A stretch of DNA of 64,000 bases from a bacterium (GTDB taxonomy: Bacteria; Armatimonadota; JACIXR01): positions 1 to 64,000 of the forward strand of contig JACIXR010000001.1 in assembly GCA_014360495.1 (NCBI GenBank), in the 5' to 3' direction. A model generated the notes under the pieces. The model was not told the origin of the DNA. It saw only the letters and a program-made list of their open reading frames with translations, and did not search any database. Below are positions 1 to 64,000 of the stretch, in pieces. The position numbers were made by a program, and so were the translations under genes. Within the stretch, counting starts at the first letter, position 1. Every line of letters starts with the position of its first letter.

Positions 1-25
1 GGGGGCGGAGCAAAGCTCCGCCCCC
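1..25 (-). terminator. GC-rich hairpin downstream of the pyrophosphatase gene
   Basis: Positions 1-11 pair perfectly with 15-25 around an AAA loop. The hairpin lies just past the stop of the minus-strand pyrophosphatase gene. Any U-tract would fall outside the window, so terminator function is inferred from position. Confidence 0.6.
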
Positions 26-33
26 CCAACTCT

Positions 34-2358
34 TTACTCTTTCTTTTCTGGATTACCAGCTACTGCTCCTGCTGCCCTTGCTTCCTCCGCCAAGCCTCCA
101 CGCTTGCTCATCCACACAGCTACCGCTAAGGCTACGACTGCCAATACCGCAACTACTACTTTCACCCCAACAGCCATCTCCTTTATGACCATAGGAGCAA
201 TCAATATGCCCACCAAGTTCATAACCTTTATCAAGGGGTTTATCGCCGGACCAGCTGTATCCTTTAGAGGGTCGCCAACGGTGTCTCCGATAACAGCCGC
301 TTTATGATACTCCGTCCCCTTGCCACCGAGATAGCCGTCCTCTATCTTCTTCTTTGCGTTGTCCCAAATCGCGCCGGTGTTTGCCATGTAGACAGCCAAG
401 AGCTGACCAGTTAATATCGCTCCTGCGAGATAGCCTCCAAGTCCACCCGCACCAAGGCTGAACCCAACGAAGATGGGGGTAGCAATGGCGAGAATGGCAG
501 GTCCAATCAGTTCCTTTTGTGCCTCGGCGGTAACTATATCAACGCATCGTCCATATTCAGGCTTCGCTTTCCCCTCCATCAATCCAGGAATCTCCCTGAA
601 CTGCCTCCTTACTTCCTCAACAACCTTAAAGGCAGCTCTTCCCACTGCCTTTATAGCAAAGGATGAGAAGAGGAAGGGAACAGCTCCACCGATAAGGAGA
701 CCTACAAAGACGGAAGGTATGTTGACTTGGATACCAGTATGGAGTAGTTGTGCCTCCTCGGTGAAGGAGCGGAAGAGGGAGATAGCGGCTATTACGGCAG
801 TTGCTATTGCAAGCCCTTTAGTGAGAGCCTTTGTTGTGTTTCCTATCGCGTCGAGCCAGGCAACTATCCTTCCTGCCTGAGAGCCCTCCGGTGGGCGAAC
901 GCCTGACATCTCAAATATGCCATTTGCATTGTCTGTAATCGGACCATAAGTATCCATAGCGAGGATGAAGCCCGTGGTGGTCAATAGACCCAAACCTGCA
1001 AGGGCTATTCCATAGGCGCCCAGCGCAACGCTTTCAGGGAAGATAATCATTGAAAGGATTATGGTTGCGGCAATAGATAGAATAGCCCAAACGGAGCTCT
1101 CAATACCGCTCGCCATACCGGTGAGGAGCATAGTAGCTGCGCCTGTGCGGGTGGAATAAGCTGTTTCGGTTGTAGGGTTTTTGTCAGGATGAGTGAAGTA
1201 GTTGGTGAGCGCCATTGTAGCAAGGGCGAGGAGGATACCGATTGTTGAGGCAATGCCGAAGCGAATATCGTTGAGATAGAAGTAGGAGAGGAGGAAGAAC
1301 CCGACCACGGAGACGAGCGCCGATGTCCAGTAGCCCATAGAGATGGGACGCATAGGGTCTCCCATCGCTTCGTCTCTTGCTCTCACGGACCATGTTCCTA
1401 TTATGGAGGAGAAGACGCCAACTGCTCTTACCATTAGAGCGTAGAGGACGAGCTTGAGTGCGAAGAGGGTGGGGTCGGCGAAATGGCGGTGGAAAGCTGG
1501 GTCGGCGAGGCAGCCGACCGCCAAGATAATGGCAGCGACGAGGGTCACCTCATAGGATTCAAAGACATCCGCTGCCATACCGGCGCAGTCTCCCACATTA
1601 TCTCCAACATTATCGGCGATTACAGCGGCGTTTCTCGGGTCGTCCTCGGGAATCCCCGCTTCTACTTTTCCAACCAAATCCGCGCCGACATCAGCTGCTT
1701 TTGTGTAAATCCCTCCACCTACTCTCATGAAAAGGGCTACGAGGCATCCCCCGAATCCGAATCCCACCAAAACCTTCATAGCGTTTTCTTTGAATAAAAG
1801 GAAGATGAGCGTGGCTCCCAGGAGCCCCAAGCCAACGGTGAACATCCCGGAAACAGTTCCCGCTTGGAAGGCGAGTTCCAGAGCCTTTTTGAAGGATTGG
1901 AGGGCGGCGTTAGCAACTCGCACATTACCTTGCACTGCCAAGGTCATTCCCACATAGCCAGCGCTGAAGGAAGCGAGGGAGCCCAATAGGAAAGCCAGGG
2001 CTATTCCTATGGGGATAAAGATGTTATCGGGATAGACGGGACGGTAGACGAAGAAGAGACCAACGGTTATGACGATTATGAAGATGATGAGCGCCTTGAA
2101 CTGGCGGGATAGGTAAGCTATCGCTCCCTCCTGAATAGCTTGTGCGACCCTTACCATCTCTTGTGGTCCTTGTTCCTGCCTCAAAACTTTCGCCCTCAAA
2201 TAGGCGCCGTAAAGGAGGGCGATTATAGCGGAAGCAAGGACTACATAGAGGATGGCCAAGTGCTGACTGCTCATGGGAGGGAGGGAAACTGCTTCCCCTT
2301 GAGCAAAGGCTAGGCTCACGGGTAGAGCCGGAAGCAAGAACTTCATCCAACGGTGCAA
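34..2358 (-). CDS. hppA: Membrane-bound (vacuolar-type) pyrophosphatase, probable K+-independent H+ pump
   Basis: Integral membrane enzyme that couples hydrolysis of pyrophosphate to ion export. The family signatures are visible: [20 protein letters not shown], then [22 protein letters not shown], and near the C terminus [21 protein letters not shown]. About 16 hydrophobic segments are present and the length, about 774 residues, is normal. The [10 protein letters not shown] segment has Lys and Thr at the two positions that in this family separate K+-independent (Lys/Thr) from K+-dependent (Ala/Gly) enzymes, so a K+-independent proton pump is expected. I chose the TTG at 2358 because AGGAGG (2372-2367) lies 7 nt upstream. 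A longer reading from the GTG at 2367 would overlap that ribosome site, and the ATG at 2346 is too far away. Confidence 0.95.
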
Positions 2359-2400
2359 AGCAATCACCTCCTAAAAAGAAAAGGTTAAGTTCAAAAGAAG

Positions 2401-2429
2401 ATTATATAACGAGGTTTAAAGAAAAGCAA
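2401..2429 (-). promoter_or_regulatory. Probable sigma70-type promoter of hppA
   Basis: On the minus strand, TTGCTT (2429-2424) and TATAAT (2406-2401) are separated by 17 nt, about 40 nt upstream of the start codon. Confidence 0.6.
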
Positions 2430-2473
2430 ATTATTGTATAATGCCATAGCATTTGGGCTTCTTAGGAGACTTC

Positions 2474-3502
2474 CTATTTACCTTGCCAATCGCTAATCGG
2501 CTTTATTGGTCCTATGTAGCTCTTGGCGACAACTATATTATCGAACCAGACCCGGCTTATATGTCCCTCTGGCGATTTGGTGATATATAGAAGCACCCAG
2601 ATGAAATTAATTTTAAGATTTGGGTCTTTTCGCCATCGGAATCCTTCAAATGGTGCTCCTCCCTCTGGAACCTTGAAATGCTCTGGACCACCCTTCTCAT
2701 CGCTCCAGCGAATGCATTCGCCCCCTTGACCGGGAATGAACTTATCGTATACCCATTTCCCCTTAGGGAAACCCTTTCCCAAATGGCTGACGAGCTTGCC
2801 ATTAATCCATAGCGCCATCTCCCCGTTATTATCATCCACTGGGTCGTTCATTTTCATCATAACCTCAACGCAAATCCACTTTCCCTTTTCAACTTTAAGC
2901 TTGGGGTCCCTTATGAAGCTATTCCCCCATGTCTTTCCCTCTGGCGGGCTTCCCCGCATTTCCATCCAATATGTGTAATAATCCCAAACCCAAGCGTCGC
3001 CGTAGGGTTCAATTCCCGTGGTGAATCGCTCGTCTCCCCTTGGACGCTCTCCCGCCCCTCCCTGTGGCCAAGGCGTAGGAGGATTATAACCACCTATGTG
3101 GAAGAAGTGATGGATGGGGGCGCAATCCGGGTCGAATTTGACATAGAAACGGATGAAAAGCTGGTCATACCCGGGCAGGAGTCTACGATATAGATGCCCA
3201 CCTGTCCCTTCTCCGCCTATGTGGGTCATTAAAAGAGAACTTTTGCCGAAGCTATTGGGTGGGGTATCGGAGGATAGGGACATAATTTCAGGATGAGATA
3301 TGTTCTCCCAGCGACCTTTCAATTCTTCAATTGAAGCTACCTCAAAGCCCTCAAAAAATATAACTGAGGGGTCTTTTTCTATCCCCTTATCTCCTGGGTA
3401 CTTGGCGGATATCCCATAACCCTGAGGAAGACTCTTTTCTCCTCCGTGCGCAGCGAGGGCGAAGAAGGTGAAGAGGGGAATTAAAAAGAGAAGATTCCTC
3501 AT
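2474..3502 (-). CDS. Secreted jelly-roll protein, polysaccharide-lyase-like
   Basis: A 342-residue exported protein with a clear signal peptide (hydrophobic stretch at residues 3-18, then AAHG). The rest looks like a concanavalin/jelly-roll beta-sandwich of the kind seen in glucuronan- and alginate-lyase-type proteins. It has the segments LFIRFYVKFDPD, WICVEVMMKMNDP, GEMALWINGKLV and a closing ISRVWFDNIVVAKSYIGP typical of LamG/PL14/PL20-like folds. I cannot identify catalytic residues with confidence, so lyase activity is inference; a carbohydrate-binding role is also possible. The start is supported by GGAGGTGAT 5-6 nt upstream. It is transcribed away from the serpin pair and apparently alone. 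Confidence 0.6.
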   Translation of the reverse strand: MRNLLFLIPLFTFFALAAHGGEKSLPQGYGISAKYPGDKGIEKDPSVIFFEGFEVASIEELKGRWENISHPEIMSLSSDTPPNSFGKSSLLMTHIGGEGTGGHLYRRLLPGYDQLFIRFYVKFDPDCAPIHHFFHIGGYNPPTPWPQGGAGERPRGDERFTTGIEPYGDAWVWDYYTYWMEMRGSPPEGKTWGNSFIRDPKLKVEKGKWICVEVMMKMNDPVDDNNGEMALWINGKLVSHLGKGFPKGKWVYDKFIPGQGGECIRWSDEKGGPEHFKVPEGGAPFEGFRWRKDPNLKINFIWVLLYITKSPEGHISRVWFDNIVVAKSYIGPIKPISDWQGK

Positions 3503-3612
3503 ATAATATCACCTCCCCAAATATTCTATCTCTTTTTGAGGAAATGATTAAGCTCTCAGAGAAACTTTTTGCTTTCAAAGGTGGTCTAAAAATTGAAAGA
3601 CAAAGCCCAGAT

Positions 3613-3641
3613 TTAACGAGATTGTGATTTACTGATAAAAT
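3613..3641 (+). promoter_or_regulatory. Possible promoter of the serpin pair
   Basis: TTAACG (3613-3618) and TAAAAT (3636-3641) with 17-nt spacing, about 80 nt upstream of the first serpin start. The rest of the 3503-3724 gap shows nothing else recognisable. Confidence 0.45.
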
Positions 3642-3724
3642 TGTAAGCGATGAGAGAGGATTTGGACATGATTTTAGCGGAATTAAATAGCCATCAAAAG
3701 GTTCAAGAAAGGAGATGATTTTGA

Positions 3725-4933
3725 ATGAGGAGTTTTCTTCTTTTGCTTCTTTTCCCCCTCGTTTTCGGAGGGGCAGATGGGATGCTTTCCTCCGACTCCC
3801 AAAGCGTTAAGGCGGTCGTTGAGTCTAACAATCGCTTTGCCCTTAAGCTTTATCTCTTTTACAGGGAGAAGTATAAAGATGACAACATATTTTTTTCTCC
3901 CTTCAGCATATCCTCTGCCTTCTCAATCCTTTATGAGGGAGCGAGGGGAAGAACCGCTGAGGAGATAAGAAATGTGTTTCTCTTTCCCTCTCAGTCAGAT
4001 GTGAGAAGGGGAGGGTATCTTTCCCTCTATGAGGAGATGAACAAGCCTGGTAAGAAGTACGAGCTCGCCCTTGCTAACGCTCTCTGGGTCCAGAAGGATT
4101 ATCGGTTCTTGAAGGAATATCTGAATTTGATTAAGGAATATTATGGTGGGAAAGCGACGAATTTGGATTTTCGGAGAGACCCTGAGGGCTCACGAAAGGT
4201 AATTAACGAATGGGTTGAAAAGACGACGAAGGAGAAGATAAAGGATTTGCTCCCAAAAGGGAGCATAGATTCGCTAACGAGGATGGTTATAACTAACGCG
4301 ATTTATTTCAAAGGGTTATGGATTTTCCCTTTTGATAAGAAAAAGACAAGCGATGCGGATTTCAAGATAAGCCCTGGGGAAATAGTGAAGGTTAAGATGA
4401 TGAGCTTGCCTCGTCCTCAGAGATTCAATTACGCCGAGACGGAGGACCTTCAGATATTGGAGATGCTATATGAGGGAGAGGAGCTTTCCATGCTCGTTTT
4501 GTTGCCGAAGGAAAATTCGCTTGAGAAGTTGGAGAAGAAGTTGAGCTTGGAGAATCTAAATAAGTGGAGGGACATGCTTCAAAGCAGGGAAGTACTGGTT
4601 TATTTACCCAAGCTGAAGATTGAGAGGAAATATGCGATGGTTGATGATTTGAAAAAGATGGGGATGCCAAGCGCCTTTGACCCCTCAAAGGCTGACCTAT
4701 CGGGACTCACTGGGAAGAGGGATTTGTTTGTAACGTGTGTTTACCATCAGGCTTATGTTGATATAAATGAAGAAGGGACGGAGGCAGCGGCTGCCACAGG
4801 GATAGTGGTTGGGAGAACAGCTGTGGAGAAGAGGATAATCTTTCGTGCCGACCACCCCTTCATATTCTTGATTCAGGATAGGAGGAATGGGAATATCTTG
4901 TTCATGGGCAGGGTTTACAATCCCACAAAATAG
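3725..4933 (+). CDS. Secreted serpin 1 (protease inhibitor, Arg near P1)
   Basis: Serpin of 402 residues with an N-terminal signal peptide, so it acts outside the cytoplasm. The core signatures are NIFFSPFSISSAFSILYEGARG, VITNAIYFKGLW, and the C-terminal FRADHPFIFLI with FMGRVYNP. The hinge EEGTEAAAAT (Gly351 = P15, then Thr and a run of Ala) is the pattern of inhibitory serpins that can insert their loop. Counting from the hinge puts P2-P1 at Arg364-Thr365. Aligned from the C-terminal side, as in antithrombin, Arg364 would be P1. A trypsin-like or furin-like target is therefore plausible but unproven. The start follows AAGGAG. The stop lies 8 nt before the second serpin, so the two are surely cotranscribed. 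Confidence 0.93.
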   Translation: MRSFLLLLLFPLVFGGADGMLSSDSQSVKAVVESNNRFALKLYLFYREKYKDDNIFFSPFSISSAFSILYEGARGRTAEEIRNVFLFPSQSDVRRGGYLSLYEEMNKPGKKYELALANALWVQKDYRFLKEYLNLIKEYYGGKATNLDFRRDPEGSRKVINEWVEKTTKEKIKDLLPKGSIDSLTRMVITNAIYFKGLWIFPFDKKKTSDADFKISPGEIVKVKMMSLPRPQRFNYAETEDLQILEMLYEGEELSMLVLLPKENSLEKLEKKLSLENLNKWRDMLQSREVLVYLPKLKIERKYAMVDDLKKMGMPSAFDPSKADLSGLTGKRDLFVTCVYHQAYVDINEEGTEAAAATGIVVGRTAVEKRIIFRADHPFIFLIQDRRNGNILFMGRVYNPTK

Positions 4934-4941
4934 GGGAGGTT

Positions 4942-6150
4942 ATGGTGAGGAATTTTCTTTCTTCTCTACTTCTTCTTTTCCTAGCTCTCGGTTTGATTTG
5001 CGAAGCATCCTCCCCAAAACTGCAAAATATAAAGGCTGTAATTGAGGCTAACAATCGTTTTGCCTTTGACCTTTACCACCTATATAGCCAAAAATACAAA
5101 GAAGAGAATATATTCTTTTCTCCACTCAGCATCTCAAGTGCCTTCTCAATGCTCTATGAGGGGGCGAGAGGAGAGACAGCTGAGGAGATAAGAAAGGCGT
5201 TCCATCTGCCCGGTCAGGTGGATGTTTTAAGGGACGGCTATCTTTCGCTATACGAGGAGACGAAAAAGCCAAAGGAATACGAGCTAACATTAGCGAATGC
5301 TCTTTGGGTTCAAATGGGTTATCCCTTTCTAAAGGAATATCTGAGCGTTGTAGAAAGGTATTATGGAGGTAAGGCAACGAATTTGGATTTTCGGGGAGAC
5401 CCTAAGGGTTCTCGTCAGATAATAAACGAGTGGGTTGAGGAAAAAACAAAAGGAAAAATAAAGAATCTGGTTCCTGAGGGAAGCATAAATCCAGAGACCA
5501 CAAGACTCGCAATCACGAACTCGCTTTACTTTAAGGGTTTGTGGCTTAATCCTTTTGACACTGAACTTACCAAGGAAGCCTATTTTAAGATTAGCCCCCA
5601 AAAGAAGGTCAAGGTAATGATGATGTGCACTCATGGTCCCTGGAGTTTTCAATATGCTGAGACGAAGGACTTACAGATATTGGAGATGGAGTATAAGGGG
5701 GAAGGGATTTCTATGCTCGTTTTGTTGCCCAAGGGTTATTCCCTTGCAAAATTGGAGGGAATGCTTAATTGGGAGAATCTGAAGAAATGGAGGGGAATGC
5801 TTCGAAAGGAGGACCTAATGGTTTACTTCCCGAGGTTCAAGATGGAGAAAAGATATCAGATGGTTGATGACCTTAAAAGGTTAGGGGTGATTAGTGTCTT
5901 TGAGCCTGCAGAAGCTGACCTTTCTGGTTTAGACGGGAAGAGGGACCTTTTTGTCTCAAGGGTTTTTCATTCCGCAAAGATTGAGGTAAATGAGGCGGGG
6001 ACGGAGGCGGCGGCAGCGACTATTGTTTTTGCCGAGGGCGAATTTGAAGTGAAAACATTCCGCGCCGACCATCCCTTTGTTTTCATAATTCAGAACAATA
6101 ACACGGGAAATATCTTGTTTATAGGGAGAGTTTATAATCCGGAAAAATAA
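4942..6150 (+). CDS. Secreted serpin 2 (protease inhibitor, acidic P1 region)
   Basis: Second serpin, also 402 residues with a signal peptide, closely similar to its upstream neighbour along the whole body (NIFFSPLSISSAFSMLYEGARG, AITNSLYFKGLW, FRADHPFVFII). It is a tandem duplicate. The hinge EAGTEAAAAT is intact (Gly353 = P15), so it should be inhibitory. Its exposed loop is two residues shorter and reads IVFAEGEFEVKT, placing Glu367 at P1. This suggests a different protease target, for example a Glu-specific endopeptidase. Start ATG at 4942 is preceded by GGGGAGG in the 8-nt intergenic gap. Bacterial serpins of thermophiles and polysaccharide degraders are known to guard exported enzymes; that role here is inference. 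Confidence 0.93.
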   Translation: MVRNFLSSLLLLFLALGLICEASSPKLQNIKAVIEANNRFAFDLYHLYSQKYKEENIFFSPLSISSAFSMLYEGARGETAEEIRKAFHLPGQVDVLRDGYLSLYEETKKPKEYELTLANALWVQMGYPFLKEYLSVVERYYGGKATNLDFRGDPKGSRQIINEWVEEKTKGKIKNLVPEGSINPETTRLAITNSLYFKGLWLNPFDTELTKEAYFKISPQKKVKVMMMCTHGPWSFQYAETKDLQILEMEYKGEGISMLVLLPKGYSLAKLEGMLNWENLKKWRGMLRKEDLMVYFPRFKMEKRYQMVDDLKRLGVISVFEPAEADLSGLDGKRDLFVSRVFHSAKIEVNEAGTEAAAATIVFAEGEFEVKTFRADHPFVFIIQNNNTGNILFIGRVYNPEK

Positions 6151-6154
6151 GGAT

Positions 6155-6183
6155 TTGACGGGTAAACCATTTCGCGTTAAAAT
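6155..6183 (+). promoter_or_regulatory. Promoter of carAB
   Basis: TTGACG (6155-6160), 17-nt spacer, TAAAAT (6178-6183). The predicted start near 6190 gives a roughly 105-nt leader that holds the attenuator below. Confidence 0.7.
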
Positions 6184-6201
6184 TTTAATGACAATTAAAT
6201 A

Positions 6202-6288
6202 TGCCCTTTAAATCTAGTCCTGTGAGGCTAGGAAGGGCAGGCGAGCTATAAATTGCCCTCCTGTGGCTCACAGGGGGGCAATTTTTTT
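6202..6288 (+). promoter_or_regulatory. PyrR-type attenuator (PyrR-binding loop plus terminator) of carAB
   Basis: Positions 6216-6236 match the PyrR-binding RNA consensus (ARUCC, N-G-N, GAGGYU, N-G-N, AAGG) at every fixed base. They sit in a hairpin closed by TGCCCTT (6202-6208) and AAGGGCA (6233-6239), the anti-antiterminator. Downstream, 6253-6265 pairs with 6269-6281 (13 bp, one G-U, GCT loop), followed by seven T at 6282-6288: an intrinsic terminator. The segment 6220-6239 can instead pair with about 6255-6274, giving the competing antiterminator. UMP-bound PyrR would stabilise the first loop and let the terminator form. The PyrR gene itself is not in the window. Confidence 0.85.
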
Positions 6289-6295
6289 GACTAAA

Positions 6296-7384
6296 ATGGA
6301 GAAAGCTTATCTGGTCTTAGAAGATGGGACGGTCTTCGCCGGCAAGCCCCTTGGCAAAAGGGGAACTGTAGCTGGTGAAGTTGTTTTCAATACCTCTATG
6401 ACTGGCTACCAGGAAATCCTCACTGACCCATCTTACGCTGGGCAAATCGTAACGATGACCTATCCACTCATCGGTAATTATGGCACCAACAATGACGATA
6501 TGCAGTCCCGCAGGGTCTGGGCGAGCGGTTTCGTCGTAAGGGAAGCTTGCCCCTTGCCATCAAATTTCCGAGCGGAAAATCGGCTTGAAGAGTTTCTCAT
6601 AAAATGGGATGTAATAGGGGTTGAGGGCGTGGATACGAGGGAGCTCACTCGCAAATTGAGGTCTTATGGCGTAATGATGGGAGCAATTTCCTCGGAGATG
6701 GACCCTGATTCTCTCTTGGAATGGCTTTCCAATCAGCCTCGCTATGATGAGCAGGATTTCGTGAGAATCGTCACAACTCCTCAGCCCTATGAGTGGAAGG
6801 CAGAAGGTGAGGAGAGATTCCGATTAGCAATATTGGACTGCGGGGTTAAATACAATATACCGAAAATCCTTGCCTCTCTTGGCTGCACAAGCACGATTTA
6901 TCCTGCCTTCACTTCTGCTGAGGAGATTCTCTCCGGAGGTTACGATGGCATCGTATTTTCCCCTGGTCCAGGCGACCCAGCAAAGCTCGGCTATGTAATA
7001 GAGACGATTAAAAAACTCTTGGGGAAGAAGCCGATTTTGGGAATTTGTTTGGGGAATCAGCTTTTGGGCTGGGCGCTTGGTGGCAGAACCTTCAAGTTGA
7101 AGTTCGGGCACAGGGGTGGGAATCATCCCGTTAAAGATTTGCGCACGGGTAGGGTACATATAACGAGCCAAAATCACGGCTATGCGGTTGACCCCGATTC
7201 AATAAAAGGCTCAGGCGCGATGGTATCCCATATAAATTTGAATGATGGGACGGTTGAGGGATTAATGCATCCTGAGTTGAAAATAATCTCCACCCAGTAT
7301 CATCCTGAAGCGGCTCCCGGTCCAAGGGACAACATCTACATATTCAGGGAATTCTTGAAAATGATAGAGGGAGGATATGCCTAA
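6296..7384 (+). CDS. carA: Carbamoyl-phosphate synthase small (glutaminase) subunit
   Basis: Glutamine amidotransferase subunit that supplies ammonia to CarB for carbamoyl phosphate, the precursor of pyrimidines and arginine. It is a full-length, 362-residue cytoplasmic protein. It starts [16 protein letters not shown], then the N-terminal CarA domain ([16 protein letters not shown]), then the class I amidotransferase domain with [17 protein letters not shown] (nucleophile Cys251), SQNHGYAV and [12 protein letters not shown] longer reading from 6263 was rejected because it would run through the terminator hairpin. An in-frame TTG at 6287 is an alternative start, 8 nt from the G-run at 6273-6278. 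It overlaps carB by 8 nt, so the subunits are translationally coupled. Confidence 0.97.
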
Positions 7385-10300
7385 AAGAAAGGATATAAAA
7401 TCCGTTTTAGTTATAGGCTCTGGTCCGATTGTAATCGGGCAAGCGGCGGAGTTTGACTATTCGGGCTCGCAAGCTTGTAGGGCTTTGAGGGAAGAGGGGA
7501 TAAGGGTGATTCTCGTGAACTCCAATCCTGCGACTATTATGACGGATACAGAGATGGCGGATAGCGTTTATATTGAGCCCTTGACGGTTGAGTTTTTGGA
7601 GAAAATTATCGCAAGGGAAAGACCAGATGGTCTCCTACCAACTTTGGGAGGTCAGACGGGTCTGAATTTAGCTACCCAGCTTTATGAGGAGGGGATACTG
7701 GAGAAATACGGAGTTCAGCTTCTTGGAACGCCGATAACCGCTATCAGGGATGCCGAGGATAGGGAATATTTCAAGAGGTTGATGCAGAGGATAGGAGAGC
7801 CTGTTCCGGAAAGCGTGACCGTGAACGATGTGGAATCAGCTGTTGAGTTCGCTAAGCAGATGGGCTTCCCCTTAATAATCAGACCGGCATATACGCTTGG
7901 AGGGACGGGAGGAGGGATTGCTCATAATATGGAGGAGTTGAGAGAGATAGTGCATAGGGGGCTCCTCCTTTCTATGAGGAAACAAGTGCTGGTTGAGAAA
8001 TGCGTTTTGGGTTGGAAGGAGATAGAATACGAGGTAATGAGGGATGCAAACGACAATTGCATAACCGTTTGTAATATGGAGAACTTAGACCCAATGGGGG
8101 TTCATACGGGAGATAGCATAGTGATTGCTCCCTCTCAAACTCTCTCCGATGAGGAATATCATATGCTGAGGACCGCTTCGCTCAAAATAATAAGGGCTTT
8201 GGGAGTTGAGGGCGGATGTAACATACAGTTCGCTTTGGACCCGAAATCGTTCCAATATTATGTGATAGAGGTGAATCCCAGAGTATCTCGTTCGTCGGCG
8301 CTTGCTTCCAAAGCGACTGGTTACCCGATAGCGAGGGTTGCCTCAAAGATAGCCATTGGTCTTACCTTGGATGAGATTCCCAATAAAGTAACGGGTAAGA
8401 CTATGGCCTGCTTTGAGCCAGCTCTTGATTATGTAGTTGTAAAGATTCCGCGCTGGCCTTTTGATAAGTTCCCCACAGCGGATAGGGAAATCGGCACACA
8501 GATGAAGGCGACTGGGGAGGTAATGAGTATAGGACGCACCTTTGAGGAGGCATTGCTCAAGGCTGTCCGCTCACTTGAGATAGGAACTTATGGGCTGAAT
8601 ATCAGAGGTAGCGCCAGCTGGGGAGCGATGGAGCTTGAGGAGCTGATAAGCACTCCCAATGACCTGAGGCTTTTCGCCATAGCGGAAGCCCTGAGGAGGA
8701 AGATGCCGGTTGAGGAGATAGTGGCACTATCTAATATAGACAGATGGTTCATTGAGAAGATGAAGGGAATTATTGAAATGGAGGAGAAATTGAAAGATGT
8801 GAAGGGAGATAAAGAGAAATTGAAGGAGTTGCTTCTCCCTGCAAAGAGGATGGGCTTTTCCGATAGGTGGATTGGCGAGTTGGTGAGTATGAGCGAGGAT
8901 GATGTGAGGAATTTAAGGCATGAGATGGGGATAAAGCCCGTTTATAAGATGGTGGATACCTGTGCGGGTGAGTTTGAGGCGCAGACGCCCTATTTCTATT
9001 CAACCTATGAGAGGGAGAACGAAAGCAAGAAAACGGGGAGGAGGAATGTGGTTGTTTTGGGAAGCGGTCCCATAAGGATTGGGCAGGGGATAGAATTTGA
9101 TTACTGTAGTGTTCACTGCGTTTGGGCTCTTCAGAAAGAGGGCTATGAAGCGATACTAATAAACAATAATCCCGAAACGGTATCAACAGATTTTGATACC
9201 TCTGATAAGCTTTACTTTGAGCCTCTGACCTTAGAGGATGTTTTAAATGTGGTTGAGAACGAGAAGCCAGAAGGGATAATAGTGCAATTCGGTGGGCAAA
9301 CGCCCCTTAATTTGGCGAGAGCGCTCGCTGAGCGGGGAGTTAAAATACTTGGAACATCTTTCCAAGGCATAGATATAGCAGAGGATAGGGATTTATTTGA
9401 GAAGCTTCTCAGAGAGCTTGATATACCCAAGCCAGCAGGGAGGGCGGTAGAGTCGGTGGAAGAGGCAATTTCAGTAGCCCGGGAAATTGGTTATCCTCTT
9501 CTCGTGCGTCCCTCCTTCGTTTTGGGTGGGAGGGCTATGGAAATCGTCTCCAGCGAGGAGGAGCTTCTCCGCTACATAACTTACGCCGTTTCTGTCTCAC
9601 CTGAACATCCCGTTTTAATAGATAAATACATTCGGGGATTGGAATGCGAGGTTGATGCGGTTTCCGATGGAGAGGATGTCTTGATTCCCGGCATAATGGA
9701 GCATATAGAGAGAGCAGGGGTGCATTCGGGTGATTCAATGGCTGTCTACCCACCTCGCTCCCTCTCCGAGGAGGAGAAGGAGAAGATAATAGATTATACG
9801 ACTCGCATAGCGAGGGCATTGAATGTCAAGGGATTGATAAATATTCAATTCGTCGTTGCCAATGGCATTGTTTATGTTATTGAAGCCAATCCGCGTGCCT
9901 CCCGCACGATTCCCTACATCTCAAAAATCACTGGCGTTCCCATGGTCTCGTTGGCGGTGCGTGCTATGTTGGGAGAGAAGCTCAGGGATATGGGCTATGG
10001 CATAGGGTTGTATCCAGAAGGAGAATATATAGCGGTTAAGGCGCCGGTTTTCTCCTCAGCAAAGCTCACGGGTGCGGAGATAGTCTTAGGACCCGAGATG
10101 AAATCAACTGGGGAGATAATGGGGATAGATAAGGATTTCGGTAAGGCGCTATATAAGGCAATGGTGGCGGCTGGCATCGGCGTACCAAGGGGAGGGAAGA
10201 TAATGGCAACGATAGCGGATAGCGATAAAGAGGAAGCTTTCCCGATAATTAGGGAATTTTATGAAAGGGGATTCTCAATATATGCTACGGAGGGAACCGC

Positions 10301-10595
10301 TAAATTTCTTCAAATCCACGGAATAAAGGCGGAGAAGGTGAAGAAGATCGCTGAGGGAAGCCCGAACGCGATAGATTTGATAAAGAGAGGGGAGATAAAA
10401 TTAGTTCTAAATACTATGTCTAAGGATGGGAAAGTTGAAAGGGATGGGGCGAAGATAAGGAGGGCGGCGGTTGAGCATGAGGTTCCTTGCTTGACTTCTT
10501 TGGATACCGCGAGAGCATTGCTTTTGGCTATGGAGAGTGAGGACGGCGGTTTTTCCTGTCTTCCCATAGACCAATACCAGCCCAAGAGAACATAA
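7377..10595 (+). CDS. carB: Carbamoyl-phosphate synthase large subunit
   Basis: A 1072-residue synthetase that makes carbamoyl phosphate from bicarbonate, ammonia and two ATP. Both homologous halves are complete, each with a preATP-grasp start ([23 protein letters not shown] and [22 protein letters not shown]) and an ATP-grasp core ([13 protein letters not shown] and [13 protein letters not shown]), with [22 protein letters not shown] and [18 protein letters not shown]. The C-terminal MGS-type allosteric domain is present ([13 protein letters not shown]...), the site where UMP or ornithine act in the family. GAGG precedes the ATG, which lies inside the end of carA. No transcription terminator is evident after the stop. 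carB length and motifs are ordinary. Confidence 0.98.
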
Positions 10596-10660
10596 ACACC
10601 AGCTAAATCCAAAAAAGAGAAACTTTTCCCCAACCAAATTAGTCTATAAAGTGAAGGGAA

Positions 10661-12259
10661 ATGAGGAGACTTTTACTATCTCTCTTTATGTGCAGCCTTG
10701 TCTTCGCAACCCAGCCAATAGACTTTTATTGGGAAACGAAAAAAATAACCTTTGATTGTTTTAAATTGCTCGGTGCCAATGGCAGTCTCTTTCTTGAGGA
10801 GACATCTAAAGCGGGGCATTGGCTACGCCTTTCTCAATCGGTAATGGACTATTTAGGGATGAAAGGGAGATTGAAAGTGAAATGGCGTGTAGGAAGTCAT
10901 AATTCTGTAACTGCCGAGCCAGGCATAGAAATGAATTATGGAAGGAAACAAACAAAAATTCCCTTTGGCGCGGACGAATTTACTTACCTAAGTGCCCTTT
11001 TGAAGATATTGGGTAAGAAGGTGAATCCCAAAGAGTTGCTTTATCGTTTACACGATTACGGAGCGCCAACTATCAGTATTGATGGAGAAAGGTTAGTGTA
11101 TAGGGTTTGGCGGGATGGGAGGATGGTCGTTGTTGTGGGGGATTTGAAAGGCAAAATCTTTTGGAAATGGGGTTTCCCATTGGAGGAGGGAGAGATTCCT
11201 GCTGACCCATCTATTTCTCCCAATGGCAAAATAGCATGTTTTCTCTATGAACATCCCTCCTCCACCTATAAGCTTTATATTAAAGACCTGTCTAAAAACA
11301 GGTTCTATAAACATAACATCCCGTTACCCGACACTAAAAACGTCTATCTATATAATACCCCCTTTCTATATCCCTCGGACAAATTCGTCCTATGTGGAAT
11401 AGCTTGCTATGATTTCCAAGACAAAATTGATGACCACTATGTGAAGCTATATTTTTATGAAATGGACAAGATGGTCTACGCCCTTAACGAGAAACTTCAC
11501 GGTATTTTGAATTTCCTTTGGTCTCCCGACCAACAGAAGCTATTGATAGCTTTTGAAAATAGGCGAGAAGATTGGTTTAAATATTATAAAGATTTATGGG
11601 TGGTGGATGTGCCAAGGAAGAAGCTTTATCGCTTTAAGCTTTTACCGGCTCATTATACTTTCGCTTGGGATAATAACAGCAGAGGCATTTTCCTCGCCAC
11701 TAAGGGGAAGAGCAGGGGAGAAATCTTCTACCTGCCAATCAAAGGTAAAAAGGCGTTTAAAGTGTATAAATGTAACGAGGGTTTGGAGATTTTTAGCCTG
11801 CAAAACGATGGGACCCTTCTCCTAAAGAAAGGAGCAACAAAAGTCCTCTTTTTCGCAAAAGGAAGAGTGGTAAAAGAAGTTAAGGCGTTCTTCCACAAAT
11901 ACATAGAAAATACACCTGCGTTGCCTGGTGTATGTTGTTGTGTGGAATGGATATCCCGGGGATGTTATGTAATTGTGGGACCTTTTCCCACAAATTGTAT
12001 AGAAATTGGCGTAGTTAATGAACCCATATTTACAAAACATCAAATTTTCGTCTACTCTAATTACATCGTCGGAGACATTATAAGAATAAACAGGATACTT
12101 TTATCGGAGAAGAATTGGCAATGCGTAAAGGAAATCTTAGCGAAAAATACCCCAATCTATTTTGACATTCATCCCACAGAAGGAGTTGCCTTGCTTAATT
12201 CTTTGTATGGTGGCTGTGCTAAATTAGCCCTTTTCTCTATTCAATCAACAATGGAATGA
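10661..12259 (+). CDS. Exported protein with TolB-like beta-propeller, function unknown
   Basis: 532 residues with a signal peptide (MRRLLLSLFMCSLVFA). After a roughly 110-residue N-terminal part of unknown fold come repeated blade-like segments such as ISIDGERLVYRVWRDGRMVVVVG, PSISPNGKIACFLYE, FLWSPDQQKLLIAFENR and FAWDNNSRGIFLATKG. These resemble WD40-like PD40 blades of TolB-type propellers. No enzyme motif is visible. Several cysteines (CCCVEW) lie near the C terminus. It is convergent with the next gene, and the two coding ends overlap by 23 nt. I do not recognise an orthologue; a surface or periplasmic scaffold role is only a guess. Confidence 0.6.
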   Translation: MRRLLLSLFMCSLVFATQPIDFYWETKKITFDCFKLLGANGSLFLEETSKAGHWLRLSQSVMDYLGMKGRLKVKWRVGSHNSVTAEPGIEMNYGRKQTKIPFGADEFTYLSALLKILGKKVNPKELLYRLHDYGAPTISIDGERLVYRVWRDGRMVVVVGDLKGKIFWKWGFPLEEGEIPADPSISPNGKIACFLYEHPSSTYKLYIKDLSKNRFYKHNIPLPDTKNVYLYNTPFLYPSDKFVLCGIACYDFQDKIDDHYVKLYFYEMDKMVYALNEKLHGILNFLWSPDQQKLLIAFENRREDWFKYYKDLWVVDVPRKKLYRFKLLPAHYTFAWDNNSRGIFLATKGKSRGEIFYLPIKGKKAFKVYKCNEGLEIFSLQNDGTLLLKKGATKVLFFAKGRVVKEVKAFFHKYIENTPALPGVCCCVEWISRGCYVIVGPFPTNCIEIGVVNEPIFTKHQIFVYSNYIVGDIIRINRILLSEKNWQCVKEILAKNTPIYFDIHPTEGVALLNSLYGGCAKLALFSIQSTME

Positions 12260-15038
12260 GCTGTTGTGGCTGGAAGAGACAAAGCCAGCGTGGGCTGTCT
12301 TTCTCCGCAAGAACCTCAATATTTAAGCCGATTCTCTCGCCTTCCTTTATATCCAAGCCAATAATAGGGTAACGCTTAATTGAGAATGAGATTTCATAGT
12401 GCCTATCGTCTAACTTTCGGACTGTAGCTTTCATATTATCAGCGGGCGGAGCTAAGGTTGAATCTGTGAATGGCCACTTCTCCGTTGAACTTGCATTTGT
12501 TACTTCAGCCCTTAGCCTTGTCTTTTCCTCTTGCCAGTCCGTATAAATCCTAATATCAAGATTGTCAGCTCCAACATAATAGCCGTCCGCATTGCAGTCC
12601 AATTGGATGTGAATCTGGGGAACAGGGAGGTTGAAGACGAAGCGGAAATTCAACCATTCTCCATCGTGATAGAGATATATATCGCCATGGAGGGGATTTT
12701 CTATGGGAGGGATAGGGTAGGGGCGGGGAATATCAGATGTATCCTCATCAATCCAAAACCATCTCTTACTTTGGTCCCTATCTATTATAGGCTTGCATGC
12801 GTAAATAGGGAAGGGGTCGTAGCCATCAATCACTCCATCGCCATCGCTATCGGGATTTTGAGGGTCAGGCATCACATATTTCGCTCTTGCATTTATATCA
12901 TTCGGCCAGACGAGGGTTTCATATACCCAGCTGGATGCCATAACCTCTCCCATATCATCTAAGCCATCTGAGTCGGAGTCCGTTTGGCTTGGGTCGCTTC
13001 CAAACCTCTTCTCATCAAGGGGGACAGCAGGGCAATCGTCGGGAATCCCATCCCCATCAGCGTCCTTGACGCTAACAACTTCCCCGAATTTATTCGTAAA
13101 CCAGAGGTTTAAATCACCGTAATGCCAGTGGCGAAGCAGCCAGGCATTCCCATCGTAATGGCTGCCGAAGTTATCGGCAAAACCATCGGGAGTTATGCTA
13201 AAATGATTGAAGGGATATTCGGGATAACCGCTCTCATGATATTCGCTGTCCAATTGGTGGTGAAATTCATGGACGAAGAGCCAGGCTGGGTCGTGCCCAC
13301 CAAGAAAGTGGGAGCTTCCCGGTCTCATATCCACCCCGTAAGTTCCACCACCGCTGGGAGTGAACTCGTACTGCTTCTTTTGAGGGTTCCAGTGCCTCTC
13401 GCAAGTTATCGCTACGACTGCGGGATATTCATCTAATGAGCGCCCACGCAGGCGGAGGAGCTCTTTCAAATCCTCTATCGGCTTGTCTCTCCAAAAACCG
13501 TTTCCATTATAGCCCGGTTGTTCTTTGCTTATGTTTATCCTTTTATTGATGAAGAAAAGGTCGCAATCCAACCAGAGCTTCATATTGGAATTAGTCCAAT
13601 AGAAAATCTGAACCATCTCTATTTCCCGGCGAATGTAATCAAGATAAGAACGGCTAACGGGCGGAGCGGGAGGCGCTTCAGGATTGTCAACCTTCACAAC
13701 ATCCGAATAGATGATAACCGCAATGGGAATCCTGAGGAAAGTCGTATAGCCAGCACTGGGTTGGGTAGAAAAGGCGAATTCAAACGAATAGAGGTTGTGG
13801 GAGCTTGTGTCATCACTGAACTCTACGGCACGAGGGATGGGAACGCGGATAAGATACTGGGTTGCTGGCTCCAGTTCCTCTATTTTTAGCCTATGCTTTT
13901 TCCTTTCCCCCGGTATAGAGAACGACTGCCATCTATTTACCCCTTTCTTTGAGATCTCAACAATGCTCTGGGAGGGGAAAGGAGTTTCCCATCTTATTGT
14001 TACTTTGTTTTCTTCTGGCTTTACCGCCGGGCGGATAGGGATTTGGAAGTTGAGACGAGGGTCAAGGGGAAGGATTATAACCCTATTCCCCGTTGCAATG
14101 GCGACCTCGTTTGTTTTTGGTGAGAGAGAAATTGAGTTAGCTGGCTCAAACATATTGCCGAGCCGTCCCAGAGCGAAAACCGGAGGGACTTTCCCATCTT
14201 TGAAGATGGAGTTCCTTGAGGGAAAACCTTGTGGGGTGCGATGCCCCTGATAGACGGCGATAACCTCCCTTTCTCCTGCGTCAACGAAACCATTGAATAC
14301 TCTCCAATGGGGATTACTTAACTCGGAAAGGGGAAGTCTCTTTATCTCTCCGCTGTATGAACTCAAAGCCCATAGTTCTTGGGTAGGTTGGGAAAGGGCG
14401 AGGCTCCTACAGCTCCAAAACCCTTTGAGTTCATAAATTTCGTTGGGCTCGGCAGTTTTTTGAGCTGGGAGGAATTTCCAAATTGCGACTCTTCCATTTC
14501 CTTCATCAGCGACGAAGACAAACCCATCTTCTGAAACAGCTATATCCATAGGATGGGACAATTCCCCTTTACCATTCCCCTGCTTGCCGAATTTTGTGAT
14601 TTGAGAAAAGGAGGGGTATTTACTCAGGTCATATATGGAGATATCGTTGTTCTCGCCATCGGCTATGAAAATGCAATCTTTCCAGATGGCTATCCCGCTT
14701 GGAAAGCGAAAGCCATCAATTGATGCCTCCCTTCCTGCTCTTTTCTCCCCAATAGAGTAGAAGATAACCGTTCCTTTACCTCCCTCGCAAACAGCTAACT
14801 TATCCTCTTTAAGCCATAATAATCCCTGAGGCTTGCTCAAATTTTTGATTTCCACTTCCTTTCGCCAGCTTTCTTCCGTCCTTTTGAAGACGAGAACCCT
14901 ATCATTTCCCGTATCGCTGATAGCGAGGAGGTCGCCGTTTGGGGAGAAAGCCACCGCTTGAGGTTGATTAAGGGGTAGGGTGAAAGCTTTAAGTTGTATA
15001 AAGAACAAAGTAATAAATAGGAAGGAAACTTTTTTCAT
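12237..15038 (-). CDS. Large secreted NHL-propeller / FN3 / HExxH metallopeptidase-like protein
   Basis: About 933 residues, exported (MKKVSFLFITLFFIQLKAFTL). In order: NHL-type propeller blades (residues about 20-330, e.g. PQAVAFSPNGDLLAISDTGNDRVLVF, HPMDIAVSEDGFVFVADEGNGRVAIW), a fibronectin-III-like domain (about 335-440), a region with the zinc-peptidase signature HEFHH at 590-594, aspartate-rich calcium-binding thrombospondin-3-type repeats (about 650-745: DADGDGIPDDC, DSDSDGLDD, DSDGDGVIDG), and a C-terminal CBM9-like sandwich. I chose ATG 15038, 7 nt after GGAGG. A longer frame from 15083 would translate the terminator hairpin. The third zinc ligand is not obvious, although several His and Glu follow, so peptidase activity is likely but not certain. 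Confidence 0.75.
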   Translation of the reverse strand: MKKVSFLFITLFFIQLKAFTLPLNQPQAVAFSPNGDLLAISDTGNDRVLVFKRTEESWRKEVEIKNLSKPQGLLWLKEDKLAVCEGGKGTVIFYSIGEKRAGREASIDGFRFPSGIAIWKDCIFIADGENNDISIYDLSKYPSFSQITKFGKQGNGKGELSHPMDIAVSEDGFVFVADEGNGRVAIWKFLPAQKTAEPNEIYELKGFWSCRSLALSQPTQELWALSSYSGEIKRLPLSELSNPHWRVFNGFVDAGEREVIAVYQGHRTPQGFPSRNSIFKDGKVPPVFALGRLGNMFEPANSISLSPKTNEVAIATGNRVIILPLDPRLNFQIPIRPAVKPEENKVTIRWETPFPSQSIVEISKKGVNRWQSFSIPGERKKHRLKIEELEPATQYLIRVPIPRAVEFSDDTSSHNLYSFEFAFSTQPSAGYTTFLRIPIAVIIYSDVVKVDNPEAPPAPPVSRSYLDYIRREIEMVQIFYWTNSNMKLWLDCDLFFINKRINISKEQPGYNGNGFWRDKPIEDLKELLRLRGRSLDEYPAVVAITCERHWNPQKKQYEFTPSGGGTYGVDMRPGSSHFLGGHDPAWLFVHEFHHQLDSEYHESGYPEYPFNHFSITPDGFADNFGSHYDGNAWLLRHWHYGDLNLWFTNKFGEVVSVKDADGDGIPDDCPAVPLDEKRFGSDPSQTDSDSDGLDDMGEVMASSWVYETLVWPNDINARAKYVMPDPQNPDSDGDGVIDGYDPFPIYACKPIIDRDQSKRWFWIDEDTSDIPRPYPIPPIENPLHGDIYLYHDGEWLNFRFVFNLPVPQIHIQLDCNADGYYVGADNLDIRIYTDWQEEKTRLRAEVTNASSTEKWPFTDSTLAPPADNMKATVRKLDDRHYEISFSIKRYPIIGLDIKEGERIGLNIEVLAEKDSPRWLCLFQPQQLIPLLIE

Positions 15039-15054
15039 TTTTGCCTCCGTTTTT

Positions 15055-15081
15055 GGGGGTGCCCCTGAAAGGGGCACCCCC
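15055..15081. terminator. Perfect 12-bp GC-rich hairpin, bidirectional terminator
   Basis: 15055-15066 pairs with 15070-15081 around GAA. It is flanked by TTTT on one side and AAAAAA on the other, so it can terminate either strand. It ends the minus-strand isomerase gene and separates it from the propeller gene. Confidence 0.85.
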
Positions 15082-15093
15082 AAAAAATTATTT

Positions 15094-15939
15094 TCAGCCG
15101 AGATACTTCTTCTTCAAGCTCTCAAGATATTCCTTCTCCTTCTTTATATCTCCCACTCTATCCGTCCCTGCTTCCCTTTCTATTATCAGCGGACCCTCAT
15201 ATCCTATCTCTATGAACTTCTTGATGCATTCCTCAATGTTCGCTTGCCCCTCACCTAAGATGACTTCGTGCCCAAGCTGTCCTTCCTTCTCCGGCCAGAC
15301 TCCATCCTTCATATGTGTGCTTATGATATAATCCTTCAATACCTCAATGCCCTGCACGGAGAAAGCTTTTCCATAGAGAATCAGATTGGCGGTATCAAAG
15401 TTAACCTTAGCGTTCGGGTAGCCGAGCCTTTCAATGAACTCCTTCAATTCCTCTGGTGTTTCCTGCCCCGTTTCAAAAGCGAAGTATATGCCGAGCTTCT
15501 CGCAGTGGGCTACAACCTCGCCAACCGCCTTCAACATAATATCGTAGAGGGGGTCGCTTGTGTCGGAAGGGATGAAACCAACATGGGCTGCCATAGCGGG
15601 GATGCCGAGACGGGCGGTAAACTCCGCCGTCTTCTTTGCGATCTCCAATCTTTCCGGTATCTTCTCCTTGTTGGCGAAGCCAACTGTCTCCCTCACAGTT
15701 GGGATATCATCATAGCGTTCTCCGGGGAAGCCGGCGAAAACGGCAACTACCTCCAAACCGCTCTCTTCTAATTTCCTCTTCAGAAAATCCTCTTTCTCCT
15801 TATCCCCAGCGTAAGTGAAAAATGCATCTGCGCCGAGCTGGATGACGCTGAACCCCATCTCTTTGGCGAGGGAGAGCGCGGTAGGGATATCCTTCTGGGC
15901 AAGGCAGGGAAGGAAAACGCCCAAAGCCAATTTTTCCAT
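15094..15939 (-). CDS. Sugar phosphate isomerase/epimerase (xylose-isomerase-like TIM barrel)
   Basis: 281-residue cytoplasmic TIM-barrel protein of the AP-endonuclease-2/xylose isomerase superfamily. It has the usual metal-site pattern: IPAMAAHVGFIP, FAFETGQETPEEL, VNFDTANLILYG, ISTHMKDGVWP, LGEGQANIEECI and PLIIEREAG. These supply the Glu, Asp, His and Glu ligands of sugar epimerases and isomerases such as those acting on inositol or ketose intermediates. The substrate cannot be told from sequence; its setting next to rhamnosidase and mannosidase genes suggests sugar catabolism. The start is 8-9 nt after AGGAGG. It is divergent from the rhamnosidase gene, and its own hairpin terminator follows. 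Confidence 0.88.
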   Translation of the reverse strand: MEKLALGVFLPCLAQKDIPTALSLAKEMGFSVIQLGADAFFTYAGDKEKEDFLKRKLEESGLEVVAVFAGFPGERYDDIPTVRETVGFANKEKIPERLEIAKKTAEFTARLGIPAMAAHVGFIPSDTSDPLYDIMLKAVGEVVAHCEKLGIYFAFETGQETPEELKEFIERLGYPNAKVNFDTANLILYGKAFSVQGIEVLKDYIISTHMKDGVWPEKEGQLGHEVILGEGQANIEECIKKFIEIGYEGPLIIEREAGTDRVGDIKKEKEYLESLKKKYLG

Positions 15940-15968
15940 TTTTCATCAGCCTCCTTATTTTTTTAAAA

Positions 15969-15996
15969 ATTTTAAATAGGCGTCTTTTTTAGTAAA
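15969..15996 (-). promoter_or_regulatory. Possible promoter of the sugar isomerase gene
   Basis: Minus strand TTTACT (15996-15991), 16-nt spacer, TAAAAT (15974-15969), 30 nt upstream of the start. Confidence 0.45.
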
Positions 15997-16004
15997 GAAA
16001 AATA

Positions 16005-16032
16005 TTGCAAAAGTTTTCCGAAAGGGTAGAAT
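16005..16032 (+). promoter_or_regulatory. Probable promoter of the rhamnosidase gene
   Basis: TTGCAA (16005-16010), 16-nt spacer, TAGAAT (16027-16032), about 45 nt upstream of the ATG. It is divergent from the isomerase promoter, so the two could share control. Confidence 0.55.
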
Positions 16033-16078
16033 AAAATAATAAAACGATTAAATTTTGTTTTGGAAAGGAGGAAAGCAG

Positions 16079-19000
16079 ATGAAGTCGGAAGGAAGGACGA
16101 GCATTTATCCTAAAGAGCTTCGCTGTGAATACAAGGTAAACCCTTTGGGAATAGATGAGAGGGAGCCGAGATTGAGCTGGGTTTTAGAGACTCGTGATGG
16201 GACTTTGCGTGGAAGCAAGCAAACCGCTTACCAAATCCTTGTTGCGTCAAGCAAGGAGAAGTTAGAGGAAGGGGAAGCTGACCTCTGGGACAGCGGTAAG
16301 GTGGAAAGCGACCAAACTGCTCATATCGTATATAGGGGAAAAGAGCTGAAAAGCGAGATGGAGTGTTGGTGGAAGGTGAAGGTCTGGGATGAGAAGGGAG
16401 AGGTCTCCGAATGGAGCGAGCCAGCGTTTTGGACTATGGGGCTGCTGGAAAGAGAGGATTGGAAGGGGAAATGGATTGGATACGATGCTCCCTTCCAACC
16501 CTTAGAGGGTGAGCAGGAGACTGCGAAGGCAAGCCACTTTGTCGGTTCTTATTGGATTTGGTTTCCCGAAGGGGAGAAATTGGAGGAGATTCCCGCAGGG
16601 AAGCGTTTCTTCCGTAAGAAGTTTTCTATTGCATCGGGCAGGATTAAGAAAGCCATCCTCGCTATAGCGGGAGATATAAATTTCGTGGCTTATATCAATG
16701 GGAAAGAAGTGGCAAAAGCTGGAGGGGATTACAGGAATCCCTTAATTATAGATGTAGACAAGATAGAGGAAGAGGAGAATGTTCTTGCTATTGAGGGGGA
16801 GAGTACAGCGAAGGGGAAAGCGGGTTTCGTCTGTGCCTTAAGGATTGAGATGGAGGATGGTGAGGTTATTAGGGTGTTCTCGGATGGGAGTTGGAGGACG
16901 AGCAAGGATGAGAAGGAGGGTTGGCAGAATGCCAACTTTGCTGATGCACAATGGGTTCAGGCTAAGGAATTGGCTCGCTTTGGCGACGCTCCCTGGGGGT
17001 GGCTAACGAAGAGCGGGATTTTCCTGTTGCCTTCTCCTTATTTAAGGAAGGTCTTTGAGGCTAAAAAGCCGATAAGGAAGGCACATTTATATGTTAGTGC
17101 TTTGGGGATTTGCGAGGTTTATATTAATGGCAAGAGGGTGGGAAACGATTATTTCGTTCCCGGTTGGAGCGATTATAGGAAGAGAGTTTATTATAAGACC
17201 TATGATGTGAGGGAGCACTTACAATCCGGAGGAAACGCCATTGGTGTCATTTTGGCTGATGGATGGTATTCGGGTTATCTGGATATGAAGGGTAGGGGGA
17301 TATATGGTTCTCATCCCAAACTCCTGCTTCAATTAAATATTGAATATGAGGACGGAAGCAGGGAGGAAATCGTCAGCGACGGAAGTTGGAAGGCTAGCTA
17401 CGGAGCAATCAGGGAAGCTGATTTGTATATGGGGGAAACATATGATGCCCGTTTGGAGATTTCTAATTGGTCTGAGCCCGATTTTGATGATTCCTCCTGG
17501 GACAAGGCATCCGTTTTCAACGAGATGGAAAGAATCATTACCGCTCATCCTGGCGTTCCCGTAAGGAAGCAGATGGAACTTAAGCCGATAAGCATCAGTG
17601 AGCCTAAGCCAGGAGTTTATGTGGTTGATATGGGGCAGAATATGGTGGGATGGGTGAGGATAAAGGCTAAAGGGGAAAGGGGAAGGAAGATAGTCATTCG
17701 CTATGCGGAGATGCTTCAGCCGGACGGGATGATTTATACGGAAAATCTGAGGACCGCCCGTTGCACGGACACTTATATTAAGAAAAGCGATGGAGAAGAG
17801 ATTTGGGAGCCGCGCTTCACATTCAGGGGATTCCGCTATGTGGAGGTAACAGGCTATCCTGAGAAGTTATCTGAGGAGGACATCGTCGGCGTGGTAGTTA
17901 ATTCAGATATGAAAATCACGGGCGATTTCCATTGTTCGGACGAGAGGCTAAATCGCCTATTCCAAAACATCGTTTGGGGGCAAAGAGGAAATTATCTTGA
18001 GGTTCCCACTGATTGCCCTCAGAGGGATGAGAGGTTGGGGTGGACGGGAGATGCACAAATTTTCCTCCGCACGGCAACCTATAATATGGATGTCGCAGCC
18101 TTCATCACTAAATGGCTTATTGACCTCGTGGATTCCCAGAATGAAGAGGGAGCATTTGCCCATGTAGCACCCGATATAGGGTTGGGTAACGACTCCCCCG
18201 CTTGGATTGATGCGGGGATAATATGTCCCTATATTCTCTATAAAGTTTATGGCGATAAGAGAATTTTGGAGAGGAACTATTCCTCAATGGTTCGTTATAT
18301 AGAATATCTGAAAAAGAACAGCGATGGCTATCTTCGTCCTGCAATCGGATTTGGAGACTGGTTGAGCGTAAATGCGGATACGCCAAAGGATTTGATTGCC
18401 ACTGCTTATTTCGCTTATGTTGTCTCCCTTATGGCGGAGATAGCGGAGGTTATGGGCAAGGATAAGGATGCACAGGATTACAAGCAACTTTTTAACGACA
18501 TCAAGACAGCATTTAACAAGGCATATGTATTTGATGATGGGAGGATAAAGGGAGAGACACAAACCGCCTACTTGTTGGCTTTGGATTTTGATTTGCTGCC
18601 GGAGGAGAAGATTCCCCTTGCTGTCAAGCATTTGGTTGAGGATATAAAGAGGAGAGACGACCATCTATCAACCGGTTTCTTGGGAGCAAAGCCTCTCCTC
18701 CCCATTTTAACCCGTTATGGCTATGTTGATTTAGCCTATACCCTCCTATTGCAGGATACATTCCCCTCTTGGCTATATATGGTTAAACAGGGAGCAACGA
18801 CCATTTGGGAGAGGTGGGATGGTTGGACGGAGGAGAAGGGATTTCAGGACCCAGGAATGAATTCCTTCAATCACTATGCCTTTGGCTCGGTTGGGGAATG
18901 GATGTTCGCTATGATGGCGGGAATAGATTTGGAGGAGCCTGGTTATAAGAAGATAAAGATAGAACCCCATCCTGACCCAAAGGGGAGAATCAAATTCGTG

Positions 19001-19267
19001 AGGGCGCAATATGAATCCATAAGCGGTTTGATTAAGGTTGAGTGGAGCAAGGACGAAGAAGGGATGGCTTTATCGGTTTCGATACCGCCGAATACCACTG
19101 CTAAAATTTACCTTCCTGTAGAGGAAGGTATGGAGATTTGGGAGAACGGTCAGCCGCCTGAGGAGAGGGAAGGGATAAGGTTCTTGAGGAAGGAAGGGAA
19201 TAGAATGATTTACGAGGTCGTTTCCGGTGAATATCTATTTCAAGTTGAGAAGGAGGTGGAGGTTTAA
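16079..19267 (+). CDS. Alpha-L-rhamnosidase, glycoside hydrolase family 78
   Basis: A 1062-residue enzyme releasing terminal alpha-L-rhamnose by inversion. Domain order is that of large GH78 proteins: an N-terminal sandwich beginning LRCEYKVNPLGIDEREPRLSW, a carbohydrate-binding insertion, a Bac_rhamnosid_N part (YLRKVFEAKKPIRKAHLYVSALGICEVYINGKRVG), then the (alpha/alpha)6 barrel. The catalytic signature DCPQRDERLGWTGD gives general acid Glu651. NHYAFGSVGEW gives the candidate base Glu940. No signal peptide is visible, so it is probably cytoplasmic and acts on imported rhamno-oligosaccharides or glycosides. The start is set by AAAGGAGG just before ATG 16079; the frame is open from 16055. It is convergent with the Fe-S protein gene. 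Confidence 0.95.
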   Translation: MKSEGRTSIYPKELRCEYKVNPLGIDEREPRLSWVLETRDGTLRGSKQTAYQILVASSKEKLEEGEADLWDSGKVESDQTAHIVYRGKELKSEMECWWKVKVWDEKGEVSEWSEPAFWTMGLLEREDWKGKWIGYDAPFQPLEGEQETAKASHFVGSYWIWFPEGEKLEEIPAGKRFFRKKFSIASGRIKKAILAIAGDINFVAYINGKEVAKAGGDYRNPLIIDVDKIEEEENVLAIEGESTAKGKAGFVCALRIEMEDGEVIRVFSDGSWRTSKDEKEGWQNANFADAQWVQAKELARFGDAPWGWLTKSGIFLLPSPYLRKVFEAKKPIRKAHLYVSALGICEVYINGKRVGNDYFVPGWSDYRKRVYYKTYDVREHLQSGGNAIGVILADGWYSGYLDMKGRGIYGSHPKLLLQLNIEYEDGSREEIVSDGSWKASYGAIREADLYMGETYDARLEISNWSEPDFDDSSWDKASVFNEMERIITAHPGVPVRKQMELKPISISEPKPGVYVVDMGQNMVGWVRIKAKGERGRKIVIRYAEMLQPDGMIYTENLRTARCTDTYIKKSDGEEIWEPRFTFRGFRYVEVTGYPEKLSEEDIVGVVVNSDMKITGDFHCSDERLNRLFQNIVWGQRGNYLEVPTDCPQRDERLGWTGDAQIFLRTATYNMDVAAFITKWLIDLVDSQNEEGAFAHVAPDIGLGNDSPAWIDAGIICPYILYKVYGDKRILERNYSSMVRYIEYLKKNSDGYLRPAIGFGDWLSVNADTPKDLIATAYFAYVVSLMAEIAEVMGKDKDAQDYKQLFNDIKTAFNKAYVFDDGRIKGETQTAYLLALDFDLLPEEKIPLAVKHLVEDIKRRDDHLSTGFLGAKPLLPILTRYGYVDLAYTLLLQDTFPSWLYMVKQGATTIWERWDGWTEEKGFQDPGMNSFNHYAFGSVGEWMFAMMAGIDLEEPGYKKIKIEPHPDPKGRIKFVRAQYESISGLIKVEWSKDEEGMALSVSIPPNTTAKIYLPVEEGMEIWENGQPPEEREGIRFLRKEGNRMIYEVVSGEYLFQVEKEVEV

Positions 19268-19274
19268 GGCGCCT

Positions 19275-20264
19275 CTATCTATTTAATCTCCAAGCTTTTC
19301 TTTTCCTGAACTTTTCTTTGAACAGATTCTTTATCCTTCCTTCCTCTTCGAGGTGCATCATACAGGCTCTTATGCAGCCTCTTGCACCCTCAATTGCCCC
19401 TAAGTGATGGAAAACATAAAGAGAAGAGGCATTGTAAGGAATGCTCTGTAGAGCTTGGAACTCAGGGCGGGCATAGCCCGCTCCCTTGCCATCTATTTTC
19501 TCAAAATCTATTTCCATAAAGTTTGGAGGGATAAAGGGGTTGAATTCTTTATTTCCTCCCGTATAGGCAAGCATGCATCTCTCCTCGTTTAGTTCTCCCC
19601 AGACGAATTCTCTACCAGCGATTTTAATTCTTACCACTTTTTCTTTGCTTATTGCTTTTCCCGAACACTCTTGAACGCAAAGCATACACCTGTCACATAT
19701 AGACGGACCCTCATATATAGGGTCGGGTTCCAGCGGAGCATCCGTTAATAAAAAGGCAAGACGTTGTCGTGGACCGAATTCAGGGGAAAGGAATAGCTTG
19801 CTATATCCTATCTCTCCCATACCACAAATAACGGCAGCGATGCGGAAGTGGAGGAGGACATCCGGGGCAGGTCTATCTGGGGAAACCGCCGCGCTGATAT
19901 TTGTTGGCTTCCCACGCAGGATTTCCACTGATGAACCTATTACCATGTTTTGTATAGGGATGGCTTCGTAGCCCTCGTCCTCAATCATACAAGCAACTTG
20001 TCTTAATACATTAGGGGCATACACGAGGTTGATATGGGCGTAGCCCATAGATGGGTAAGCGGCGAAATATGTTCCCTCCTCAATTCCCCGTAGGCTGCCT
20101 CGCAGAATGCGAAAGCCAAAGCCTATTATCGCCTTTGCCTCTGGGAAGATATATCTCGGGTCCATTTCCTTGGGCGCTCCCTCAAATCTATCCATTGAGC
20201 CTATACCAACAATATCCGCTCCGCATTTCTTCGCATACTCCTTAACCTTTTCTGCCGTTAACAT
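19275..20264 (-). CDS. QueG-like 4Fe-4S (reductive dehalogenase-type fold) protein
   Basis: About 329 residues, no signal peptide. It resembles the epoxyqueuosine reductase/reductive dehalogenase superfamily: an N-terminal domain (KCGADIVGIGSMDRFEGAP, AKAIIGFGFRI) and a central GMGEIGYSKLFLSPEFGPRQRLAFLLTDAPLEPD motif, followed by the ferredoxin motif CDRCMLCVQECSGKAI. Three further Cys (NEERCMLAY and GCIRACMM) could hold a second, non-canonical cluster. True QueG has two clean CxxCxxCxxxC motifs, so this is probably a paralogue of unknown substrate. ATG 20264 is chosen because GGAGGG lies 6 nt upstream. It is the last gene of the five-gene operon starting with the mannosidase, so a redox step in sugar use is suggested. 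Confidence 0.7.
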   Translation of the reverse strand: MLTAEKVKEYAKKCGADIVGIGSMDRFEGAPKEMDPRYIFPEAKAIIGFGFRILRGSLRGIEEGTYFAAYPSMGYAHINLVYAPNVLRQVACMIEDEGYEAIPIQNMVIGSSVEILRGKPTNISAAVSPDRPAPDVLLHFRIAAVICGMGEIGYSKLFLSPEFGPRQRLAFLLTDAPLEPDPIYEGPSICDRCMLCVQECSGKAISKEKVVRIKIAGREFVWGELNEERCMLAYTGGNKEFNPFIPPNFMEIDFEKIDGKGAGYARPEFQALQSIPYNASSLYVFHHLGAIEGARGCIRACMMHLEEEGRIKNLFKEKFRKRKAWRLNR

Positions 20265-20293
20265 AATCATCCCTCCTTAATTTTCAATCTTTA

Positions 20294-21286
20294 CTATGCA
20301 GTTATGTCAAGCTTTTCCAGTTTTATCTCGTTTACCAGTTCCTGACCATTAAGAAATCTCTCTATTTCCTCAAGACAGAACCTTCCCATATCTTTTAAAC
20401 CGCTCCTCACACAGCCTGCTATATGAGGGGATATAACGACATTCCTCAATTTCCTCAATTTACTATTGGGAGGAAGCGGCTCATTGGGGTCGGTTACATC
20501 AAGAATGGCGAAAATTCTCTCCTTCTCCAATTCTTCGGTTAAAGCTTCCCATTGGATTATTCCTCCCCTCGCCGTATTGATGAAGACGCTCCCATCCCTC
20601 ATTGCCTTGAAGAAATCCTTTCCTATCATCCCTTTTGTCTCCTCCGTTAAGGGGGCGCAGAGGCAGATAATATCGCATTTTCGGGCAAGTGCGAGCAATT
20701 CGTCAACCTTCTTCCCTCCGAGTTTCTCTATTTCCTCTGCTTTCCAATAGGGGTCATAGACGAAGATATTTTTCGTAAACTCCTTGAGAAAAGATAATGT
20801 GTACCTTCCCACCCACGACATAGAGATTATGCCTATATTCAAATGGCGAACCTCATCGGTGTAATTCCAAAGAAACTCATTATCCCTCCAACCTCCGCTG
20901 TTTTTAATGTGTTCATCCCACCAGAAGATTTTCTTGGCTGAGAGGAGGATGTAGGCTAAATTTGTCGTCGCCACACATCTCGCTTGAACATTTGACGCGG
21001 AGCTCACCCTTATCCCTTTTCCCATCAGATTTCTATCCACATAAGGTTTTATCGTTCCCGCAGCATGAAAAACGAACTTCAGATTCGGAGCGATTTGGAG
21101 AATTTCCTCCTTAAGCATGGGGGAGCCCCAGCTCGTTATGACGATTGTGGCTCCCTCAAGGAATTCTCTTATATCTTCACCCTCCCATCTCTCTAATTTC
21201 CCGAATTCCCCCAATTTCTTTAAGACTTCATCCTCAAAGATTTGGTGAGCCAATTCTTTTTTAACCAAGAGTTTTATTCTCTCCAT
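20294..21286 (-). CDS. D-isomer-specific 2-hydroxyacid dehydrogenase with altered Rossmann glycines
   Basis: 330 residues, cytoplasmic, NAD-dependent 2-hydroxyacid dehydrogenase family. The catalytic triad positions are present: Arg in NTARGGIIQWEAL, Glu in DVTDPNEPLPPNSKL, His in SPHIAGCVRSG. The dinucleotide loop reads LNIGIISMSWVGR where most members have GIIGxGxIGR, so two of the three fingerprint glycines are Ser. It overlaps the enolase-superfamily gene by 13 nt and has a GGAGGAG site 9 nt before its ATG, so it is translated from the same messenger. Substrate unknown; a sugar-acid-derived hydroxyacid or keto acid fits the neighbours. Confidence 0.85.
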   Translation of the reverse strand: MERIKLLVKKELAHQIFEDEVLKKLGEFGKLERWEGEDIREFLEGATIVITSWGSPMLKEEILQIAPNLKFVFHAAGTIKPYVDRNLMGKGIRVSSASNVQARCVATTNLAYILLSAKKIFWWDEHIKNSGGWRDNEFLWNYTDEVRHLNIGIISMSWVGRYTLSFLKEFTKNIFVYDPYWKAEEIEKLGGKKVDELLALARKCDIICLCAPLTEETKGMIGKDFFKAMRDGSVFINTARGGIIQWEALTEELEKERIFAILDVTDPNEPLPPNSKLRKLRNVVISPHIAGCVRSGLKDMGRFCLEEIERFLNGQELVNEIKLEKLDITA

Positions 21287-22647
21287 TGCAATATCTCCTC
21301 CATTCTAAACCCGAAGCCATGACCTCTTATGCTCTCAAGATTCAGAAAGCCGTTTTTCCTTCGGAAGATTCCCGGATGAACCTTTGCCTCAGCGAGGGAA
21401 GCGCTGGGGAAATACTGGCAGGAATTGGATTCCAAGCCTTTAAGGGGGTAGCTTCTTCCCGCGAAACCCGCGGAATGAACGAGGGAGATAGCGGGATTCG
21501 TCAAATCCGGAATAACATAGGGGATTCCTTCCTTTTTAGCCTTTGATATGAAGATGAGCGCCTTTGAATGGCACTTGCAGGTCTTAACCGCTATTCCGCT
21601 CCAGCCGAGTTCTATAGCTAATAGAAAATCCTCCAAGCTTGTCAGGCTTTCATCTATGAAAACCGGCTTAAGGCTTGCCAATTTCCTCATATCATATTTA
21701 TGCAATCTTAAATCCCGCTCCGTTGGTTGCTCAACGAAGAGTAGCTCATCGTAGGCGAGGGGATTTCTTTCCTTTATTTTCTCCAAGAGCTCTATGATAT
21801 ATTCTGGGGACTCGCATTGTTCGTTCGTATCTATAGAGAAGTAAAATCGCTTTGCCCTTTTATTCGCCTCGTGAGCGATATGGAAGACATCCAAATATCT
21901 CCCGAGGTCCCAAGCCAGGTCATTTCCCTTTAGTTTCACTTTCAAGCAGAATAAACCATCCCTCTTTACCCATCCCTCAAGGGAATTGGGAAGCCCATCT
22001 TGAGGGTCTGTTTCATCCACTTCTTTCTCCCTCAATTTATCCAATCCTCCAACGAGGTGGAAAACGGGTACTTTTTTCAAATATCTCTTCCTGATGAACA
22101 TAGAGGGATATTTCCCTTTGAAATCCTTCCCCAGCCATTGTGAAAGGTCTCTATTCATAAAGTTCTCATCGTAGCCGTCGTAGGAGGAAATCTCGTTCAC
22201 ATTGCCGAAGGCATCGTGGATAGCACAGTCAACTGGTGAGGCGCTGACGAGGACAGCGAGATAGGGAAATTCTTTAGGGAAAGAGTATTTTTCATCTATT
22301 TCTTTGCTGATTTTTCCCAGTTCGGGCTCCAAATCCATAAAAATCTCAATCGGATGGGCGTATTCTTGATACTCGGTGACGAGCTTGCAAAATCGTTCCA
22401 CCACTTCTCTCATTGCTTTATCCTTGAGCTCTAAATCTACCTCTGGGTCGGGGAAAGCCCAAACTGTGCTGAGAAACATTCCCCCATCGCCCCACGCAAC
22501 CTTCCCCTTTCTGTTCTCCACTTTAACCCTGATATGGCAGTAGGTCGTCTCCCGCATAACAACTGCCCCGAATTTCAAAGGATATCTTGGTTTTTCCACA
22601 CGGAAAATCGGAATTGCCTCCAGAACTTTTATATCGCTATCCTTCAA
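21274..22647 (-). CDS. Enolase-superfamily (mandelate racemase/muconate lactonizing) enzyme
   Basis: 457-residue metal-dependent enzyme that abstracts a proton next to a carboxylate, typically a sugar-acid dehydratase or racemase. In the C-terminal barrel the three Mg ligands are Asp273 (SIDTNEQ), Glu306 (FVEQP) and Asp332 (FIDES). The candidate general base pair is in LKVKLKG, the KxK arrangement of the MR/MLE groups, and VKTCK follows. It is longer than the usual 370-400 residues, with an extended N-terminal capping part. It overlaps the GDPD gene by 4 nt (ATGA) and the dehydrogenase gene by 13 nt, so it sits in the middle of a coupled operon. Acid-sugar dehydratase is the likeliest role; substrate unknown. 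Confidence 0.85.
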   Translation of the reverse strand: MKDSDIKVLEAIPIFRVEKPRYPLKFGAVVMRETTYCHIRVKVENRKGKVAWGDGGMFLSTVWAFPDPEVDLELKDKAMREVVERFCKLVTEYQEYAHPIEIFMDLEPELGKISKEIDEKYSFPKEFPYLAVLVSASPVDCAIHDAFGNVNEISSYDGYDENFMNRDLSQWLGKDFKGKYPSMFIRKRYLKKVPVFHLVGGLDKLREKEVDETDPQDGLPNSLEGWVKRDGLFCLKVKLKGNDLAWDLGRYLDVFHIAHEANKRAKRFYFSIDTNEQCESPEYIIELLEKIKERNPLAYDELLFVEQPTERDLRLHKYDMRKLASLKPVFIDESLTSLEDFLLAIELGWSGIAVKTCKCHSKALIFISKAKKEGIPYVIPDLTNPAISLVHSAGFAGRSYPLKGLESNSCQYFPSASLAEAKVHPGIFRRKNGFLNLESIRGHGFGFRMEEILQWRE

Positions 22648-23351
22648 TTACCTTCCTCCCTTTGAATTTTTTCCTTTAATATATGGGGTCTATTCGTTGT
22701 TAGGAACTGAACGCCGAAGGTGAGGCATCTTTTCAGGTCCTCCTCTGAATCAGGAGTCCAGGCATTTACCACAAAGCCACGGCTGACCAATTCCTTAACG
22801 ATTCTCTTATCTAGTTGATGGAATTCTATGGAAAGTTGGCGGATGCCGAATTTTATGAGCGAATCTAAATCCTTCGGCATGCGGGAACTTATTAATGCAG
22901 TGCTGATTTCCCCGCATAGGTTCCGCACTTGCTTTATATATTCAAGGTTGAAGGAACCAACAACGATTCGCTTTTCCATTTTGAAATCCTTTATCAGGGA
23001 GACGAGGTCAGGGACATTGCACTCTTTTATTTCAATAAAGATTCCAATCCTATTTCCTACTCTTTGGAAGACATCGCTCAAAAGGGGGATTTTCTCCCCT
23101 GGGTAGCCCTTCCAGCTTCCCGCATCCCATTTGAGCAACTCGCTATAATCCATCTCTTTTATGTATCCGCATCCAGTGGTTGTCCTATCAATCGTGGCGT
23201 CGTGGCAGACGACTATATTGCCATCTTTTGCTTGATGGATATCCAGCTCAAGGAAATCTGCCCCGATTTCAATCGCTTTTTCAAAGGCAAGCAATGTGTT
23301 TTCCGGATATATACCTGAAAAACCGCGGTGGGCGACGATTATAACATTCAT
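22644..23351 (-). CDS. Glycerophosphodiester phosphodiesterase family protein
   Basis: 235-residue cytoplasmic TIM-barrel phosphodiesterase of the UgpQ/GDPD family. The active-site pattern is intact: VAHRGFSGIYPENTLLAFEKAI, then ELDIHQAKDGNIVVCHD with catalytic His, Glu and Asp, and later IFIEIKE and VNAWTPDSEEDL. The usual reaction releases glycerol-3-phosphate and an alcohol from deacylated phospholipid headgroups. In a sugar-catabolic operon it may instead act on a related phosphodiester. The 4-nt overlap with the following gene and 8-nt gap from the preceding mannosidase show cotranscription. Confidence 0.92.
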   Translation of the reverse strand: MNVIIVAHRGFSGIYPENTLLAFEKAIEIGADFLELDIHQAKDGNIVVCHDATIDRTTTGCGYIKEMDYSELLKWDAGSWKGYPGEKIPLLSDVFQRVGNRIGIFIEIKECNVPDLVSLIKDFKMEKRIVVGSFNLEYIKQVRNLCGEISTALISSRMPKDLDSLIKFGIRQLSIEFHQLDKRIVKELVSRGFVVNAWTPDSEEDLKRCLTFGVQFLTTNRPHILKEKIQREEGN

Positions 23352-23359
23352 AAGGGAAA

Positions 23360-25342
23360 TTACCTTTTTATCCTACTAAATACCTCTTTGACAGCGTAAT
23401 AAGCTTTTTTGGGTTTCAAAGGGTAGGCAATTATGGCGTCGGAGATTTGAGGCCAGCAGTCGCAGACATTCCAGAGGAGGATTCCTCCACAATGGGGAAG
23501 GCTGGCGTAATGCTCAACCCAGGTAACATAGGCTTTAGCCTGCAACTCCTGAGTTACCTCAATGAATTCATCTAAGCTCTTTGGCTCTGGGAGATTGTTT
23601 TCCTTTATGGAGTTGAAGAGGCTCTGGATGCGGAATTTCCATCCAACCCTTACGGTGTCGGAAGCGTGATAGAACCAGTATTCGTTGAAGGGGGGCCACA
23701 ACTTTTCCTCTGGAATGAAAGACAGGAGGACCTCCTTATCGGGGACGGAAATGTGTCCTATCTCGCTGACGAACCTGCTCTCGTCTTTCATATAGAAATC
23801 TGATAGGTAGCTTGTGCCGTGGGCCCAGCGATGGCTATCTCCCTCTGTGGAGTTATTCGGGTCATCACCAGAGGGGGAAAATGGGCTATCCGGGATGAAG
23901 GGCGTTTCTGGGTTAAGTTTTTTACAAACTTTTTGAAGGACTTCCCTACTCAGTCTGTGTTTTACATAGTCTTTTCCTACCTGCCAATAGCGGAAGGCGT
24001 CGTTCTCGTTGCCTCCGCTCCAAAGGGCAAGACAGGGATGACGACGCAATCTTTTCACTATATATTCAGCCTCTTTTTCCACTTCCCTCAAGAATTCGTT
24101 GTTTTGGGGATAGTTGCCGCAGGCGAACATAAAGTCCTGCCAGACGAGGATGCCGAACCTATCGCAAATGTCATAGAAAATCTCCGGCTCATAGATTCCA
24201 CCTCCCCATACCCTCAGCATATTCGCATTTGCTTCCTTTACCAGCCTTAAAACCTCCTTGTATCGCTCGTTCGTTATTCTCGCGGGAAATGCATCAAGGG
24301 GAGTCCAATTGAAGCCTTTAGCGAAGAATTCTTTGCCATTCAATTTGAAGTAGAAGGAAGAACCGCCCTGAGGAAGAGGTTCCTGAATCAATTCCACCTT
24401 TCGTATTCCAAAGTTTCCCCTCCATTCGTCCAATATTTCTGCGTCCTTGCCGAGGCGAAGGCGATAGGAATATAGGTGAGGTTCGCCCAAGCCGTTAGCC
24501 CACCATAGCTTGGGATTCCTTATGGGAAATTCAAAAGTAACTGAGTGGTCGTAATCCGAAGGAAAGATTTTTTGCGATATCTCCAAAATCCTCCCACCTT
24601 GCCCATCAATTGGTCCCTCAAATATCTCAAGAGAGACATCGGCTCCCGAGGGTATCCCTCTCAACCACTCTATCTGTAGCTCGCCTTTGAGGAAGGCTTC
24701 CTTCTCTTCTATATTAAGGCTTGTTAGCCAGAAATCCGCTATCCTTCCCATACGATAAATCTCTAATCTAACGGGTCGCCAGATTCCCAAGCTTATCAGG
24801 CGGGGAGCGATATCCCATCCATAATTGAACTGCGCCTTCCGGGTGAAGAGACGGGGGAGGTTCCAGTCGCTAACTGATGAGTTATCGCTGTTAATATCAA
24901 CAGAGAAAATTGGGGAAGCTATTTTCACCGCCAATTTCACAGGCTCTCCGTTTTCGGCTTGGGAGGTTATGTCCACCTCCACCGGGGTGAACATATTCTT
25001 ATTGGATTGGACTTTTTTACCATTTATATAAATTGTCGCAAATGTATCTATGCCCTCAAAGACGATATGGGCTACCTGGTCGGCGGTGATTTTTGGGGGT
25101 GTGAAATCTAGCCGATACCACCAATCTTTTTCCTCTACCCATCGCCAGAGGTCGGCGTTGAGACCGTAAAAGGGCTCAGGACCTTCTCCTGCTTTTAAAA
25201 GGTCCAAATGGACATCGCCGGGCACGGAAGCCGGCAGCCACCCATCAGTTCCACCCAGTAGCAAGCTATTTAAGTTTTGCTCGTCTCTAAAGGAGCGCCA
25301 AGTTAGGCGCCACCCTTCATCTAAAACGATAACTTGTTTCAT
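23360..25342 (-). CDS. Beta-mannosidase-like glycoside hydrolase family 2 protein
   Basis: 660 residues without a signal peptide, so presumably cytoplasmic. The N-terminal galactose-binding-like sandwich (GWRLTWRSF, WWYRLDFTPP, IVFEGIDTFATIYINGKKV), an immunoglobulin-like domain and the TIM barrel follow GH2 order. MLRVWGGGIYEPEIFYDICDRFGILVWQDFMFACG is typical of beta-mannosidases. The acid/base is Glu446 in WSGGNENDAF and the nucleophile Glu527 in FVSEIGH. It is shorter than classic beta-mannosidases (about 800-850) and ends soon after the barrel (WNVCDCWPQISDAIIAY), so the usual C-terminal sandwiches are missing. First gene of the five-gene operon. Confidence 0.9.
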   Translation of the reverse strand: MKQVIVLDEGWRLTWRSFRDEQNLNSLLLGGTDGWLPASVPGDVHLDLLKAGEGPEPFYGLNADLWRWVEEKDWWYRLDFTPPKITADQVAHIVFEGIDTFATIYINGKKVQSNKNMFTPVEVDITSQAENGEPVKLAVKIASPIFSVDINSDNSSVSDWNLPRLFTRKAQFNYGWDIAPRLISLGIWRPVRLEIYRMGRIADFWLTSLNIEEKEAFLKGELQIEWLRGIPSGADVSLEIFEGPIDGQGGRILEISQKIFPSDYDHSVTFEFPIRNPKLWWANGLGEPHLYSYRLRLGKDAEILDEWRGNFGIRKVELIQEPLPQGGSSFYFKLNGKEFFAKGFNWTPLDAFPARITNERYKEVLRLVKEANANMLRVWGGGIYEPEIFYDICDRFGILVWQDFMFACGNYPQNNEFLREVEKEAEYIVKRLRRHPCLALWSGGNENDAFRYWQVGKDYVKHRLSREVLQKVCKKLNPETPFIPDSPFSPSGDDPNNSTEGDSHRWAHGTSYLSDFYMKDESRFVSEIGHISVPDKEVLLSFIPEEKLWPPFNEYWFYHASDTVRVGWKFRIQSLFNSIKENNLPEPKSLDEFIEVTQELQAKAYVTWVEHYASLPHCGGILLWNVCDCWPQISDAIIAYPLKPKKAYYAVKEVFSRIKR

Positions 25343-25379
25343 AAACTAGAACCTCCCTCATCAAGCAAAATTCACCATT

Positions 25380-25409
25380 ATTTTACGGGAAACACTTGAT
25401 TAATTGCAA
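25380..25409 (-). promoter_or_regulatory. Probable promoter of the mannosidase operon
   Basis: Minus strand TTGCAA (25409-25404), 18-nt spacer, TAAAAT (25385-25380), about 40 nt before the ATG with GGGAGG in between. It overlaps the divergent promoter of the next gene. Confidence 0.55.
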
Positions 25410-25425
25410 GGAATTTTTATACAAT
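25396..25425 (+). promoter_or_regulatory. Promoter giving a probably leaderless transcript
   Basis: TTGATT (25396-25401), 18-nt spacer, TACAAT (25420-25425). The predicted start of transcription, 7-8 nt on, coincides with the ATG at 25433, and no ribosome-binding site precedes that ATG. Confidence 0.55.
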
Positions 25426-25432
25426 ATTAAAA

Positions 25433-26413
25433 ATGAGATATACTTTCCTGATAGGTCTCTGCGTCCTATGTCTTTACGTGTTGCCTGCCAGTTTACTGAG
25501 TGGTAGCAAGATAGGTATTCATCTAATAGGGAGATACACACAAGGGGCAAAGGAAATAATTCACGCTGGACCCAGGGTAATAAAAGTATTAGACCCCCAG
25601 GCAAATAGCGAGATGAGAGAAGCCGTGAAAAACTACAAATCCCGCTATCCAAAGGGAATAGTTGTTATGCGAGTTTGGGAAAGGACGCCGGAGGTGCATT
25701 ATTCTCTTCAGGATGACCCGGTTGCGAGCGCTGAGGATTTCTGGCAGAGGGTCTTGGAGCCCGCAATTGAAAAGTTGAGCGTAGAGGAGAGAAAAATGAT
25801 AGATTATCTTGAGGGTCCAAATGAGGGTGAGAATACGCCGACCTGGGAGAGCGTTGAAAGCGCTCGTTGGTTTGGAAGGTTTTGGGAAAGGCTGGCTGAG
25901 AGGATTGGGAAGGCGGGATTTCGTCCCTGTGTGGGAAGCATTGCAGTTGGGAACCCTTCCGGAACTCTTGAGGAGATATGTGCTAAATTGGAGGCTTTCC
26001 TTCCCGCTTTGCGCGCCGCCAAACGCTACAAGGGTGCTTGGAGCTATCATGCTTACTCCCTTGAATATTCAACTGATATAAATGTTGAGAAGTGGTATTC
26101 TTTGAGATATCGGATTTTTTACGAATTTTTGCGTAAAAAACACCCAGATTTGGCTGACCTCCCTATAATACTCACAGAGGGAGGGATAGATAAAGCGGGG
26201 AACCCTCAGACCGATGGTTGGCAAGCGAGGGGAAGCAGGGAGAGATATCAAGCATGGTTGAAGTGGTTTGATAGGGAGCTGAGGAAAGATAAACAGGTTT
26301 TAGGTGTAACGCTTTTCCAAATCGGCAATCCCGAGGGGTGGAGTTCCTTTGACTTGGAGCCCATAGCTTTCTGGTTAGCGGATTATCTGAAAACCGTGAG
26401 GGCAAGGTGGTAA
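25433..26413 (+). CDS. Secreted TIM-barrel glycoside-hydrolase-like protein (clan A type)
   Basis: 326 residues with a signal peptide (MRYTFLIGLCVLCLYVLPASLL). It has the two glutamates expected of retaining clan GH-A enzymes: Glu131 in YLEGPNEGE at the end of a strand (Asn-Glu acid/base) and Glu249 in IILTEGGIDK (nucleophile). An intervening WSYHAYSLEYS fits strand 6. It is short for such an enzyme, a bare barrel with no accessory domain. I cannot place it in a named GH family. There is no Shine-Dalgarno sequence and the promoter abuts the ATG. The stop is 4 nt before a pilin gene, so the two are cotranscribed. Confidence 0.7.
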   Translation: MRYTFLIGLCVLCLYVLPASLLSGSKIGIHLIGRYTQGAKEIIHAGPRVIKVLDPQANSEMREAVKNYKSRYPKGIVVMRVWERTPEVHYSLQDDPVASAEDFWQRVLEPAIEKLSVEERKMIDYLEGPNEGENTPTWESVESARWFGRFWERLAERIGKAGFRPCVGSIAVGNPSGTLEEICAKLEAFLPALRAAKRYKGAWSYHAYSLEYSTDINVEKWYSLRYRIFYEFLRKKHPDLADLPIILTEGGIDKAGNPQTDGWQARGSRERYQAWLKWFDRELRKDKQVLGVTLFQIGNPEGWSSFDLEPIAFWLADYLKTVRARW

Positions 26414-26417
26414 GGTA

Positions 26418-26777
26418 ATGAGGACGAGGGTGAAAGGATTAACGCTTATTGAAGTGATGGTTGTTATTTTAATAATTAGCGTCTTATTAGTGATTGCTTT
26501 CCCCAATTGGATGACGGTGAGGGAAAACGCTCGCTTGAGAGCTTGTGCCGCAAATATGAAGAAGATAGAGACCGCTTTGGAGCAGTATGCTATTGACCAT
26601 AGACTCTCGGGATATGACCCTCTACCGAATGTTGACCAACTTTTCTTGGATGGTTATTTCAAAACACTCCCTATTTGCCCATCGGGTGGCAATTATACAA
26701 TTGAGGGGAATATAACGAGCTACGAGATAAAATGCGATGAGCACGGGAAGCTAACCGATTTGGCAGGGAATCTCTGA
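26418..26777 (+). CDS. Type IV pilin-like / GspG-like pseudopilin
   Basis: 119 residues with a prepilin leader: MRTRVKG followed by LTLIEVMVVILIISVLLVIAF. This is the cleavage (Gly7) and N-methylation pattern, with the conserved Glu at mature position 5. The rest is a short globular part (RENARLRACAANMKKIETALEQYAIDHR) with a Cys pair (CPSGG, KCDEH) that could form a C-terminal disulfide loop. It follows the secreted glycosidase-like gene by 4 nt and so may contribute to a secretion pseudopilus or to surface attachment. No pilus assembly genes are nearby. Confidence 0.85.
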   Translation: MRTRVKGLTLIEVMVVILIISVLLVIAFPNWMTVRENARLRACAANMKKIETALEQYAIDHRLSGYDPLPNVDQLFLDGYFKTLPICPSGGNYTIEGNITSYEIKCDEHGKLTDLAGNL

Positions 26778-26854
26778 TTCACCCTGGCTTTATGCGTGGG
26801 AAACAACTTGGTATAATCATTAATGATATAAATTTGTAGAAACGGAGGATGGTT

Positions 26855-27127
26855 ATGAGCTACAAAGGCGAAAGAGTAAAAGTTGCTAAAGGCTCCACCG
26901 CGTTAGTTGCTGGAGGGGCTTTTATGATAACTTTGACGGGAATTGCGATAAACTCAGCGAAAATAACGATTGGCGCCGTAGGGCGTCCAAATCAATATGC
27001 GGAAATAAACCTCGGGGAATTTATCCACTATGATGCTGGAGAGGCGGGAGAATATGAGATAAGGTTGCTCTCCGTTAACCTCGCTTATGAAGAAGCAGCT
27101 GAATTCTTAATCAGCAAGATAAAATGA
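26855..27127 (+). CDS. Small protein of unknown function
   Basis: 90 residues. It starts MSYKGERVKVAKG, with GGAGG 6 nt upstream of ATG 26855; a longer start at 26849 sits too close to that site. The sequence looks like a small beta-rich domain (VKVAKGSTALVAGGAFMITLTGIAINSAKITIGAVG), ending in a helix (YEEAAEFLISKIK). There is no signal peptide, no Cys and no recognisable motif. A TATAAT box lies at 26812-26817, so it may have its own promoter. It sits between a pilin gene and a secreted glycosidase gene. Function unknown. Confidence 0.65.
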   Translation: MSYKGERVKVAKGSTALVAGGAFMITLTGIAINSAKITIGAVGRPNQYAEINLGEFIHYDAGEAGEYEIRLLSVNLAYEEAAEFLISKIK

Positions 27128-27150
27128 AATCAGAAGGAAGGTGATATGCC

Positions 27151-30100
27151 ATGGGGAGGAATTTATCAATCCCTCTTATTGTTCTTCTTTCTTGTTTCAT
27201 AGGCTTCTCCTTTACCTATAAAGAGGATTTCTCCCGCTATAAGGAGGGAAGCGACGGCTCTCCAGAATGGTATAGCTCCTCCATAAATTGGCGTATAGAG
27301 AAAGGTGTAATGTTAAATGATAGCTCGGGAAGGCTAATACTTGAGAAATCTCCATATGGGAGGGTTTTAACGCTCTCAGCGACAGTGATGGTTAAGGAGA
27401 AGAAGGTGGCTGGCTGGAAGGTAGCGGGAATAACCATCTACTTAGATGCGGAGCACTTTTGGCATCTTGCCTTAGTTGAGGCACCCGAGGATATGGGGAG
27501 CAGGCATTTTGCCGAGCTCGGGCAAATGCTTGATGGCGAATGGCCTACTCAGGGGAGATTGAAGATGATTGAAAACATAAACTTTGAGAACTTTCCATGG
27601 GAATACAATAAGCCCTATCGTTTGGAGATAAGGTTAATGGAAGACAGAATTGAAGGTTCAATATACGATATGAAGGGAAATCTGCTCGCAAGGCAGGTTT
27701 TTTCCCTTGAAAATCAAAAGGCGGTTAAGTTTGGTAAAGTCGGGCTGACAAACAGCGGATTTCTCACCGCCTTTGATGATGTGGAGGTGAATATTATGAA
27801 AGAGGAAAGCTATATTCCTCCCAAGCCAGTTTATCCTCCCTACAAAGGGAAAGGATGGAAAGAGATAAGGGCTGAAGCAAAGGGATTTTTCTACACTAAA
27901 GAGATAAATGGTATCTGGTGGTTGATTGACCCCGAAGGTAATGCTTTCTATTCTGTGGGAACCGACCATTGCAACTACAATGTTCACTGGGCGGAAAAGC
28001 TTGGCTATGCCCCGTATCATAAGTCAGTTGAGGAGAAATACGGAAGCGAAGAGAAGTGGGGGGATTCCGCGGTTCAAAGATTGCTCTCTTGGGGTTTTAC
28101 ATCCTTAGGGGCAAATTCCTCCCGTGGGGTGAGATATAAGGGTCTCGCCCACACAGAGTTCGCAGCTTTGGGTTCAAGCTTTGCCCAAATTGATTATATC
28201 ACGAAACCGATTAACTGGACGGGTTTCCCCAATGTCTTCAGCCCCAAATTTGAGGAATATTGTATTAAGCAGGCAAAGGAGAGATGCGGTCCCCATAAAG
28301 ATGACCCTTGGCTGATTGGCTATTTCATAGATAATGAGCTTGAATGGTTCGGCAAATCCGGCAGGGAATGGGGGCTTGTTGACGACATATTCAGACTGCC
28401 TCAGGGCCATAGCGCTAAATTAGCTTTGGTGAAGTTTCTCCAAAATAAATATAAGAACAAAATAGAAGCTTTCAATAAGGCTTGGGGGTTAAAGCTCTCT
28501 AAATTCAGCGATATAGATGCGATGAATGAACCTCCTCAAACGACGAGCGAGCAGGCGATAAAGGACAAGATGGAATTCGTCGGTATAATCGCGGATAGAT
28601 ATTTTGAGATAACCACCAAAGCCATCAAGTCCGCCGACCCCAATCACCTCGTTCTTGGCTGTAGATTCGCTTGGACAGCTCCTGACCCCGCATGGATTTC
28701 CGCAGGGAAATACTGCGATGTGATATCGGTGAATATGTATCCCTGGGTGGATTTAAAGAAAGAGGAAGTGAGGGATGTTGAGGAAATTCTTCGGAAGAGA
28801 TATCAGCAGACTCATAAGCCCTTTATGCTCACGGAGTGGTCGTTCCCTGCCCTTGATAGCGGTCTGCCCTGCACCCACGGAGCTGGAGAGCGCTTCGCCA
28901 CCCAACAGGAAAGAGCTAAAGCCTTTTCAATTTTCCAAAAACTGCTCTTTCAGCTTCCCTTTATGGTCGGCTCTCACTACTTTATGTGGGCGGATGAGCC
29001 GAAGGAAGGGATTTCCACAGGTTTCCCAGAAAACACGAACTACGGTTTAGTAAATGTTAACGACGAACCCTATCCCCTGCTCGTGGCAGAAGCAAGCAAG
29101 TTGAATCCCCTAGTTTATCATATCCATTCAGGTAGAGTGCCAAACCCGAAAATTGAGATAGGGGAGGGGAAGATAAAGCTGACTAACAAGGGAGAGGTTG
29201 ATGAGGTTGAATTGAGGATAAGCGTTAATGGGAAGGAGACGGAGAAGAGGATTTCATTGCCTCGCCAGCTTGTAATTGATTACGAGTTGCCTTCTGCTCC
29301 TGGAGCTTATCTCGTGGATGTGAAAGTTAAATGGAGGGATTGGAAGGTTGCAGAGGCGAGGAAGGTTATCTATCGCAAGGGAGCGGAATGGTTTGGCGAA
29401 AAGGAGAGGGTTCCTTTGATTATAGTTAACGAAGGGGAGGAAGTGGGGAGGAACATATTTATAAGCATTCCAATAGAGAAGTTGCCATTCAAGATAGGGA
29501 AAAATGTAAGCGTTGCTGTAAGGGATATTGAAGGGCACGTTTTGCCAGCGGATTTCTCTCCCGCTGGGATAGACTTCAATGTGAGTGAGATAAAACCGCT
29601 TTCAGCTCTCGCTTTATTCCTTTATCCGATTTCCGCTCAATCGGAGGCGAAGGGCGAGGAAATAAGGGTAACTGGCAACGGAAACAAGTTTGAGATAGAT
29701 AATGGGGAATTGAGATTGGTAAAAGATGAAGAGGATGGTGATTTGATAGATGCCGTCTATTTTAGGGGCGTTAAGTTGGGAAGTTATCAGCCTTTGATAA
29801 GGCAGGATTTAGCTCAGCCTCTTTGGGTAGCCACCAACAGGTTGGAGAAGGTGGAGATAAGGAAATCGTCCTCAAAGGTTATCGTTGATATAATCGCTAG
29901 ATTCGATGGGGAGAGGGCGCTGACGGAGGTTGGTGAGGGAGGGGAGCTTGCTCCGCAAAGGGTTATTCCTTTAAGCTATAGAGTTGCCTATCGTCTGATT
30001 ATTTATCCTAGGGTTCAATGGTTCATTGGGAAGTTCCTTTGGATAGAGAATACATCCCAGAAACCCCTTCCATTGGGTGCCTATTATCACTATCTGCCTT

Positions 30101-30495
30101 CCGAGATAGGAGGGGATGCAAGCGACGACGAACCAGATTCAACGCCAAGGCGATATTGCTATATTCACGAAAAGGAGGAGATTGTTCCCGCTTATTATGA
30201 TGCGCTTCCCGGGGCAAGCTGGTGGGATAAAGGCTTATCAGCTTGGTATGGAGCGATGCCGATTTGGGAGAGCGATTTCAAATTCACATTTTGGAAGGAC
30301 GAGGGAGGAAGGGAACATCCCGATATCTGGAGGGAAGTGGGCAAAGTTCTTAACCCTAGGGAGGTTTATAAAGATGATAAGGGAGTATTGTTGATATACG
30401 GTGCGTTAGGAAGGGAGAATTTAGAGCGGTTGGCAAGCGAGGTAAAGGGTTGGCAGGATATCAAATGGGAGTTTAAGGGAAAGGAGAAGAAATGA
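27151..30495 (+). CDS. Large secreted clan-A glycoside hydrolase (agarase/GH42-50-like)
   Basis: 1114 residues with a signal peptide. The N-terminal part (residues about 25-215) is a LamG-like sandwich ending GFLTAFDDVEVNIMKEE. Next comes a TIM barrel opening with FFYTKEINGIWWLIDPEGNAFYSVG, a pattern seen in agarase-like and GH42/GH50-related proteins. Candidate catalytic residues are Glu396 in YFIDNELEWFG and Glu562 in MLTEWSFP. The last 450 residues are beta-rich and may include accessory domains. The substrate is unknown, a beta-linked algal or plant polysaccharide being plausible. The stop overlaps the next start (ATGA), tying it to a sugar epimerase gene. Confidence 0.8.
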   Translation: MGRNLSIPLIVLLSCFIGFSFTYKEDFSRYKEGSDGSPEWYSSSINWRIEKGVMLNDSSGRLILEKSPYGRVLTLSATVMVKEKKVAGWKVAGITIYLDAEHFWHLALVEAPEDMGSRHFAELGQMLDGEWPTQGRLKMIENINFENFPWEYNKPYRLEIRLMEDRIEGSIYDMKGNLLARQVFSLENQKAVKFGKVGLTNSGFLTAFDDVEVNIMKEESYIPPKPVYPPYKGKGWKEIRAEAKGFFYTKEINGIWWLIDPEGNAFYSVGTDHCNYNVHWAEKLGYAPYHKSVEEKYGSEEKWGDSAVQRLLSWGFTSLGANSSRGVRYKGLAHTEFAALGSSFAQIDYITKPINWTGFPNVFSPKFEEYCIKQAKERCGPHKDDPWLIGYFIDNELEWFGKSGREWGLVDDIFRLPQGHSAKLALVKFLQNKYKNKIEAFNKAWGLKLSKFSDIDAMNEPPQTTSEQAIKDKMEFVGIIADRYFEITTKAIKSADPNHLVLGCRFAWTAPDPAWISAGKYCDVISVNMYPWVDLKKEEVRDVEEILRKRYQQTHKPFMLTEWSFPALDSGLPCTHGAGERFATQQERAKAFSIFQKLLFQLPFMVGSHYFMWADEPKEGISTGFPENTNYGLVNVNDEPYPLLVAEASKLNPLVYHIHSGRVPNPKIEIGEGKIKLTNKGEVDEVELRISVNGKETEKRISLPRQLVIDYELPSAPGAYLVDVKVKWRDWKVAEARKVIYRKGAEWFGEKERVPLIIVNEGEEVGRNIFISIPIEKLPFKIGKNVSVAVRDIEGHVLPADFSPAGIDFNVSEIKPLSALALFLYPISAQSEAKGEEIRVTGNGNKFEIDNGELRLVKDEEDGDLIDAVYFRGVKLGSYQPLIRQDLAQPLWVATNRLEKVEIRKSSSKVIVDIIARFDGERALTEVGEGGELAPQRVIPLSYRVAYRLIIYPRVQWFIGKFLWIENTSQKPLPLGAYYHYLPSEIGGDASDDEPDSTPRRYCYIHEKEEIVPAYYDALPGASWWDKGLSAWYGAMPIWESDFKFTFWKDEGGREHPDIWREVGKVLNPREVYKDDKGVLLIYGALGRENLERLASEVKGWQDIKWEFKGKEKK

Positions 30496-31367
30496 GAGTT
30501 TTGATTACCGGCGGAGCTGGCAATCTCGGTAGATATGTTATTGAGGAGATGAGGGGCTATTATGAACTCGTGATTTTTGATATAAAGGAGCCAGAGAATA
30601 AAGATTTCAAGTTTATAAGAGGAGACATCCTTGATATACATTCCCTTGAAAGAGCTTTGAAGGGCATTGATGTTGTTGTTCATCTCGCTGCTATTCCCCA
30701 TCCCTTGTCCGAGCCTGCTGAGAGAGTTTTTAATGTGAATGCTATGGGCACTTTCAATGTATTGGAGGCAGCATCCAAATGCAAGGTTAAAAGGGTCGTT
30801 ATGGCGAGCTCTGATTCCACATTGGGTTTCGTCTTCCGGGTGAACGATTCGTTAGCTCCTGAATACTTTCCAATAGATGAAGCCCATCCCTGTAAACCTG
30901 AGGACCCTTATGGGTTGAGCAAACTCGTAGGGGAAGAGATTTGCGAGGCTTATACTCGCAGGACTGGTATTGAGACTGTTTGCCTTCGGATTTGTTTCGT
31001 TTGGTTTCCACATTTGAAGGAAAATTATCGTCCCCTTTTTGAGGAGCCTGATACATGGTGGAAAACCCTTTGGGTCTATGAGGATGCCAGGGATGCAGCC
31101 CTGGCGTTCAGGTTGGCTGTGGAGAAGGAAGAGCTTAGGCACGAGAGAATGTTCATCTGTGCAGACGATAACGGAACGAAAGAGCAATCTCTTGAACTTA
31201 TCAGGAAATACTATCCGAAGGTGAAAAGAGTAGACGAGGAAAGATTGAAAGGGAGAGCCTCCTTGGTCTCAAATGAAAAGGCGAAACGAGTTTTGGGATT
31301 TTATCCCAAGTATTCATGGAAGGATTTATTTGAGGAGGGTTCAAACATTGAACAAAGCACTGGATAG
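30492..31367 (+). CDS. NAD-dependent sugar epimerase/dehydratase (extended SDR)
   Basis: 291 residues, cytoplasmic. The Rossmann start VLITGGAGNLGRYVIEEM has the extended-SDR TGxxGxxG pattern. VVVHLAAIPHP, the catalytic Ser region MASSDSTLG and the YGLSK pair (DPYGLSKLVGEE) complete the active site. Close relatives include UDP-sugar 4-epimerases and uronate dehydrogenases; the compact size and the HLAAIPHP segment slightly favour uronate-dehydrogenase-like enzymes. Its start overlaps the preceding glycosidase gene by 4 nt, so the released sugar may be its substrate. Identity beyond the family is uncertain. Confidence 0.88.
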   Translation: MRVLITGGAGNLGRYVIEEMRGYYELVIFDIKEPENKDFKFIRGDILDIHSLERALKGIDVVVHLAAIPHPLSEPAERVFNVNAMGTFNVLEAASKCKVKRVVMASSDSTLGFVFRVNDSLAPEYFPIDEAHPCKPEDPYGLSKLVGEEICEAYTRRTGIETVCLRICFVWFPHLKENYRPLFEEPDTWWKTLWVYEDARDAALAFRLAVEKEELRHERMFICADDNGTKEQSLELIRKYYPKVKRVDEERLKGRASLVSNEKAKRVLGFYPKYSWKDLFEEGSNIEQSTG

Positions 31368-31950
31368 GAAAAAGCTTGCGGATTTTTTCTCGCTTTTATT
31401 TCATCCCTCTGCTGTTGCCATTTATTTGTTCGGTTCCGCCACTTTTTTCACCCAAGGAGAAATTTATGTGAGAATTGCCTGGGCTTTGCTCGCCATTTTC
31501 TTTTCCGCTTTAATGCCTGCACTTGTCGTTTTGGGATTGCTGAAGATGGGTTTGCTTTCCGATGCCGATATCAGCAATAGGGCTGAACGAGTGAGACCCT
31601 ATATCCTAATAACCTTTTTCTACTTTCTCGGCTCTTTCTTGCTTCTTCACTTTCCCCCTCACCCGATAAACAAAGTCTACGGCACCCTGATGTCCTGCTA
31701 TGCTACCGTGACCCTCGTTGGAACAATAATAACCTATTTTTGGAAGATAAGTATGCACCTCGCGGGCTTGGCGGGACCTCTAACAGCTGCGATATTCTTC
31801 TGGAAACTTCCCGCCGTTCCTTTTCTTATCTCCTTGCTCCCCCTTTCCTGGGCACGCCTTTACCTGCGCAAACACAACATCTGGCAGGTTCTGGCTGGTA
31901 TAATGATGTCCTCTCTTGTAACCTATCTGACTTGTTATTTCCTCACTTAA
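31348..31950 (+). CDS. PAP2-like membrane phosphatase family protein
   Basis: About 200 residues with six hydrophobic segments. Motifs of the type-2 phosphatidate phosphatase superfamily are visible in weakened form: NRAERVRPYIL (motif 1, Arg-Pro), SMHLAGLAG (motif 2, His) and ARLYLRKHNIWQVLAG (motif 3, with Arg and His, but Gln where Asp is usual). It could dephosphorylate lipid phosphates, or be an inactive relative. The start is a TTG at 31348, 8 nt after GAGGAGGG; it overlaps the end of the epimerase gene by 20 nt. The open frame reaching back to 31273 has no start site and lies inside the epimerase gene. It is convergent with the ECF gene, only 2 nt away. Confidence 0.75.
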   Translation: MNKALDRKKLADFFSLLFHPSAVAIYLFGSATFFTQGEIYVRIAWALLAIFFSALMPALVVLGLLKMGLLSDADISNRAERVRPYILITFFYFLGSFLLLHFPPHPINKVYGTLMSCYATVTLVGTIITYFWKISMHLAGLAGPLTAAIFFWKLPAVPFLISLLPLSWARLYLRKHNIWQVLAGIMMSSLVTYLTCYFLT

Positions 31951-31952
31951 AG

Positions 31953-33173
31953 TCATAAAATCCCACTTTCCATTAATATATCCTCTCTTTCAAACAAGTC
32001 TTCCATATCACCATCAAATACAATCTGACCCTCAAAAAGCACAATTGCTCTCTCGCATAACTCTTTCACAAAACCCAAATCATGAGAGGCAATGATTAGA
32101 GTCCCCTCAAAATCTTTGAGGATTTTTAGCAATTCCCTCTTCCCCTTACCATCCAAATTGGCACTGGGCTCATCCAAAAGGAGCACATCCGGTCTCATAG
32201 ATAAAACCCCTACCAAGGAGGCTTTCCTCTTCTCCCCTTGCGATAAATTATGTGGATGGATTTCTTCATATCTTTCCAAACCGAATTTCTTCAAATTCTC
32301 TCTCGCTATTTTCTCAGCTTCCCCTCTATTGTAACCGATGTTCAACAGCCCGAACATAACATCTTCCAAAATCGTCGGCATCAATAGCTGGTCGTCGGGG
32401 TCTTCAAAGAGTATCCCCACCATTTTCCTCAACTTCGCGAGATTCTCCTTCTTCACTTCAACCCCGAATACCTTTACCTTCCCCTCTGGCTTCAAGAATC
32501 CACTGATAACCCAAAGAAGGGAGGATTTCCCCGCTCCATTCGCTCCCAAAAGAGCGACCTTCTCCCCTTTCTTGATTTTAAGATTAATGTTCTTCAACGC
32601 CATTTTCCCCGTTGGATAAGAGAAAGAGACACCTTCAATCAATATATAGTCCTCATCGGGAACTGCTCTCTCTATTCCTTCCCATCCCCTTGCCTCAATA
32701 GCCATAGCAATCACCTCGCTTCTTCTGAGAACTCTCAAAATATAGTTAATGAAAAGTTTAAAGGATTTAAGAAACAATCGCTTGATATTTCCACTTCTTG
32801 CTTTCGCAGCCCGAATCATCTTTTCCCCTTCTTCTGTAACAAGTGAGATATAGCGGTATAGTAGATAGAAGAAAAGGGAAAGGGAGGAATGTTTTCCCTT
32901 TGGAGAGAAAATAGAGATGATTTGGTTTGGAGGGATTTTTAGCAGGAGGGCAGAGGATAAGAGGAAGATTCCCGCACAGCGAATTCCTATATCAATTACC
33001 TTCTCCAAGTTAGCGCCGAGGAGAAGGGAGAAGGCGGAGAGAGAGCCAAGGGAAAGAAGAAAGGGCGAGAACCGCTTTTTAAACCAAGCCCAATCGGGAT
33101 TGGAAAAAAGAAGGAGGCTAAGGGATATTATAAGGAAGAAAAAAAGGGGCATTCCCCTCGCTTGGGGAATCAA
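31953..33173 (-). CDS. ECF transporter: fused transmembrane (EcfT/CbiQ) and ATPase (EcfA) protein
   Basis: 406 residues as read from TTG 33173. Residues 1 to about 165 are an EcfT/CbiQ-type membrane domain ending in the coupling-helix motif ARSGNIKRLF and AMAIEARGW. Residues from about 170 to the end form a complete ABC ATPase: SFSYPTGKMALKNINLKIKKGEKVALLGANGAGKSSLL (Walker A), NLSQGEKRKASLVGVL (signature), DVLLLDEPSANLD (Walker B), ASHD (switch His). T and A are separate proteins in most energy-coupling-factor transporters. With one ATPase per fused chain, the working complex would need a dimer. An apparent first membrane helix lies upstream of the listed start: a GGGAGG site at 33236-33231 stands 9 nt before an in-frame ATC at 33221, with no standard start codon between. 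Confidence 0.88.
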   Translation of the reverse strand: MIPQARGMPLFFFLIISLSLLLFSNPDWAWFKKRFSPFLLSLGSLSAFSLLLGANLEKVIDIGIRCAGIFLLSSALLLKIPPNQIISIFSPKGKHSSLSLFFYLLYRYISLVTEEGEKMIRAAKARSGNIKRLFLKSFKLFINYILRVLRRSEVIAMAIEARGWEGIERAVPDEDYILIEGVSFSYPTGKMALKNINLKIKKGEKVALLGANGAGKSSLLWVISGFLKPEGKVKVFGVEVKKENLAKLRKMVGILFEDPDDQLLMPTILEDVMFGLLNIGYNRGEAEKIARENLKKFGLERYEEIHPHNLSQGEKRKASLVGVLSMRPDVLLLDEPSANLDGKGKRELLKILKDFEGTLIIASHDLGFVKELCERAIVLFEGQIVFDGDMEDLFEREDILMESGIL

Positions 33174-33246
33174 AAAGGGGATGGCGAAAAGGATAACTAA
33201 GGGGATAAAAGACCGATTGATTGTTTTTCGCCTCCCAAACTCTTAT

Positions 33247-33762
33247 TTAGAAGGAGCTTTTCTTCTCAATCAGATAAATTATGGGAGGGATTAAGACAAT
33301 TTGCAATATTATCCCGGGCAATCCCGTTATCACAGCGACGCTTACATAGGCAATAGCTGATTTTATCTCAAGGTATCTTCCCAGAAGAAAAGCGATGATG
33401 CCAAGAACGATTCTATCGCCAACGATTCCGCCTATAAGACTTGCCCAAATCCCCACTTTAGCCCTTTGATACAAAATCGCCGTTATTCCGCCTAAGGCGG
33501 AGAGCTCAAAGACCATAAGGGGCATAGTGGGAACGATGGGAGGCATACCTGTGAGGACGGAGGAAAGGAAGGGGACAACTGCGCCAAGGAAAGCGGCGAG
33601 GGTAGGGGGGAGGAGGAATCCGCCAACTAAGATGGGCAAATGCATAGGAAGGAAAACCTTGCCTGCCCCAAATAGATGGAAGAGGAAGGGAAGGGCAAGC
33701 CCAAGAGCTCCTAAAAGGCTTGCCCTCGCGATATCCTTAACAGACCATTGAAAAGCTTTCAT
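33247..33762 (-). CDS. ECF transporter substrate-binding S component
   Basis: 171 residues, almost entirely hydrophobic with about six membrane segments: ASLLGALGLALPFLFHLFG, FLPMHLPILVGGFLLPPTLAAFLG, PFLSSVLTGMPPIVPTMPLMVFELSALGG. This is the pattern of vitamin- or nucleobase-specific S proteins that dock on an EcfT/EcfA module. The cognate module is the next gene downstream. The substrate cannot be assigned. Start: the ATG at 33762 follows the previous stop by only 2 nt, so translation is coupled to the pilin-like gene. The longer open frame to 33912 is antisense-like sequence within that gene and was dropped. Confidence 0.8.
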   Translation of the reverse strand: MKAFQWSVKDIARASLLGALGLALPFLFHLFGAGKVFLPMHLPILVGGFLLPPTLAAFLGAVVPFLSSVLTGMPPIVPTMPLMVFELSALGGITAILYQRAKVGIWASLIGGIVGDRIVLGIIAFLLGRYLEIKSAIAYVSVAVITGLPGIILQIVLIPPIIYLIEKKSSF

Positions 33763-33764
33763 CT

Positions 33765-34487
33765 TCAATAATTCGTATCCCAATAAGTCCGCCAGACTTG
33801 CTCTGAGACAACAGCGGTGGTTGGGTCTATTGGGTTGCCGTTCTCGTCTACAGGGATGCCATTGGCATCTATATGGTCGGTTGTGCTGTGATATTGTTCC
33901 GGTCTCATCCATCTCACATGTCCATCGGCAAAGAGAACATTTGAGCCACCATTGTGAACTCTACAAACCGCCCAGTAGGAGGTTGCCCCTCCGTGGAAGA
34001 GTCCTACCGGACCAACAGGCGGTCCAGAATTGCATCTATCCCACTCGGGGGCGAATATCTTCGTTGAGGGATTGGTGATTGAGGAATCACTTCTTCCCGG
34101 TGCATTTGGATTGGGGATTCCTCCGGGGAGGAGGGAAACCAACTCAACGAAGCCGTAGACCGGAGGGTAAATGCCCCCATAGCCAATGTTGTAGCCATGT
34201 CCGTAATACCAGGGGAGATGGGTTCTGCTTGGGCATTTGAATAGTTCCGTGCTCTTCATGTAGGGTTGAAGACGAGTTTTCCATAGTGCGGCGGGTGGAT
34301 AGCGTTCATCCCAATCCTGAAGGTACATACGAAGAGCTAATCCAACCTGACGCATATTGCTGACGCATTGGATTGCCCTTGCCTTTTCCCTTGCTTTGGC
34401 GAAGACGGGAAAGAGGATGGCAGCGAGGATAGCGATTATCGCTATGACAACTAAGAGCTCAATCAAAGTGAAGCCTTTCCTTCTCAA
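33765..34487 (-). CDS. Secreted pilin-like protein with FADGH motif (DUF1559-like)
   Basis: 240 residues with the prepilin leader MRRKG followed by [32 protein letters not shown], then a globular part with [26 protein letters not shown] and the C-terminal signature [12 protein letters not shown]. This combination is abundant in Planctomycetota and Armatimonadota, where dozens of paralogues occur per genome; its function is unknown (surface pseudopilin or exported protein). The start is TTG 34487, 7 nt after GGGAGG. It is immediately followed by the ECF S-component gene, which may be coincidental read-through. Confidence 0.9.
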
Positions 34488-34520
34488 TGTTCTTCCTCCC
34501 TTCGTGTTATTTTTTAGAAA

Positions 34521-34548
34521 ATAGTAGCATAAATTTCGGGAAAGTCAA
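34521..34548 (-). promoter_or_regulatory. Probable promoter of the pilin-like gene
   Basis: Minus strand TTGACT (34548-34543), 16-nt spacer, TACTAT (34526-34521), about 33 nt before the TTG start. Confidence 0.6.
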
Positions 34549-34609
34549 ATGATAAATTTTAAAAATTTCTCCTGAAGATATCAGATTTGCTACGAAATCA
34601 GGATTTTAT

Positions 34610-34975
34610 TTTATTGTCAGCCCGTGTTTGCCTTAGGCGGGCTCGCAGCAACAAAGACACTGCCTTCTTATTAAAAAGAGATTGCCACGCTATCTGCGGA
34701 ACAGAAGGCTCGCAATGAGAGCAGGGTTCTTGCCCCGCTAGGGAAGGAATTGCCACTAAAACCTATACCCATTGGATGCAAGCGATAGCGAAGCAATCTC
34801 TTCTTGAGTCTCTAAAGAGTAGAGATTGCGGAGAGCAAAGCGACAAGGCAATGTCTCTTTTGCCATTGCAAGCCTGACCGCGAATAGTGGTCAGGTTTAG
34901 CCAAATTTCGGTTTTTTTGTGGTCTTTAAGAGATTGCCACGCCTGCCTTAGGCGGGCTCGCAATTCTTTTTTCCT
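34610..34975. repeat. Gene-free spacer with a cluster of degenerate interspersed palindromes
   Basis: No credible gene lies between 34500 and the tRNA promoter at 35037. The stretch holds several copies of the interspersed palindrome family: 34617-34650 (decayed), 34679-34720, 34766-34800 (half element, ending GCGAAGCAATCTC), 34821-34856 and 34929-34964 (best copy, AGAGATTGCCACG then GCCTGCC/GGCGGGC and CTCGCAAT). A separate 7-bp stem (34873-34879 with 34889-34895) is followed at a distance by a T-run. Confidence 0.75.
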
Positions 34976-35036
34976 CTCTAAAAGAAATTAATTTCGTCTT
35001 TATGCTCCTCGGAAATAAAATAAGGAATTAAAAACC

Positions 35037-35065
35037 TTGCCAATAATTAGGGTATTCTGTATAAT
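35037..35065 (+). promoter_or_regulatory. Promoter of tRNA-Pro
   Basis: TTGCCA (35037-35042), 17-nt spacer, TATAAT (35060-35065), placing transcription start a few bases before the tRNA 5' end. Confidence 0.75.
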
Positions 35066-35075
35066 TCAACTTGGT

Positions 35076-35150
35076 CGGGGCGTGGCGCAGTGGAAGCGCA
35101 CTGGCATGGGGGGCCAGGGGTCCCGGGTTCAAGTCCCGGCGCCCCGACCA
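35076..35150 (+). tRNA. tRNA-Pro (anticodon GGG)
   Basis: Complete cloverleaf with encoded CCA. The acceptor CGGGGCG pairs with CGCCCCG. D arm GCGC-AGTGGAA-GCGC, anticodon arm CTGGC-ATGGGGG-GCCAG with anticodon GGG, T arm CCGGG-TTCAAGT-CCCGG. It reads proline codons CCC and CCU. Confidence 0.95.
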
Positions 35151-35175
35151 TCTATATATAAGGAGGCGATAAAAT

Positions 35176-36420
35176 ATGTCCAGTTCACTTCCCTCTGGCT
35201 TGATGGTTTTTCTTTTAATCCTCTTATTAGCCTCTTTAATGGGGAACGCAGGTGTGGTAGACGAATTCATCATAACATATTGGTGTGGACCCCCCTTGAA
35301 GGAAACAACCCTGGAAAGATACAAAGAGATAAAAGATGCAGGTTTTAACATTGCAGCGGTTTCCATTGACGGTGCCTTTAAAAAGGAAGATAATCTGCGC
35401 CTCCTTGATATCGCTAAAGAAGTGGGATTGAAATGCGTAATTGCTGACCAACGCCTTACTTGGGACATCGCTAGCAAACCAAATTGGGAGAAAATTGTGG
35501 ACGAGGTGATTAAAGATTATTCCTCTCATCCTGCCCTCCATGGCTATTTCATAATGGATGAACCAAATGCCTCTCATTTTCCTCTACTCGCAAAAGTTGT
35601 ATCGTATATAAAGGAAAAGGACCCTAAGCATATCGCTTACATCAATCTCTTTCCCGATTACGCTACCCCAGAACAGCTCGGCACACCCACTTATAAAGAC
35701 CATGTTGACCTATTCATCCGAACTGTCAAACCCCAGCTATTATCTTATGATTATTACACCTTTCTTCAAGGTGGGGATAGGGAGACATTCTTTGAAAATC
35801 TAAGGGTTGTTAAGGAAGCAAGCGAGAAGGCAAGGATTCCTTTCATTGTAGTGATACAGATGGTAACCCATGGTCCATATAGGGATTTAACAAAAGGGGA
35901 GATAGCCTGGCAAGCCTACAATTGTTTGGCTTATGGGGCTAAGGGAATTTGCTACTTCACCTATTGGACACCTCCAGATGACCCAGTTTGGCACTGGAGA
36001 AACGGAATCATCAGCTGGGATGGAAAAAGAACCGCTCACTATGAGGAAGTTAAGGAAGTAAACAGTGAGGTTAAAGTTTTAGGCGATTTCTTAAACAAAC
36101 TTAAATCCATAGATGCTTATCATACGGGGAAGGTTCCAAGGGGAGGCAAGCCTTTGCCGGTGGGGACTCCGATAAAAAGAGTGGAAGGTGGGGATGCCAC
36201 TCTCGGCTTTTTCAAGGATAAAAACGGAACAATTTATTGCCTTGTTGTGAATATGGATTACAGGAATCCAAAGGAATTCAAGATATATACCGAAAGAAAG
36301 CCGAAATTATTCAATCTGAAAACGAGGAAATGGCGAGATAAGAGTTTAAAGAAGGAAGAAGGCATTGGATATTTTGAATTGACATTGCCTGCTGGAAGCG
36401 GTGCTTTGTTGAAATTCTGA
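35176..36420 (+). CDS. Secreted TIM-barrel glycosidase-like protein
   Basis: 414 residues with an N-terminal signal or anchor (GLMVFLLILLLASLMGNAG). Then a barrel begins DEFIITYWCGPPLKETTLERYKEIKDAGFN, a pattern seen in uncharacterised exported proteins of polysaccharide-degrading bacteria. Glu129 in YFIMDEPNASHF is the likely acid/base. The matching nucleophile is not obvious; strand residues QLLSYDYY and AKGICYFTYWTPP are typical of the fold. The C terminus is a small beta domain ending LPAGSGALLKF, as in GH42-like proteins. Family assignment is open. The start follows AAGGAGG and lies 25 nt after the tRNA with no terminator between, so the mRNA may be released by tRNA processing. Confidence 0.72.
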   Translation: MSSSLPSGLMVFLLILLLASLMGNAGVVDEFIITYWCGPPLKETTLERYKEIKDAGFNIAAVSIDGAFKKEDNLRLLDIAKEVGLKCVIADQRLTWDIASKPNWEKIVDEVIKDYSSHPALHGYFIMDEPNASHFPLLAKVVSYIKEKDPKHIAYINLFPDYATPEQLGTPTYKDHVDLFIRTVKPQLLSYDYYTFLQGGDRETFFENLRVVKEASEKARIPFIVVIQMVTHGPYRDLTKGEIAWQAYNCLAYGAKGICYFTYWTPPDDPVWHWRNGIISWDGKRTAHYEEVKEVNSEVKVLGDFLNKLKSIDAYHTGKVPRGGKPLPVGTPIKRVEGGDATLGFFKDKNGTIYCLVVNMDYRNPKEFKIYTERKPKLFNLKTRKWRDKSLKKEEGIGYFELTLPAGSGALLKF

Positions 36421-36421
36421 T

Positions 36422-37576
36422 TTACATCTCAAAGCCAACGAGCTTCATTTGGAGCTTGATGATATTGCCTCTTTTCTGCCAGGATATCCCCGGCTCCAAA
36501 CAGTGTAGCTTTTTATAAAGGGAAATAAATAGGTCATATAGTTTCCCCTCTTTTAAATCCTCAACCCAATCCATTTCAAATTTCCAGTTCCCCATATCCC
36601 TTGATAATGACAAGCGAGCGTAAGAGGGCAATTCTTCCTTATCGAAGAGAAAGGGAGTTGAGCCTCCCAAAGCTTGATAACCAAGAGAGAGGATTGTCTT
36701 ATTGCTTCTCGTTTCCCTCCCGATTGAAATTTCCCCTCCCACGCTTCTATATCTGGAATCATCGCTATAAAATGAGCAAAAGCTGTTGAGCGAGATTTTC
36801 AAAGAAGTATTTTCACTCAAGGACTTCTCTAAAACTGGTTGGGAGAGAGAAAGGCGGAGACGAGTAGCGTGCTTATTTGTTGGCTCTTCAGAGAATCTTC
36901 CAAAAGAATAAGAAAAGCCTTTCCTTTGAAAGAGTAGATGTGGGCTCTCGCTGATGAAGATTGGGGAAGTTCTTTTACCGGTTATCTCTTCATACCTGCT
37001 GAGATTTAAATATATGGAAGGTGTAAGGGGAATAGAAGCTTTCCCCGACAATCCCATCTTTTGCAAATAACCAATCTTTACTTTAGTGGTATCTTCTCTG
37101 AAGGGTAGGGAAAATGTTGTGCTCAATGATAAGCCTGTTGTTTTGCTGTAGCTTATGCGGGGCAGCTCTAATGCTCCCTCTTCTAATCTATCTTTTGGGT
37201 TTAAGGAGAAGCGTAGGGTTGGGAGGGAGAAAATTTTTGTATCGCCGAGGAGGAGGGATGCGCCCTTTACGGTGACTTTTCTTTTCGTTCCCACGATAGG
37301 GTAGGACAAGTATTTTGCGGAAATTCTGTAATGAGGATGAGGTAGCTCACAGGTTGTGAGATAGGCGTTCTGCATTATTATTTTATTTTTCTCAATTGAA
37401 AGATTTGAGGCGGAGAAGAAGATTCCTTGATATTCAACATGAGCGTTTTTAATAGAACCAACTTGAGCTTCCCAAAGAAGCTCAAGTTGGTCTCCCTCTA
37501 AGATGAGATTATTTTGAGGATTTGGGAAAGATAACGCAGTTAAGAAGATAATCCCCCATAAGGCAACGAGACGCAT
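36422..37576 (-). CDS. LptD/OstA-like outer-membrane barrel protein (short)
   Basis: 384 residues with a signal peptide. The early part resembles the OstA-type repeat of LPS-assembly proteins (VEYQGIFFSASNLSIEKNKIIMQNAYLTTCE), followed by YRISAKYLSYPIVGTKRKVTVKGASLLLGDTKIFSLPTLRF, the typical bridge into the LptD barrel. Then come alternating beta strands with frequent aromatic ends. True LptD is usually 700-900 residues and has four conserved Cys; this copy is about half that and has few Cys, so it may be a minimal or partial LptD. No ribosome site precedes the ATG. It lies 17 nt after a small secreted-protein gene. Confidence 0.6.
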   Translation of the reverse strand: MRLVALWGIIFLTALSFPNPQNNLILEGDQLELLWEAQVGSIKNAHVEYQGIFFSASNLSIEKNKIIMQNAYLTTCELPHPHYRISAKYLSYPIVGTKRKVTVKGASLLLGDTKIFSLPTLRFSLNPKDRLEEGALELPRISYSKTTGLSLSTTFSLPFREDTTKVKIGYLQKMGLSGKASIPLTPSIYLNLSRYEEITGKRTSPIFISESPHLLFQRKGFSYSFGRFSEEPTNKHATRLRLSLSQPVLEKSLSENTSLKISLNSFCSFYSDDSRYRSVGGEISIGRETRSNKTILSLGYQALGGSTPFLFDKEELPSYARLSLSRDMGNWKFEMDWVEDLKEGKLYDLFISLYKKLHCLEPGISWQKRGNIIKLQMKLVGFEM

Positions 37577-37593
37577 TAAGTGAAAGGGGGATT

Positions 37594-38034
37594 TTAAGGC
37601 TTTACATCGATGACAGCGGATATGCCTACCCCACTAACTCTTTGCAGATTCGTTATCTTCCCTCTTTCCTTTATAGGGACGAGCGCCTTTACCCTGAACA
37701 TTTCGTTGTGGAAATTTCCCTCTATTTGGGCTACAGCCTGCACCTCAGCGACCTTATCCTTTGGACCGCTTACCTGAGCGGCGCCGACATAAAGGGCTTT
37801 CCCAACGCTTATAATAGGGACGACCTTAGTTGCTTCCGTGACGGGCAACTTCTCGTTCATCATCAGCTTGTTGATGAAATCGTTCAGCTGACCTGAAAAT
37901 TTATCCACGAGGAGAGCGATAGCTCCGCCCACTATGGCTTTCTTGAAGATTCCGCCCAAATCAAGGGCGTAAGAGGAAGCGACAAAGGTGATGATTAGGA
38001 ACAAGGCGATTAAGGGGATGAGAAATTTTCTCAT
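37594..38034 (-). CDS. Small exported protein, function unknown
   Basis: 146 residues with a signal peptide (MRKFLIPLIALFLIITFVASSYA). After it comes a Gly/Ala-rich helix (GGIFKKAIVGGAIALLVDKFSGQLNDFINKLM), then a beta-rich part (VVPIISVGKALYVGAAQVSG, EVQAVAQIEG, FRVKALVPI, VSGVGISAVIDV). No Cys and no known motif. Start ATG 38034 is 8 nt after GGAGG; the upstream GTG at 38043 overlaps that site. It sits between the SLH porin, behind its terminator, and an LptD-like gene. A periplasmic or outer-membrane role is suggested by position only. Confidence 0.7.
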   Translation of the reverse strand: MRKFLIPLIALFLIITFVASSYALDLGGIFKKAIVGGAIALLVDKFSGQLNDFINKLMMNEKLPVTEATKVVPIISVGKALYVGAAQVSGPKDKVAEVQAVAQIEGNFHNEMFRVKALVPIKERGKITNLQRVSGVGISAVIDVKP

Positions 38035-38065
38035 CAGGAACACCTCCTTTTTTAATTTTTAAAAA

Positions 38066-38100
38066 AAGGAGGGGGAACCCTTTAAGGGTTCCCCCTCCTT
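38066..38100 (-). terminator. Terminator of the SLH porin gene
   Basis: A perfect 17-nt inverted repeat (38066-38082 with 38084-38100), followed on the minus strand by a T-run (38065-38061). It lies 15 nt past the porin stop codon. Confidence 0.9.
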
Positions 38101-38115
38101 GCATAGCTTCGGCTT

Positions 38116-39981
38116 TTAGAACTTCACCGAGACCTGCGTCACAATCAGGTCGCCCTTCTGCTCAGGCGCAGCACCCCACTTCAGGTCTATGTTTTGATAG
38201 AGTAGCTTCAGAGCAGCGTCCTTGCCGAGCTCATAGGACACGCCGACGGTGAGGTATCCAAGCTTATCCTCGGCTCCAGCGGTCGGCTTGTACTGTTTGT
38301 ATTCATAACCGAGCTGGAGACCTATCTTGGAAGTGAGGGCGTACTTGACCTCAGCGAGATAGTGGTTGATCTTATCACCGGCGGATGCTCCTTTGTCGAT
38401 TTCGTAGAATGCGCCGTGGATGTTCAGCGCGAGATTCTTCAAGCCCGTCCAGGAGATGTCGCCGTATGCGCCCTTGATGTTATTGAGATTTCTCTCCCAG
38501 AGGATTCTCTCCCAATAACCAGGGGTCATGAAGTTCTGCTCGACCTGCTTGTATCCAGCCTTCACCTTTATATCATCTGTCACTGCGTAGGCAACAGCGA
38601 CATCATATGCGTTATTATCCTCGTCTATGTCCAAAGCGCCGGTATCATCCTTAGCTCTCATCTGAGCCCATTCGCCGACAATTGAGAGGTTCTTGACCGG
38701 CGGAGCGATGACGATGTTCGCGCCGTAAACATCAACATATGGGTTGACCAATCCTGCTCCAGAGAGACCAGCCCTATAATAGGTGACTCCGAGCGACGGA
38801 ATCAGCTCTATCAGGTTGGGGAGCTCAATCCTAGCGCCAGCGAATTGGTAAACAGTGACATCTTCATCAGGAACAACGATTCGCAGGTCGGCAGGTCCCT
38901 TATTTGTTGCGGCGAAGAGGCTGACCTTTGCGGGCTTGACATCCACATCCAGCTTTCCACCGGAGACGATGTAGTTGCCCTCGTCAAACTTCGGAATAAC
39001 CGTGTAGACATCGGGGTCCGCGAGCTTCAGCGTGTATGGAGTGAGCTGGAAGGGGAACTTACCGACCGTTAGCTTGGCGTTCTCCATAGGAGTGGTCGTG
39101 AGGTAGAGCTTGTAGATGGTGGCGGTATCGGCTGCGGAAGCCATCTTGGAAGGATTTGTCCAATCCCTTCCCCAAATGGCGAGAGAGATGTCGGTCGTAT
39201 CGTTGACCTTGAAGCCCATATTCACATCAGCGTCATAGCCAGCGAATAGATTTCTGAGCATTTTGTCATTGGGTTTAAGAGCTACGCCATTGAGGTCTAT
39301 TGGTGGATTTTTTACATCCTTCGGCTTCTCGCCCCTAACAATATAGGTGGCGAAACCGGAGACGGAGAACTTGCCTACCCTCTCCTCAAGGGCGACCACC
39401 CTCTGGGTCAGGGCGTCAAGGTCCTTGCGCATCTCGTCAACATCTACGCCCAAAGTTGCCAACTCATCCCTGAACTCGTTTATCAGCCTGCGCAGCGTCT
39501 GAATGTCCTCGGGGCTTATCTGGATAGCCGCAACCTTCTGCTGGAGAGCCGCTACCTGGTTGCGAACAGCCTCAAGCTCCGCCTTGGTGGCAGCCTGTTG
39601 TAGCTGCTGTTCAACGGCGGAGAGCCTGTTCACCAGGTCAGCGGGAACGCCTCCAGGGGCTGCCTTCTCCAATGCTGCAACCCGGGACTTGAGGTCGTTT
39701 ATGGCGTTCTGAATGGAGGTCAGATTAACCTCGGGTGGAGTGACTTCCGCTTTGATGCGCTCAAGGGCATTCCTCAAAGCGCAGGCAAATTCGTAGCGAG
39801 TGAGGGGTCTATCGCCCTTGAAGTAGCCATCGGGATAGCCGACGATGATGCCCTTCTCAGCGAGCGTCGCTACGGCGTCGTAAGCCCAGTGGTCCCAGGG
39901 GACATCGGGGAAGGTCTGGGCTACCAGAGAGCCCAAGCCAAACACCAACGCCAATGCCAAAACTACAGCTAACTTCTTCAT
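38116..39981 (-). CDS. SLH-domain outer-membrane porin
   Basis: 621 residues exported by a signal peptide (MKKLAVVLALALVFGLGSLVAQ). Residues about 23-75 are one S-layer homology domain (FPDVPWDHWAYDAVATLAEKGIIVGYPDGYFKGDRPLTRYEFA), expected to bind peptidoglycan-linked polymer. About 85-205 is a long coiled coil (repeated LEKAA, VEQQLQQAATKAELEAVRNQ). The rest is a beta-barrel ending VTQVSVKF, with the terminal Phe of outer-membrane barrels. This architecture is that of the Slp/Omp-alpha family in Deinococcota, Armatimonadota and cyanobacteria. It is probably a very abundant envelope protein, in line with its strong promoter, strong GGAGG and clean terminator. It has a roughly 200-nt leader (see below). 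Confidence 0.93.
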   Translation of the reverse strand: MKKLAVVLALALVFGLGSLVAQTFPDVPWDHWAYDAVATLAEKGIIVGYPDGYFKGDRPLTRYEFACALRNALERIKAEVTPPEVNLTSIQNAINDLKSRVAALEKAAPGGVPADLVNRLSAVEQQLQQAATKAELEAVRNQVAALQQKVAAIQISPEDIQTLRRLINEFRDELATLGVDVDEMRKDLDALTQRVVALEERVGKFSVSGFATYIVRGEKPKDVKNPPIDLNGVALKPNDKMLRNLFAGYDADVNMGFKVNDTTDISLAIWGRDWTNPSKMASAADTATIYKLYLTTTPMENAKLTVGKFPFQLTPYTLKLADPDVYTVIPKFDEGNYIVSGGKLDVDVKPAKVSLFAATNKGPADLRIVVPDEDVTVYQFAGARIELPNLIELIPSLGVTYYRAGLSGAGLVNPYVDVYGANIVIAPPVKNLSIVGEWAQMRAKDDTGALDIDEDNNAYDVAVAYAVTDDIKVKAGYKQVEQNFMTPGYWERILWERNLNNIKGAYGDISWTGLKNLALNIHGAFYEIDKGASAGDKINHYLAEVKYALTSKIGLQLGYEYKQYKPTAGAEDKLGYLTVGVSYELGKDAALKLLYQNIDLKWGAAPEQKGDLIVTQVSVKF

Positions 39982-40184
39982 ACTTCATCCCTCCTTGGGA
40001 TTTTGTTTTGCCCTTCCCTCCCAAGGAAATCGGAGCCAAGGTATCCTCGTTTCCCTTTGCCCTTTTCCTCAAGAGGTACGGGCTTTTCTAAACCATCCTC
40101 TCTTCGGGAGTGGAGACTCCCAAGAAGTCTTTTTCACCTCCTTTCTATCGCCTCCCTCCCTTCCCAAGAGGATGATTTATTCTC
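39982..40184 (-). promoter_or_regulatory. Long structured leader of the porin mRNA with a Shine-Dalgarno-masking helix
   Basis: The transcript predicted from the promoter below has about 200 nt before the porin ATG. Its ribosome site CCCAAGGA (39999-39992, minus) is perfectly complementary to TCCTTGGG (40027-40020), so an 8-bp hairpin with a 20-nt loop would hide it. A second CCTTGG copy (40041-40036) can compete for the same bases. Further upstream, GCCC...GGGC encloses a CCTC/GAGG hairpin. I matched it to no known riboswitch class. No gene is present in 39982-40327. Confidence 0.55.
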
Positions 40185-40190
40185 TCTTAA

Positions 40191-40219
40191 ATTGTAAAGA
40201 AGCAACAATATCAAGTCAA
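40191..40219 (-). promoter_or_regulatory. Promoter of the SLH porin gene
   Basis: Minus strand TTGACT (40219-40214), 17-nt spacer, TACAAT (40196-40191), the best consensus match in this region. Confidence 0.7.
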
Positions 40220-40327
40220 GCAAATTCTTCAATCTTCAATTAATTAGACTACAATAGGTGCAAAAAGTTACATCATCCAATTCAAAATATAGCTTCAAAT
40301 CGCAAATCCGTCAATACTTTTTTCAAT

Positions 40328-40738
40328 TTAAATTTTAAATCGCTCTTCGTCTTGGTCAATAGTTTTCAAGAATCGCTCGCCAATGATTTGGGCGGAAAGG
40401 TCATCAACGGGACGAGCGGGAAGGTTAAGCCATTTCCTTACCAACCAAATCAACCCTTTCCTCTTTTCCTCCTCAAAATATCTCCTCTTTGCCTCCTCCG
40501 TCGTCCCTCTCTCCTCTATAAGAACAACTTTTTCTTTCAGCCCTTTTTCCTCCATAAATTTATATATCGCCTTCCATCCCGTCCCTTTACCTAAAACAAC
40601 CCTCTCCATCGTTTTAAATTTTATCATAAAGTCTGCCAATTTGTCAATAGGAAAAATTCCCTTCTCAACCACTTTATCTCCATTGAAAATCGCATATCCG
40701 ATTTTTTCTTTCCCCGGGTCGAGGGCGATTATCTTCAT
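40328..40738 (-). CDS. YqgF/RuvX-like RNase H-fold nuclease family protein
   Basis: 136 residues, cytoplasmic. IIALDPGKEKIGYAIFN provides the first acidic strand of the RNase H-like fold. VVLGKGTGWKAIY, VVLIEERGTTEEAKRRYFEEE (second acidic residues) and PVDDLSAQIIGERFL (final Asp) follow RuvX/YqgF order. The family processes the 5' end of 16S precursor RNA or resolves DNA junctions. The sequence is divergent (GKGTGWK in place of GLP), so it may be a paralogue rather than the housekeeping RuvX. Its ATG directly abuts the stop of the DUF3084 gene, so the two are translated together. Confidence 0.75.
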   Translation of the reverse strand: MKIIALDPGKEKIGYAIFNGDKVVEKGIFPIDKLADFMIKFKTMERVVLGKGTGWKAIYKFMEEKGLKEKVVLIEERGTTEEAKRRYFEEEKRKGLIWLVRKWLNLPARPVDDLSAQIIGERFLKTIDQDEERFKI

Positions 40739-42223
40739 CTATGAGCTTGCCTCGCTCACCTGCAGGGTTATGGAAAGGGGATTGGCGCTATATATGCGCT
40801 TCGTGGCGACCGCTTTCAGCAGGACCTTCCCTCTATTCTCTTTAACGCTCGCTATCGTGTTTATTATGTCCTTCAAGGAAAGCTCTCCCACGGTTTCATC
40901 TTCTCCGGGAATCAAACCCCTTTCTAAAGCCTTTTCCCTCACATCTTTCCTCAAAAAAGCGATGACCTTCTCCAAAAGCTCACTCTCTGAACTTCTCCCA
41001 TCCAAAATAGTCGTAGCGATGACCTCCCCTTTGTCAAAAACTAAGGAATTTCTATAAAGCTCCAAGTCGCAAACGATTTGTTCGCCTTTGGTGAAATTGC
41101 GCAGAGCGACGAGCCGTGCTACAACGCTACCCTGCATCTGAGAGAGCTTCATTGCAACTCCCTCAAGAACCGATTCCTCGGGAAATACATAGATGCCATC
41201 TCGTCCCTCAATAAACTTCATTAGAGATACTGCCTTTCCATCGGCTCCTGTTCCCGCTCCCTTCTTTATCGCCTCATCACTCGCCAACTTTATGAGAGAC
41301 CTGAGGCTTACCTTTATCCTATCAGCCGGACGCCCACATTCTATAATTCCTCTTATAACTTCCTTCCCCTTTGGATAGATTAATTCCCTTCCCAGTACCT
41401 CACCATAATAGCTCGCCACCGCTAAAACTTCCTGTTCCTTCTTAGCTAATTCTCCTCTTAAACTCTCGTTTTGCACTCTCAATTGCTCTAAATCCCTCTC
41501 CAAGTTATCCCTTTCTGCCCTCAGCTTCGCCACTGTATTGGATAACTCCTTTCTCGTAGCTTCAAGATTCCTCAATTCGTTCGTTAGGCGCTGTATCTCC
41601 CCTTGGGTATCCCTTAGTCTTTGTGCGTAAGTCGTTAGTTCCTTTTTGTTTTTTTCCAGTTCGTTTTTGCTCTCCTCAAGCGCTGTCAAAGCTTTGCGGT
41701 ACTCAATGCTTATACTCGCAAGCTCCCTTTTTGTTTTTCCCAATTCGTTTGTCAATCTCCTAAGTTCTTTTCCAGCCTTATCAAGATAGCTTTCCAATCT
41801 CTTCTTTGCGTTCATAAGGGATGAAACTTTAAAGGAAAGCTGGGAGAGCTTTTCGCTCTGCTCTTTAGCTTTCTTTTCCACTTTTGAGAGCTGTTCGTTT
41901 CTTTCTGCTATTTCCTTTGTTAACTTTGCTTGGGTTTTGCGAAGCTTCGCAACCTCTTTCTCCAATGTGTTTCTTTCCTGAAGTAGGCTTTCTACGCCGA
42001 ATAGGGCAACGCGAACGGGGTAGGAGAATTTGCTCAGAACCAATAAAGTAAAGAGGGAGATGAAGATGCCCGTTATGACGCTGAAGACTATGGCGGTGTA
42101 GCGGGGTCTCAGTCGGATGAGGCTTACTCGCTTTTTTCCGAGTTTTCTTCCCAGGAAGTCGCCAAGAAAGGCGATGAGCCCGCTAACTAAGAGCAGCATT
42201 CCGATGAGAAGCCAGCTATACAT
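40739..42223 (-). CDS. DUF3084 membrane coiled-coil protein
   Basis: 494 residues. Two membrane segments (WLLIGMLLLVSGLIAFLGDFLG and YTAIVFSVITGIFISLFTLLVL) are joined by GRKLGKKRVSLIRLRPR, the DUF3084 hallmark. A roughly 200-residue coiled coil follows (about 85-290), then a globular C-terminal domain (ELIYPKGKEVIRGIIECG..., VCDLELYRNSLVFDKGEVIATTILDG). The family is found in cyanobacteria, Deinococcota and Armatimonadota and has no established function; an envelope or division role is often supposed. It is coupled without gap to the YqgF-like gene. A TATAAT at 42263-42258 (minus) is its likely -10 box. Confidence 0.88.
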   Translation of the reverse strand: MYSWLLIGMLLLVSGLIAFLGDFLGRKLGKKRVSLIRLRPRYTAIVFSVITGIFISLFTLLVLSKFSYPVRVALFGVESLLQERNTLEKEVAKLRKTQAKLTKEIAERNEQLSKVEKKAKEQSEKLSQLSFKVSSLMNAKKRLESYLDKAGKELRRLTNELGKTKRELASISIEYRKALTALEESKNELEKNKKELTTYAQRLRDTQGEIQRLTNELRNLEATRKELSNTVAKLRAERDNLERDLEQLRVQNESLRGELAKKEQEVLAVASYYGEVLGRELIYPKGKEVIRGIIECGRPADRIKVSLRSLIKLASDEAIKKGAGTGADGKAVSLMKFIEGRDGIYVFPEESVLEGVAMKLSQMQGSVVARLVALRNFTKGEQIVCDLELYRNSLVFDKGEVIATTILDGRSSESELLEKVIAFLRKDVREKALERGLIPGEDETVGELSLKDIINTIASVKENRGKVLLKAVATKRIYSANPLSITLQVSEASS

Positions 42224-42360
42224 ATTTCATCACTCCCATTTTAAATGGGTTTAAATAATTATAAAGACAGGACAGGATTTTGTAAAAATGCCAAGAACAG
42301 GGTTTTAAAGGCTTGTCAGTAATTTAATTGTTATTGTGAGCGATATTGATGCAATACTAT

Positions 42361-42701
42361 AGAGATTGCCACGCCCGCCTTCGGCGGGCTCTCATCTATG
42401 GTTTAGGTTTTAGCGACAATTCCTCCCGTAGCGGGGTAAGAACCCCACTGTCATTGCGAGCCTTCTGCGAAGCAGAAGGCTCGCAATCTCGTATTAAATC
42501 ATAGAGAAGGAATGAAATTGTCAGGTTCTCTTTTGTCGGACTCGCGTCTTTGGCTATAGATTTTTATATGAACATTTTGTTTTTCGTTATTTTAAATCCA
42601 CCATATTTTTCAAAAACCTTTACCCATGCCAGCAATGCCAGACTTTTAAGCTCTTCAAAAGACGAGATTGCCACGGGCTCCCGTAGGGAGCCCTCGCAAT
42701 T
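42361..42701. repeat. Gene-free spacer with three interspersed palindromes
   Basis: Between the DUF3084 promoter (42263) and the permease stop (42787) no gene is supported. Three repeat copies are present: 42361-42395 (AGAGATTGCCACG, then GCCCGCC-TTC-GGCGGGC), 42451-42490 (TCATTGCGAG, then CCTTCTGC-GA-AGCAGAAGG and CTCGCAATCTC) and 42664-42701 (GAGATTGCCACG, then GGCTCCC-GTA-GGGAGCC and CTCGCAAT). The outer arms of each copy pair with each other as well. Confidence 0.8.
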
Positions 42702-42786
42702 ACGGAAAGACGGAGACCTGCCCCGGCTTCCCTTTGGAGGGTGATGGCAAAGAAAGGATGACCTTCCAGCCTTTGGTTGGCTTCCC

Positions 42787-43857
42787 TCATTTAGGGGAGC
42801 GGGTGAGGAGAAGGATTCCCGCTATTAAGCCCAATATATTAGGCAAGTAAGCGGAAACATAGGGATTTAATAGCCCCTTCTCCCCAATGATAGCGGTGTA
42901 ATGCCAGACAATGTAGTAAACGAATATCACAATAACGCTCAATCCCACCCCTATGCTCTTCCCTTTATATGGCTTCAAGCCGAAGGGGACACCCAATAAA
43001 GCGAGCACCAAAGCGGCGAAGGGGTCGGCGAGCTTTCTGTGAAGCTGAACGATTAAATGGGAATAACGCTCGCCCATCAACTTCAAGTGTCTTATATAAG
43101 AGGAAAGCTGGCGAAAGGACATATCTTCCGGCTTAATACTTCCCATCGCCAATTCCTCAGGCGAGCGAGGGAAAAGAACCTCTTTCTCTTTGAACTCTAC
43201 ACGAGATAGATTTTCTCCTCCCAAACTCCTTATTTCCCCCTCTTTGAACAACCACTTGCTTCCCTCCCAAACCGCACTCTTCGCCGAGAGAACTGTTGAG
43301 GGCTTTCCTCGCCAGAATTCAATCGCCACAACTCCTTCTAAAATTCCTTTCTCGGGGATGAGGCGTTTAGCATAGAGGACAAACTGCACCTCCCCGTTTC
43401 TCTCTTGCTTAGCCACGATGTTCTCCCTTTCCCCTCCGGTCCTGCTGATCTCCCTCTCTATCTCCGTAACCCTTTTATTGGCAAAGGGAACGATATATTC
43501 ATTGAAAGCGAGGGCTGTTAAGCTAACTATTATGGAGAAAAGAGCGATTGGCAAAATCACTTTCCAAAGGCTTAAACCGGCGGTGAAGAAGGCGACTGTT
43601 TCGCCATCGCTTGAGAATCTGCCTAATCCCAGAATGACGCCTAGGAGGGTAGCCATGGGGAGGACGAGGACGAAAATGGGAGCAAGTCCGTAGATAAAAA
43701 GTTGAAAAGCTTGCAAGAGAGTGGCATTTCGCTCAACGAGAAGCTTCGTTATCTCAAAGAGGAATTTCCCTCCGATGAAAACGAGGAGAAAGATGGCGAC
43801 GCCGAAGAAAAAGGGGCGAAGGAGCTCGGTTATTATATATCTCGTGAGGATTCTCAT
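42787..43857 (-). CDS. LptF/LptG family LPS export permease
   Basis: 356 residues, inner-membrane subunit of the LPS transporter. MRILTRYIITELLRPFFFG is the typical YjgP/YjgQ start. Three N-terminal membrane helices, a periplasmic beta-jellyroll part and three C-terminal helices (KLADPFAALVLALLGVPFGLKPYKGKSIGVGLSVIVIFVYYIVWH) follow. A full transporter needs an LptF-LptG pair; only one gene is seen here, so the partner is elsewhere or this protein works as a homodimer. ATG 43857 follows the lptB stop by 1 nt; a TTG at 43869 is an alternative. Last gene of the Lpt operon. Confidence 0.9.
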   Translation of the reverse strand: MRILTRYIITELLRPFFFGVAIFLLVFIGGKFLFEITKLLVERNATLLQAFQLFIYGLAPIFVLVLPMATLLGVILGLGRFSSDGETVAFFTAGLSLWKVILPIALFSIIVSLTALAFNEYIVPFANKRVTEIEREISRTGGERENIVAKQERNGEVQFVLYAKRLIPEKGILEGVVAIEFWRGKPSTVLSAKSAVWEGSKWLFKEGEIRSLGGENLSRVEFKEKEVLFPRSPEELAMGSIKPEDMSFRQLSSYIRHLKLMGERYSHLIVQLHRKLADPFAALVLALLGVPFGLKPYKGKSIGVGLSVIVIFVYYIVWHYTAIIGEKGLLNPYVSAYLPNILGLIAGILLLTRSPK

Positions 43858-43858
43858 C

Positions 43859-44569
43859 TCATATCTCAAACCTTTCTCCGAGATAGAACTTCCTCGCCAA
43901 TGGGTCTTTGGTCAATTTATCCGCCGGTCCCTCTGTCAATATCCTCCCTTGATAGATGATATAAGAGCGGTCTGTTATGGAGAGGGTATCACGAACATTG
44001 TGGTCTGTGAGAAGTATGCCGAGATTCTTGCTCTTCAAAACGGTTATTATCCTTTTTAATTCCTCAACCGCAATGGGGTCAACTCCTGTGAACGGCTCAT
44101 CAAGGAGGATGAATTGGGGATTGCCGGCCATAGCCCTTGCTACCTCAACCCTTCGCCTTTCCCCTCCCGATAAGTCTTGTCCTCTGCTCTTCCTTATATG
44201 AGTGAGGGAGAATTCCTCAAGAAGCTGGTCAACGACTTCTTTTTTATTCTTAACGCCTCTTGCCTCCAGAACCAATAGGAGGTTCTCTTCAACGGTCAAT
44301 CTGCGAAATATAGATGGTTCTTGGGCGAGATAGCCGATGCCGAGAAGCGCTCTTTTGAACATGGGCCATTTCGTTATGTCCTTGTCTCCAAAGTAGACCT
44401 TTCCTTCATTTGGCTTGATTAGCCCGATTATCATATAGAAGGTCGTCGTCTTTCCCGCTCCATTCGGTCCCAAAAGACCTACCACTTCCCCTCTGTTTAT
44501 CACCAGAGAAACCCCATCCACCACTCTCCGTCTTCCATATATCTTTACAAGCCCTTCCGTCCTTATCAT
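43859..44569 (-). CDS. lptB: LPS export ABC transporter ATPase
   Basis: 236 residues, cytoplasmic ATPase that powers LPS extraction from the inner membrane. All motifs are present: GLLGPNGAGKTTTFYMIIGL (Walker A), the Q-loop GYLAQEPSIFRRLTVEENLLLVLE typical of LptB, the signature LSGGERRRVEVARAM, QFILLDEPFTGVDPIAV (Walker B) and LLTDHNVRDTL (switch His). It overlaps the LptA-like gene by 4 nt and is followed after 1 nt by the permease gene, the order expected of an lpt operon. Confidence 0.96.
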   Translation of the reverse strand: MIRTEGLVKIYGRRRVVDGVSLVINRGEVVGLLGPNGAGKTTTFYMIIGLIKPNEGKVYFGDKDITKWPMFKRALLGIGYLAQEPSIFRRLTVEENLLLVLEARGVKNKKEVVDQLLEEFSLTHIRKSRGQDLSGGERRRVEVARAMAGNPQFILLDEPFTGVDPIAVEELKRIITVLKSKNLGILLTDHNVRDTLSITDRSYIIYQGRILTEGPADKLTKDPLARKFYLGERFEI

Positions 44570-45075
44570 TTCTGACCTTGAACTTGGGAGGGTAGGGGAA
44601 ATTCAAGATGGACATTCCCCTCCGCTTTCAAGCTCTTCTTCTCCATATCAACGCTTATCTTGTCAGCCTTAATCAAAGAAGTCCCCTCTCTATCGGACCT
44701 CATCACCTTCGCCTCGGCTCCTCCCTCTAATAAGAGGATGTTATTTCCCATCAGCGTAGCTCTCTCCGCCTTTCCCTCTATTTCCTGTTTAATATTTCCC
44801 CTCAAAACTTGAACAATCTTTAACAAAACGCTTCCCTCGGCGACTACCTTATCTATGTTTCCCTTTTCGTTCAAATAGACTGTTATCTTTTTAGCCTGCG
44901 CCTGAGTATCGGGAAGAGTTAGGGTTGGATTGGGGTAAGCTGTTAATGTGTTCTTATCCCAATCTATATCTATCTTATCAGCCCTGAGGATTCCTTGAGG
45001 GAGCTTAGCCTCCTTGGGCTGGACCAAAGTGAGACCACAGGTTAGCAGGAGGGAATAGAGAAAAAACTTTCTCAT
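44566..45075 (-). CDS. lptA: LptA/OstA-like periplasmic LPS transport protein
   Basis: 169 residues with a signal peptide (MRKFFLYSLLLTCGLTLVQ). The OstA-type beta-jellyroll pattern is clear: ILRADKIDIDWDKNTLTAYPNPTLTLPDTQAQAKKITVYLNEKGNIDKVVAEGSVLLK, then GKAERATLMGNNILLLEGGAEAKV and SLIKADKISVDMEKKSLKAEGNVHLEF. It forms the bridge carrying LPS across the periplasm between LptC and LptD. It overlaps both the LptC-like gene (4 nt upstream) and lptB (4 nt downstream). Confidence 0.88.
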   Translation of the reverse strand: MRKFFLYSLLLTCGLTLVQPKEAKLPQGILRADKIDIDWDKNTLTAYPNPTLTLPDTQAQAKKITVYLNEKGNIDKVVAEGSVLLKIVQVLRGNIKQEIEGKAERATLMGNNILLLEGGAEAKVMRSDREGTSLIKADKISVDMEKKSLKAEGNVHLEFPLPSQVQGQK

Positions 45076-45629
45076 CGCTTTTGCCTCCTTTTTAATTCTA
45101 TTTTAACAACTGCTCCATTATTTAGCATTCCCCTTTTCAATCCCCAATCCGCAGTGAATTCCTTCCCCTCAATTGATAACTCACCCCATTTCAGATGGAC
45201 ATCCTTTCCTTTTATCTTCTTTTCCTTAAATGAAACCTCAATATAATCGCAGGAGATATCGCTTTTCCTTTTTACCTCCTTCAGATTGCCTCCCTTATCT
45301 AAAATCAGAAAACCCTTCTTTGGCTCATAAATAGCTGAGGGAGCGGATAGCTCCGCGAAGGGCTGCCCTTTCTCATATAGTGTGGATTTGACTCCCTGAA
45401 GCAGTATCCTTTCTTCTTCCCCCTTGCTTGCACTAGCCCAAATCTCCAACAGCTTTTTACCCTGAGAATCTGTTTCAAGGAAGTGAGCCTTTTCAAGGGA
45501 CACGGTTAGCTTTTCCTCCTTCCCGGGCTGGGGAGGTTGCTGAACTTCTTTCTTCCCTCCACAACCAGCTATCAGGAGAAGAAGCGATATTTGAATAAGG
45601 TATATAGCGCCTTGAATCCGTCTTTCCAA
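45072..45629 (-). CDS. lptC: LptC-like LPS export lipoprotein
   Basis: 185 residues. The N terminus IYLIQISLLLLIAGCGGKKE has a lipobox (IAGC), so it is probably a lipoprotein, whereas proteobacterial LptC has an uncleaved anchor. The rest fits LptC: LEKAHFLETDSQGKKLLEIWASASKGEEERILLQGVKSTLYEKGQPFAELSAPSAIYEPKKGFLILDKGG, the alternating jellyroll strands. Position before lptA-lptB supports this. The TTG start at 45629 has AGAAGG 4 nt upstream and lies inside the end of the GT2 gene (58-nt overlap). No better start is seen before the hydrophobic stretch. Confidence 0.82.
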   Translation of the reverse strand: MERRIQGAIYLIQISLLLLIAGCGGKKEVQQPPQPGKEEKLTVSLEKAHFLETDSQGKKLLEIWASASKGEEERILLQGVKSTLYEKGQPFAELSAPSAIYEPKKGFLILDKGGNLKEVKRKSDISCDYIEVSFKEKKIKGKDVHLKWGELSIEGKEFTADWGLKRGMLNNGAVVKIELKRRQKR

Positions 45630-46264
45630 TTGACCTTCTTCCCTTCCTTTTTAGTGCGAGGGGTATAGGATATGGGAATTTCCCTTATCCTTAAACCCCT
45701 CTTCCCTATCTTAGCTGTTACTTCAGGACAGAATTCAAATCCCTTGCATTTCAAATCAAGGGATTTAAGAAGCGAGGTCTTGAAAGCCTTATAACAGGTA
45801 GCTTCATCCGTTAAGCGTCTTCCTAAGAGTAGGCTTGCCGTTAGGGCGAGGATTTTATTGGCGATGAAATTGAGGGGACGCATCCTCGGTCTTCCCCTGA
45901 GGAAGCGTGAGCCATAAACGACGCTTTCCTTTCCCTCTAAAATCGGTTTCAAAAGGGTCGGCAACTCGGAGGGATTGTATTCCAAATCCGCATCCTGTAT
46001 TACCACTGCCTCTCCTTGAACATAAGGGAGAGCTGCTCTTATCGCCGCTCCCTTGCCGAAGTTGCGTGGTAGGGAGATTATGCGGATTTCCGGGTCTTTT
46101 ATCTCCTTCAAAATCTCCTTCGTTCCATCCGTTGAGCCATCATCAACGATGATGATTTCCTTATCCAAAGGGACTTCCTTCAATCTCCTTACGAGTTCCC
46201 TAATAGTTTTCTCCTCATTGTAAACGGGCACGATTATGGATACCTTCACAGCTTTTCTATCCAT
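45572..46264 (-). CDS. Family 2 glycosyltransferase (dolichyl-phosphate mannosyltransferase-like)
   Basis: 230 residues, GT-A fold: VSIIVPVYNEEKTIRELV, EIIIVDDGSTDGTKEIL, FGKGAAIRAALPYVQGEAVVIQDADLEYNP (DxD-like acid pair for the nucleotide sugar) and VVYGSRFLRGRPRM. This is the polyprenyl-phosphate sugar transferase group, which loads sugars onto undecaprenyl phosphate for envelope glycans. No membrane domain is present, so it acts at the cytoplasmic face. It overlaps the phosphoesterase gene by 19 nt and contains the start of the LptC gene, so it belongs to the LPS operon. Confidence 0.92.
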   Translation of the reverse strand: MDRKAVKVSIIVPVYNEEKTIRELVRRLKEVPLDKEIIIVDDGSTDGTKEILKEIKDPEIRIISLPRNFGKGAAIRAALPYVQGEAVVIQDADLEYNPSELPTLLKPILEGKESVVYGSRFLRGRPRMRPLNFIANKILALTASLLLGRRLTDEATCYKAFKTSLLKSLDLKCKGFEFCPEVTAKIGKRGLRIREIPISYTPRTKKEGKKVNWKDGFKALYTLFKYRFFS

Positions 46265-46932
46265 CCCTTTATTCTTCCCCTTTCAAACTCTATGAGCCAG
46301 CAGTGCTTGGCATAACAGCCCGAATGGAATATGTAGCTATTATTGATAACGATGGGCTCCCTTAACAATATGTGATTATGACCGCCCAGAATTAAGCTTT
46401 CCCTTTCTATCTCTTTCGCCAGCATTATATCCCTTGCGATTCCCAGATGGGTTAGAAAGATAAAGAAATCCACATCTTCTCTCAATTCCTCAGTGAGTTT
46501 TATGGCGCAAGGGATGGGTTCCGAGAATTGAAGGAAGGGAAAGCGCCTCCAAAATCCCCTCACTTGGGGAAGCGTTAACCCGATTATTGCGATTCTGTAG
46601 CCGTCTATTTCAATTTTCAAAAAGGGAAGAATTGAATTGAAATTATTTGGAATGAGATTAGCCGAGAGGTGGTGGAAATTTGCATCCCTTAGTTTCCATC
46701 TGAGGAGGGATTTGATAGGGTGGAATTCCCTATTTCCCACTGCCCCGGCTGTATAGCCTGCGAGGCTCATCAGTCTTAGGGTTCTCTCGCGCCAGCGAAT
46801 ATCCAAATTTCCCGCTGATAGGGCGTCTCCTGAATCCAATAGGATTGCTCCCCGCTTTTTAAAGTTGAGGAGTTTCTTGACTTTTTCAGGGGAGAGTTTT
46901 CCGTGCATATCTGATGTATGGATTATGAGCAC
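46246..46932 (-). CDS. Calcineurin-like metallophosphoesterase (UshA/5'-nucleotidase N-domain type)
   Basis: 228 residues, no signal peptide. The dimetal motifs are present: TSDMHGKL (Asp, His), LLDSGDALS (Asp), GAVGNREFH (Asn), LTHLG (His) and GGHNH (His pair). It matches only the catalytic domain of UshA-like 5'-nucleotidases, about 230 of 550 residues, so it is a stand-alone version. The GTG start overlaps the TAG of the KdsC-like gene by one base (TAGTG), with GGAGG just before. Inside an LPS operon it may hydrolyse a nucleotide-sugar or lipid precursor; this is inference. Confidence 0.82.
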   Translation of the reverse strand: MLIIHTSDMHGKLSPEKVKKLLNFKKRGAILLDSGDALSAGNLDIRWRERTLRLMSLAGYTAGAVGNREFHPIKSLLRWKLRDANFHHLSANLIPNNFNSILPFLKIEIDGYRIAIIGLTLPQVRGFWRRFPFLQFSEPIPCAIKLTEELREDVDFFIFLTHLGIARDIMLAKEIERESLILGGHNHILLREPIVINNSYIFHSGCYAKHCWLIEFERGRIKGWIEKL

Positions 46933-47483
46933 TACTCCTCCAGTTCTTCAAGGAAGAGCCTGCGAGCTTCCTCGTATTTCCCCTGTTTTCGCAGGATTTC
47001 CTCAATTGCTTCCCTCACAGCTCCCTTTCCGCCCTCTTTTGAGAGGAGCAAATCGGCTCTTTCCTTTATTTCCTTGCTTGCGTTTCCTACAGCTATCTTT
47101 AATCCCGCGAGGATGTAGGCGGGATAATCGTTCAAATCGTCCGCTATATAGGCGATTTCTTCGCTGGATAGCTTGAGCTTTTTACAAGCCTCCCTGAGCG
47201 CCCTTGCTTTCCCCCTCGCTCCCTGAACGAGGAAATCCACTCCCAATTCTTTCGCCCTTCTCTCAACTACGGGAGAATTTCTTCCCGTTATCCAGATGAT
47301 GAGGAGTCCCGCCTTCTTGGCTAGGGAGATGCCGAGACCATCTTGGGCGTTGAAGACCTTGGCTTCATTGCCTACGGAGTCATAGATAATGCCGCCGTCG
47401 GTCAACACGCCGTCAACATCCATAACGAGAGCCTTTATGCTTTTTATTATGGGAAGGTGAAAATCTTTTCTCCATTTAGCCAT
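46932..47483 (-). CDS. kdsC: KdsC-type HAD phosphatase (KDO-8-phosphate phosphatase)
   Basis: 183 residues, HAD superfamily without cap domain, as in KdsC. ALVMDVDGVLTDGGIIYD carries the nucleophile Asp and acid Asp, LLIIWITGRNSPVVERRAKELG motif II, GKARALREACKKL the Lys region and EIAYIADDLNDYPAYILAGLKIAVGNA the metal motif. The family releases phosphate from KDO-8-phosphate for LPS inner core; related phosphatases act on other nonulosonates. It is the first gene of the operon reaching to the Lpt permease. No Shine-Dalgarno sequence precedes its ATG (see the promoter). Confidence 0.88.
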   Translation of the reverse strand: MAKWRKDFHLPIIKSIKALVMDVDGVLTDGGIIYDSVGNEAKVFNAQDGLGISLAKKAGLLIIWITGRNSPVVERRAKELGVDFLVQGARGKARALREACKKLKLSSEEIAYIADDLNDYPAYILAGLKIAVGNASKEIKERADLLLSKEGGKGAVREAIEEILRKQGKYEEARRLFLEELEE

Positions 47484-47490
47484 TTAAAAA

Positions 47491-47519
47491 ATTTTATCAA
47501 AAAATGGGAAGTTTAACAA
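47491..47519 (-). promoter_or_regulatory. Promoter of the kdsC-lpt operon, likely leaderless
   Basis: Minus strand TTGTTA (47519-47514), 17-nt spacer, TAAAAT (47496-47491). Only 7 nt separate the -10 box from the ATG at 47483, so the mRNA probably begins at the start codon. Confidence 0.6.
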
Positions 47520-47592
47520 AGGAAGGAAGAGTAGGTGGAGAAATCCTTTTATCTATTTGCGGTAATATCCGTTTTAGTTTTTGCTTGGTGTG

Positions 47593-47627
47593 GAGATTGC
47601 CACGCCCGCCTTCGGCGGGCGTGCGAT
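47593..47627. repeat. Interspersed palindrome copy
   Basis: GAGATTGCCACG then GCCCGCC-TTC-GGCGGGC and a decayed CTCGCAAT arm (GTGCGAT). It lies just past the GH39-like stop and could act as its 3' hairpin. Confidence 0.75.
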
Positions 47628-47636
47628 AACTAAATC

Positions 47637-48977
47637 TTACTCCCTCAACAGGAGAAACAAAGTGGATAAGGGCGGAAGAGTGCCTTCCCATAGAGCGGTT
47701 CCCAATTCAACTGAATGGGTTTCCGCAACCTCTAATCTCTCCGATTTGGGATTGTCTATAAAACTAGAATGCTGGGAATCTATCCGATAAACTTCCATTC
47801 TTCCTTTTCTTAGCGGGAGATTTCTGATGATGACTCTCAATTGCTTTTCTCTTTCGCTTTCGTTCCATATCACCACTCCTACCTTTTCCTTATCGCTTCC
47901 CGCCAAAACTCCCACCTCGCCGTCCCTCAAATCGTATTTACAGGCTTCCTTCGGAAGGAGCCTTTGATAGATATAAAAGGCGTTGAATATAGCCTTGCGA
48001 TGAAGGTCGTTCGTCAGCAATCCCAGAGCATCGTCAATCCACTGCGCCCAATAGACCTTTCTCAAAAGCGGATAGTATCCCAACATCTTTTTCAAATCAC
48101 GGAAAAACGCTGACGCTGCCTGATATCTGCTCACGGGCGCAAGTAAGCCGAACTCGTTAAAGGAAGCGTATTCGCTCAGGTAGATGGGAATATCGTCCCT
48201 GATGAGGCTTTTAGCCCAGTCCAAATGTCTGATTAAGGTCTCTGGTCCATAGGCGTGGATGGATATGAAGTCCACTCTCCCTCCCGAGGAGAGGATAGCT
48301 TGGTTGTAAGCTTGATTCCACGCCACACCCGCCCCACCAACACTTGCTTTGCAATCGCCCTCTAACAATCCCTCCACGGCGAATTTATACACCTTGGAGT
48401 AGATAGATGGGTCGCCATAGAAGAAATCCTTCCAGCCATTATGACCCAAATCCGGCTCGTTCCATATTTCATAGGAAGCGTGAAGCCCGAGCTCGGCGAG
48501 ATGCTTGGCGAAAAGCTTGCAGACATATCGCCAGGCGATGAGAGAAGAGGGTGGGTCTTTCCAAGCTTCCCATCCCTCAAGGGATTTAAGGGGGTTGGGG
48601 CAATATGAGATAACGAATAGGGGATGGATTTTGAGGTTTCGGAGAGCTGAGAAGAAGGGGTCAAGGGGCGAGAAGTCGCACTTTATTTTCCCAAGGGAAC
48701 CGCTTATACAATCAAAAGCAAGGGCATCCGGCTTGCCCCAACCGAGTTCATAGCGAAGGTCTTTAATTCCTATTTCCTGAAGGAGAGGGAGGGAGCGGAG
48801 GAGTTTATCAAGTGGTTGGAGGGGAGTTTGATAAACTCCCAAGAAATCCTTTGGAAAGGTTTGACCAGTTTTCAAATTTGCAAAGACTTCTATCTCTGTG
48901 GCATCCGCTCTTAGAATGGGGATAGAAGGAATCAAGAGTAATAATAGGAAACCCAACATGTTTTGCCACTTTTTCAT
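47637..48977 (-). CDS. Secreted GH39-like glycoside hydrolase
   Basis: 446 residues with a signal peptide (NMLGFLLLLLIPSIPILRA). The TIM barrel has IKDLRYELGWG at strand 1-2, Glu174 in YEIWNEPDLGHNG as acid/base, FISIHAYGPE at strand 6 and YLSEYASFNEFG (about residue 270) as nucleophile. WAQWIDDALGLLTNDLHRK matches strand 8. The C terminus is a small beta sandwich (VGVVIWNESEREKQLRVIIRNL), as in beta-xylosidases of GH39. Xylosidase is one candidate activity; iduronidase-like or other GH-A activities remain possible. It is transcribed towards kdsC as an independent unit. A weak promoter (TTTACA, 18 nt, TAGAAT at 49027-48998, minus) precedes it. There is no ribosome site. Confidence 0.8.
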   Translation of the reverse strand: MKKWQNMLGFLLLLLIPSIPILRADATEIEVFANLKTGQTFPKDFLGVYQTPLQPLDKLLRSLPLLQEIGIKDLRYELGWGKPDALAFDCISGSLGKIKCDFSPLDPFFSALRNLKIHPLFVISYCPNPLKSLEGWEAWKDPPSSLIAWRYVCKLFAKHLAELGLHASYEIWNEPDLGHNGWKDFFYGDPSIYSKVYKFAVEGLLEGDCKASVGGAGVAWNQAYNQAILSSGGRVDFISIHAYGPETLIRHLDWAKSLIRDDIPIYLSEYASFNEFGLLAPVSRYQAASAFFRDLKKMLGYYPLLRKVYWAQWIDDALGLLTNDLHRKAIFNAFYIYQRLLPKEACKYDLRDGEVGVLAGSDKEKVGVVIWNESEREKQLRVIIRNLPLRKGRMEVYRIDSQHSSFIDNPKSERLEVAETHSVELGTALWEGTLPPLSTLFLLLRE

Positions 48978-49037
48978 AGATGATATTTATTAAACTAATT
49001 CTAAAAATTTTAAAGGGCAAGTGTAAAATTTTCTCTC

Positions 49038-49066
49038 TTGCTTGTGTATTTTCCCCTCATTAAAAT
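49038..49066 (+). promoter_or_regulatory. Promoter of the alpha-fucosidase gene
   Basis: TTGCTT (49038-49043), 17-nt spacer, TAAAAT (49061-49066), 29 nt before the ATG, with GGGAGGG between. Confidence 0.6.
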
Positions 49067-49095
49067 GATAGAAAATCCAAAAGGGAGGGATTCTT

Positions 49096-50745
49096 ATGAT
49101 GTACGCTCTATTGCTTGCCTCAGCTGTATCCTCGCCTATTCCACCAGCCGAGCGCCTCGCCTGGTGGAAGGAGGCGAGATTCGGGATGTTCATCCACTGG
49201 GGAGTTTATTCCATACTCGGAAGAGCGGAATGGGTGATGTACAACGAACGCATTCCCATCCCCGAGTACGAGAAGCTCTACCCCCAGTTCAATCCCACGA
49301 AATACAATCCCGATGAATGGGTCAAGCTGGCGAAAGAGGCGGGAATGAAGTATATCGTCATAACATCCAAACACCACGATGGCTTCTGTATGTTTGATAG
49401 CGCCCTCACGGATTACGACTGTATGAGCACTCCTGCCAAAAGGGATTTCATCGGCGACCTCGTCAAGGCTTGCAGGAAGCAGGGGATGAGGATAATGTTC
49501 TACTACTCCCTTCTTGACTGGCATCATCCCCATTATGTCCCTCGTCCCGCCTGGGTTGAGGACCCTCCCGGACATGAGCGAGATTTCAACAAGTATCTTG
49601 AATATATGTTCGGGCAGATAAGAGAGCTCTGCGAGAAATACAAGCCTGATGGTATATGGTTTGATGGCGGTTGGGAACACTCTCCCCAAGAATGGAGAGC
49701 TGAGGAGCTTTTGAAGATGATATGGAGGATTCTTCCCAATGCGGTCATCAACGACCGCACGGGATTGCCAGCGGACTTCTCAACTCCTGAGCAGTTCGTT
49801 CCGGGAGCGGGGATGGGTGAGCGTCTCTGGGAAACCTGTATGACGATAAACGACAGCTGGGGCTACAACGCCCACGACCACGCCCACAAATCCGTGCGTC
49901 AATTGATTCAAACCCTGGTTGATATAGCGAGCAAGGGTGGGAACTTCCTCCTCAATGTTGGTCCTATGCCCACGGGGGAGATTCAGCCTGAATTCGTTGT
50001 GAGGTTGAAGCAGATGGGCGCCTGGCTGAAGCAATATGGTGATGCAATCTACGGCACGGAAGGCTCTCCCTTCCCAGTGCATAATCCACCTCTTAACGGA
50101 TGCACGGTAAAGGGGAACAAGCTCTTCCTCCACTTCTTTGAATATCCCACCGCTCCCGTTAAGATTGGGGGGTTGAAGACGAAGGTCAACAAGGCTTATA
50201 TTATGAAAGACAAGACGCCGATTGAGTTCAAGCAGAAGGATTTGGAGCTTGTTTTGGATTTCCCACCCATTGTTCCCGACCCCTATGATACGATAGTTGT
50301 TTTGGAGCTCGCTGGTAAGCCGGAGGTTGAGTTTGCTATTCATCAATCCGAGAACGGCGAGGTTGAGCTACCGGCTAGGGTTGCTAAGGTTCATGGGCAG
50401 ACCGCTCGCTATGAATCGGGTGGTGGGAAGGATAACATAGGCTATTGGACGGATGTAAACGATTGGGTCTCTTGGGATTTTGTTTTGGAGAAGGGTGGGG
50501 ATTTTGAGGTAGTGATAACCTATGCTTGTGATAAGGGGACGGGAGGTAGCGAGTTCGCTGTGGAGATTGATGGGCAGAGCTTGAAGGGAGTAGTTGAGGA
50601 GACCGGTTCTTGGACGGATTTCGTGGATAAGAGCTTGGGGAATGTGAGTTTGAAGGCTGGTAAATATACATTGGCGGTGCGGCCATTAACGAAGCCCGGT
50701 GGTGCGGTGATGAACCTCAAGAGCGTGAAGCTATTGCCGAGATAA
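49096..50745 (+). CDS. Alpha-L-fucosidase, glycoside hydrolase family 29, with C-terminal sandwich
   Basis: 549 residues. A short signal-like N terminus precedes the GH29 start AERLAWWKEARFGMFIHWGVYSI. KYIVITSKHHDGFCMFDS, MFYYSLLDWHHPHY and GIWFDGGWEH follow; Asp190 in the last motif is the nucleophile. The acid/base is variable in the family and not certain here. After the barrel comes NFLLNVGPMPTGEI and a beta domain; from about residue 430 a CBM35/6-like module follows (ARYESGGGKDNIGYWTDVNDWVSWDF... YTLAVRPLTKPGGAVMNLKSVKLLP). Retaining hydrolysis of terminal alpha-L-fucose is expected. It stands alone between a promoter and a terminator. Confidence 0.94.
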   Translation: MMYALLLASAVSSPIPPAERLAWWKEARFGMFIHWGVYSILGRAEWVMYNERIPIPEYEKLYPQFNPTKYNPDEWVKLAKEAGMKYIVITSKHHDGFCMFDSALTDYDCMSTPAKRDFIGDLVKACRKQGMRIMFYYSLLDWHHPHYVPRPAWVEDPPGHERDFNKYLEYMFGQIRELCEKYKPDGIWFDGGWEHSPQEWRAEELLKMIWRILPNAVINDRTGLPADFSTPEQFVPGAGMGERLWETCMTINDSWGYNAHDHAHKSVRQLIQTLVDIASKGGNFLLNVGPMPTGEIQPEFVVRLKQMGAWLKQYGDAIYGTEGSPFPVHNPPLNGCTVKGNKLFLHFFEYPTAPVKIGGLKTKVNKAYIMKDKTPIEFKQKDLELVLDFPPIVPDPYDTIVVLELAGKPEVEFAIHQSENGEVELPARVAKVHGQTARYESGGGKDNIGYWTDVNDWVSWDFVLEKGGDFEVVITYACDKGTGGSEFAVEIDGQSLKGVVEETGSWTDFVDKSLGNVSLKAGKYTLAVRPLTKPGGAVMNLKSVKLLPR

Positions 50746-50770
50746 AGAGGAGAGGAAAAGCCAAAATAGA

Positions 50771-50793
50771 GGGGGCGTCCGAAGGACGCCCCC
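50771..50793 (+). terminator. Terminator of the alpha-fucosidase gene
   Basis: GGGGGCGTCC pairs with GGACGCCCCC around GAA (10 bp), followed by a C/T-rich run ending TTTT. It lies 26 nt past the stop. Confidence 0.85.
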
Positions 50794-50856
50794 CTCTCTT
50801 TTACAATCTCTTGAAAATTTCTTTGAAATTGCCAAAATTTATCTTGGTGAAGAGAA

Positions 50857-53800
50857 ATGAAAGAGGAACGACCCTCGTTCTCCCTTCCCGATTTGATTGA
50901 CAATCGCAAGGTCACTGGCAAGACTTTAGCGGATGTCCTGAAAACGCTCCTCTTGGAAAGCAATCAGCCTAAATTATCCATTGCTACGGCTTTCTTCAAC
51001 TTAGATGCCCTACGCTCCCTTGAGGAAACCGTCCTCAATCTATCCTCCCTCCGACTCCTATTGGGGAAAGAACAGGAGCAAAAATTCGTTTTGAAAGGAT
51101 TTCGGGAGGACCTTGAAACCGCTGTCTCCCAATCCCTTTCAGTCTCCATTTCAGAAATCCAAGATTGGCTTGATTTTCTCAAAGACGACCTCGTCCAAGT
51201 TCGCCTCTACGAGAAATCTTTCCTTCATGGCAAGGCTTACCTCCTGGAGGGCGTTCCCTTCCTCGGAAACATAGGGATAGTGGGCTCCTCTAACTTCACA
51301 GGGGCGGGATTGAAAACCAATTTAGAGTTGAACGCAGTCTTGAAGCAGGAGAGCGCGGTGAACGAGCTTAAGAGATGGTTTGAAGCCCTCTGGGAGGAAA
51401 GCGTTGATTATAAATCCGAGTTTCTCTCCATCCTGAGCGATTTCACTCACCATTATACCCCTTACGAGATTTACATAAAGATTCTCTACGAAGCTTGGAA
51501 AGACCGCTTTGAAACGAGCCCCTCGGAAAAGGATGGCAAACCCTCGCCAATTGCCCTCACGGATTTCCAGCATCAAGGCTATCTTGCCGCGAAGGAGATT
51601 TTGGAGAATTATGGCGGTGTCATGATTGCTGATTCCGTTGGGCTCGGCAAAACCTATCTCGCCCTTCGCCTCCTTGACGATTACGCCTACCACGAGCGTC
51701 AAACAGCCCTCATCATCTGCCCCGCTTCTCTCATAGATAGCCTCTGGCGTCCACTTCTCCAGAGATACGCTATCCCTTACGAACTCATATCTATGGAGAA
51801 GGTAAGCCAAGCGGATTTCCCCTTCGCCGAGTATGCTGAGAAATTCAAGATTATAGTCGTGGATGAAAGCCACAATTTCCGCAATTCCCAAACCAATCGC
51901 TGGAAAAATCTTTTCCAGCTCATATCAAGGGGAGACAACGATAAAAAAATAATCCTCCTAACCGCTACCCCAATCAACAACAGCGTCTTTGACCTCTACA
52001 ACCAAATTCGCTTTATCACAAGGGATTTTCGGGATTTCTTCAAATCTGTTGGGATTAAAGACCTTTTCCGCTATTTCTGTAAGGCGGATGGTGATAAAGA
52101 TACCCTCTATGAAGTGCTTGAGGCGATAGCTGTGCGGAGAAGCAGGCAGTTCATTCGCTCAAATTATCCCCGAGCATTGATTGATGGTAAGCCAATCCAT
52201 TTTCCCGAAAGGGAGCTCCATTCAGTCCATTACAGCCTCTCCGCGATTTACGGCAAAGACCTCTATAATAGACTCGCTTATGCGATAGAGAATCTCTTCT
52301 TCGCCCCCTATCAACCAGATTATTTCCGAAAGGATTTCATTGAAGCGATGAAGAGATGGAGTAAAAGGGAGGAATATCGCTATTGGGAATCTTTGAAGAG
52401 GCGATTAATGGAACTCGGCTGGGATGAAGACAAAGCGGAGGATTTCGCGAAAACTTATGGGAGGCAGAGGGCTCTCGTTCAGATTATGCGCATCTTATAT
52501 CTCAAAAGATTGGAGTCATCCGTGGAGGCGATGCGGAATTCTCTAATTTATCAAAGGGATTTCCAGAAGGCTTTCCTCCAAGCCCTCAGGGAGGGAAGGC
52601 TTTTGGATAGCAAATCCTATCGCAGATGGCTCCAGGAGCTATCAGCCGATGATGAGGGAGAGGAGGGAAAGGATATAAGGGAAATCTTGGACAGCTTGCC
52701 CCTTCTCTCCAGTAAGGACTACGATATTCAAGCCTTGGAGCAAGCTGTGGAATCGGATATCCAAAGCCTTGATGAGCTCATTGGAGATTTGGAGAAACTG
52801 CGGGCGGAAAGGGACGATAAATTGGAGACCCTGCGAAATCTCTTGTTGAACGAGGTGAAGGGGAAGAAGGCGATAATCTTTTCCTATTTCAAGGATACAG
52901 CTCGCTATATTTATAATCAGTTGAGGAACGATGAGGATTTTATGCGGGGGATGGGGCTAACAGCCGAGCAATTCTCAATAATTGATAGCGGAGTAAAGCC
53001 GGAGGAAAGATTGGACCGCATCCGTAGATTTGCCCCCGAGGCAAACGAATTTAAGGACAAGACAACACCGGATAGGGAGATAAACCTCCTCATAAGCACG
53101 GATGTCCTGAGCGAGGGGCAGAATCTGCAAGACGCTTGCGTCCTCATCAACTACGACCTCCATTGGAATCCCGTTAGGATGGTTCAGAGGGCGGGGAGGT
53201 TGGACCGCATCGGTTCGCCCCACGATTTAATTCACATCTACAATTTCTTCCCCGAAGATGAGCTTGAAAGCCTTCTTCATCTTCTCCAAAGGCTTTATGA
53301 GAAGCTGGAGGCGATAAATCGCGCCGTTGGCTTGGATGTTTCCGTCCTTGGGGAAATGCCCAATCCTATGGATTTCAATACCCTGAGAAGGATTGAGGAG
53401 GGGGATGGCAGTGTAATGGATGAGTTGGAATCTGAAAGCGAGCTGAATATAGGGGAATTTCTTATGGAGGACCTGCTGAATTTCCTCAAAAGAATAGGGG
53501 AAAGGAAACTGAGCGGGATACCCAATGGTGTGGGGACGAGCAAGAAAGGGGAAAGGAGGGGGTTTTTCCTTTCCCTGAAGAATTTAAACACGGATAAACA
53601 TTACTGGCTGTTTGAGGATGAGAATGGGAAATTGATAGGACTGGAGGGAGATAGGCTTGAGGCGATAAAGATGATTCGCTCCAAGCCTGATGAGCCAGCC
53701 CTCCCCATCCCTCCCGATTTTGACCCTCGGACAAAGATAGAGGAATTGAGGGAGAAGCTGTTGGAAATCCTTCGCCAGTCCGCTTATCATAAGTCTCCCC

Positions 53801-54084
53801 TGAAATCCCCCCAAAACAAGGTTGTCAGTTGGCTCAGAACCCTTCCTCCCTCATCTATGAGGAACGAGTTGTTAAGTTATTTCTCCCAGCCTCTGAGCGA
53901 GCTTGCCCTGAGGGAACTGCGAAGGATTTGGCGTGAGAGGACGAGGAAGAACGAGCAGGAATTTATGAGGGAATTGGAGGATTTTAGCAAACGATATCCC
54001 CAAGTTAAGGGGAGTGAAACGAAAGAGCAACGGGAGATAAATAAGGAGGATTTAGAGGTCATCGGTTGGGTATTGTTGCAATGA
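50857..54084 (+). CDS. PLD-nuclease-like / SNF2-family helicase fusion (defence-type)
   Basis: 1075 residues, cytoplasmic. The N terminus (about 1-220) is a phospholipase-D-like domain with FLHGKAYLLE (His124, Lys126, Glu at the usual Asp place) and GIVGSSNFTGAGLKTNLELN: one HKD half, as in PLD nucleases that work as dimers. Then a superfamily-2 SNF2/HepA helicase: GVMIADSVGLGKTYL (Lys265), VVDESHNFRN (Asp336-Glu337), LLTATPINNS, KGKKAIIFSYFKDTARYIY, LISTDVLSEGQNLQ, MVQRAGRLDRIGS. A long insertion between the lobes and a C-terminal tail are family-specific. Such proteins occur next to DNA methyltransferases in restriction-like defence loci; here the next gene is one. The nuclease role of the PLD domain is inference. 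Confidence 0.88.
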   Translation: MKEERPSFSLPDLIDNRKVTGKTLADVLKTLLLESNQPKLSIATAFFNLDALRSLEETVLNLSSLRLLLGKEQEQKFVLKGFREDLETAVSQSLSVSISEIQDWLDFLKDDLVQVRLYEKSFLHGKAYLLEGVPFLGNIGIVGSSNFTGAGLKTNLELNAVLKQESAVNELKRWFEALWEESVDYKSEFLSILSDFTHHYTPYEIYIKILYEAWKDRFETSPSEKDGKPSPIALTDFQHQGYLAAKEILENYGGVMIADSVGLGKTYLALRLLDDYAYHERQTALIICPASLIDSLWRPLLQRYAIPYELISMEKVSQADFPFAEYAEKFKIIVVDESHNFRNSQTNRWKNLFQLISRGDNDKKIILLTATPINNSVFDLYNQIRFITRDFRDFFKSVGIKDLFRYFCKADGDKDTLYEVLEAIAVRRSRQFIRSNYPRALIDGKPIHFPERELHSVHYSLSAIYGKDLYNRLAYAIENLFFAPYQPDYFRKDFIEAMKRWSKREEYRYWESLKRRLMELGWDEDKAEDFAKTYGRQRALVQIMRILYLKRLESSVEAMRNSLIYQRDFQKAFLQALREGRLLDSKSYRRWLQELSADDEGEEGKDIREILDSLPLLSSKDYDIQALEQAVESDIQSLDELIGDLEKLRAERDDKLETLRNLLLNEVKGKKAIIFSYFKDTARYIYNQLRNDEDFMRGMGLTAEQFSIIDSGVKPEERLDRIRRFAPEANEFKDKTTPDREINLLISTDVLSEGQNLQDACVLINYDLHWNPVRMVQRAGRLDRIGSPHDLIHIYNFFPEDELESLLHLLQRLYEKLEAINRAVGLDVSVLGEMPNPMDFNTLRRIEEGDGSVMDELESESELNIGEFLMEDLLNFLKRIGERKLSGIPNGVGTSKKGERRGFFLSLKNLNTDKHYWLFEDENGKLIGLEGDRLEAIKMIRSKPDEPALPIPPDFDPRTKIEELREKLLEILRQSAYHKSPLKSPQNKVVSWLRTLPPSSMRNELLSYFSQPLSELALRELRRIWRERTRKNEQEFMRELEDFSKRYPQVKGSETKEQREINKEDLEVIGWVLLQ

Positions 54085-54131
54085 TTCCCCGCTTTTTGCG
54101 AACCGTGATGGCGAAGCCGATTTCCTTCATC

Positions 54132-54159
54132 TTGCGAACTCACACTTTTATGCTAAAAT
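54132..54159 (+). promoter_or_regulatory. Possible internal promoter before the methyltransferase gene
   Basis: TTGCGA (54132-54137), 16-nt spacer, TAAAAT (54154-54159), 15 nt before the ATG at 54175. It would allow the methyltransferase to be made independently of the helicase. Confidence 0.5.
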
Positions 54160-54174
54160 AAAAGGTGATTGGCG

Positions 54175-57100
54175 ATGAGTAACGGAGAACTAATGGAAAT
54201 AAAGCAAAAGCTTGAAAAATGCGAGAATATTCCCTCACTCTACGAATTCTTCTCTTTCCTTGGCTATCCCGTTCTTCGGTCACTTGAGCGCGCCCCGGAA
54301 TTCTCCGAACTTCCTACTGGCGCCCAGCAGCTCATCCATTCCGCCCACCTCATCTCCGATATAGATATAAACCAAATCTTCCGCATCTACCACATTGAGC
54401 TCAATCAAGATAAAATAAGAAGAACGGATATACGCAGAATCCTTGAGCCCTTCTATAGAAAATATTCCCACATTTATGCCCTTTTCGTCTTCTCTACGCC
54501 CAAAACTCCCTATTCGGAGCTTGCCTTCGTCTCCCCGGACTTCATTCCACTCAGAACGCGCGAGGGAAAAGATGGAATTCGCCTCCGTCTCCGCACCCTT
54601 TCCCTAAACCCCAAATCTCCCTACCGCACTGAGCTGGAAATCCTCAATGGGATTCGTCCCCATGGCGTCCTTGACCCCAATGAAATTTGGGAAAAACACA
54701 AGCAAGCCTTCAGCGTTCAGAGGGTAACCAAGCAGTTTTATGAGGGCTATAAACAAGTTTTTAACGAGCTCTTCACTCTCCTCAAAAGCCAACAGGGAGA
54801 TTCCACCTGGGCACACTCCTTCTCCCATCAGCTCCTCAATCGTATTATGTTCTTGTATTTCATTCAAAGGAAGGGCTGGCTGATGGGGGAGAACGGCGAG
54901 CCCGCAAAGGATTTCATTCGCCAATTCTGGAACGCCTACAAGCAATCCAATCAACCTCCAAATACCTTCTACTCCAAATGGCTCTTCTACCTCTTCTTCT
55001 ACGCCTTCAATAAGCACTCGCAGGCAAGATACGAATATCCGAAATGGCTCCCCAGTTGGATAGTAAAATCCTTCTCCGAAGCTCCCTATCTCAACGGCGG
55101 TCTCTATTCGGAAAACGAGTTAGATAGACAGCTTCAGGCAACCATTCCCGATGAATTCTTCGTGCACCTCTTTGATAGAACCAAAGACAATGACGGCAAA
55201 GATGATGAGAACACGCCTGGCTTCTTTGAACGCTACAATTTCACCATCGTTGAGAGCGGGCGCTTTGATGAGGAAGTCGCGGTTGACCCCGAAGTGATAG
55301 GGAAGGTATACGAGAGCCTTGTGAATATAGAGGAAAGGGGAGAAGAGGAAAAGGAGATAGATAAGCGGGGAATGGCTGGTATCTTCTATACTCCAAGGGT
55401 GGAGATTGACCTTATGTGTAGATTGAGCCTCGTTGATTACTTAACTAATCACTTGGGGGAGGGGTATCGCCAGCTTTTGAACGAGCTCGTCTTCTCCTAT
55501 GAGGAAAGTGATAAGAACGATATTGACGGAAAAGTGGGAAAAGCGGGTTTGTGGAATCGTTTAGACCGCCTTCTAAGGGAGGTCAAAGTCTGCGACCCCG
55601 CCTGTGGCTCCGGCTCCTTCCTTGTGGGAATGCTCCTCGTCCTTGACGACCTCCAGGAAAGGGCAAATAGGTATTTGGGAAGAGAGGAAACCCCTTATGA
55701 GCGAAGGAAGAGGATAATTCGCGACCAGCTCTATGGCGTTGATGTTATGGAATGGGCTGTCCATATCGCCGAGCTCAGGCTCTGGCTTCAGCTCGTCGTT
55801 GAGACGGAACTACCAGAAAAGGCACTGCTTAGCAGTCCGCTCCTCCCTAACCTCTCCTTCAAGCTTCGTTCAGGCGATAGCTTGATTCAGGAGGTGGCGG
55901 GAATTAACCTCTCCCATTACCGCGAATATCTTGATATACCCTCAAAATTGAGGGATAGATTGAGGGAACTTGAGGAGAAGAAGAGGGGATACTACGAGGG
56001 AGAGCAGTGGCTAAACGAGGGTGAATTAAAGGCTGAGGAGAGAGAAATTTTCCTCGGCATCTTGGCGCATAAGAAAAACGAGCTTTTCAAGAGGAGAAGC
56101 GAGCTAAAATTAAAGATTTCCGCTCCGCCACAATCGGCGCTTCCCGGCTATGGAGAGCCAAGATATCCAAAGGAGAGGGAGAGCTGGCAAAGGGAGCTGC
56201 GGGAGGTAGAGAGGGAATTGAAAGAAGTGGATAAGGTAATACAGGAGCTTAAAAGAGAGGGGAAGACGCCTTTCCTCTGGAATATCGCCTTCCCGGAGAT
56301 ATTCAGCAAGGATAAGGGGGGATTTGATATCGTGATAGGCAATCCTCCCTATGTGAGGCGGGAGAAGATAGCACCTCCTCTTATGCGGGAGGAGGATTTT
56401 CCTCCTCGGGTTTGGGAGAGATTGAAGAAGGAATATAGGGAGAAATTGCAGGAATCGGTGGCTATGATTTGGCGGGATTTCTTCCGAAATAATCGCAGGC
56501 TTCAGGGGAAAAACGACCTCTATGTTTATTTTTATTTCCACGCCCTCAGCCTCCTAAATAAGAAGGGTTCTTTCTGCTTCATCACCTCCAACTCATGGCT
56601 TGATGTTTGGTTCGGGAAGGATTTGCAGGAATTCCTTCTCAGATATGGGCATCCGAAGATGATAATTGATAATAGGGCGAGGAGAAGTTTTGAGCAGGCG
56701 GATATCAATACCGTGATAGTTCTCTTGGCTCCGCCGAGCAAGGAAGAGGTGGATGATGAGGAGAAGGAGAGGAGATTCGTTCGCTTCGTAACATTCAAGG
56801 TTCCCTTTGAGGAAATTCTCCATCCCGTTATATTTGAGGAGATATGGGATGATGGAGAATATGAGAGGCGAGTGGATGTTGATATATTGGAGAGACGGGA
56901 ATACAGGGCGATAAGAAGGGATGCTTACTCATTGTTGGTGGAGGGAATGGAGGAGAGCAAGATAGGTAAGGGGGTATATAGAGGGAACAAGTGGGGAGGG
57001 ATATATCTGAGGGCGCCCGTGATATTTTTCAAGATAATGGAGAAGGGAGCGGGGAAGCTCGTCAAGCTCGGGGAGATAGCGAAGGTTGAGACGTATTTAA

Positions 57101-58002
57101 ATACGGAGGCCGATGGATTTTTCCTCGTTAGGAAAGTCGGTGGCGATGAGTATATTTGTGTGATTCAAAATACATCAGAGGAGGGGCAGGGTAGAACATT
57201 TGAGATAGAAGCGAGATTCGTTAAGCCTTTGATCAAATCTCCTAACGAGCTTAGGCGAATTATTGTTTCAGCGAGTCAAACTCAATGGCTGCTTATCGTG
57301 TTCCCAGAAAAGGAGGAATTATTAACGGAAAGGGCTAAGGAATATATTAGATGGGGCGAAAGGATGGGATTTAGTCAAAGACCAGGTTGTCGGAAGCGTA
57401 GACCTTGGTGGAAGCTTCCACGACAGGCACATCGTCCCGGTAGAATAATGTGGAGTAGACTTCACCATGACCGCCACCTTGTTTTTTACAATCCGGAAGA
57501 GGTAGCTTATACCAATTTTTATGCAATATGGCCCACTGGTATGGACGAAAAGGTATTTACTGCTTTATTGAACGCAACATATTTAGTGCTCTTCAGGGAA
57601 TTGGTAGGCAGAACGCCATGCGGAGGCGGTGTTCTAAAAACCGATGGTGTTGACATACACCGAATCCCTGTCATCAAACCGTCGCTCGTTCCACCATCCC
57701 AACGGGCTCGGTTGATTTGCGCTTTTGAGAGATTGGCGCAGAGGGAAGTGGGGAGTATTTTTGAGGAGCTGGGATTCGTGATTTGCAGAGAAAGGAGATG
57801 CCGAAATCCCGAGCATCCCTTTGAATTCGTGAATTCAGCGGAGCTGACCCTTGAGCAAGTGAGGAGAGCTTCTCCCGACCGCTTTGAGCTTGATAGCGTC
57901 GTCTTTGATATCCTTGGGCTCACGGATGAGGAGCGATTGGAGGTTTATCGAGCGGTTGCCGACCTCGTCAAATCCCGCCTCACAAAAGCAAGGAGCGTGT
58001 GA
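54175..58002 (+). CDS. Eco57I-type N6-adenine DNA methyltransferase (type IIG-like)
   Basis: About 1275 residues. The N-terminal 370 residues include [22 protein letters not shown], a hallmark of Eco57I/type IIG proteins. Next [19 protein letters not shown] motif [17 protein letters not shown] (Asp474), [18 protein letters not shown], and catalytic motif [15 protein letters not shown] (Asn723-Tyr726) with a long helical insertion between. The last 300 residues are the probable target-recognition part. I see no clear PD-(D/E)xK nuclease at the N terminus, so cleavage may be supplied by the neighbouring PLD-helicase. ATG 54175 has AAGGTG 7 nt upstream; the TTG at 54169 overlaps this spacing. 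It lies 90 nt after the helicase gene and 10 nt before a J-domain gene. Confidence 0.92.
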
Positions 58003-58012
58003 AAGTAAAAAT

Positions 58013-58867
58013 ATGAAATATAGTTCAGACCCTCTGCGAAATGTGAATGAGAGAAGCGACAGCGGTTGCTTAGGGTGTTTGATAAGTTATTTCGGACTTT
58101 ATTTAATCCTGTGCATTATAGCATGTATAGTAGCTTTGTTCAGCTGGTTGGTTGAGAATTTTGGGGTTGGAGGAGTCTTGATATTTGCAATATTTCTCAT
58201 AGCCTTTGTTTGGCTTATCCTTTGGGCGCGAGAGACAGCCGAAGAGAGCAGGGCTCGCAAAACCGCTCATAAAATATACGAAGATATGAGAGCAAACGCG
58301 CGCTCCGCTTCTGCAATATCTACTTCTCCAGAAAAGCGTTATTATCAGATTCTTGGTCTTAGCCCTGGAGCTTCTCCAGAGGAAGTTAAAGAAGCCTTTA
58401 GAAAATTGGCGAAACACTACCACCCTGACCTCGCCCAAACACCCGAGGAAAGAACACAGAGGGAGGAACAGTTTAAAAAAATAAACGAAGCTTATGAATA
58501 TTTAAAAAGAAGGCCTATTAGCGAAAGCGAGAGAAGTTTTCCGCAGGATGAACCCCTTTTAGAAATGATATTTATTATATGTTTGGGTAGCCGACTATCC
58601 GATGTGGTCTATATCCGGCGAATGAGTGTTAGAATTCTTTCCGAAATTTGGTTAATCCCCGAACTTGAAAGGAAAATGAACTCAAGGATTCAACCCTGGT
58701 GGTCTACTTATATTTATTCAGTAGATTGTCTAATATCGGCTTTAAGCGATAAGGATAAAAGTGTCAGGAAAGCGGCACTAAAGTCGCTAAAGAATTTGAC
58801 AGGCTATAATTTCGGACAAAATCCATCACTTTGGAGAGTTTGGTACAACCAAAAATTAAGAGTTTAA
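58013..58867 (+). CDS. Membrane-anchored J-domain protein with HEAT-like C terminus
   Basis: 284 residues. Two adjacent membrane segments ([27 protein letters not shown] and [19 protein letters not shown]) are followed by a J-domain: [57 protein letters not shown], with the HPD triad at 137-139 needed to stimulate a DnaK ATPase. There are no zinc or G/F regions, so it is a class C J-protein. The C terminus ([25 protein letters not shown]) looks like a HEAT repeat. It starts 10 nt after the methyltransferase stop, with a poor ribosome site. Sequence from here to 59425 looks more A+T-rich than the neighbours. Confidence 0.85.
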
Positions 58868-58888
58868 AAAGATTTGGAGGTGTAAGGA

Positions 58889-59425
58889 TTGTTTAGTTCA
58901 TCGGATATGGATTGTCTTTTTAAGGAATATACAGATTTAAAGAACAGAGAAACAAAGCTCAAATTAGCTATAGGCTTATTATCCCTTCTACTTCTTGGCA
59001 CTATTGGTGTATTTTCTTCATGTTTAGTAGTTGAAAGAAGAATAGTTCACCAGAAGGAAGCGGAAATAAGACGGCTTTCAGCCTTGGAGAGCAAAGTGGA
59101 GGAAATCCAAGGCGAAAAGGAAAAGGCAAGTTCAGAGGCAAGGGATTTGCTGACCGAGGGCAAAGAGGTAGTAGATGATTTAATCCGTTTTTCTAAAATG
59201 CAGGGAGATCTTATTCAAATGCAGGAAAATCTCGTTATTAAACTCTATAAGCTTTCCAATCCTTCATATTGGTTAAATACGGAGCCATCCCAGATCAATT
59301 CCGAAATAGACCAGATTAAATCGATAGAATCGCAAATCTATACTGAAAGAAAAAAGATAAACTCTGCAGTAAATAAGATAAATGAGAAACTCAAAAAATG
59401 GTATGGAGAATTAAAGAACTTTTAG
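58889..59425 (+). CDS. Membrane-anchored coiled-coil protein of unknown function
   Basis: 178 residues. A short N-terminal part is followed by one membrane helix (LKLAIGLLSLLLLGTIGVFSSCLVV), then a mostly helical, charged tail with heptad character (VERRIVHQKEAEIRRLSALESKVEEIQGEKEKASSEARDLL; QIKSIESQIYTERKKINSAVNKINEKLKKW). No catalytic motif. Start is TTG 58889, 8 nt after GGAGG. It lies 21 nt after the J-domain gene and is probably cotranscribed with it. No known family is recognised. Confidence 0.75.
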   Translation: MFSSSDMDCLFKEYTDLKNRETKLKLAIGLLSLLLLGTIGVFSSCLVVERRIVHQKEAEIRRLSALESKVEEIQGEKEKASSEARDLLTEGKEVVDDLIRFSKMQGDLIQMQENLVIKLYKLSNPSYWLNTEPSQINSEIDQIKSIESQIYTERKKINSAVNKINEKLKKWYGELKNF

Positions 59426-59573
59426 CGACAAACAAGAAAAAAGGGATAGCTGCCCTTCTATAATTTCCCCACTTATGTCCCAGCTCAGCAGAAAGTTTGG
59501 CATCCTTTGAAGTCTCAATCATCGGGGGAGAGTGCTTTTCTTTGTTTCATCTTAACTAAATAAAATTTTTTGC

Positions 59574-59601
59574 TTGCCTTTCTCCCCTTACTTGCTATTA
59601 T
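59574..59601 (+). promoter_or_regulatory. Possible promoter of the UROD-like gene
   Basis: TTGCCT (59574-59579), 16-nt spacer, TATTAT (59596-59601), 46 nt before the ATG. The rest of 59426-59573 shows no feature. Confidence 0.45.
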
Positions 59602-59647
59602 TTTTTGAGAAATTTTGTTTAAATTATCAATAAAGGAGGTTATTGTT

Positions 59648-60616
59648 ATGGAGACGCTGTTGAAGAGTAAGAGACCGCCGGTTATCCCGCTTCTGGGAGC
59701 GCCCGGCGTCCAGCTCTCTCGCACTACTCTCAGGGAAAATCTCTCCAATCCGGAAGTCCAGTTCAAAACACTCGCCCTCCTCTTTGAGAGATTTCAGCCC
59801 GATGGCATGTTCCCTATGATGGACCTCACTGTGGAAGCGGAAGCACTCGGCTTGAAAATTGAATTCCCGGAAAATGCCAATCCCTCCGTGAGAGAACATC
59901 CTGTCAGAGATAAGGAATCGTTTGAAGCCCTCAAGAGAAAGTCCCAGCCGATGAGCGGACGAATGCCCGTCTTCGTTGAAGTCGTGAGAAAGATGAAGCA
60001 AAATTTCCCCATCTTGGTCGGTGGATATGTCATCGGTCCCTTCACGCTCGCTGGGGAGCTCGCCGGCGTTGAGAATTTCCTTGAAATGCTCATCATAGAC
60101 CCTAGCTTCGCTAAGGAAATCCTCTCCTTCGCAACTGATTTCGTCACTCGCTACGCTGAGGAGCTCTTCTCCGCTGGGGCGGATGTCGTGGCAATTTTAG
60201 ACCCAACCTCTGTTACTTTGTCTCCTAAGTACTTCAATGAATTCTCCGCTCCCTATGTGAGGGAGATGGTGGAGAGGTTGGGGAAACCGCTTATCCTGCA
60301 TATTTGCGGGAACACGAATCATCTCTTGGAGGCTATGGTTGAGACTGGGGCGGTGGGGTTGAGTTTGGATAGTATGGTGGATTTAAGGGAGGCGGCGGAG
60401 AGGGTGCCGAAGAATGTCGTTTTGATTGGGAATTTGGACCCCGTCAATGTTTTCCTCAGGGCTACACCGGAGATTGTTGAGAGAAGGACGAGGGAGTTGG
60501 TGGAACGGATGATGGGGGTGGAGAATTTCATCTTGAGTTCGGGATGCGATATTCCGATAGAAGCTCCGCTGGAGAATATCTCCGCCTTTATGAGGGCGGG
60601 TAGGGAAATAGCGTGA
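59648..60616 (+). CDS. Uroporphyrinogen decarboxylase-family protein (MtaA/MtbA-like)
   Basis: 322 residues, cytoplasmic TIM barrel of the UROD superfamily. [20 protein letters not shown] replaces the porphyrin-binding N terminus of true Hem[26 protein letters not shown] and [20 protein letters not shown] give the His-x-Cys...Cys zinc site of methylcobamide:coenzyme-M-type methyltransferases. It is therefore more likely a corrinoid methyl transfer or demethylation protein than a haem enzyme. The corrinoid partner is not nearby. ATG 59648 follows AAAGGAGG; the frame upstream to 59615 has no such site. Confidence 0.85.
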
Positions 60617-60619
60617 TGA

Positions 60620-60778
60620 TGTTGCGAGGCTTCCCTTTGGGAAGCCTCGCAATGACATCCTCCCTTTGTCATTGCGAGCGGTAGCGAAGCAATCTCGCTT
60701 TTAGTTTTTCATGAGATTGCCATGGGCTCCCTTTGTGAGCCCTCGCAATGACAGGAGGGCGGAGATTGCCACGGGCTT
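60620..60778. repeat. Cluster of interspersed palindromes between convergent genes
   Basis: Four elements in a row: 60620-60657 (GAGGCTTCCC-TTT-GGGAAGCCTC, flanked by GTTGC and GCAATGACA), 60667-60698 (GTCATTGCGAG, GCGGTAGCGAAG, CAATCTC), 60713-60753 (GAGATTGCCATG, GGGCTCC-CTTTGT-GAGCCC, TCGCAATGACA) and a truncated 60761-60778. They fill the space between the UROD-like and lepA genes and probably act as 3' hairpins for both. Confidence 0.8.
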
Positions 60779-60810
60779 ATTTATGGGAGGCTTAGGATGA
60801 GATGGTTTTT

Positions 60811-62616
60811 TTATCTCTCGGGTTTTTCCGCGCCTATTCGTAGGATGGAGAGAAAGGCTTCTTGGGGAACCTCTACCCTCCCTATCTTCTTCAATCTCTT
60901 CTTCCCCTCCTTCTGCTTCTCCAAGAGTTTCTTCTTCCTCGTGACATCCCCTCCATAACACTTCGCCAAGACATCCTTCCTCAGCGGTTTTATGCTCTGA
61001 GAGGCTATAACTCTTGAACCTATCGCCGCCTGTATCCTTACCTCAAAAAGCTGGCGCGGTATCGTCTCCCTCAACTTATCAACTAAAAGCCTTGCCTTCC
61101 TATAAGCCTTCTCCCTATGGGCGATAAACGACAAGGCGTCAACGGGAACGCCGTTAAGGAGAATATCCACCTTCACCAAATCCTCTTCTTTGTATCCCTT
61201 GAGTTCGTAATCCAGCGAGGCGAACCCCCTTGAGCGGGATTTCAGCTGGTCAAAGAAATCAAATATCACTTCGCTTAGAGGCATATGGTAGCGAAGGACG
61301 ACTCTATTGGGTAGGGGATAATCCATCTCCAAGAGCTCGCCTCTCCTATCCTGACAGAGCTCCATAACACCGCCGATGTAATCGGCGGGAACGATTATCG
61401 TCGTCTCAACGAAGGGCTCCTCTATAGCTTCTATCACTTGGGGTGGAGGGAATTTGGCGGGATTATCTATCTCCAAAATCTCGCCCTTAGTGGTTCTCAC
61501 CCTGTATTTCACGGAGGGAGCGGTGGCGACTATATCCAAATTGAACTCCCGCTCGAGCCGCTCCTGTATTATCTGCATATGGAAGAGACCCAAAAATCCG
61601 CAGTGGAAACCCATTCCCAAGGCGGGGGAGCTTTCTTCCTCAAAGGTGAGGGCAGCGTCGTTGAGCCTCAGCTTTTCCAGAGCGTCTCGCAAATCGTCGT
61701 AATCCGTTCCCTCGCCGGGATAGATTCCGCAGAAGACCATTGGCTTGGCGGGACGGAAGCCGGGAACGGGCTCCTTAGCGGGACGCTCAGCCTCCGTGAC
61801 CGTATCGCCTGTTTGGGCGCAGCGGACATTCCTTATACCCGCGGCGAAATAGCCCACCTCTCCAGCTGAGAGCTCTTCAACTTCCTTCATTCGGGGCGTG
61901 AAGACGCCAACCTGCATCACCTCAAAGACCTCGTCTTCCTCTCTTCCCATCATCTTTATCTTCATTCCCTTTCTCAATTTCCCATCAAATAGGCGGACAT
62001 AGACGATGACTCCCAAGTAGGGGTCGAAGTGGGAATCAAATATGAGGGCGCGGAGGGGAGCGGATGGGTCGCCTTTGGGAGGAGGGATCCTCTCTATTAT
62101 GGCGTTCAGGACTTCCTCAACACCCCATCCCTCCTTAGCGGAGCAGAGGATGGCGTCGGAGGTATCAATGGCGAGCATTTCCTCTATTTCTCCCTTAACT
62201 CTTTCGGGGTCGGCTTGAGCCAAATCCATCTTATTGAGGACAGGGATAATCACGAGGTTGTGGTTGAGGGCGACATTTGTGTGGGCTACGGTCTGCGCCT
62301 CCACTCCCTGAGTGGCGTCAACAACGAGGAGGGCGCCCTCGCAGGCGGCGAGGCTCCTTGAAACTTCGTAGGAGAAATCAACATGTCCGGGGGTGTCAAT
62401 TAGGTTGAGGATGTAGCCTTTATAGTGGATGCGGACGGGAGTGAGTTTGATAGTGACGCCGTGTTCTTTTTCCAGTTCCATATCATCAAGGAACTGCTCC
62501 ACCCTTGTGCCGGGCGGTATGACGCCTGTGAGCTCAAGGATTCTATCGGCGAGGGTGGATTTGCCGTGGTCAATATGGGCAATAATAGAGAAATTTCTGA
62601 TTCTCTCAAGCATCAA
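60811..62616 (-). CDS. lepA: Elongation factor 4 (LepA)
   Basis: 601 residues, ribosome-associated GTPase. The G motifs are intact: [16 protein letters not shown] (G1), TIKLTPVRI (G2), [18 protein letters not shown] (G3), PVLNKMDL (G4) and SAKEGWG (G5). The LepA-specific C-terminal domain is present ([67 protein letters not shown]). Length is normal. There is no ribosome-binding site. A promoter (TTGCAA 62650-62645, 16 nt, TAAAAT 62628-62623, minus) places the transcript start at the TTG 62616 or the ATG 62613, so the messenger is probably leaderless. Confidence 0.98.
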
Positions 62617-62622
62617 GCATAT

Positions 62623-62650
62623 ATTTTAACAAAATTCACCCTTTTTGCAA
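62623..62650 (-). promoter_or_regulatory. Promoter of lepA, likely leaderless
   Basis: Minus strand TTGCAA (62650-62645), 16-nt spacer, TAAAAT (62628-62623); 6 nt then separate the -10 box from the start codon. Confidence 0.55.
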
Positions 62651-62702
62651 AGAAGAGGATAATTCCTAAAATATTGACTTCTCTATTTTATTCTCTTAGA
62701 AA

Positions 62703-62745
62703 CGAGATTGCCACGGCTCCCCTACGGGAAGCCCTCACAATGAGA
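62703..62745. repeat. Interspersed palindrome copy
   Basis: CGAGATTGCCACG, GGCTCCC-CTAC-GGGAAGCC, CTCACAATGAG: same family as the copies near 34.6, 42.4, 47.6 and 60.6 kb, here between the divergent lepA and hemW genes. Confidence 0.75.
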
Positions 62746-62770
62746 AAGTAATTTTCTCCAAAAGGCAAAT

Positions 62771-62799
62771 TTAAGTTTCTCCCCTTCAACCATTATAAT
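62771..62799 (+). promoter_or_regulatory. Probable promoter of hemW with very short leader
   Basis: TATAAT at 62794-62799 with a weak -35 (TTAAGT, 62771-62776) 17 nt upstream. The transcript would start about 4 nt before the ATG at 62810. Confidence 0.5.
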
Positions 62800-62809
62800 T
62801 TCCTTTAGG

Positions 62810-63889
62810 ATGAGCGAAGGAGCTATTGCGGTTTATATTCATATTCCTTTTTGCATCAGAAAATGTTTTTATTGTGATTTCTATTCTCTCAAGTATGAAG
62901 AGGGGAGGGTGAGGGCATTCGCCCTCGCCCTCCTCAAAGAAATCCAATCCTACAAAAATATAAAAGCGAAAACCCTCTACTTAGGAGGAGGAACGCCTAC
63001 CACTCTCCCAATCCACCTACTCAAAGAGATAATCTCATCTGCAAAAGAGAATTTCTCCCTCTCGCCGGACGCCGAAATCAGTGTTGAAGCTAACCCTGAA
63101 ACTATTGATGAGGAAAAGCTCAAAGCCTTAAGGGAATTGGGGGTTAATAGGATAAGCATCGGAGTCCAGTCCTTTGATGATGACCTCCTCCGCTTCCTCG
63201 GACGAGTTCACAACGCTGATAAAGCGAGAAAGGCGCTTGAAAAGGCGCGTGAAGCGGGATTTGAAAACATAAACATAGACCTCCTTTTCGCCATCCCCGG
63301 ACAAACCCTCCAGAACTGGAAAGAGACCCTTGAAGAGGCTCTTTTTTTCAAGCCAACCCATATTTCCTGCTATTCCCTCACCATTGAGGAGGGGACGAAG
63401 CTATTCAAAGATTTAAAGAGAGGGAAAATCTCGTCCGTGGAGGACGAGATTTCCGCTAAGATGTTTGAGCTTGGGGACGAAATTCTCACCTCCAATGGAT
63501 ATATTCATTACGAGATTTCAAATTATTCCCTTCCCGGCTTTGAGTGTCAGCACAATCTCTCCTATTGGCGGGATGAACCATATTTGGGGCTCGGTCCCTC
63601 AGCTGTTTCCTTTCTCCCTCCCTATAGGCTGAGAAATCACTCCTTGAGTGGATATCTAAGAGGGAAAAAGCGGATTTTGGAGGAGATAGTGGAGGAAGAG
63701 GAGCGGGAGAAGGAGAGGATAATTTTGGGTCTTCGCTTGAAGGAGGGGGTTGAGAAGGAGAGATTGAAGAGAGGGGATAAGGTTGAGGAGATGATTAGGG
63801 AGGGATTTATGGAGGAGGAAAATGGGAGAATTCGGTTAACGCTCAAGGGAATGTTGGTTTATAATAGCATAGTGGCTGATTTGCTTTGA
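62810..63889 (+). CDS. hemW: HemW-like radical SAM protein
   Basis: 359 residues, cytoplasmic. AVYIHIPFCIRKCFYCDFYS carries the CxxxCxxC iron-sulfur motif (Cys15, 19, 22). LYLGGGTPTTLP, VEANPETID, GVNRISIGVQSFDDDLLRFLGRVHN, NINIDLLFAIPGQT and a C-terminal HemN_C region (CQHNLSYWRDEPYLGLGPSAVSF) follow. The CxxxCxxC motif is not followed by the fourth Cys of true HemN, so this is HemW, the haem chaperone, rather than coproporphyrinogen oxidase. It is followed after 18 nt by a secreted-protein gene. Confidence 0.93.
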   Translation: MSEGAIAVYIHIPFCIRKCFYCDFYSLKYEEGRVRAFALALLKEIQSYKNIKAKTLYLGGGTPTTLPIHLLKEIISSAKENFSLSPDAEISVEANPETIDEEKLKALRELGVNRISIGVQSFDDDLLRFLGRVHNADKARKALEKAREAGFENINIDLLFAIPGQTLQNWKETLEEALFFKPTHISCYSLTIEEGTKLFKDLKRGKISSVEDEISAKMFELGDEILTSNGYIHYEISNYSLPGFECQHNLSYWRDEPYLGLGPSAVSFLPPYRLRNHSLSGYLRGKKRILEEIVEEEEREKERIILGLRLKEGVEKERLKRGDKVEEMIREGFMEEENGRIRLTLKGMLVYNSIVADLL

Positions 63890-63907
63890 AAGGAGAAGAA
63901 ATCGGTA

Positions 63908-64000
63908 ATGAAGATAAGCCGATTAGAATTGTTTATGGCGCTCTTCGCGATAATGTCATCAGTGGTTGAAGCAGGGGCTATGGATAAGCCGTTGTTAACC
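63908..64000 (+). CDS. Start of an exported protein (truncated by window end)
   Basis: Only 31 codons are inside the window: MKISRLELFMALFAIMSSVVEAGAMDKPLLT. This looks like a signal peptide with cleavage near VEAGA. An AAAGGAGAAG site lies about 12 nt upstream, and the hemW stop is 18 nt before the ATG. Function unknown. Confidence 0.6.
   Translation, partial: MKISRLELFMALFAIMSSVVEAGAMDKPLLT

Follow-up and report, generated by a model that had tools for sequence, protein, structure and literature searches.

The question raised by this locus is which of four consecutive genes in the analysed window (the whole 64,000-nt stretch of DNA) belong to one defence system. An ORF check of positions 50857-59425 found four genuine ORFs, all on the forward strand, to which all coordinates below refer unless stated otherwise. 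These encode, in order, a fusion of a PLD (HKD) nuclease with an SNF2 ATPase (HEL), an Eco57I-type methyltransferase (MT), a membrane J-domain protein (J), and a membrane-anchored coiled-coil protein (CC). The original prediction, made from the sequence alone, proposed a restriction-type system of all four genes in which the PLD-helicase cuts and the J-domain and coiled-coil proteins take part; its coordinates and its gaps of 90 nt (HEL/MT), 10 nt (MT/J), and 21 nt (J/CC) were right. Our analysis keeps the first two genes and leaves out the others: HEL and MT are likely to be subunits of a two-protein, ATP-dependent restriction-modification-type module, with J and CC as lineage-specific neighbours.

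HEL (50857..54084; 1075 aa) matched the Pfam families PLDc_2 (5.8e-13), SNF2 (2.9e-15), and Helicase_C (8e-19). Its top PADLOC model was C3a139 'HKD+Snf2' (1.4e-86 over residues 22-880), with DrmD and HmaA, which match the SNF2 part, far behind. The PLD domain, assigned from Pfam and the alignment (residues 36-179; 50962..51393), carries HxKx4E as H124, K126, and E131, together with GSSN at residues 143-146 and E157. H124, K126, S144, N146, and E157 were invariant in an alignment of 15 homologues, which bears out the HKD-like nuclease half (HGKAYLLE...GSSN) first noticed in the helicase. The motifs of the SNF2 motor (approximately residues 230-830; 51544..53346), namely VGLGK (261-265), DESHNF (336-341), LTATPIN, and QRAGRLDR, were also invariant in the 15 homologues, and RapA is the solved structure closest to this motor by sequence. 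HEL therefore combines, in one fusion protein, a PLD domain bearing HxKx4E and GSxN with an SF2 ATPase whose motifs are intact, and it is predicted to be the restriction (translocase-nuclease) subunit.

MT (54175..58002; 1275 aa) starts with ATG at 54175, with an alternative TTG at 54169. It was assigned as an Eco57I-type N6-adenine DNA methyltransferase with a fused target-recognition domain from Pfam (Eco57I, 9.9e-33; M_Eco57I_C, weak), the PADLOC model REase_MTase_IIG, and its motifs. The SAM-binding motif I, DPACGSG, lies at residues 474-480 (55594..55614) and the catalytic motif, NPPY, at residues 723-726 (56341..56352). A motif check against relatives found no conserved PD-(D/E)xK residues in the first 180 residues, in line with the earlier reading of a methyltransferase with SAM and NPPY motifs and no visible nuclease. 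The target-recognition domain (residues 962-1275; 57058..57999) is encoded by a separate gene in three relatives, as in a Type I-like M/S split. The MT core and HEL can derive from different lineages, as in one genome the MT was 51% identical over the core and the HEL only about 25% identical.

Relatives of HEL were sought in the genomes of the phylum and in a contig collection with one genome per species; the scan of this collection started from two conserved SNF2 peptides and retained the best 80, with no selection for MT. For relatives of MT, the threshold was an E of 1e-4, and some of those accepted are low-scoring. HEL relatives were spread over many bacterial phyla and also occurred in archaea. 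Among the best 80 of the collection scan, an MT relative lay within 5 kb on the same strand in 60 of 79 HEL loci and, where at least 5 kb was available on both sides, in 30 of 32 (94%). Gene order varied (41 MT-HEL and 35 HEL-MT), and the closest full pair was found in Planctomycetota, with 54% identity for HEL and 47% for MT. The genes beside the pair differed from locus to locus and included AAA/OLD-like ATPases, GmrSD_N, DUF3800, Mrr_N, and m5C methylase genes. An adenine methyltransferase with its motifs and a target-recognition domain thus stands beside a nuclease and is conserved with it as a pair, the arrangement looked for in a restriction-modification system. As judged by these comparisons, HEL and MT are a conserved, widespread two-gene restriction-type module in bacteria and archaea, which supports the original proposal of a restriction-type system cut by the PLD-helicase, with PLD cleavage the most likely route. 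Current annotation divides the pair into 'helicase' and 'type IIG', though it is common across bacterial phyla and archaea. Because some HEL homologues have no adjacent MT (in one such genome, an MT is encoded elsewhere), HEL may work with other partners as well.

The N-terminal domain of MT (approximately residues 1-180; 54175..54714; AF2 model pLDDT 85) is a candidate HEL-docking domain. A profile made from MT N-terminal domains alone was run on 1349 proteins of related loci, with shuffled proteins as a control. In four loci, it matched Mrr_N proteins encoded 8-25 nt from HEL (E from 2e-11 to 4e-8); further matches were two cyanobacterial proteins (470 and 519 aa; 5e-10 and 2e-10, respectively) encoded 0-16 nt from HEL and a 512-aa protein encoded 12 nt from HEL in another locus (3e-6). 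It also matched a cut-off 60-aa ORF (6e-5), which probably represents the beginning of a truncated MT; there were zero matches among the shuffled proteins. The reverse profile recovered MTs (8e-9 and weaker). In the HEL-adjacent Mrr_N proteins, the Pfam Mrr_N domain lies at the C-terminus, and the C-terminal part of one of the cyanobacterial proteins matched PADLOC MzaA (1.4e-46). The same N-terminal domain is thus found in other, non-methyltransferase proteins encoded 0-25 nt from HEL. In the simplest reading of this sharing, the domain is a candidate for bringing different DNA-reading modules to one nuclease-motor; the docking role is proposed from the sharing of the domain and the adjacency of its genes to HEL. 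If the domain docks, one nuclease-motor could be switched from a methyltransferase to a different DNA reader, such as an Mrr_N winged helix or an MzaA-like module, which would explain how such loci swap specificity. A Foldseek search with the AF2 model of the MT N-terminal part (462 aa) found nothing significant in the PDB; the entries for DpnI and a Holliday-junction resolvase reached only E about 1, at most a hint in the model of an inactive REase-like fold.

These results bear on the possibility that MT is mainly an epigenetic regulator or a solitary methyltransferase, that HEL is a separate repair or type IV-like enzyme, and that their adjacency stems from joint transfer. Some HEL genes do adjoin an Mrr_N protein instead of an MT, and MT may be transcribed separately from a promoter-like site with a TG-extended -10 upstream of it (54132..54159), the promoter matches being overall at chance level. 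However, the pairing in 94% of the fully flanked loci of the best-80 scan, its occurrence in distant phyla, and its retention in both gene orders argue against independent enzymes, and the Mrr_N proteins that adjoin HEL share the N-terminal domain of MT. We consider this explanation unlikely.

For the HEL-MT module, we infer site recognition, methylation, docking, translocation, and cleavage as follows. Using its C-terminal target-recognition domain, MT would read a site that is asymmetric or bipartite and methylate an adenine at that site, by which host DNA would be marked as self. At an unmethylated site, MT would hold the DNA and present it to HEL via its N-terminal domain. The SNF2 motor of HEL would then hydrolyse ATP and move along the DNA, and the PLD nuclease, two copies of which would form one active site, would cut when two complexes meet or stall.

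J (58013..58867; 284 aa) matched DnaJ in Pfam (1.6e-18) and HEAT weakly in its C-terminal part; the HPD motif is present, as is a membrane-like stretch of two helices. Its single-sequence AF2 model was confident only over the membrane-like stretch and the J domain and poor elsewhere. CC (58889..59425; 178 aa) matched no Pfam family and carries a single hydrophobic stretch, at its N-terminus. That CC is a chance ORF is very improbable because a GGAGG ribosome-binding site precedes its TTG start and its 178 codons run without a stop at 36% G+C (chance estimate, about 1e-6). Both genes plausibly share a transcript with MT because they follow it at 10 and 21 nt with no terminator in between; a scan with the terminator consensus found zero terminators between MT, J, and CC, and a weak terminator-like hairpin, a consensus match only, lies 3' of CC (59441..59457).

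This spacing on one strand is what favours a true four-gene system, in which J would recruit DnaK at the membrane, CC would tether the complex, and a membrane- or chaperone-controlled step would thereby be added. A chaperone of another kind also adjoins HEL in three other loci, where an Hsp70-TPR protein is encoded with a UvrD-like partner; in the majority of the other phylum genomes examined, however, the Hsp70-UvrD pair occurs on its own, and we rejected it as a general chaperone partner of the HEL family. The distribution of J and CC speaks against their membership more directly. The check proposed with the original prediction, a count of how often they follow the helicase-methyltransferase pair, gave 0 of 118 related loci (1.68 Mb); 44 of these were paired loci from the best-80 scan that had at least 1.5 kb downstream. 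The 118 loci held no match to CC and none to J outside the J domain, and generic J domains occurred in three of them, more than 5 kb from HEL. Searches with J in 291 phylum genomes and in phages, plasmids, and viral contigs gave only generic J-domain matches and not one full-length relative, and CC had no match beyond its own genome in 291 phylum genomes, plasmids, and viral contigs. An occurrence of the two genes elsewhere without the pair, which had been named as evidence against the prediction, was likewise not observed, as they were found nowhere else among the searched sets. G+C drops sharply from 48% in HEL/MT to 40.5% in J and 35.6% in CC, and GC3 from 55-57% to 37% and 36%, respectively.

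Because J and CC are missing from related loci, lack relatives in the phylum, and deviate in base composition, we rejected their membership; on this comparative evidence, they are probably lineage-specific neighbours and not components. The earlier claim that they are part of the system is not supported, nor is a four-gene chaperone-linked system, which we regard as quite improbable. The variation of accessory genes between loci leaves some room for J and CC as a lineage-specific add-on to the pair, for which this locus offers no support beyond spacing; that the lineage gained J as a membrane-bound DnaK-recruiting regulator and CC as a tether, and that a chaperone system steers restriction or shut-off at the membrane, appears very unlikely. 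The outcome guards against claiming a four-gene chaperone-controlled system from spacing alone.

Very little probability is also left for the locus being a DUF499-centred BREX-related (BR Type-2/Hma) system or a reduced DISARM or BREX. BR Type-2 resembles HEL-MT in using an HKD-Swi2/Snf2 helicase and an N6-MTase (PMC12839542), and the DrmD and HmaA profiles match the SNF2 part of HEL, but C3a139 is far ahead of both in PADLOC. The DUF499 ATPase at the core of BR Type-2 (PMC12839542) is missing here: DUF499 (PF04465) is absent from the 97%-complete genome, and 31 large neighbours on the same strand in related loci gave no strong match to it. DISARM class 1 (DrmD, DrmMI, DrmA, DrmB, and DrmC) likewise combines an N6-MTase, an SNF2 helicase, and a PLD nuclease (PMC9142583); it differs in its DrmA/DrmB core, which is missing here, and in that the PLD nuclease is here fused to the SNF2 helicase. 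No DrmA and DrmB (DUF1998/MZB) were found in the operon, and the only MZB protein of the genome is encoded on another contig. In BREX, a single locus would hold PglX, PglZ, and BrxC; here, a BrxC-like gene lies together with PglZ on the contig that carries the MZB protein, away from HEL-MT. As the defining genes are absent from the locus, HEL-MT was rejected as DISARM, BREX, or Hma/BR, a reading that we take as already refuted at this locus, and the possibility, raised at the outset, that the pair is merely a named DISARM variant falls with it.

The surroundings of the module are not a defence island, which counts against the favoured explanation. Its neighbours are fucosidase, HemE-like, LepA, and HemW genes, with housekeeping genes farther out; a strong, two-way terminator-like hairpin (50771..50793, unstranded), a consensus match only, separates the fucosidase gene from the module, and a promoter-like site, of a kind matched overall at chance level, lies upstream of HEL (50811..50838). 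The module is present in a single copy, and two genomes of the same genus lacked matches to HEL (cut-off 1e-30) and to MT (cut-off 1e-40); in one of them, the two flanks lie on different contigs, and no clean insertion boundary was obtained. That the pair has decayed or persists only as an inactive remnant, as its single copy, the lack of a defence island, and its absence from the same-genus genomes might suggest, is highly improbable, as both ORFs are full length with every catalytic motif intact.

Mechanistically, HEL-MT is of a known kind, and its arrangement is unnamed in the literature searched; no description of the pair as its own system was found in the open-access papers covered. PADLOC C3a139 covers HEL as a protein model only, without a two-gene system, and HKD-SF2 fusions are also contained in CxC-ABC/Pbe systems (PMC10853773). 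SauUSI, a PLD-SF2 Type IV restriction enzyme with biochemically shown ATP translocation and cutting, has an N-terminal PLD domain with an HxKx4E active site fused to an SF2 ATPase (PMC7913695), as does HEL. SauUSI works without a methyltransferase partner and reads methylcytosine through an SRA-like domain of its own (PMC7913695), whereas HEL is of the SNF2 class and is paired with an MT bearing a target-recognition domain. CglI and NgoAVII share ATP-dependent restriction by a PLD nuclease and an SF2 ATPase with a cognate methyltransferase; in these, the PLD and ATPase are separate, a B3 domain reads DNA, and the methyltransferase is an m5C enzyme (PMC4267653), in contrast to the PLD-ATPase fusion and Eco57I-type m6A enzyme with a target-recognition domain at this locus. 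The Type IIG/Eco57I and MmeI families have the same order of methyltransferase, helical spacer, and target-recognition domain as MT, and the PADLOC IIG models match it; they join nuclease and methyltransferase in one chain, whereas MT has no recognisable PD-(D/E)xK nuclease, neither as conserved residues nor as a confident fold match, and cleavage is expected from its partner. In the Type ISP enzymes LlaGI and LlaBIII, a motor, an adenine methyltransferase, and a target-recognition domain act together, as proposed for HEL-MT, but in a single chain with an Mrr-type PD-(D/E)xK nuclease, whereas here these parts are divided between two proteins and the nuclease is of the PLD type.

An Mrr_N protein follows HEL, the PLD nuclease-SNF2 motor fusion, at four loci that represent one family (coordinates within each locus: L055, 5360-6394; L056, 7478-8548; L058, 7287-8324; L061, 7408-8469). 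The N-terminal half of these four proteins is similar to the N-domain of MT, the Eco57I-type methyltransferase paired with HEL. MT was absent beside HEL in two of the four loci (L056 and L061), pointing to a methyltransferase-free form. The MT N-domain was also found in HEL-adjacent cyanobacterial proteins (L232, 6432-7988; L157, 2746-4155), where it is joined to a different C-terminal region; one of the two is annotated as a sigma-70 factor, and the C-terminal region of the L232 protein matches PADLOC MzaA.

HEL is adjoined at three loci from different phyla by a cassette (L073, 4333-7979; L167, 11459-15189; L199, 16112-18897). This cassette consists of two genes, encoding an Hsp70-TPR protein (about 800 aa) and a UvrD-like helicase (about 410 aa). 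In the other genomes read from the phylum it stood without HEL: six (G084, G225, G033, G064, G063, and G083) carried both genes, and three further ones carried the Hsp70 gene with no adjoining UvrD-like gene. Domains reported in association with McrBC include Hsp70-like ones (PMC11090510).

In the window at 35076-37576, tRNA-Pro (35076-35150) is followed after 26 nt by a 414-aa ORF of low G+C content (42%) and then by a convergent 384-aa ORF, neither of which had a Pfam family. The intergenic stretch at 60622-60780, with the UroD-like gene on one side and LepA on the other, holds a short repeat (about 30-110 nt) that recurs at about 28 further places in the same genome and was not found in two genomes of the genus (G001 and G002).

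The Lactococcus plasmid pJM1F (L233, 1737-10230) has a PLD-SNF2 helicase paired with an N-6 methylase. Adjoining the pair are a DNA invertase and a TaqI-like specificity gene in inverted orientation, an arrangement that looks like a phase-variable specificity switch. On another contig (C2) of the window's own genome, a BrxC-like ATPase gene and a PglZ gene lie side by side (about 233812-239578; L258, 812-6578), preceded by a MutS2-like gene; no methyltransferase or helicase gene was present among the surrounding ORFs read, and the two genes are a reduced BREX-like pair.
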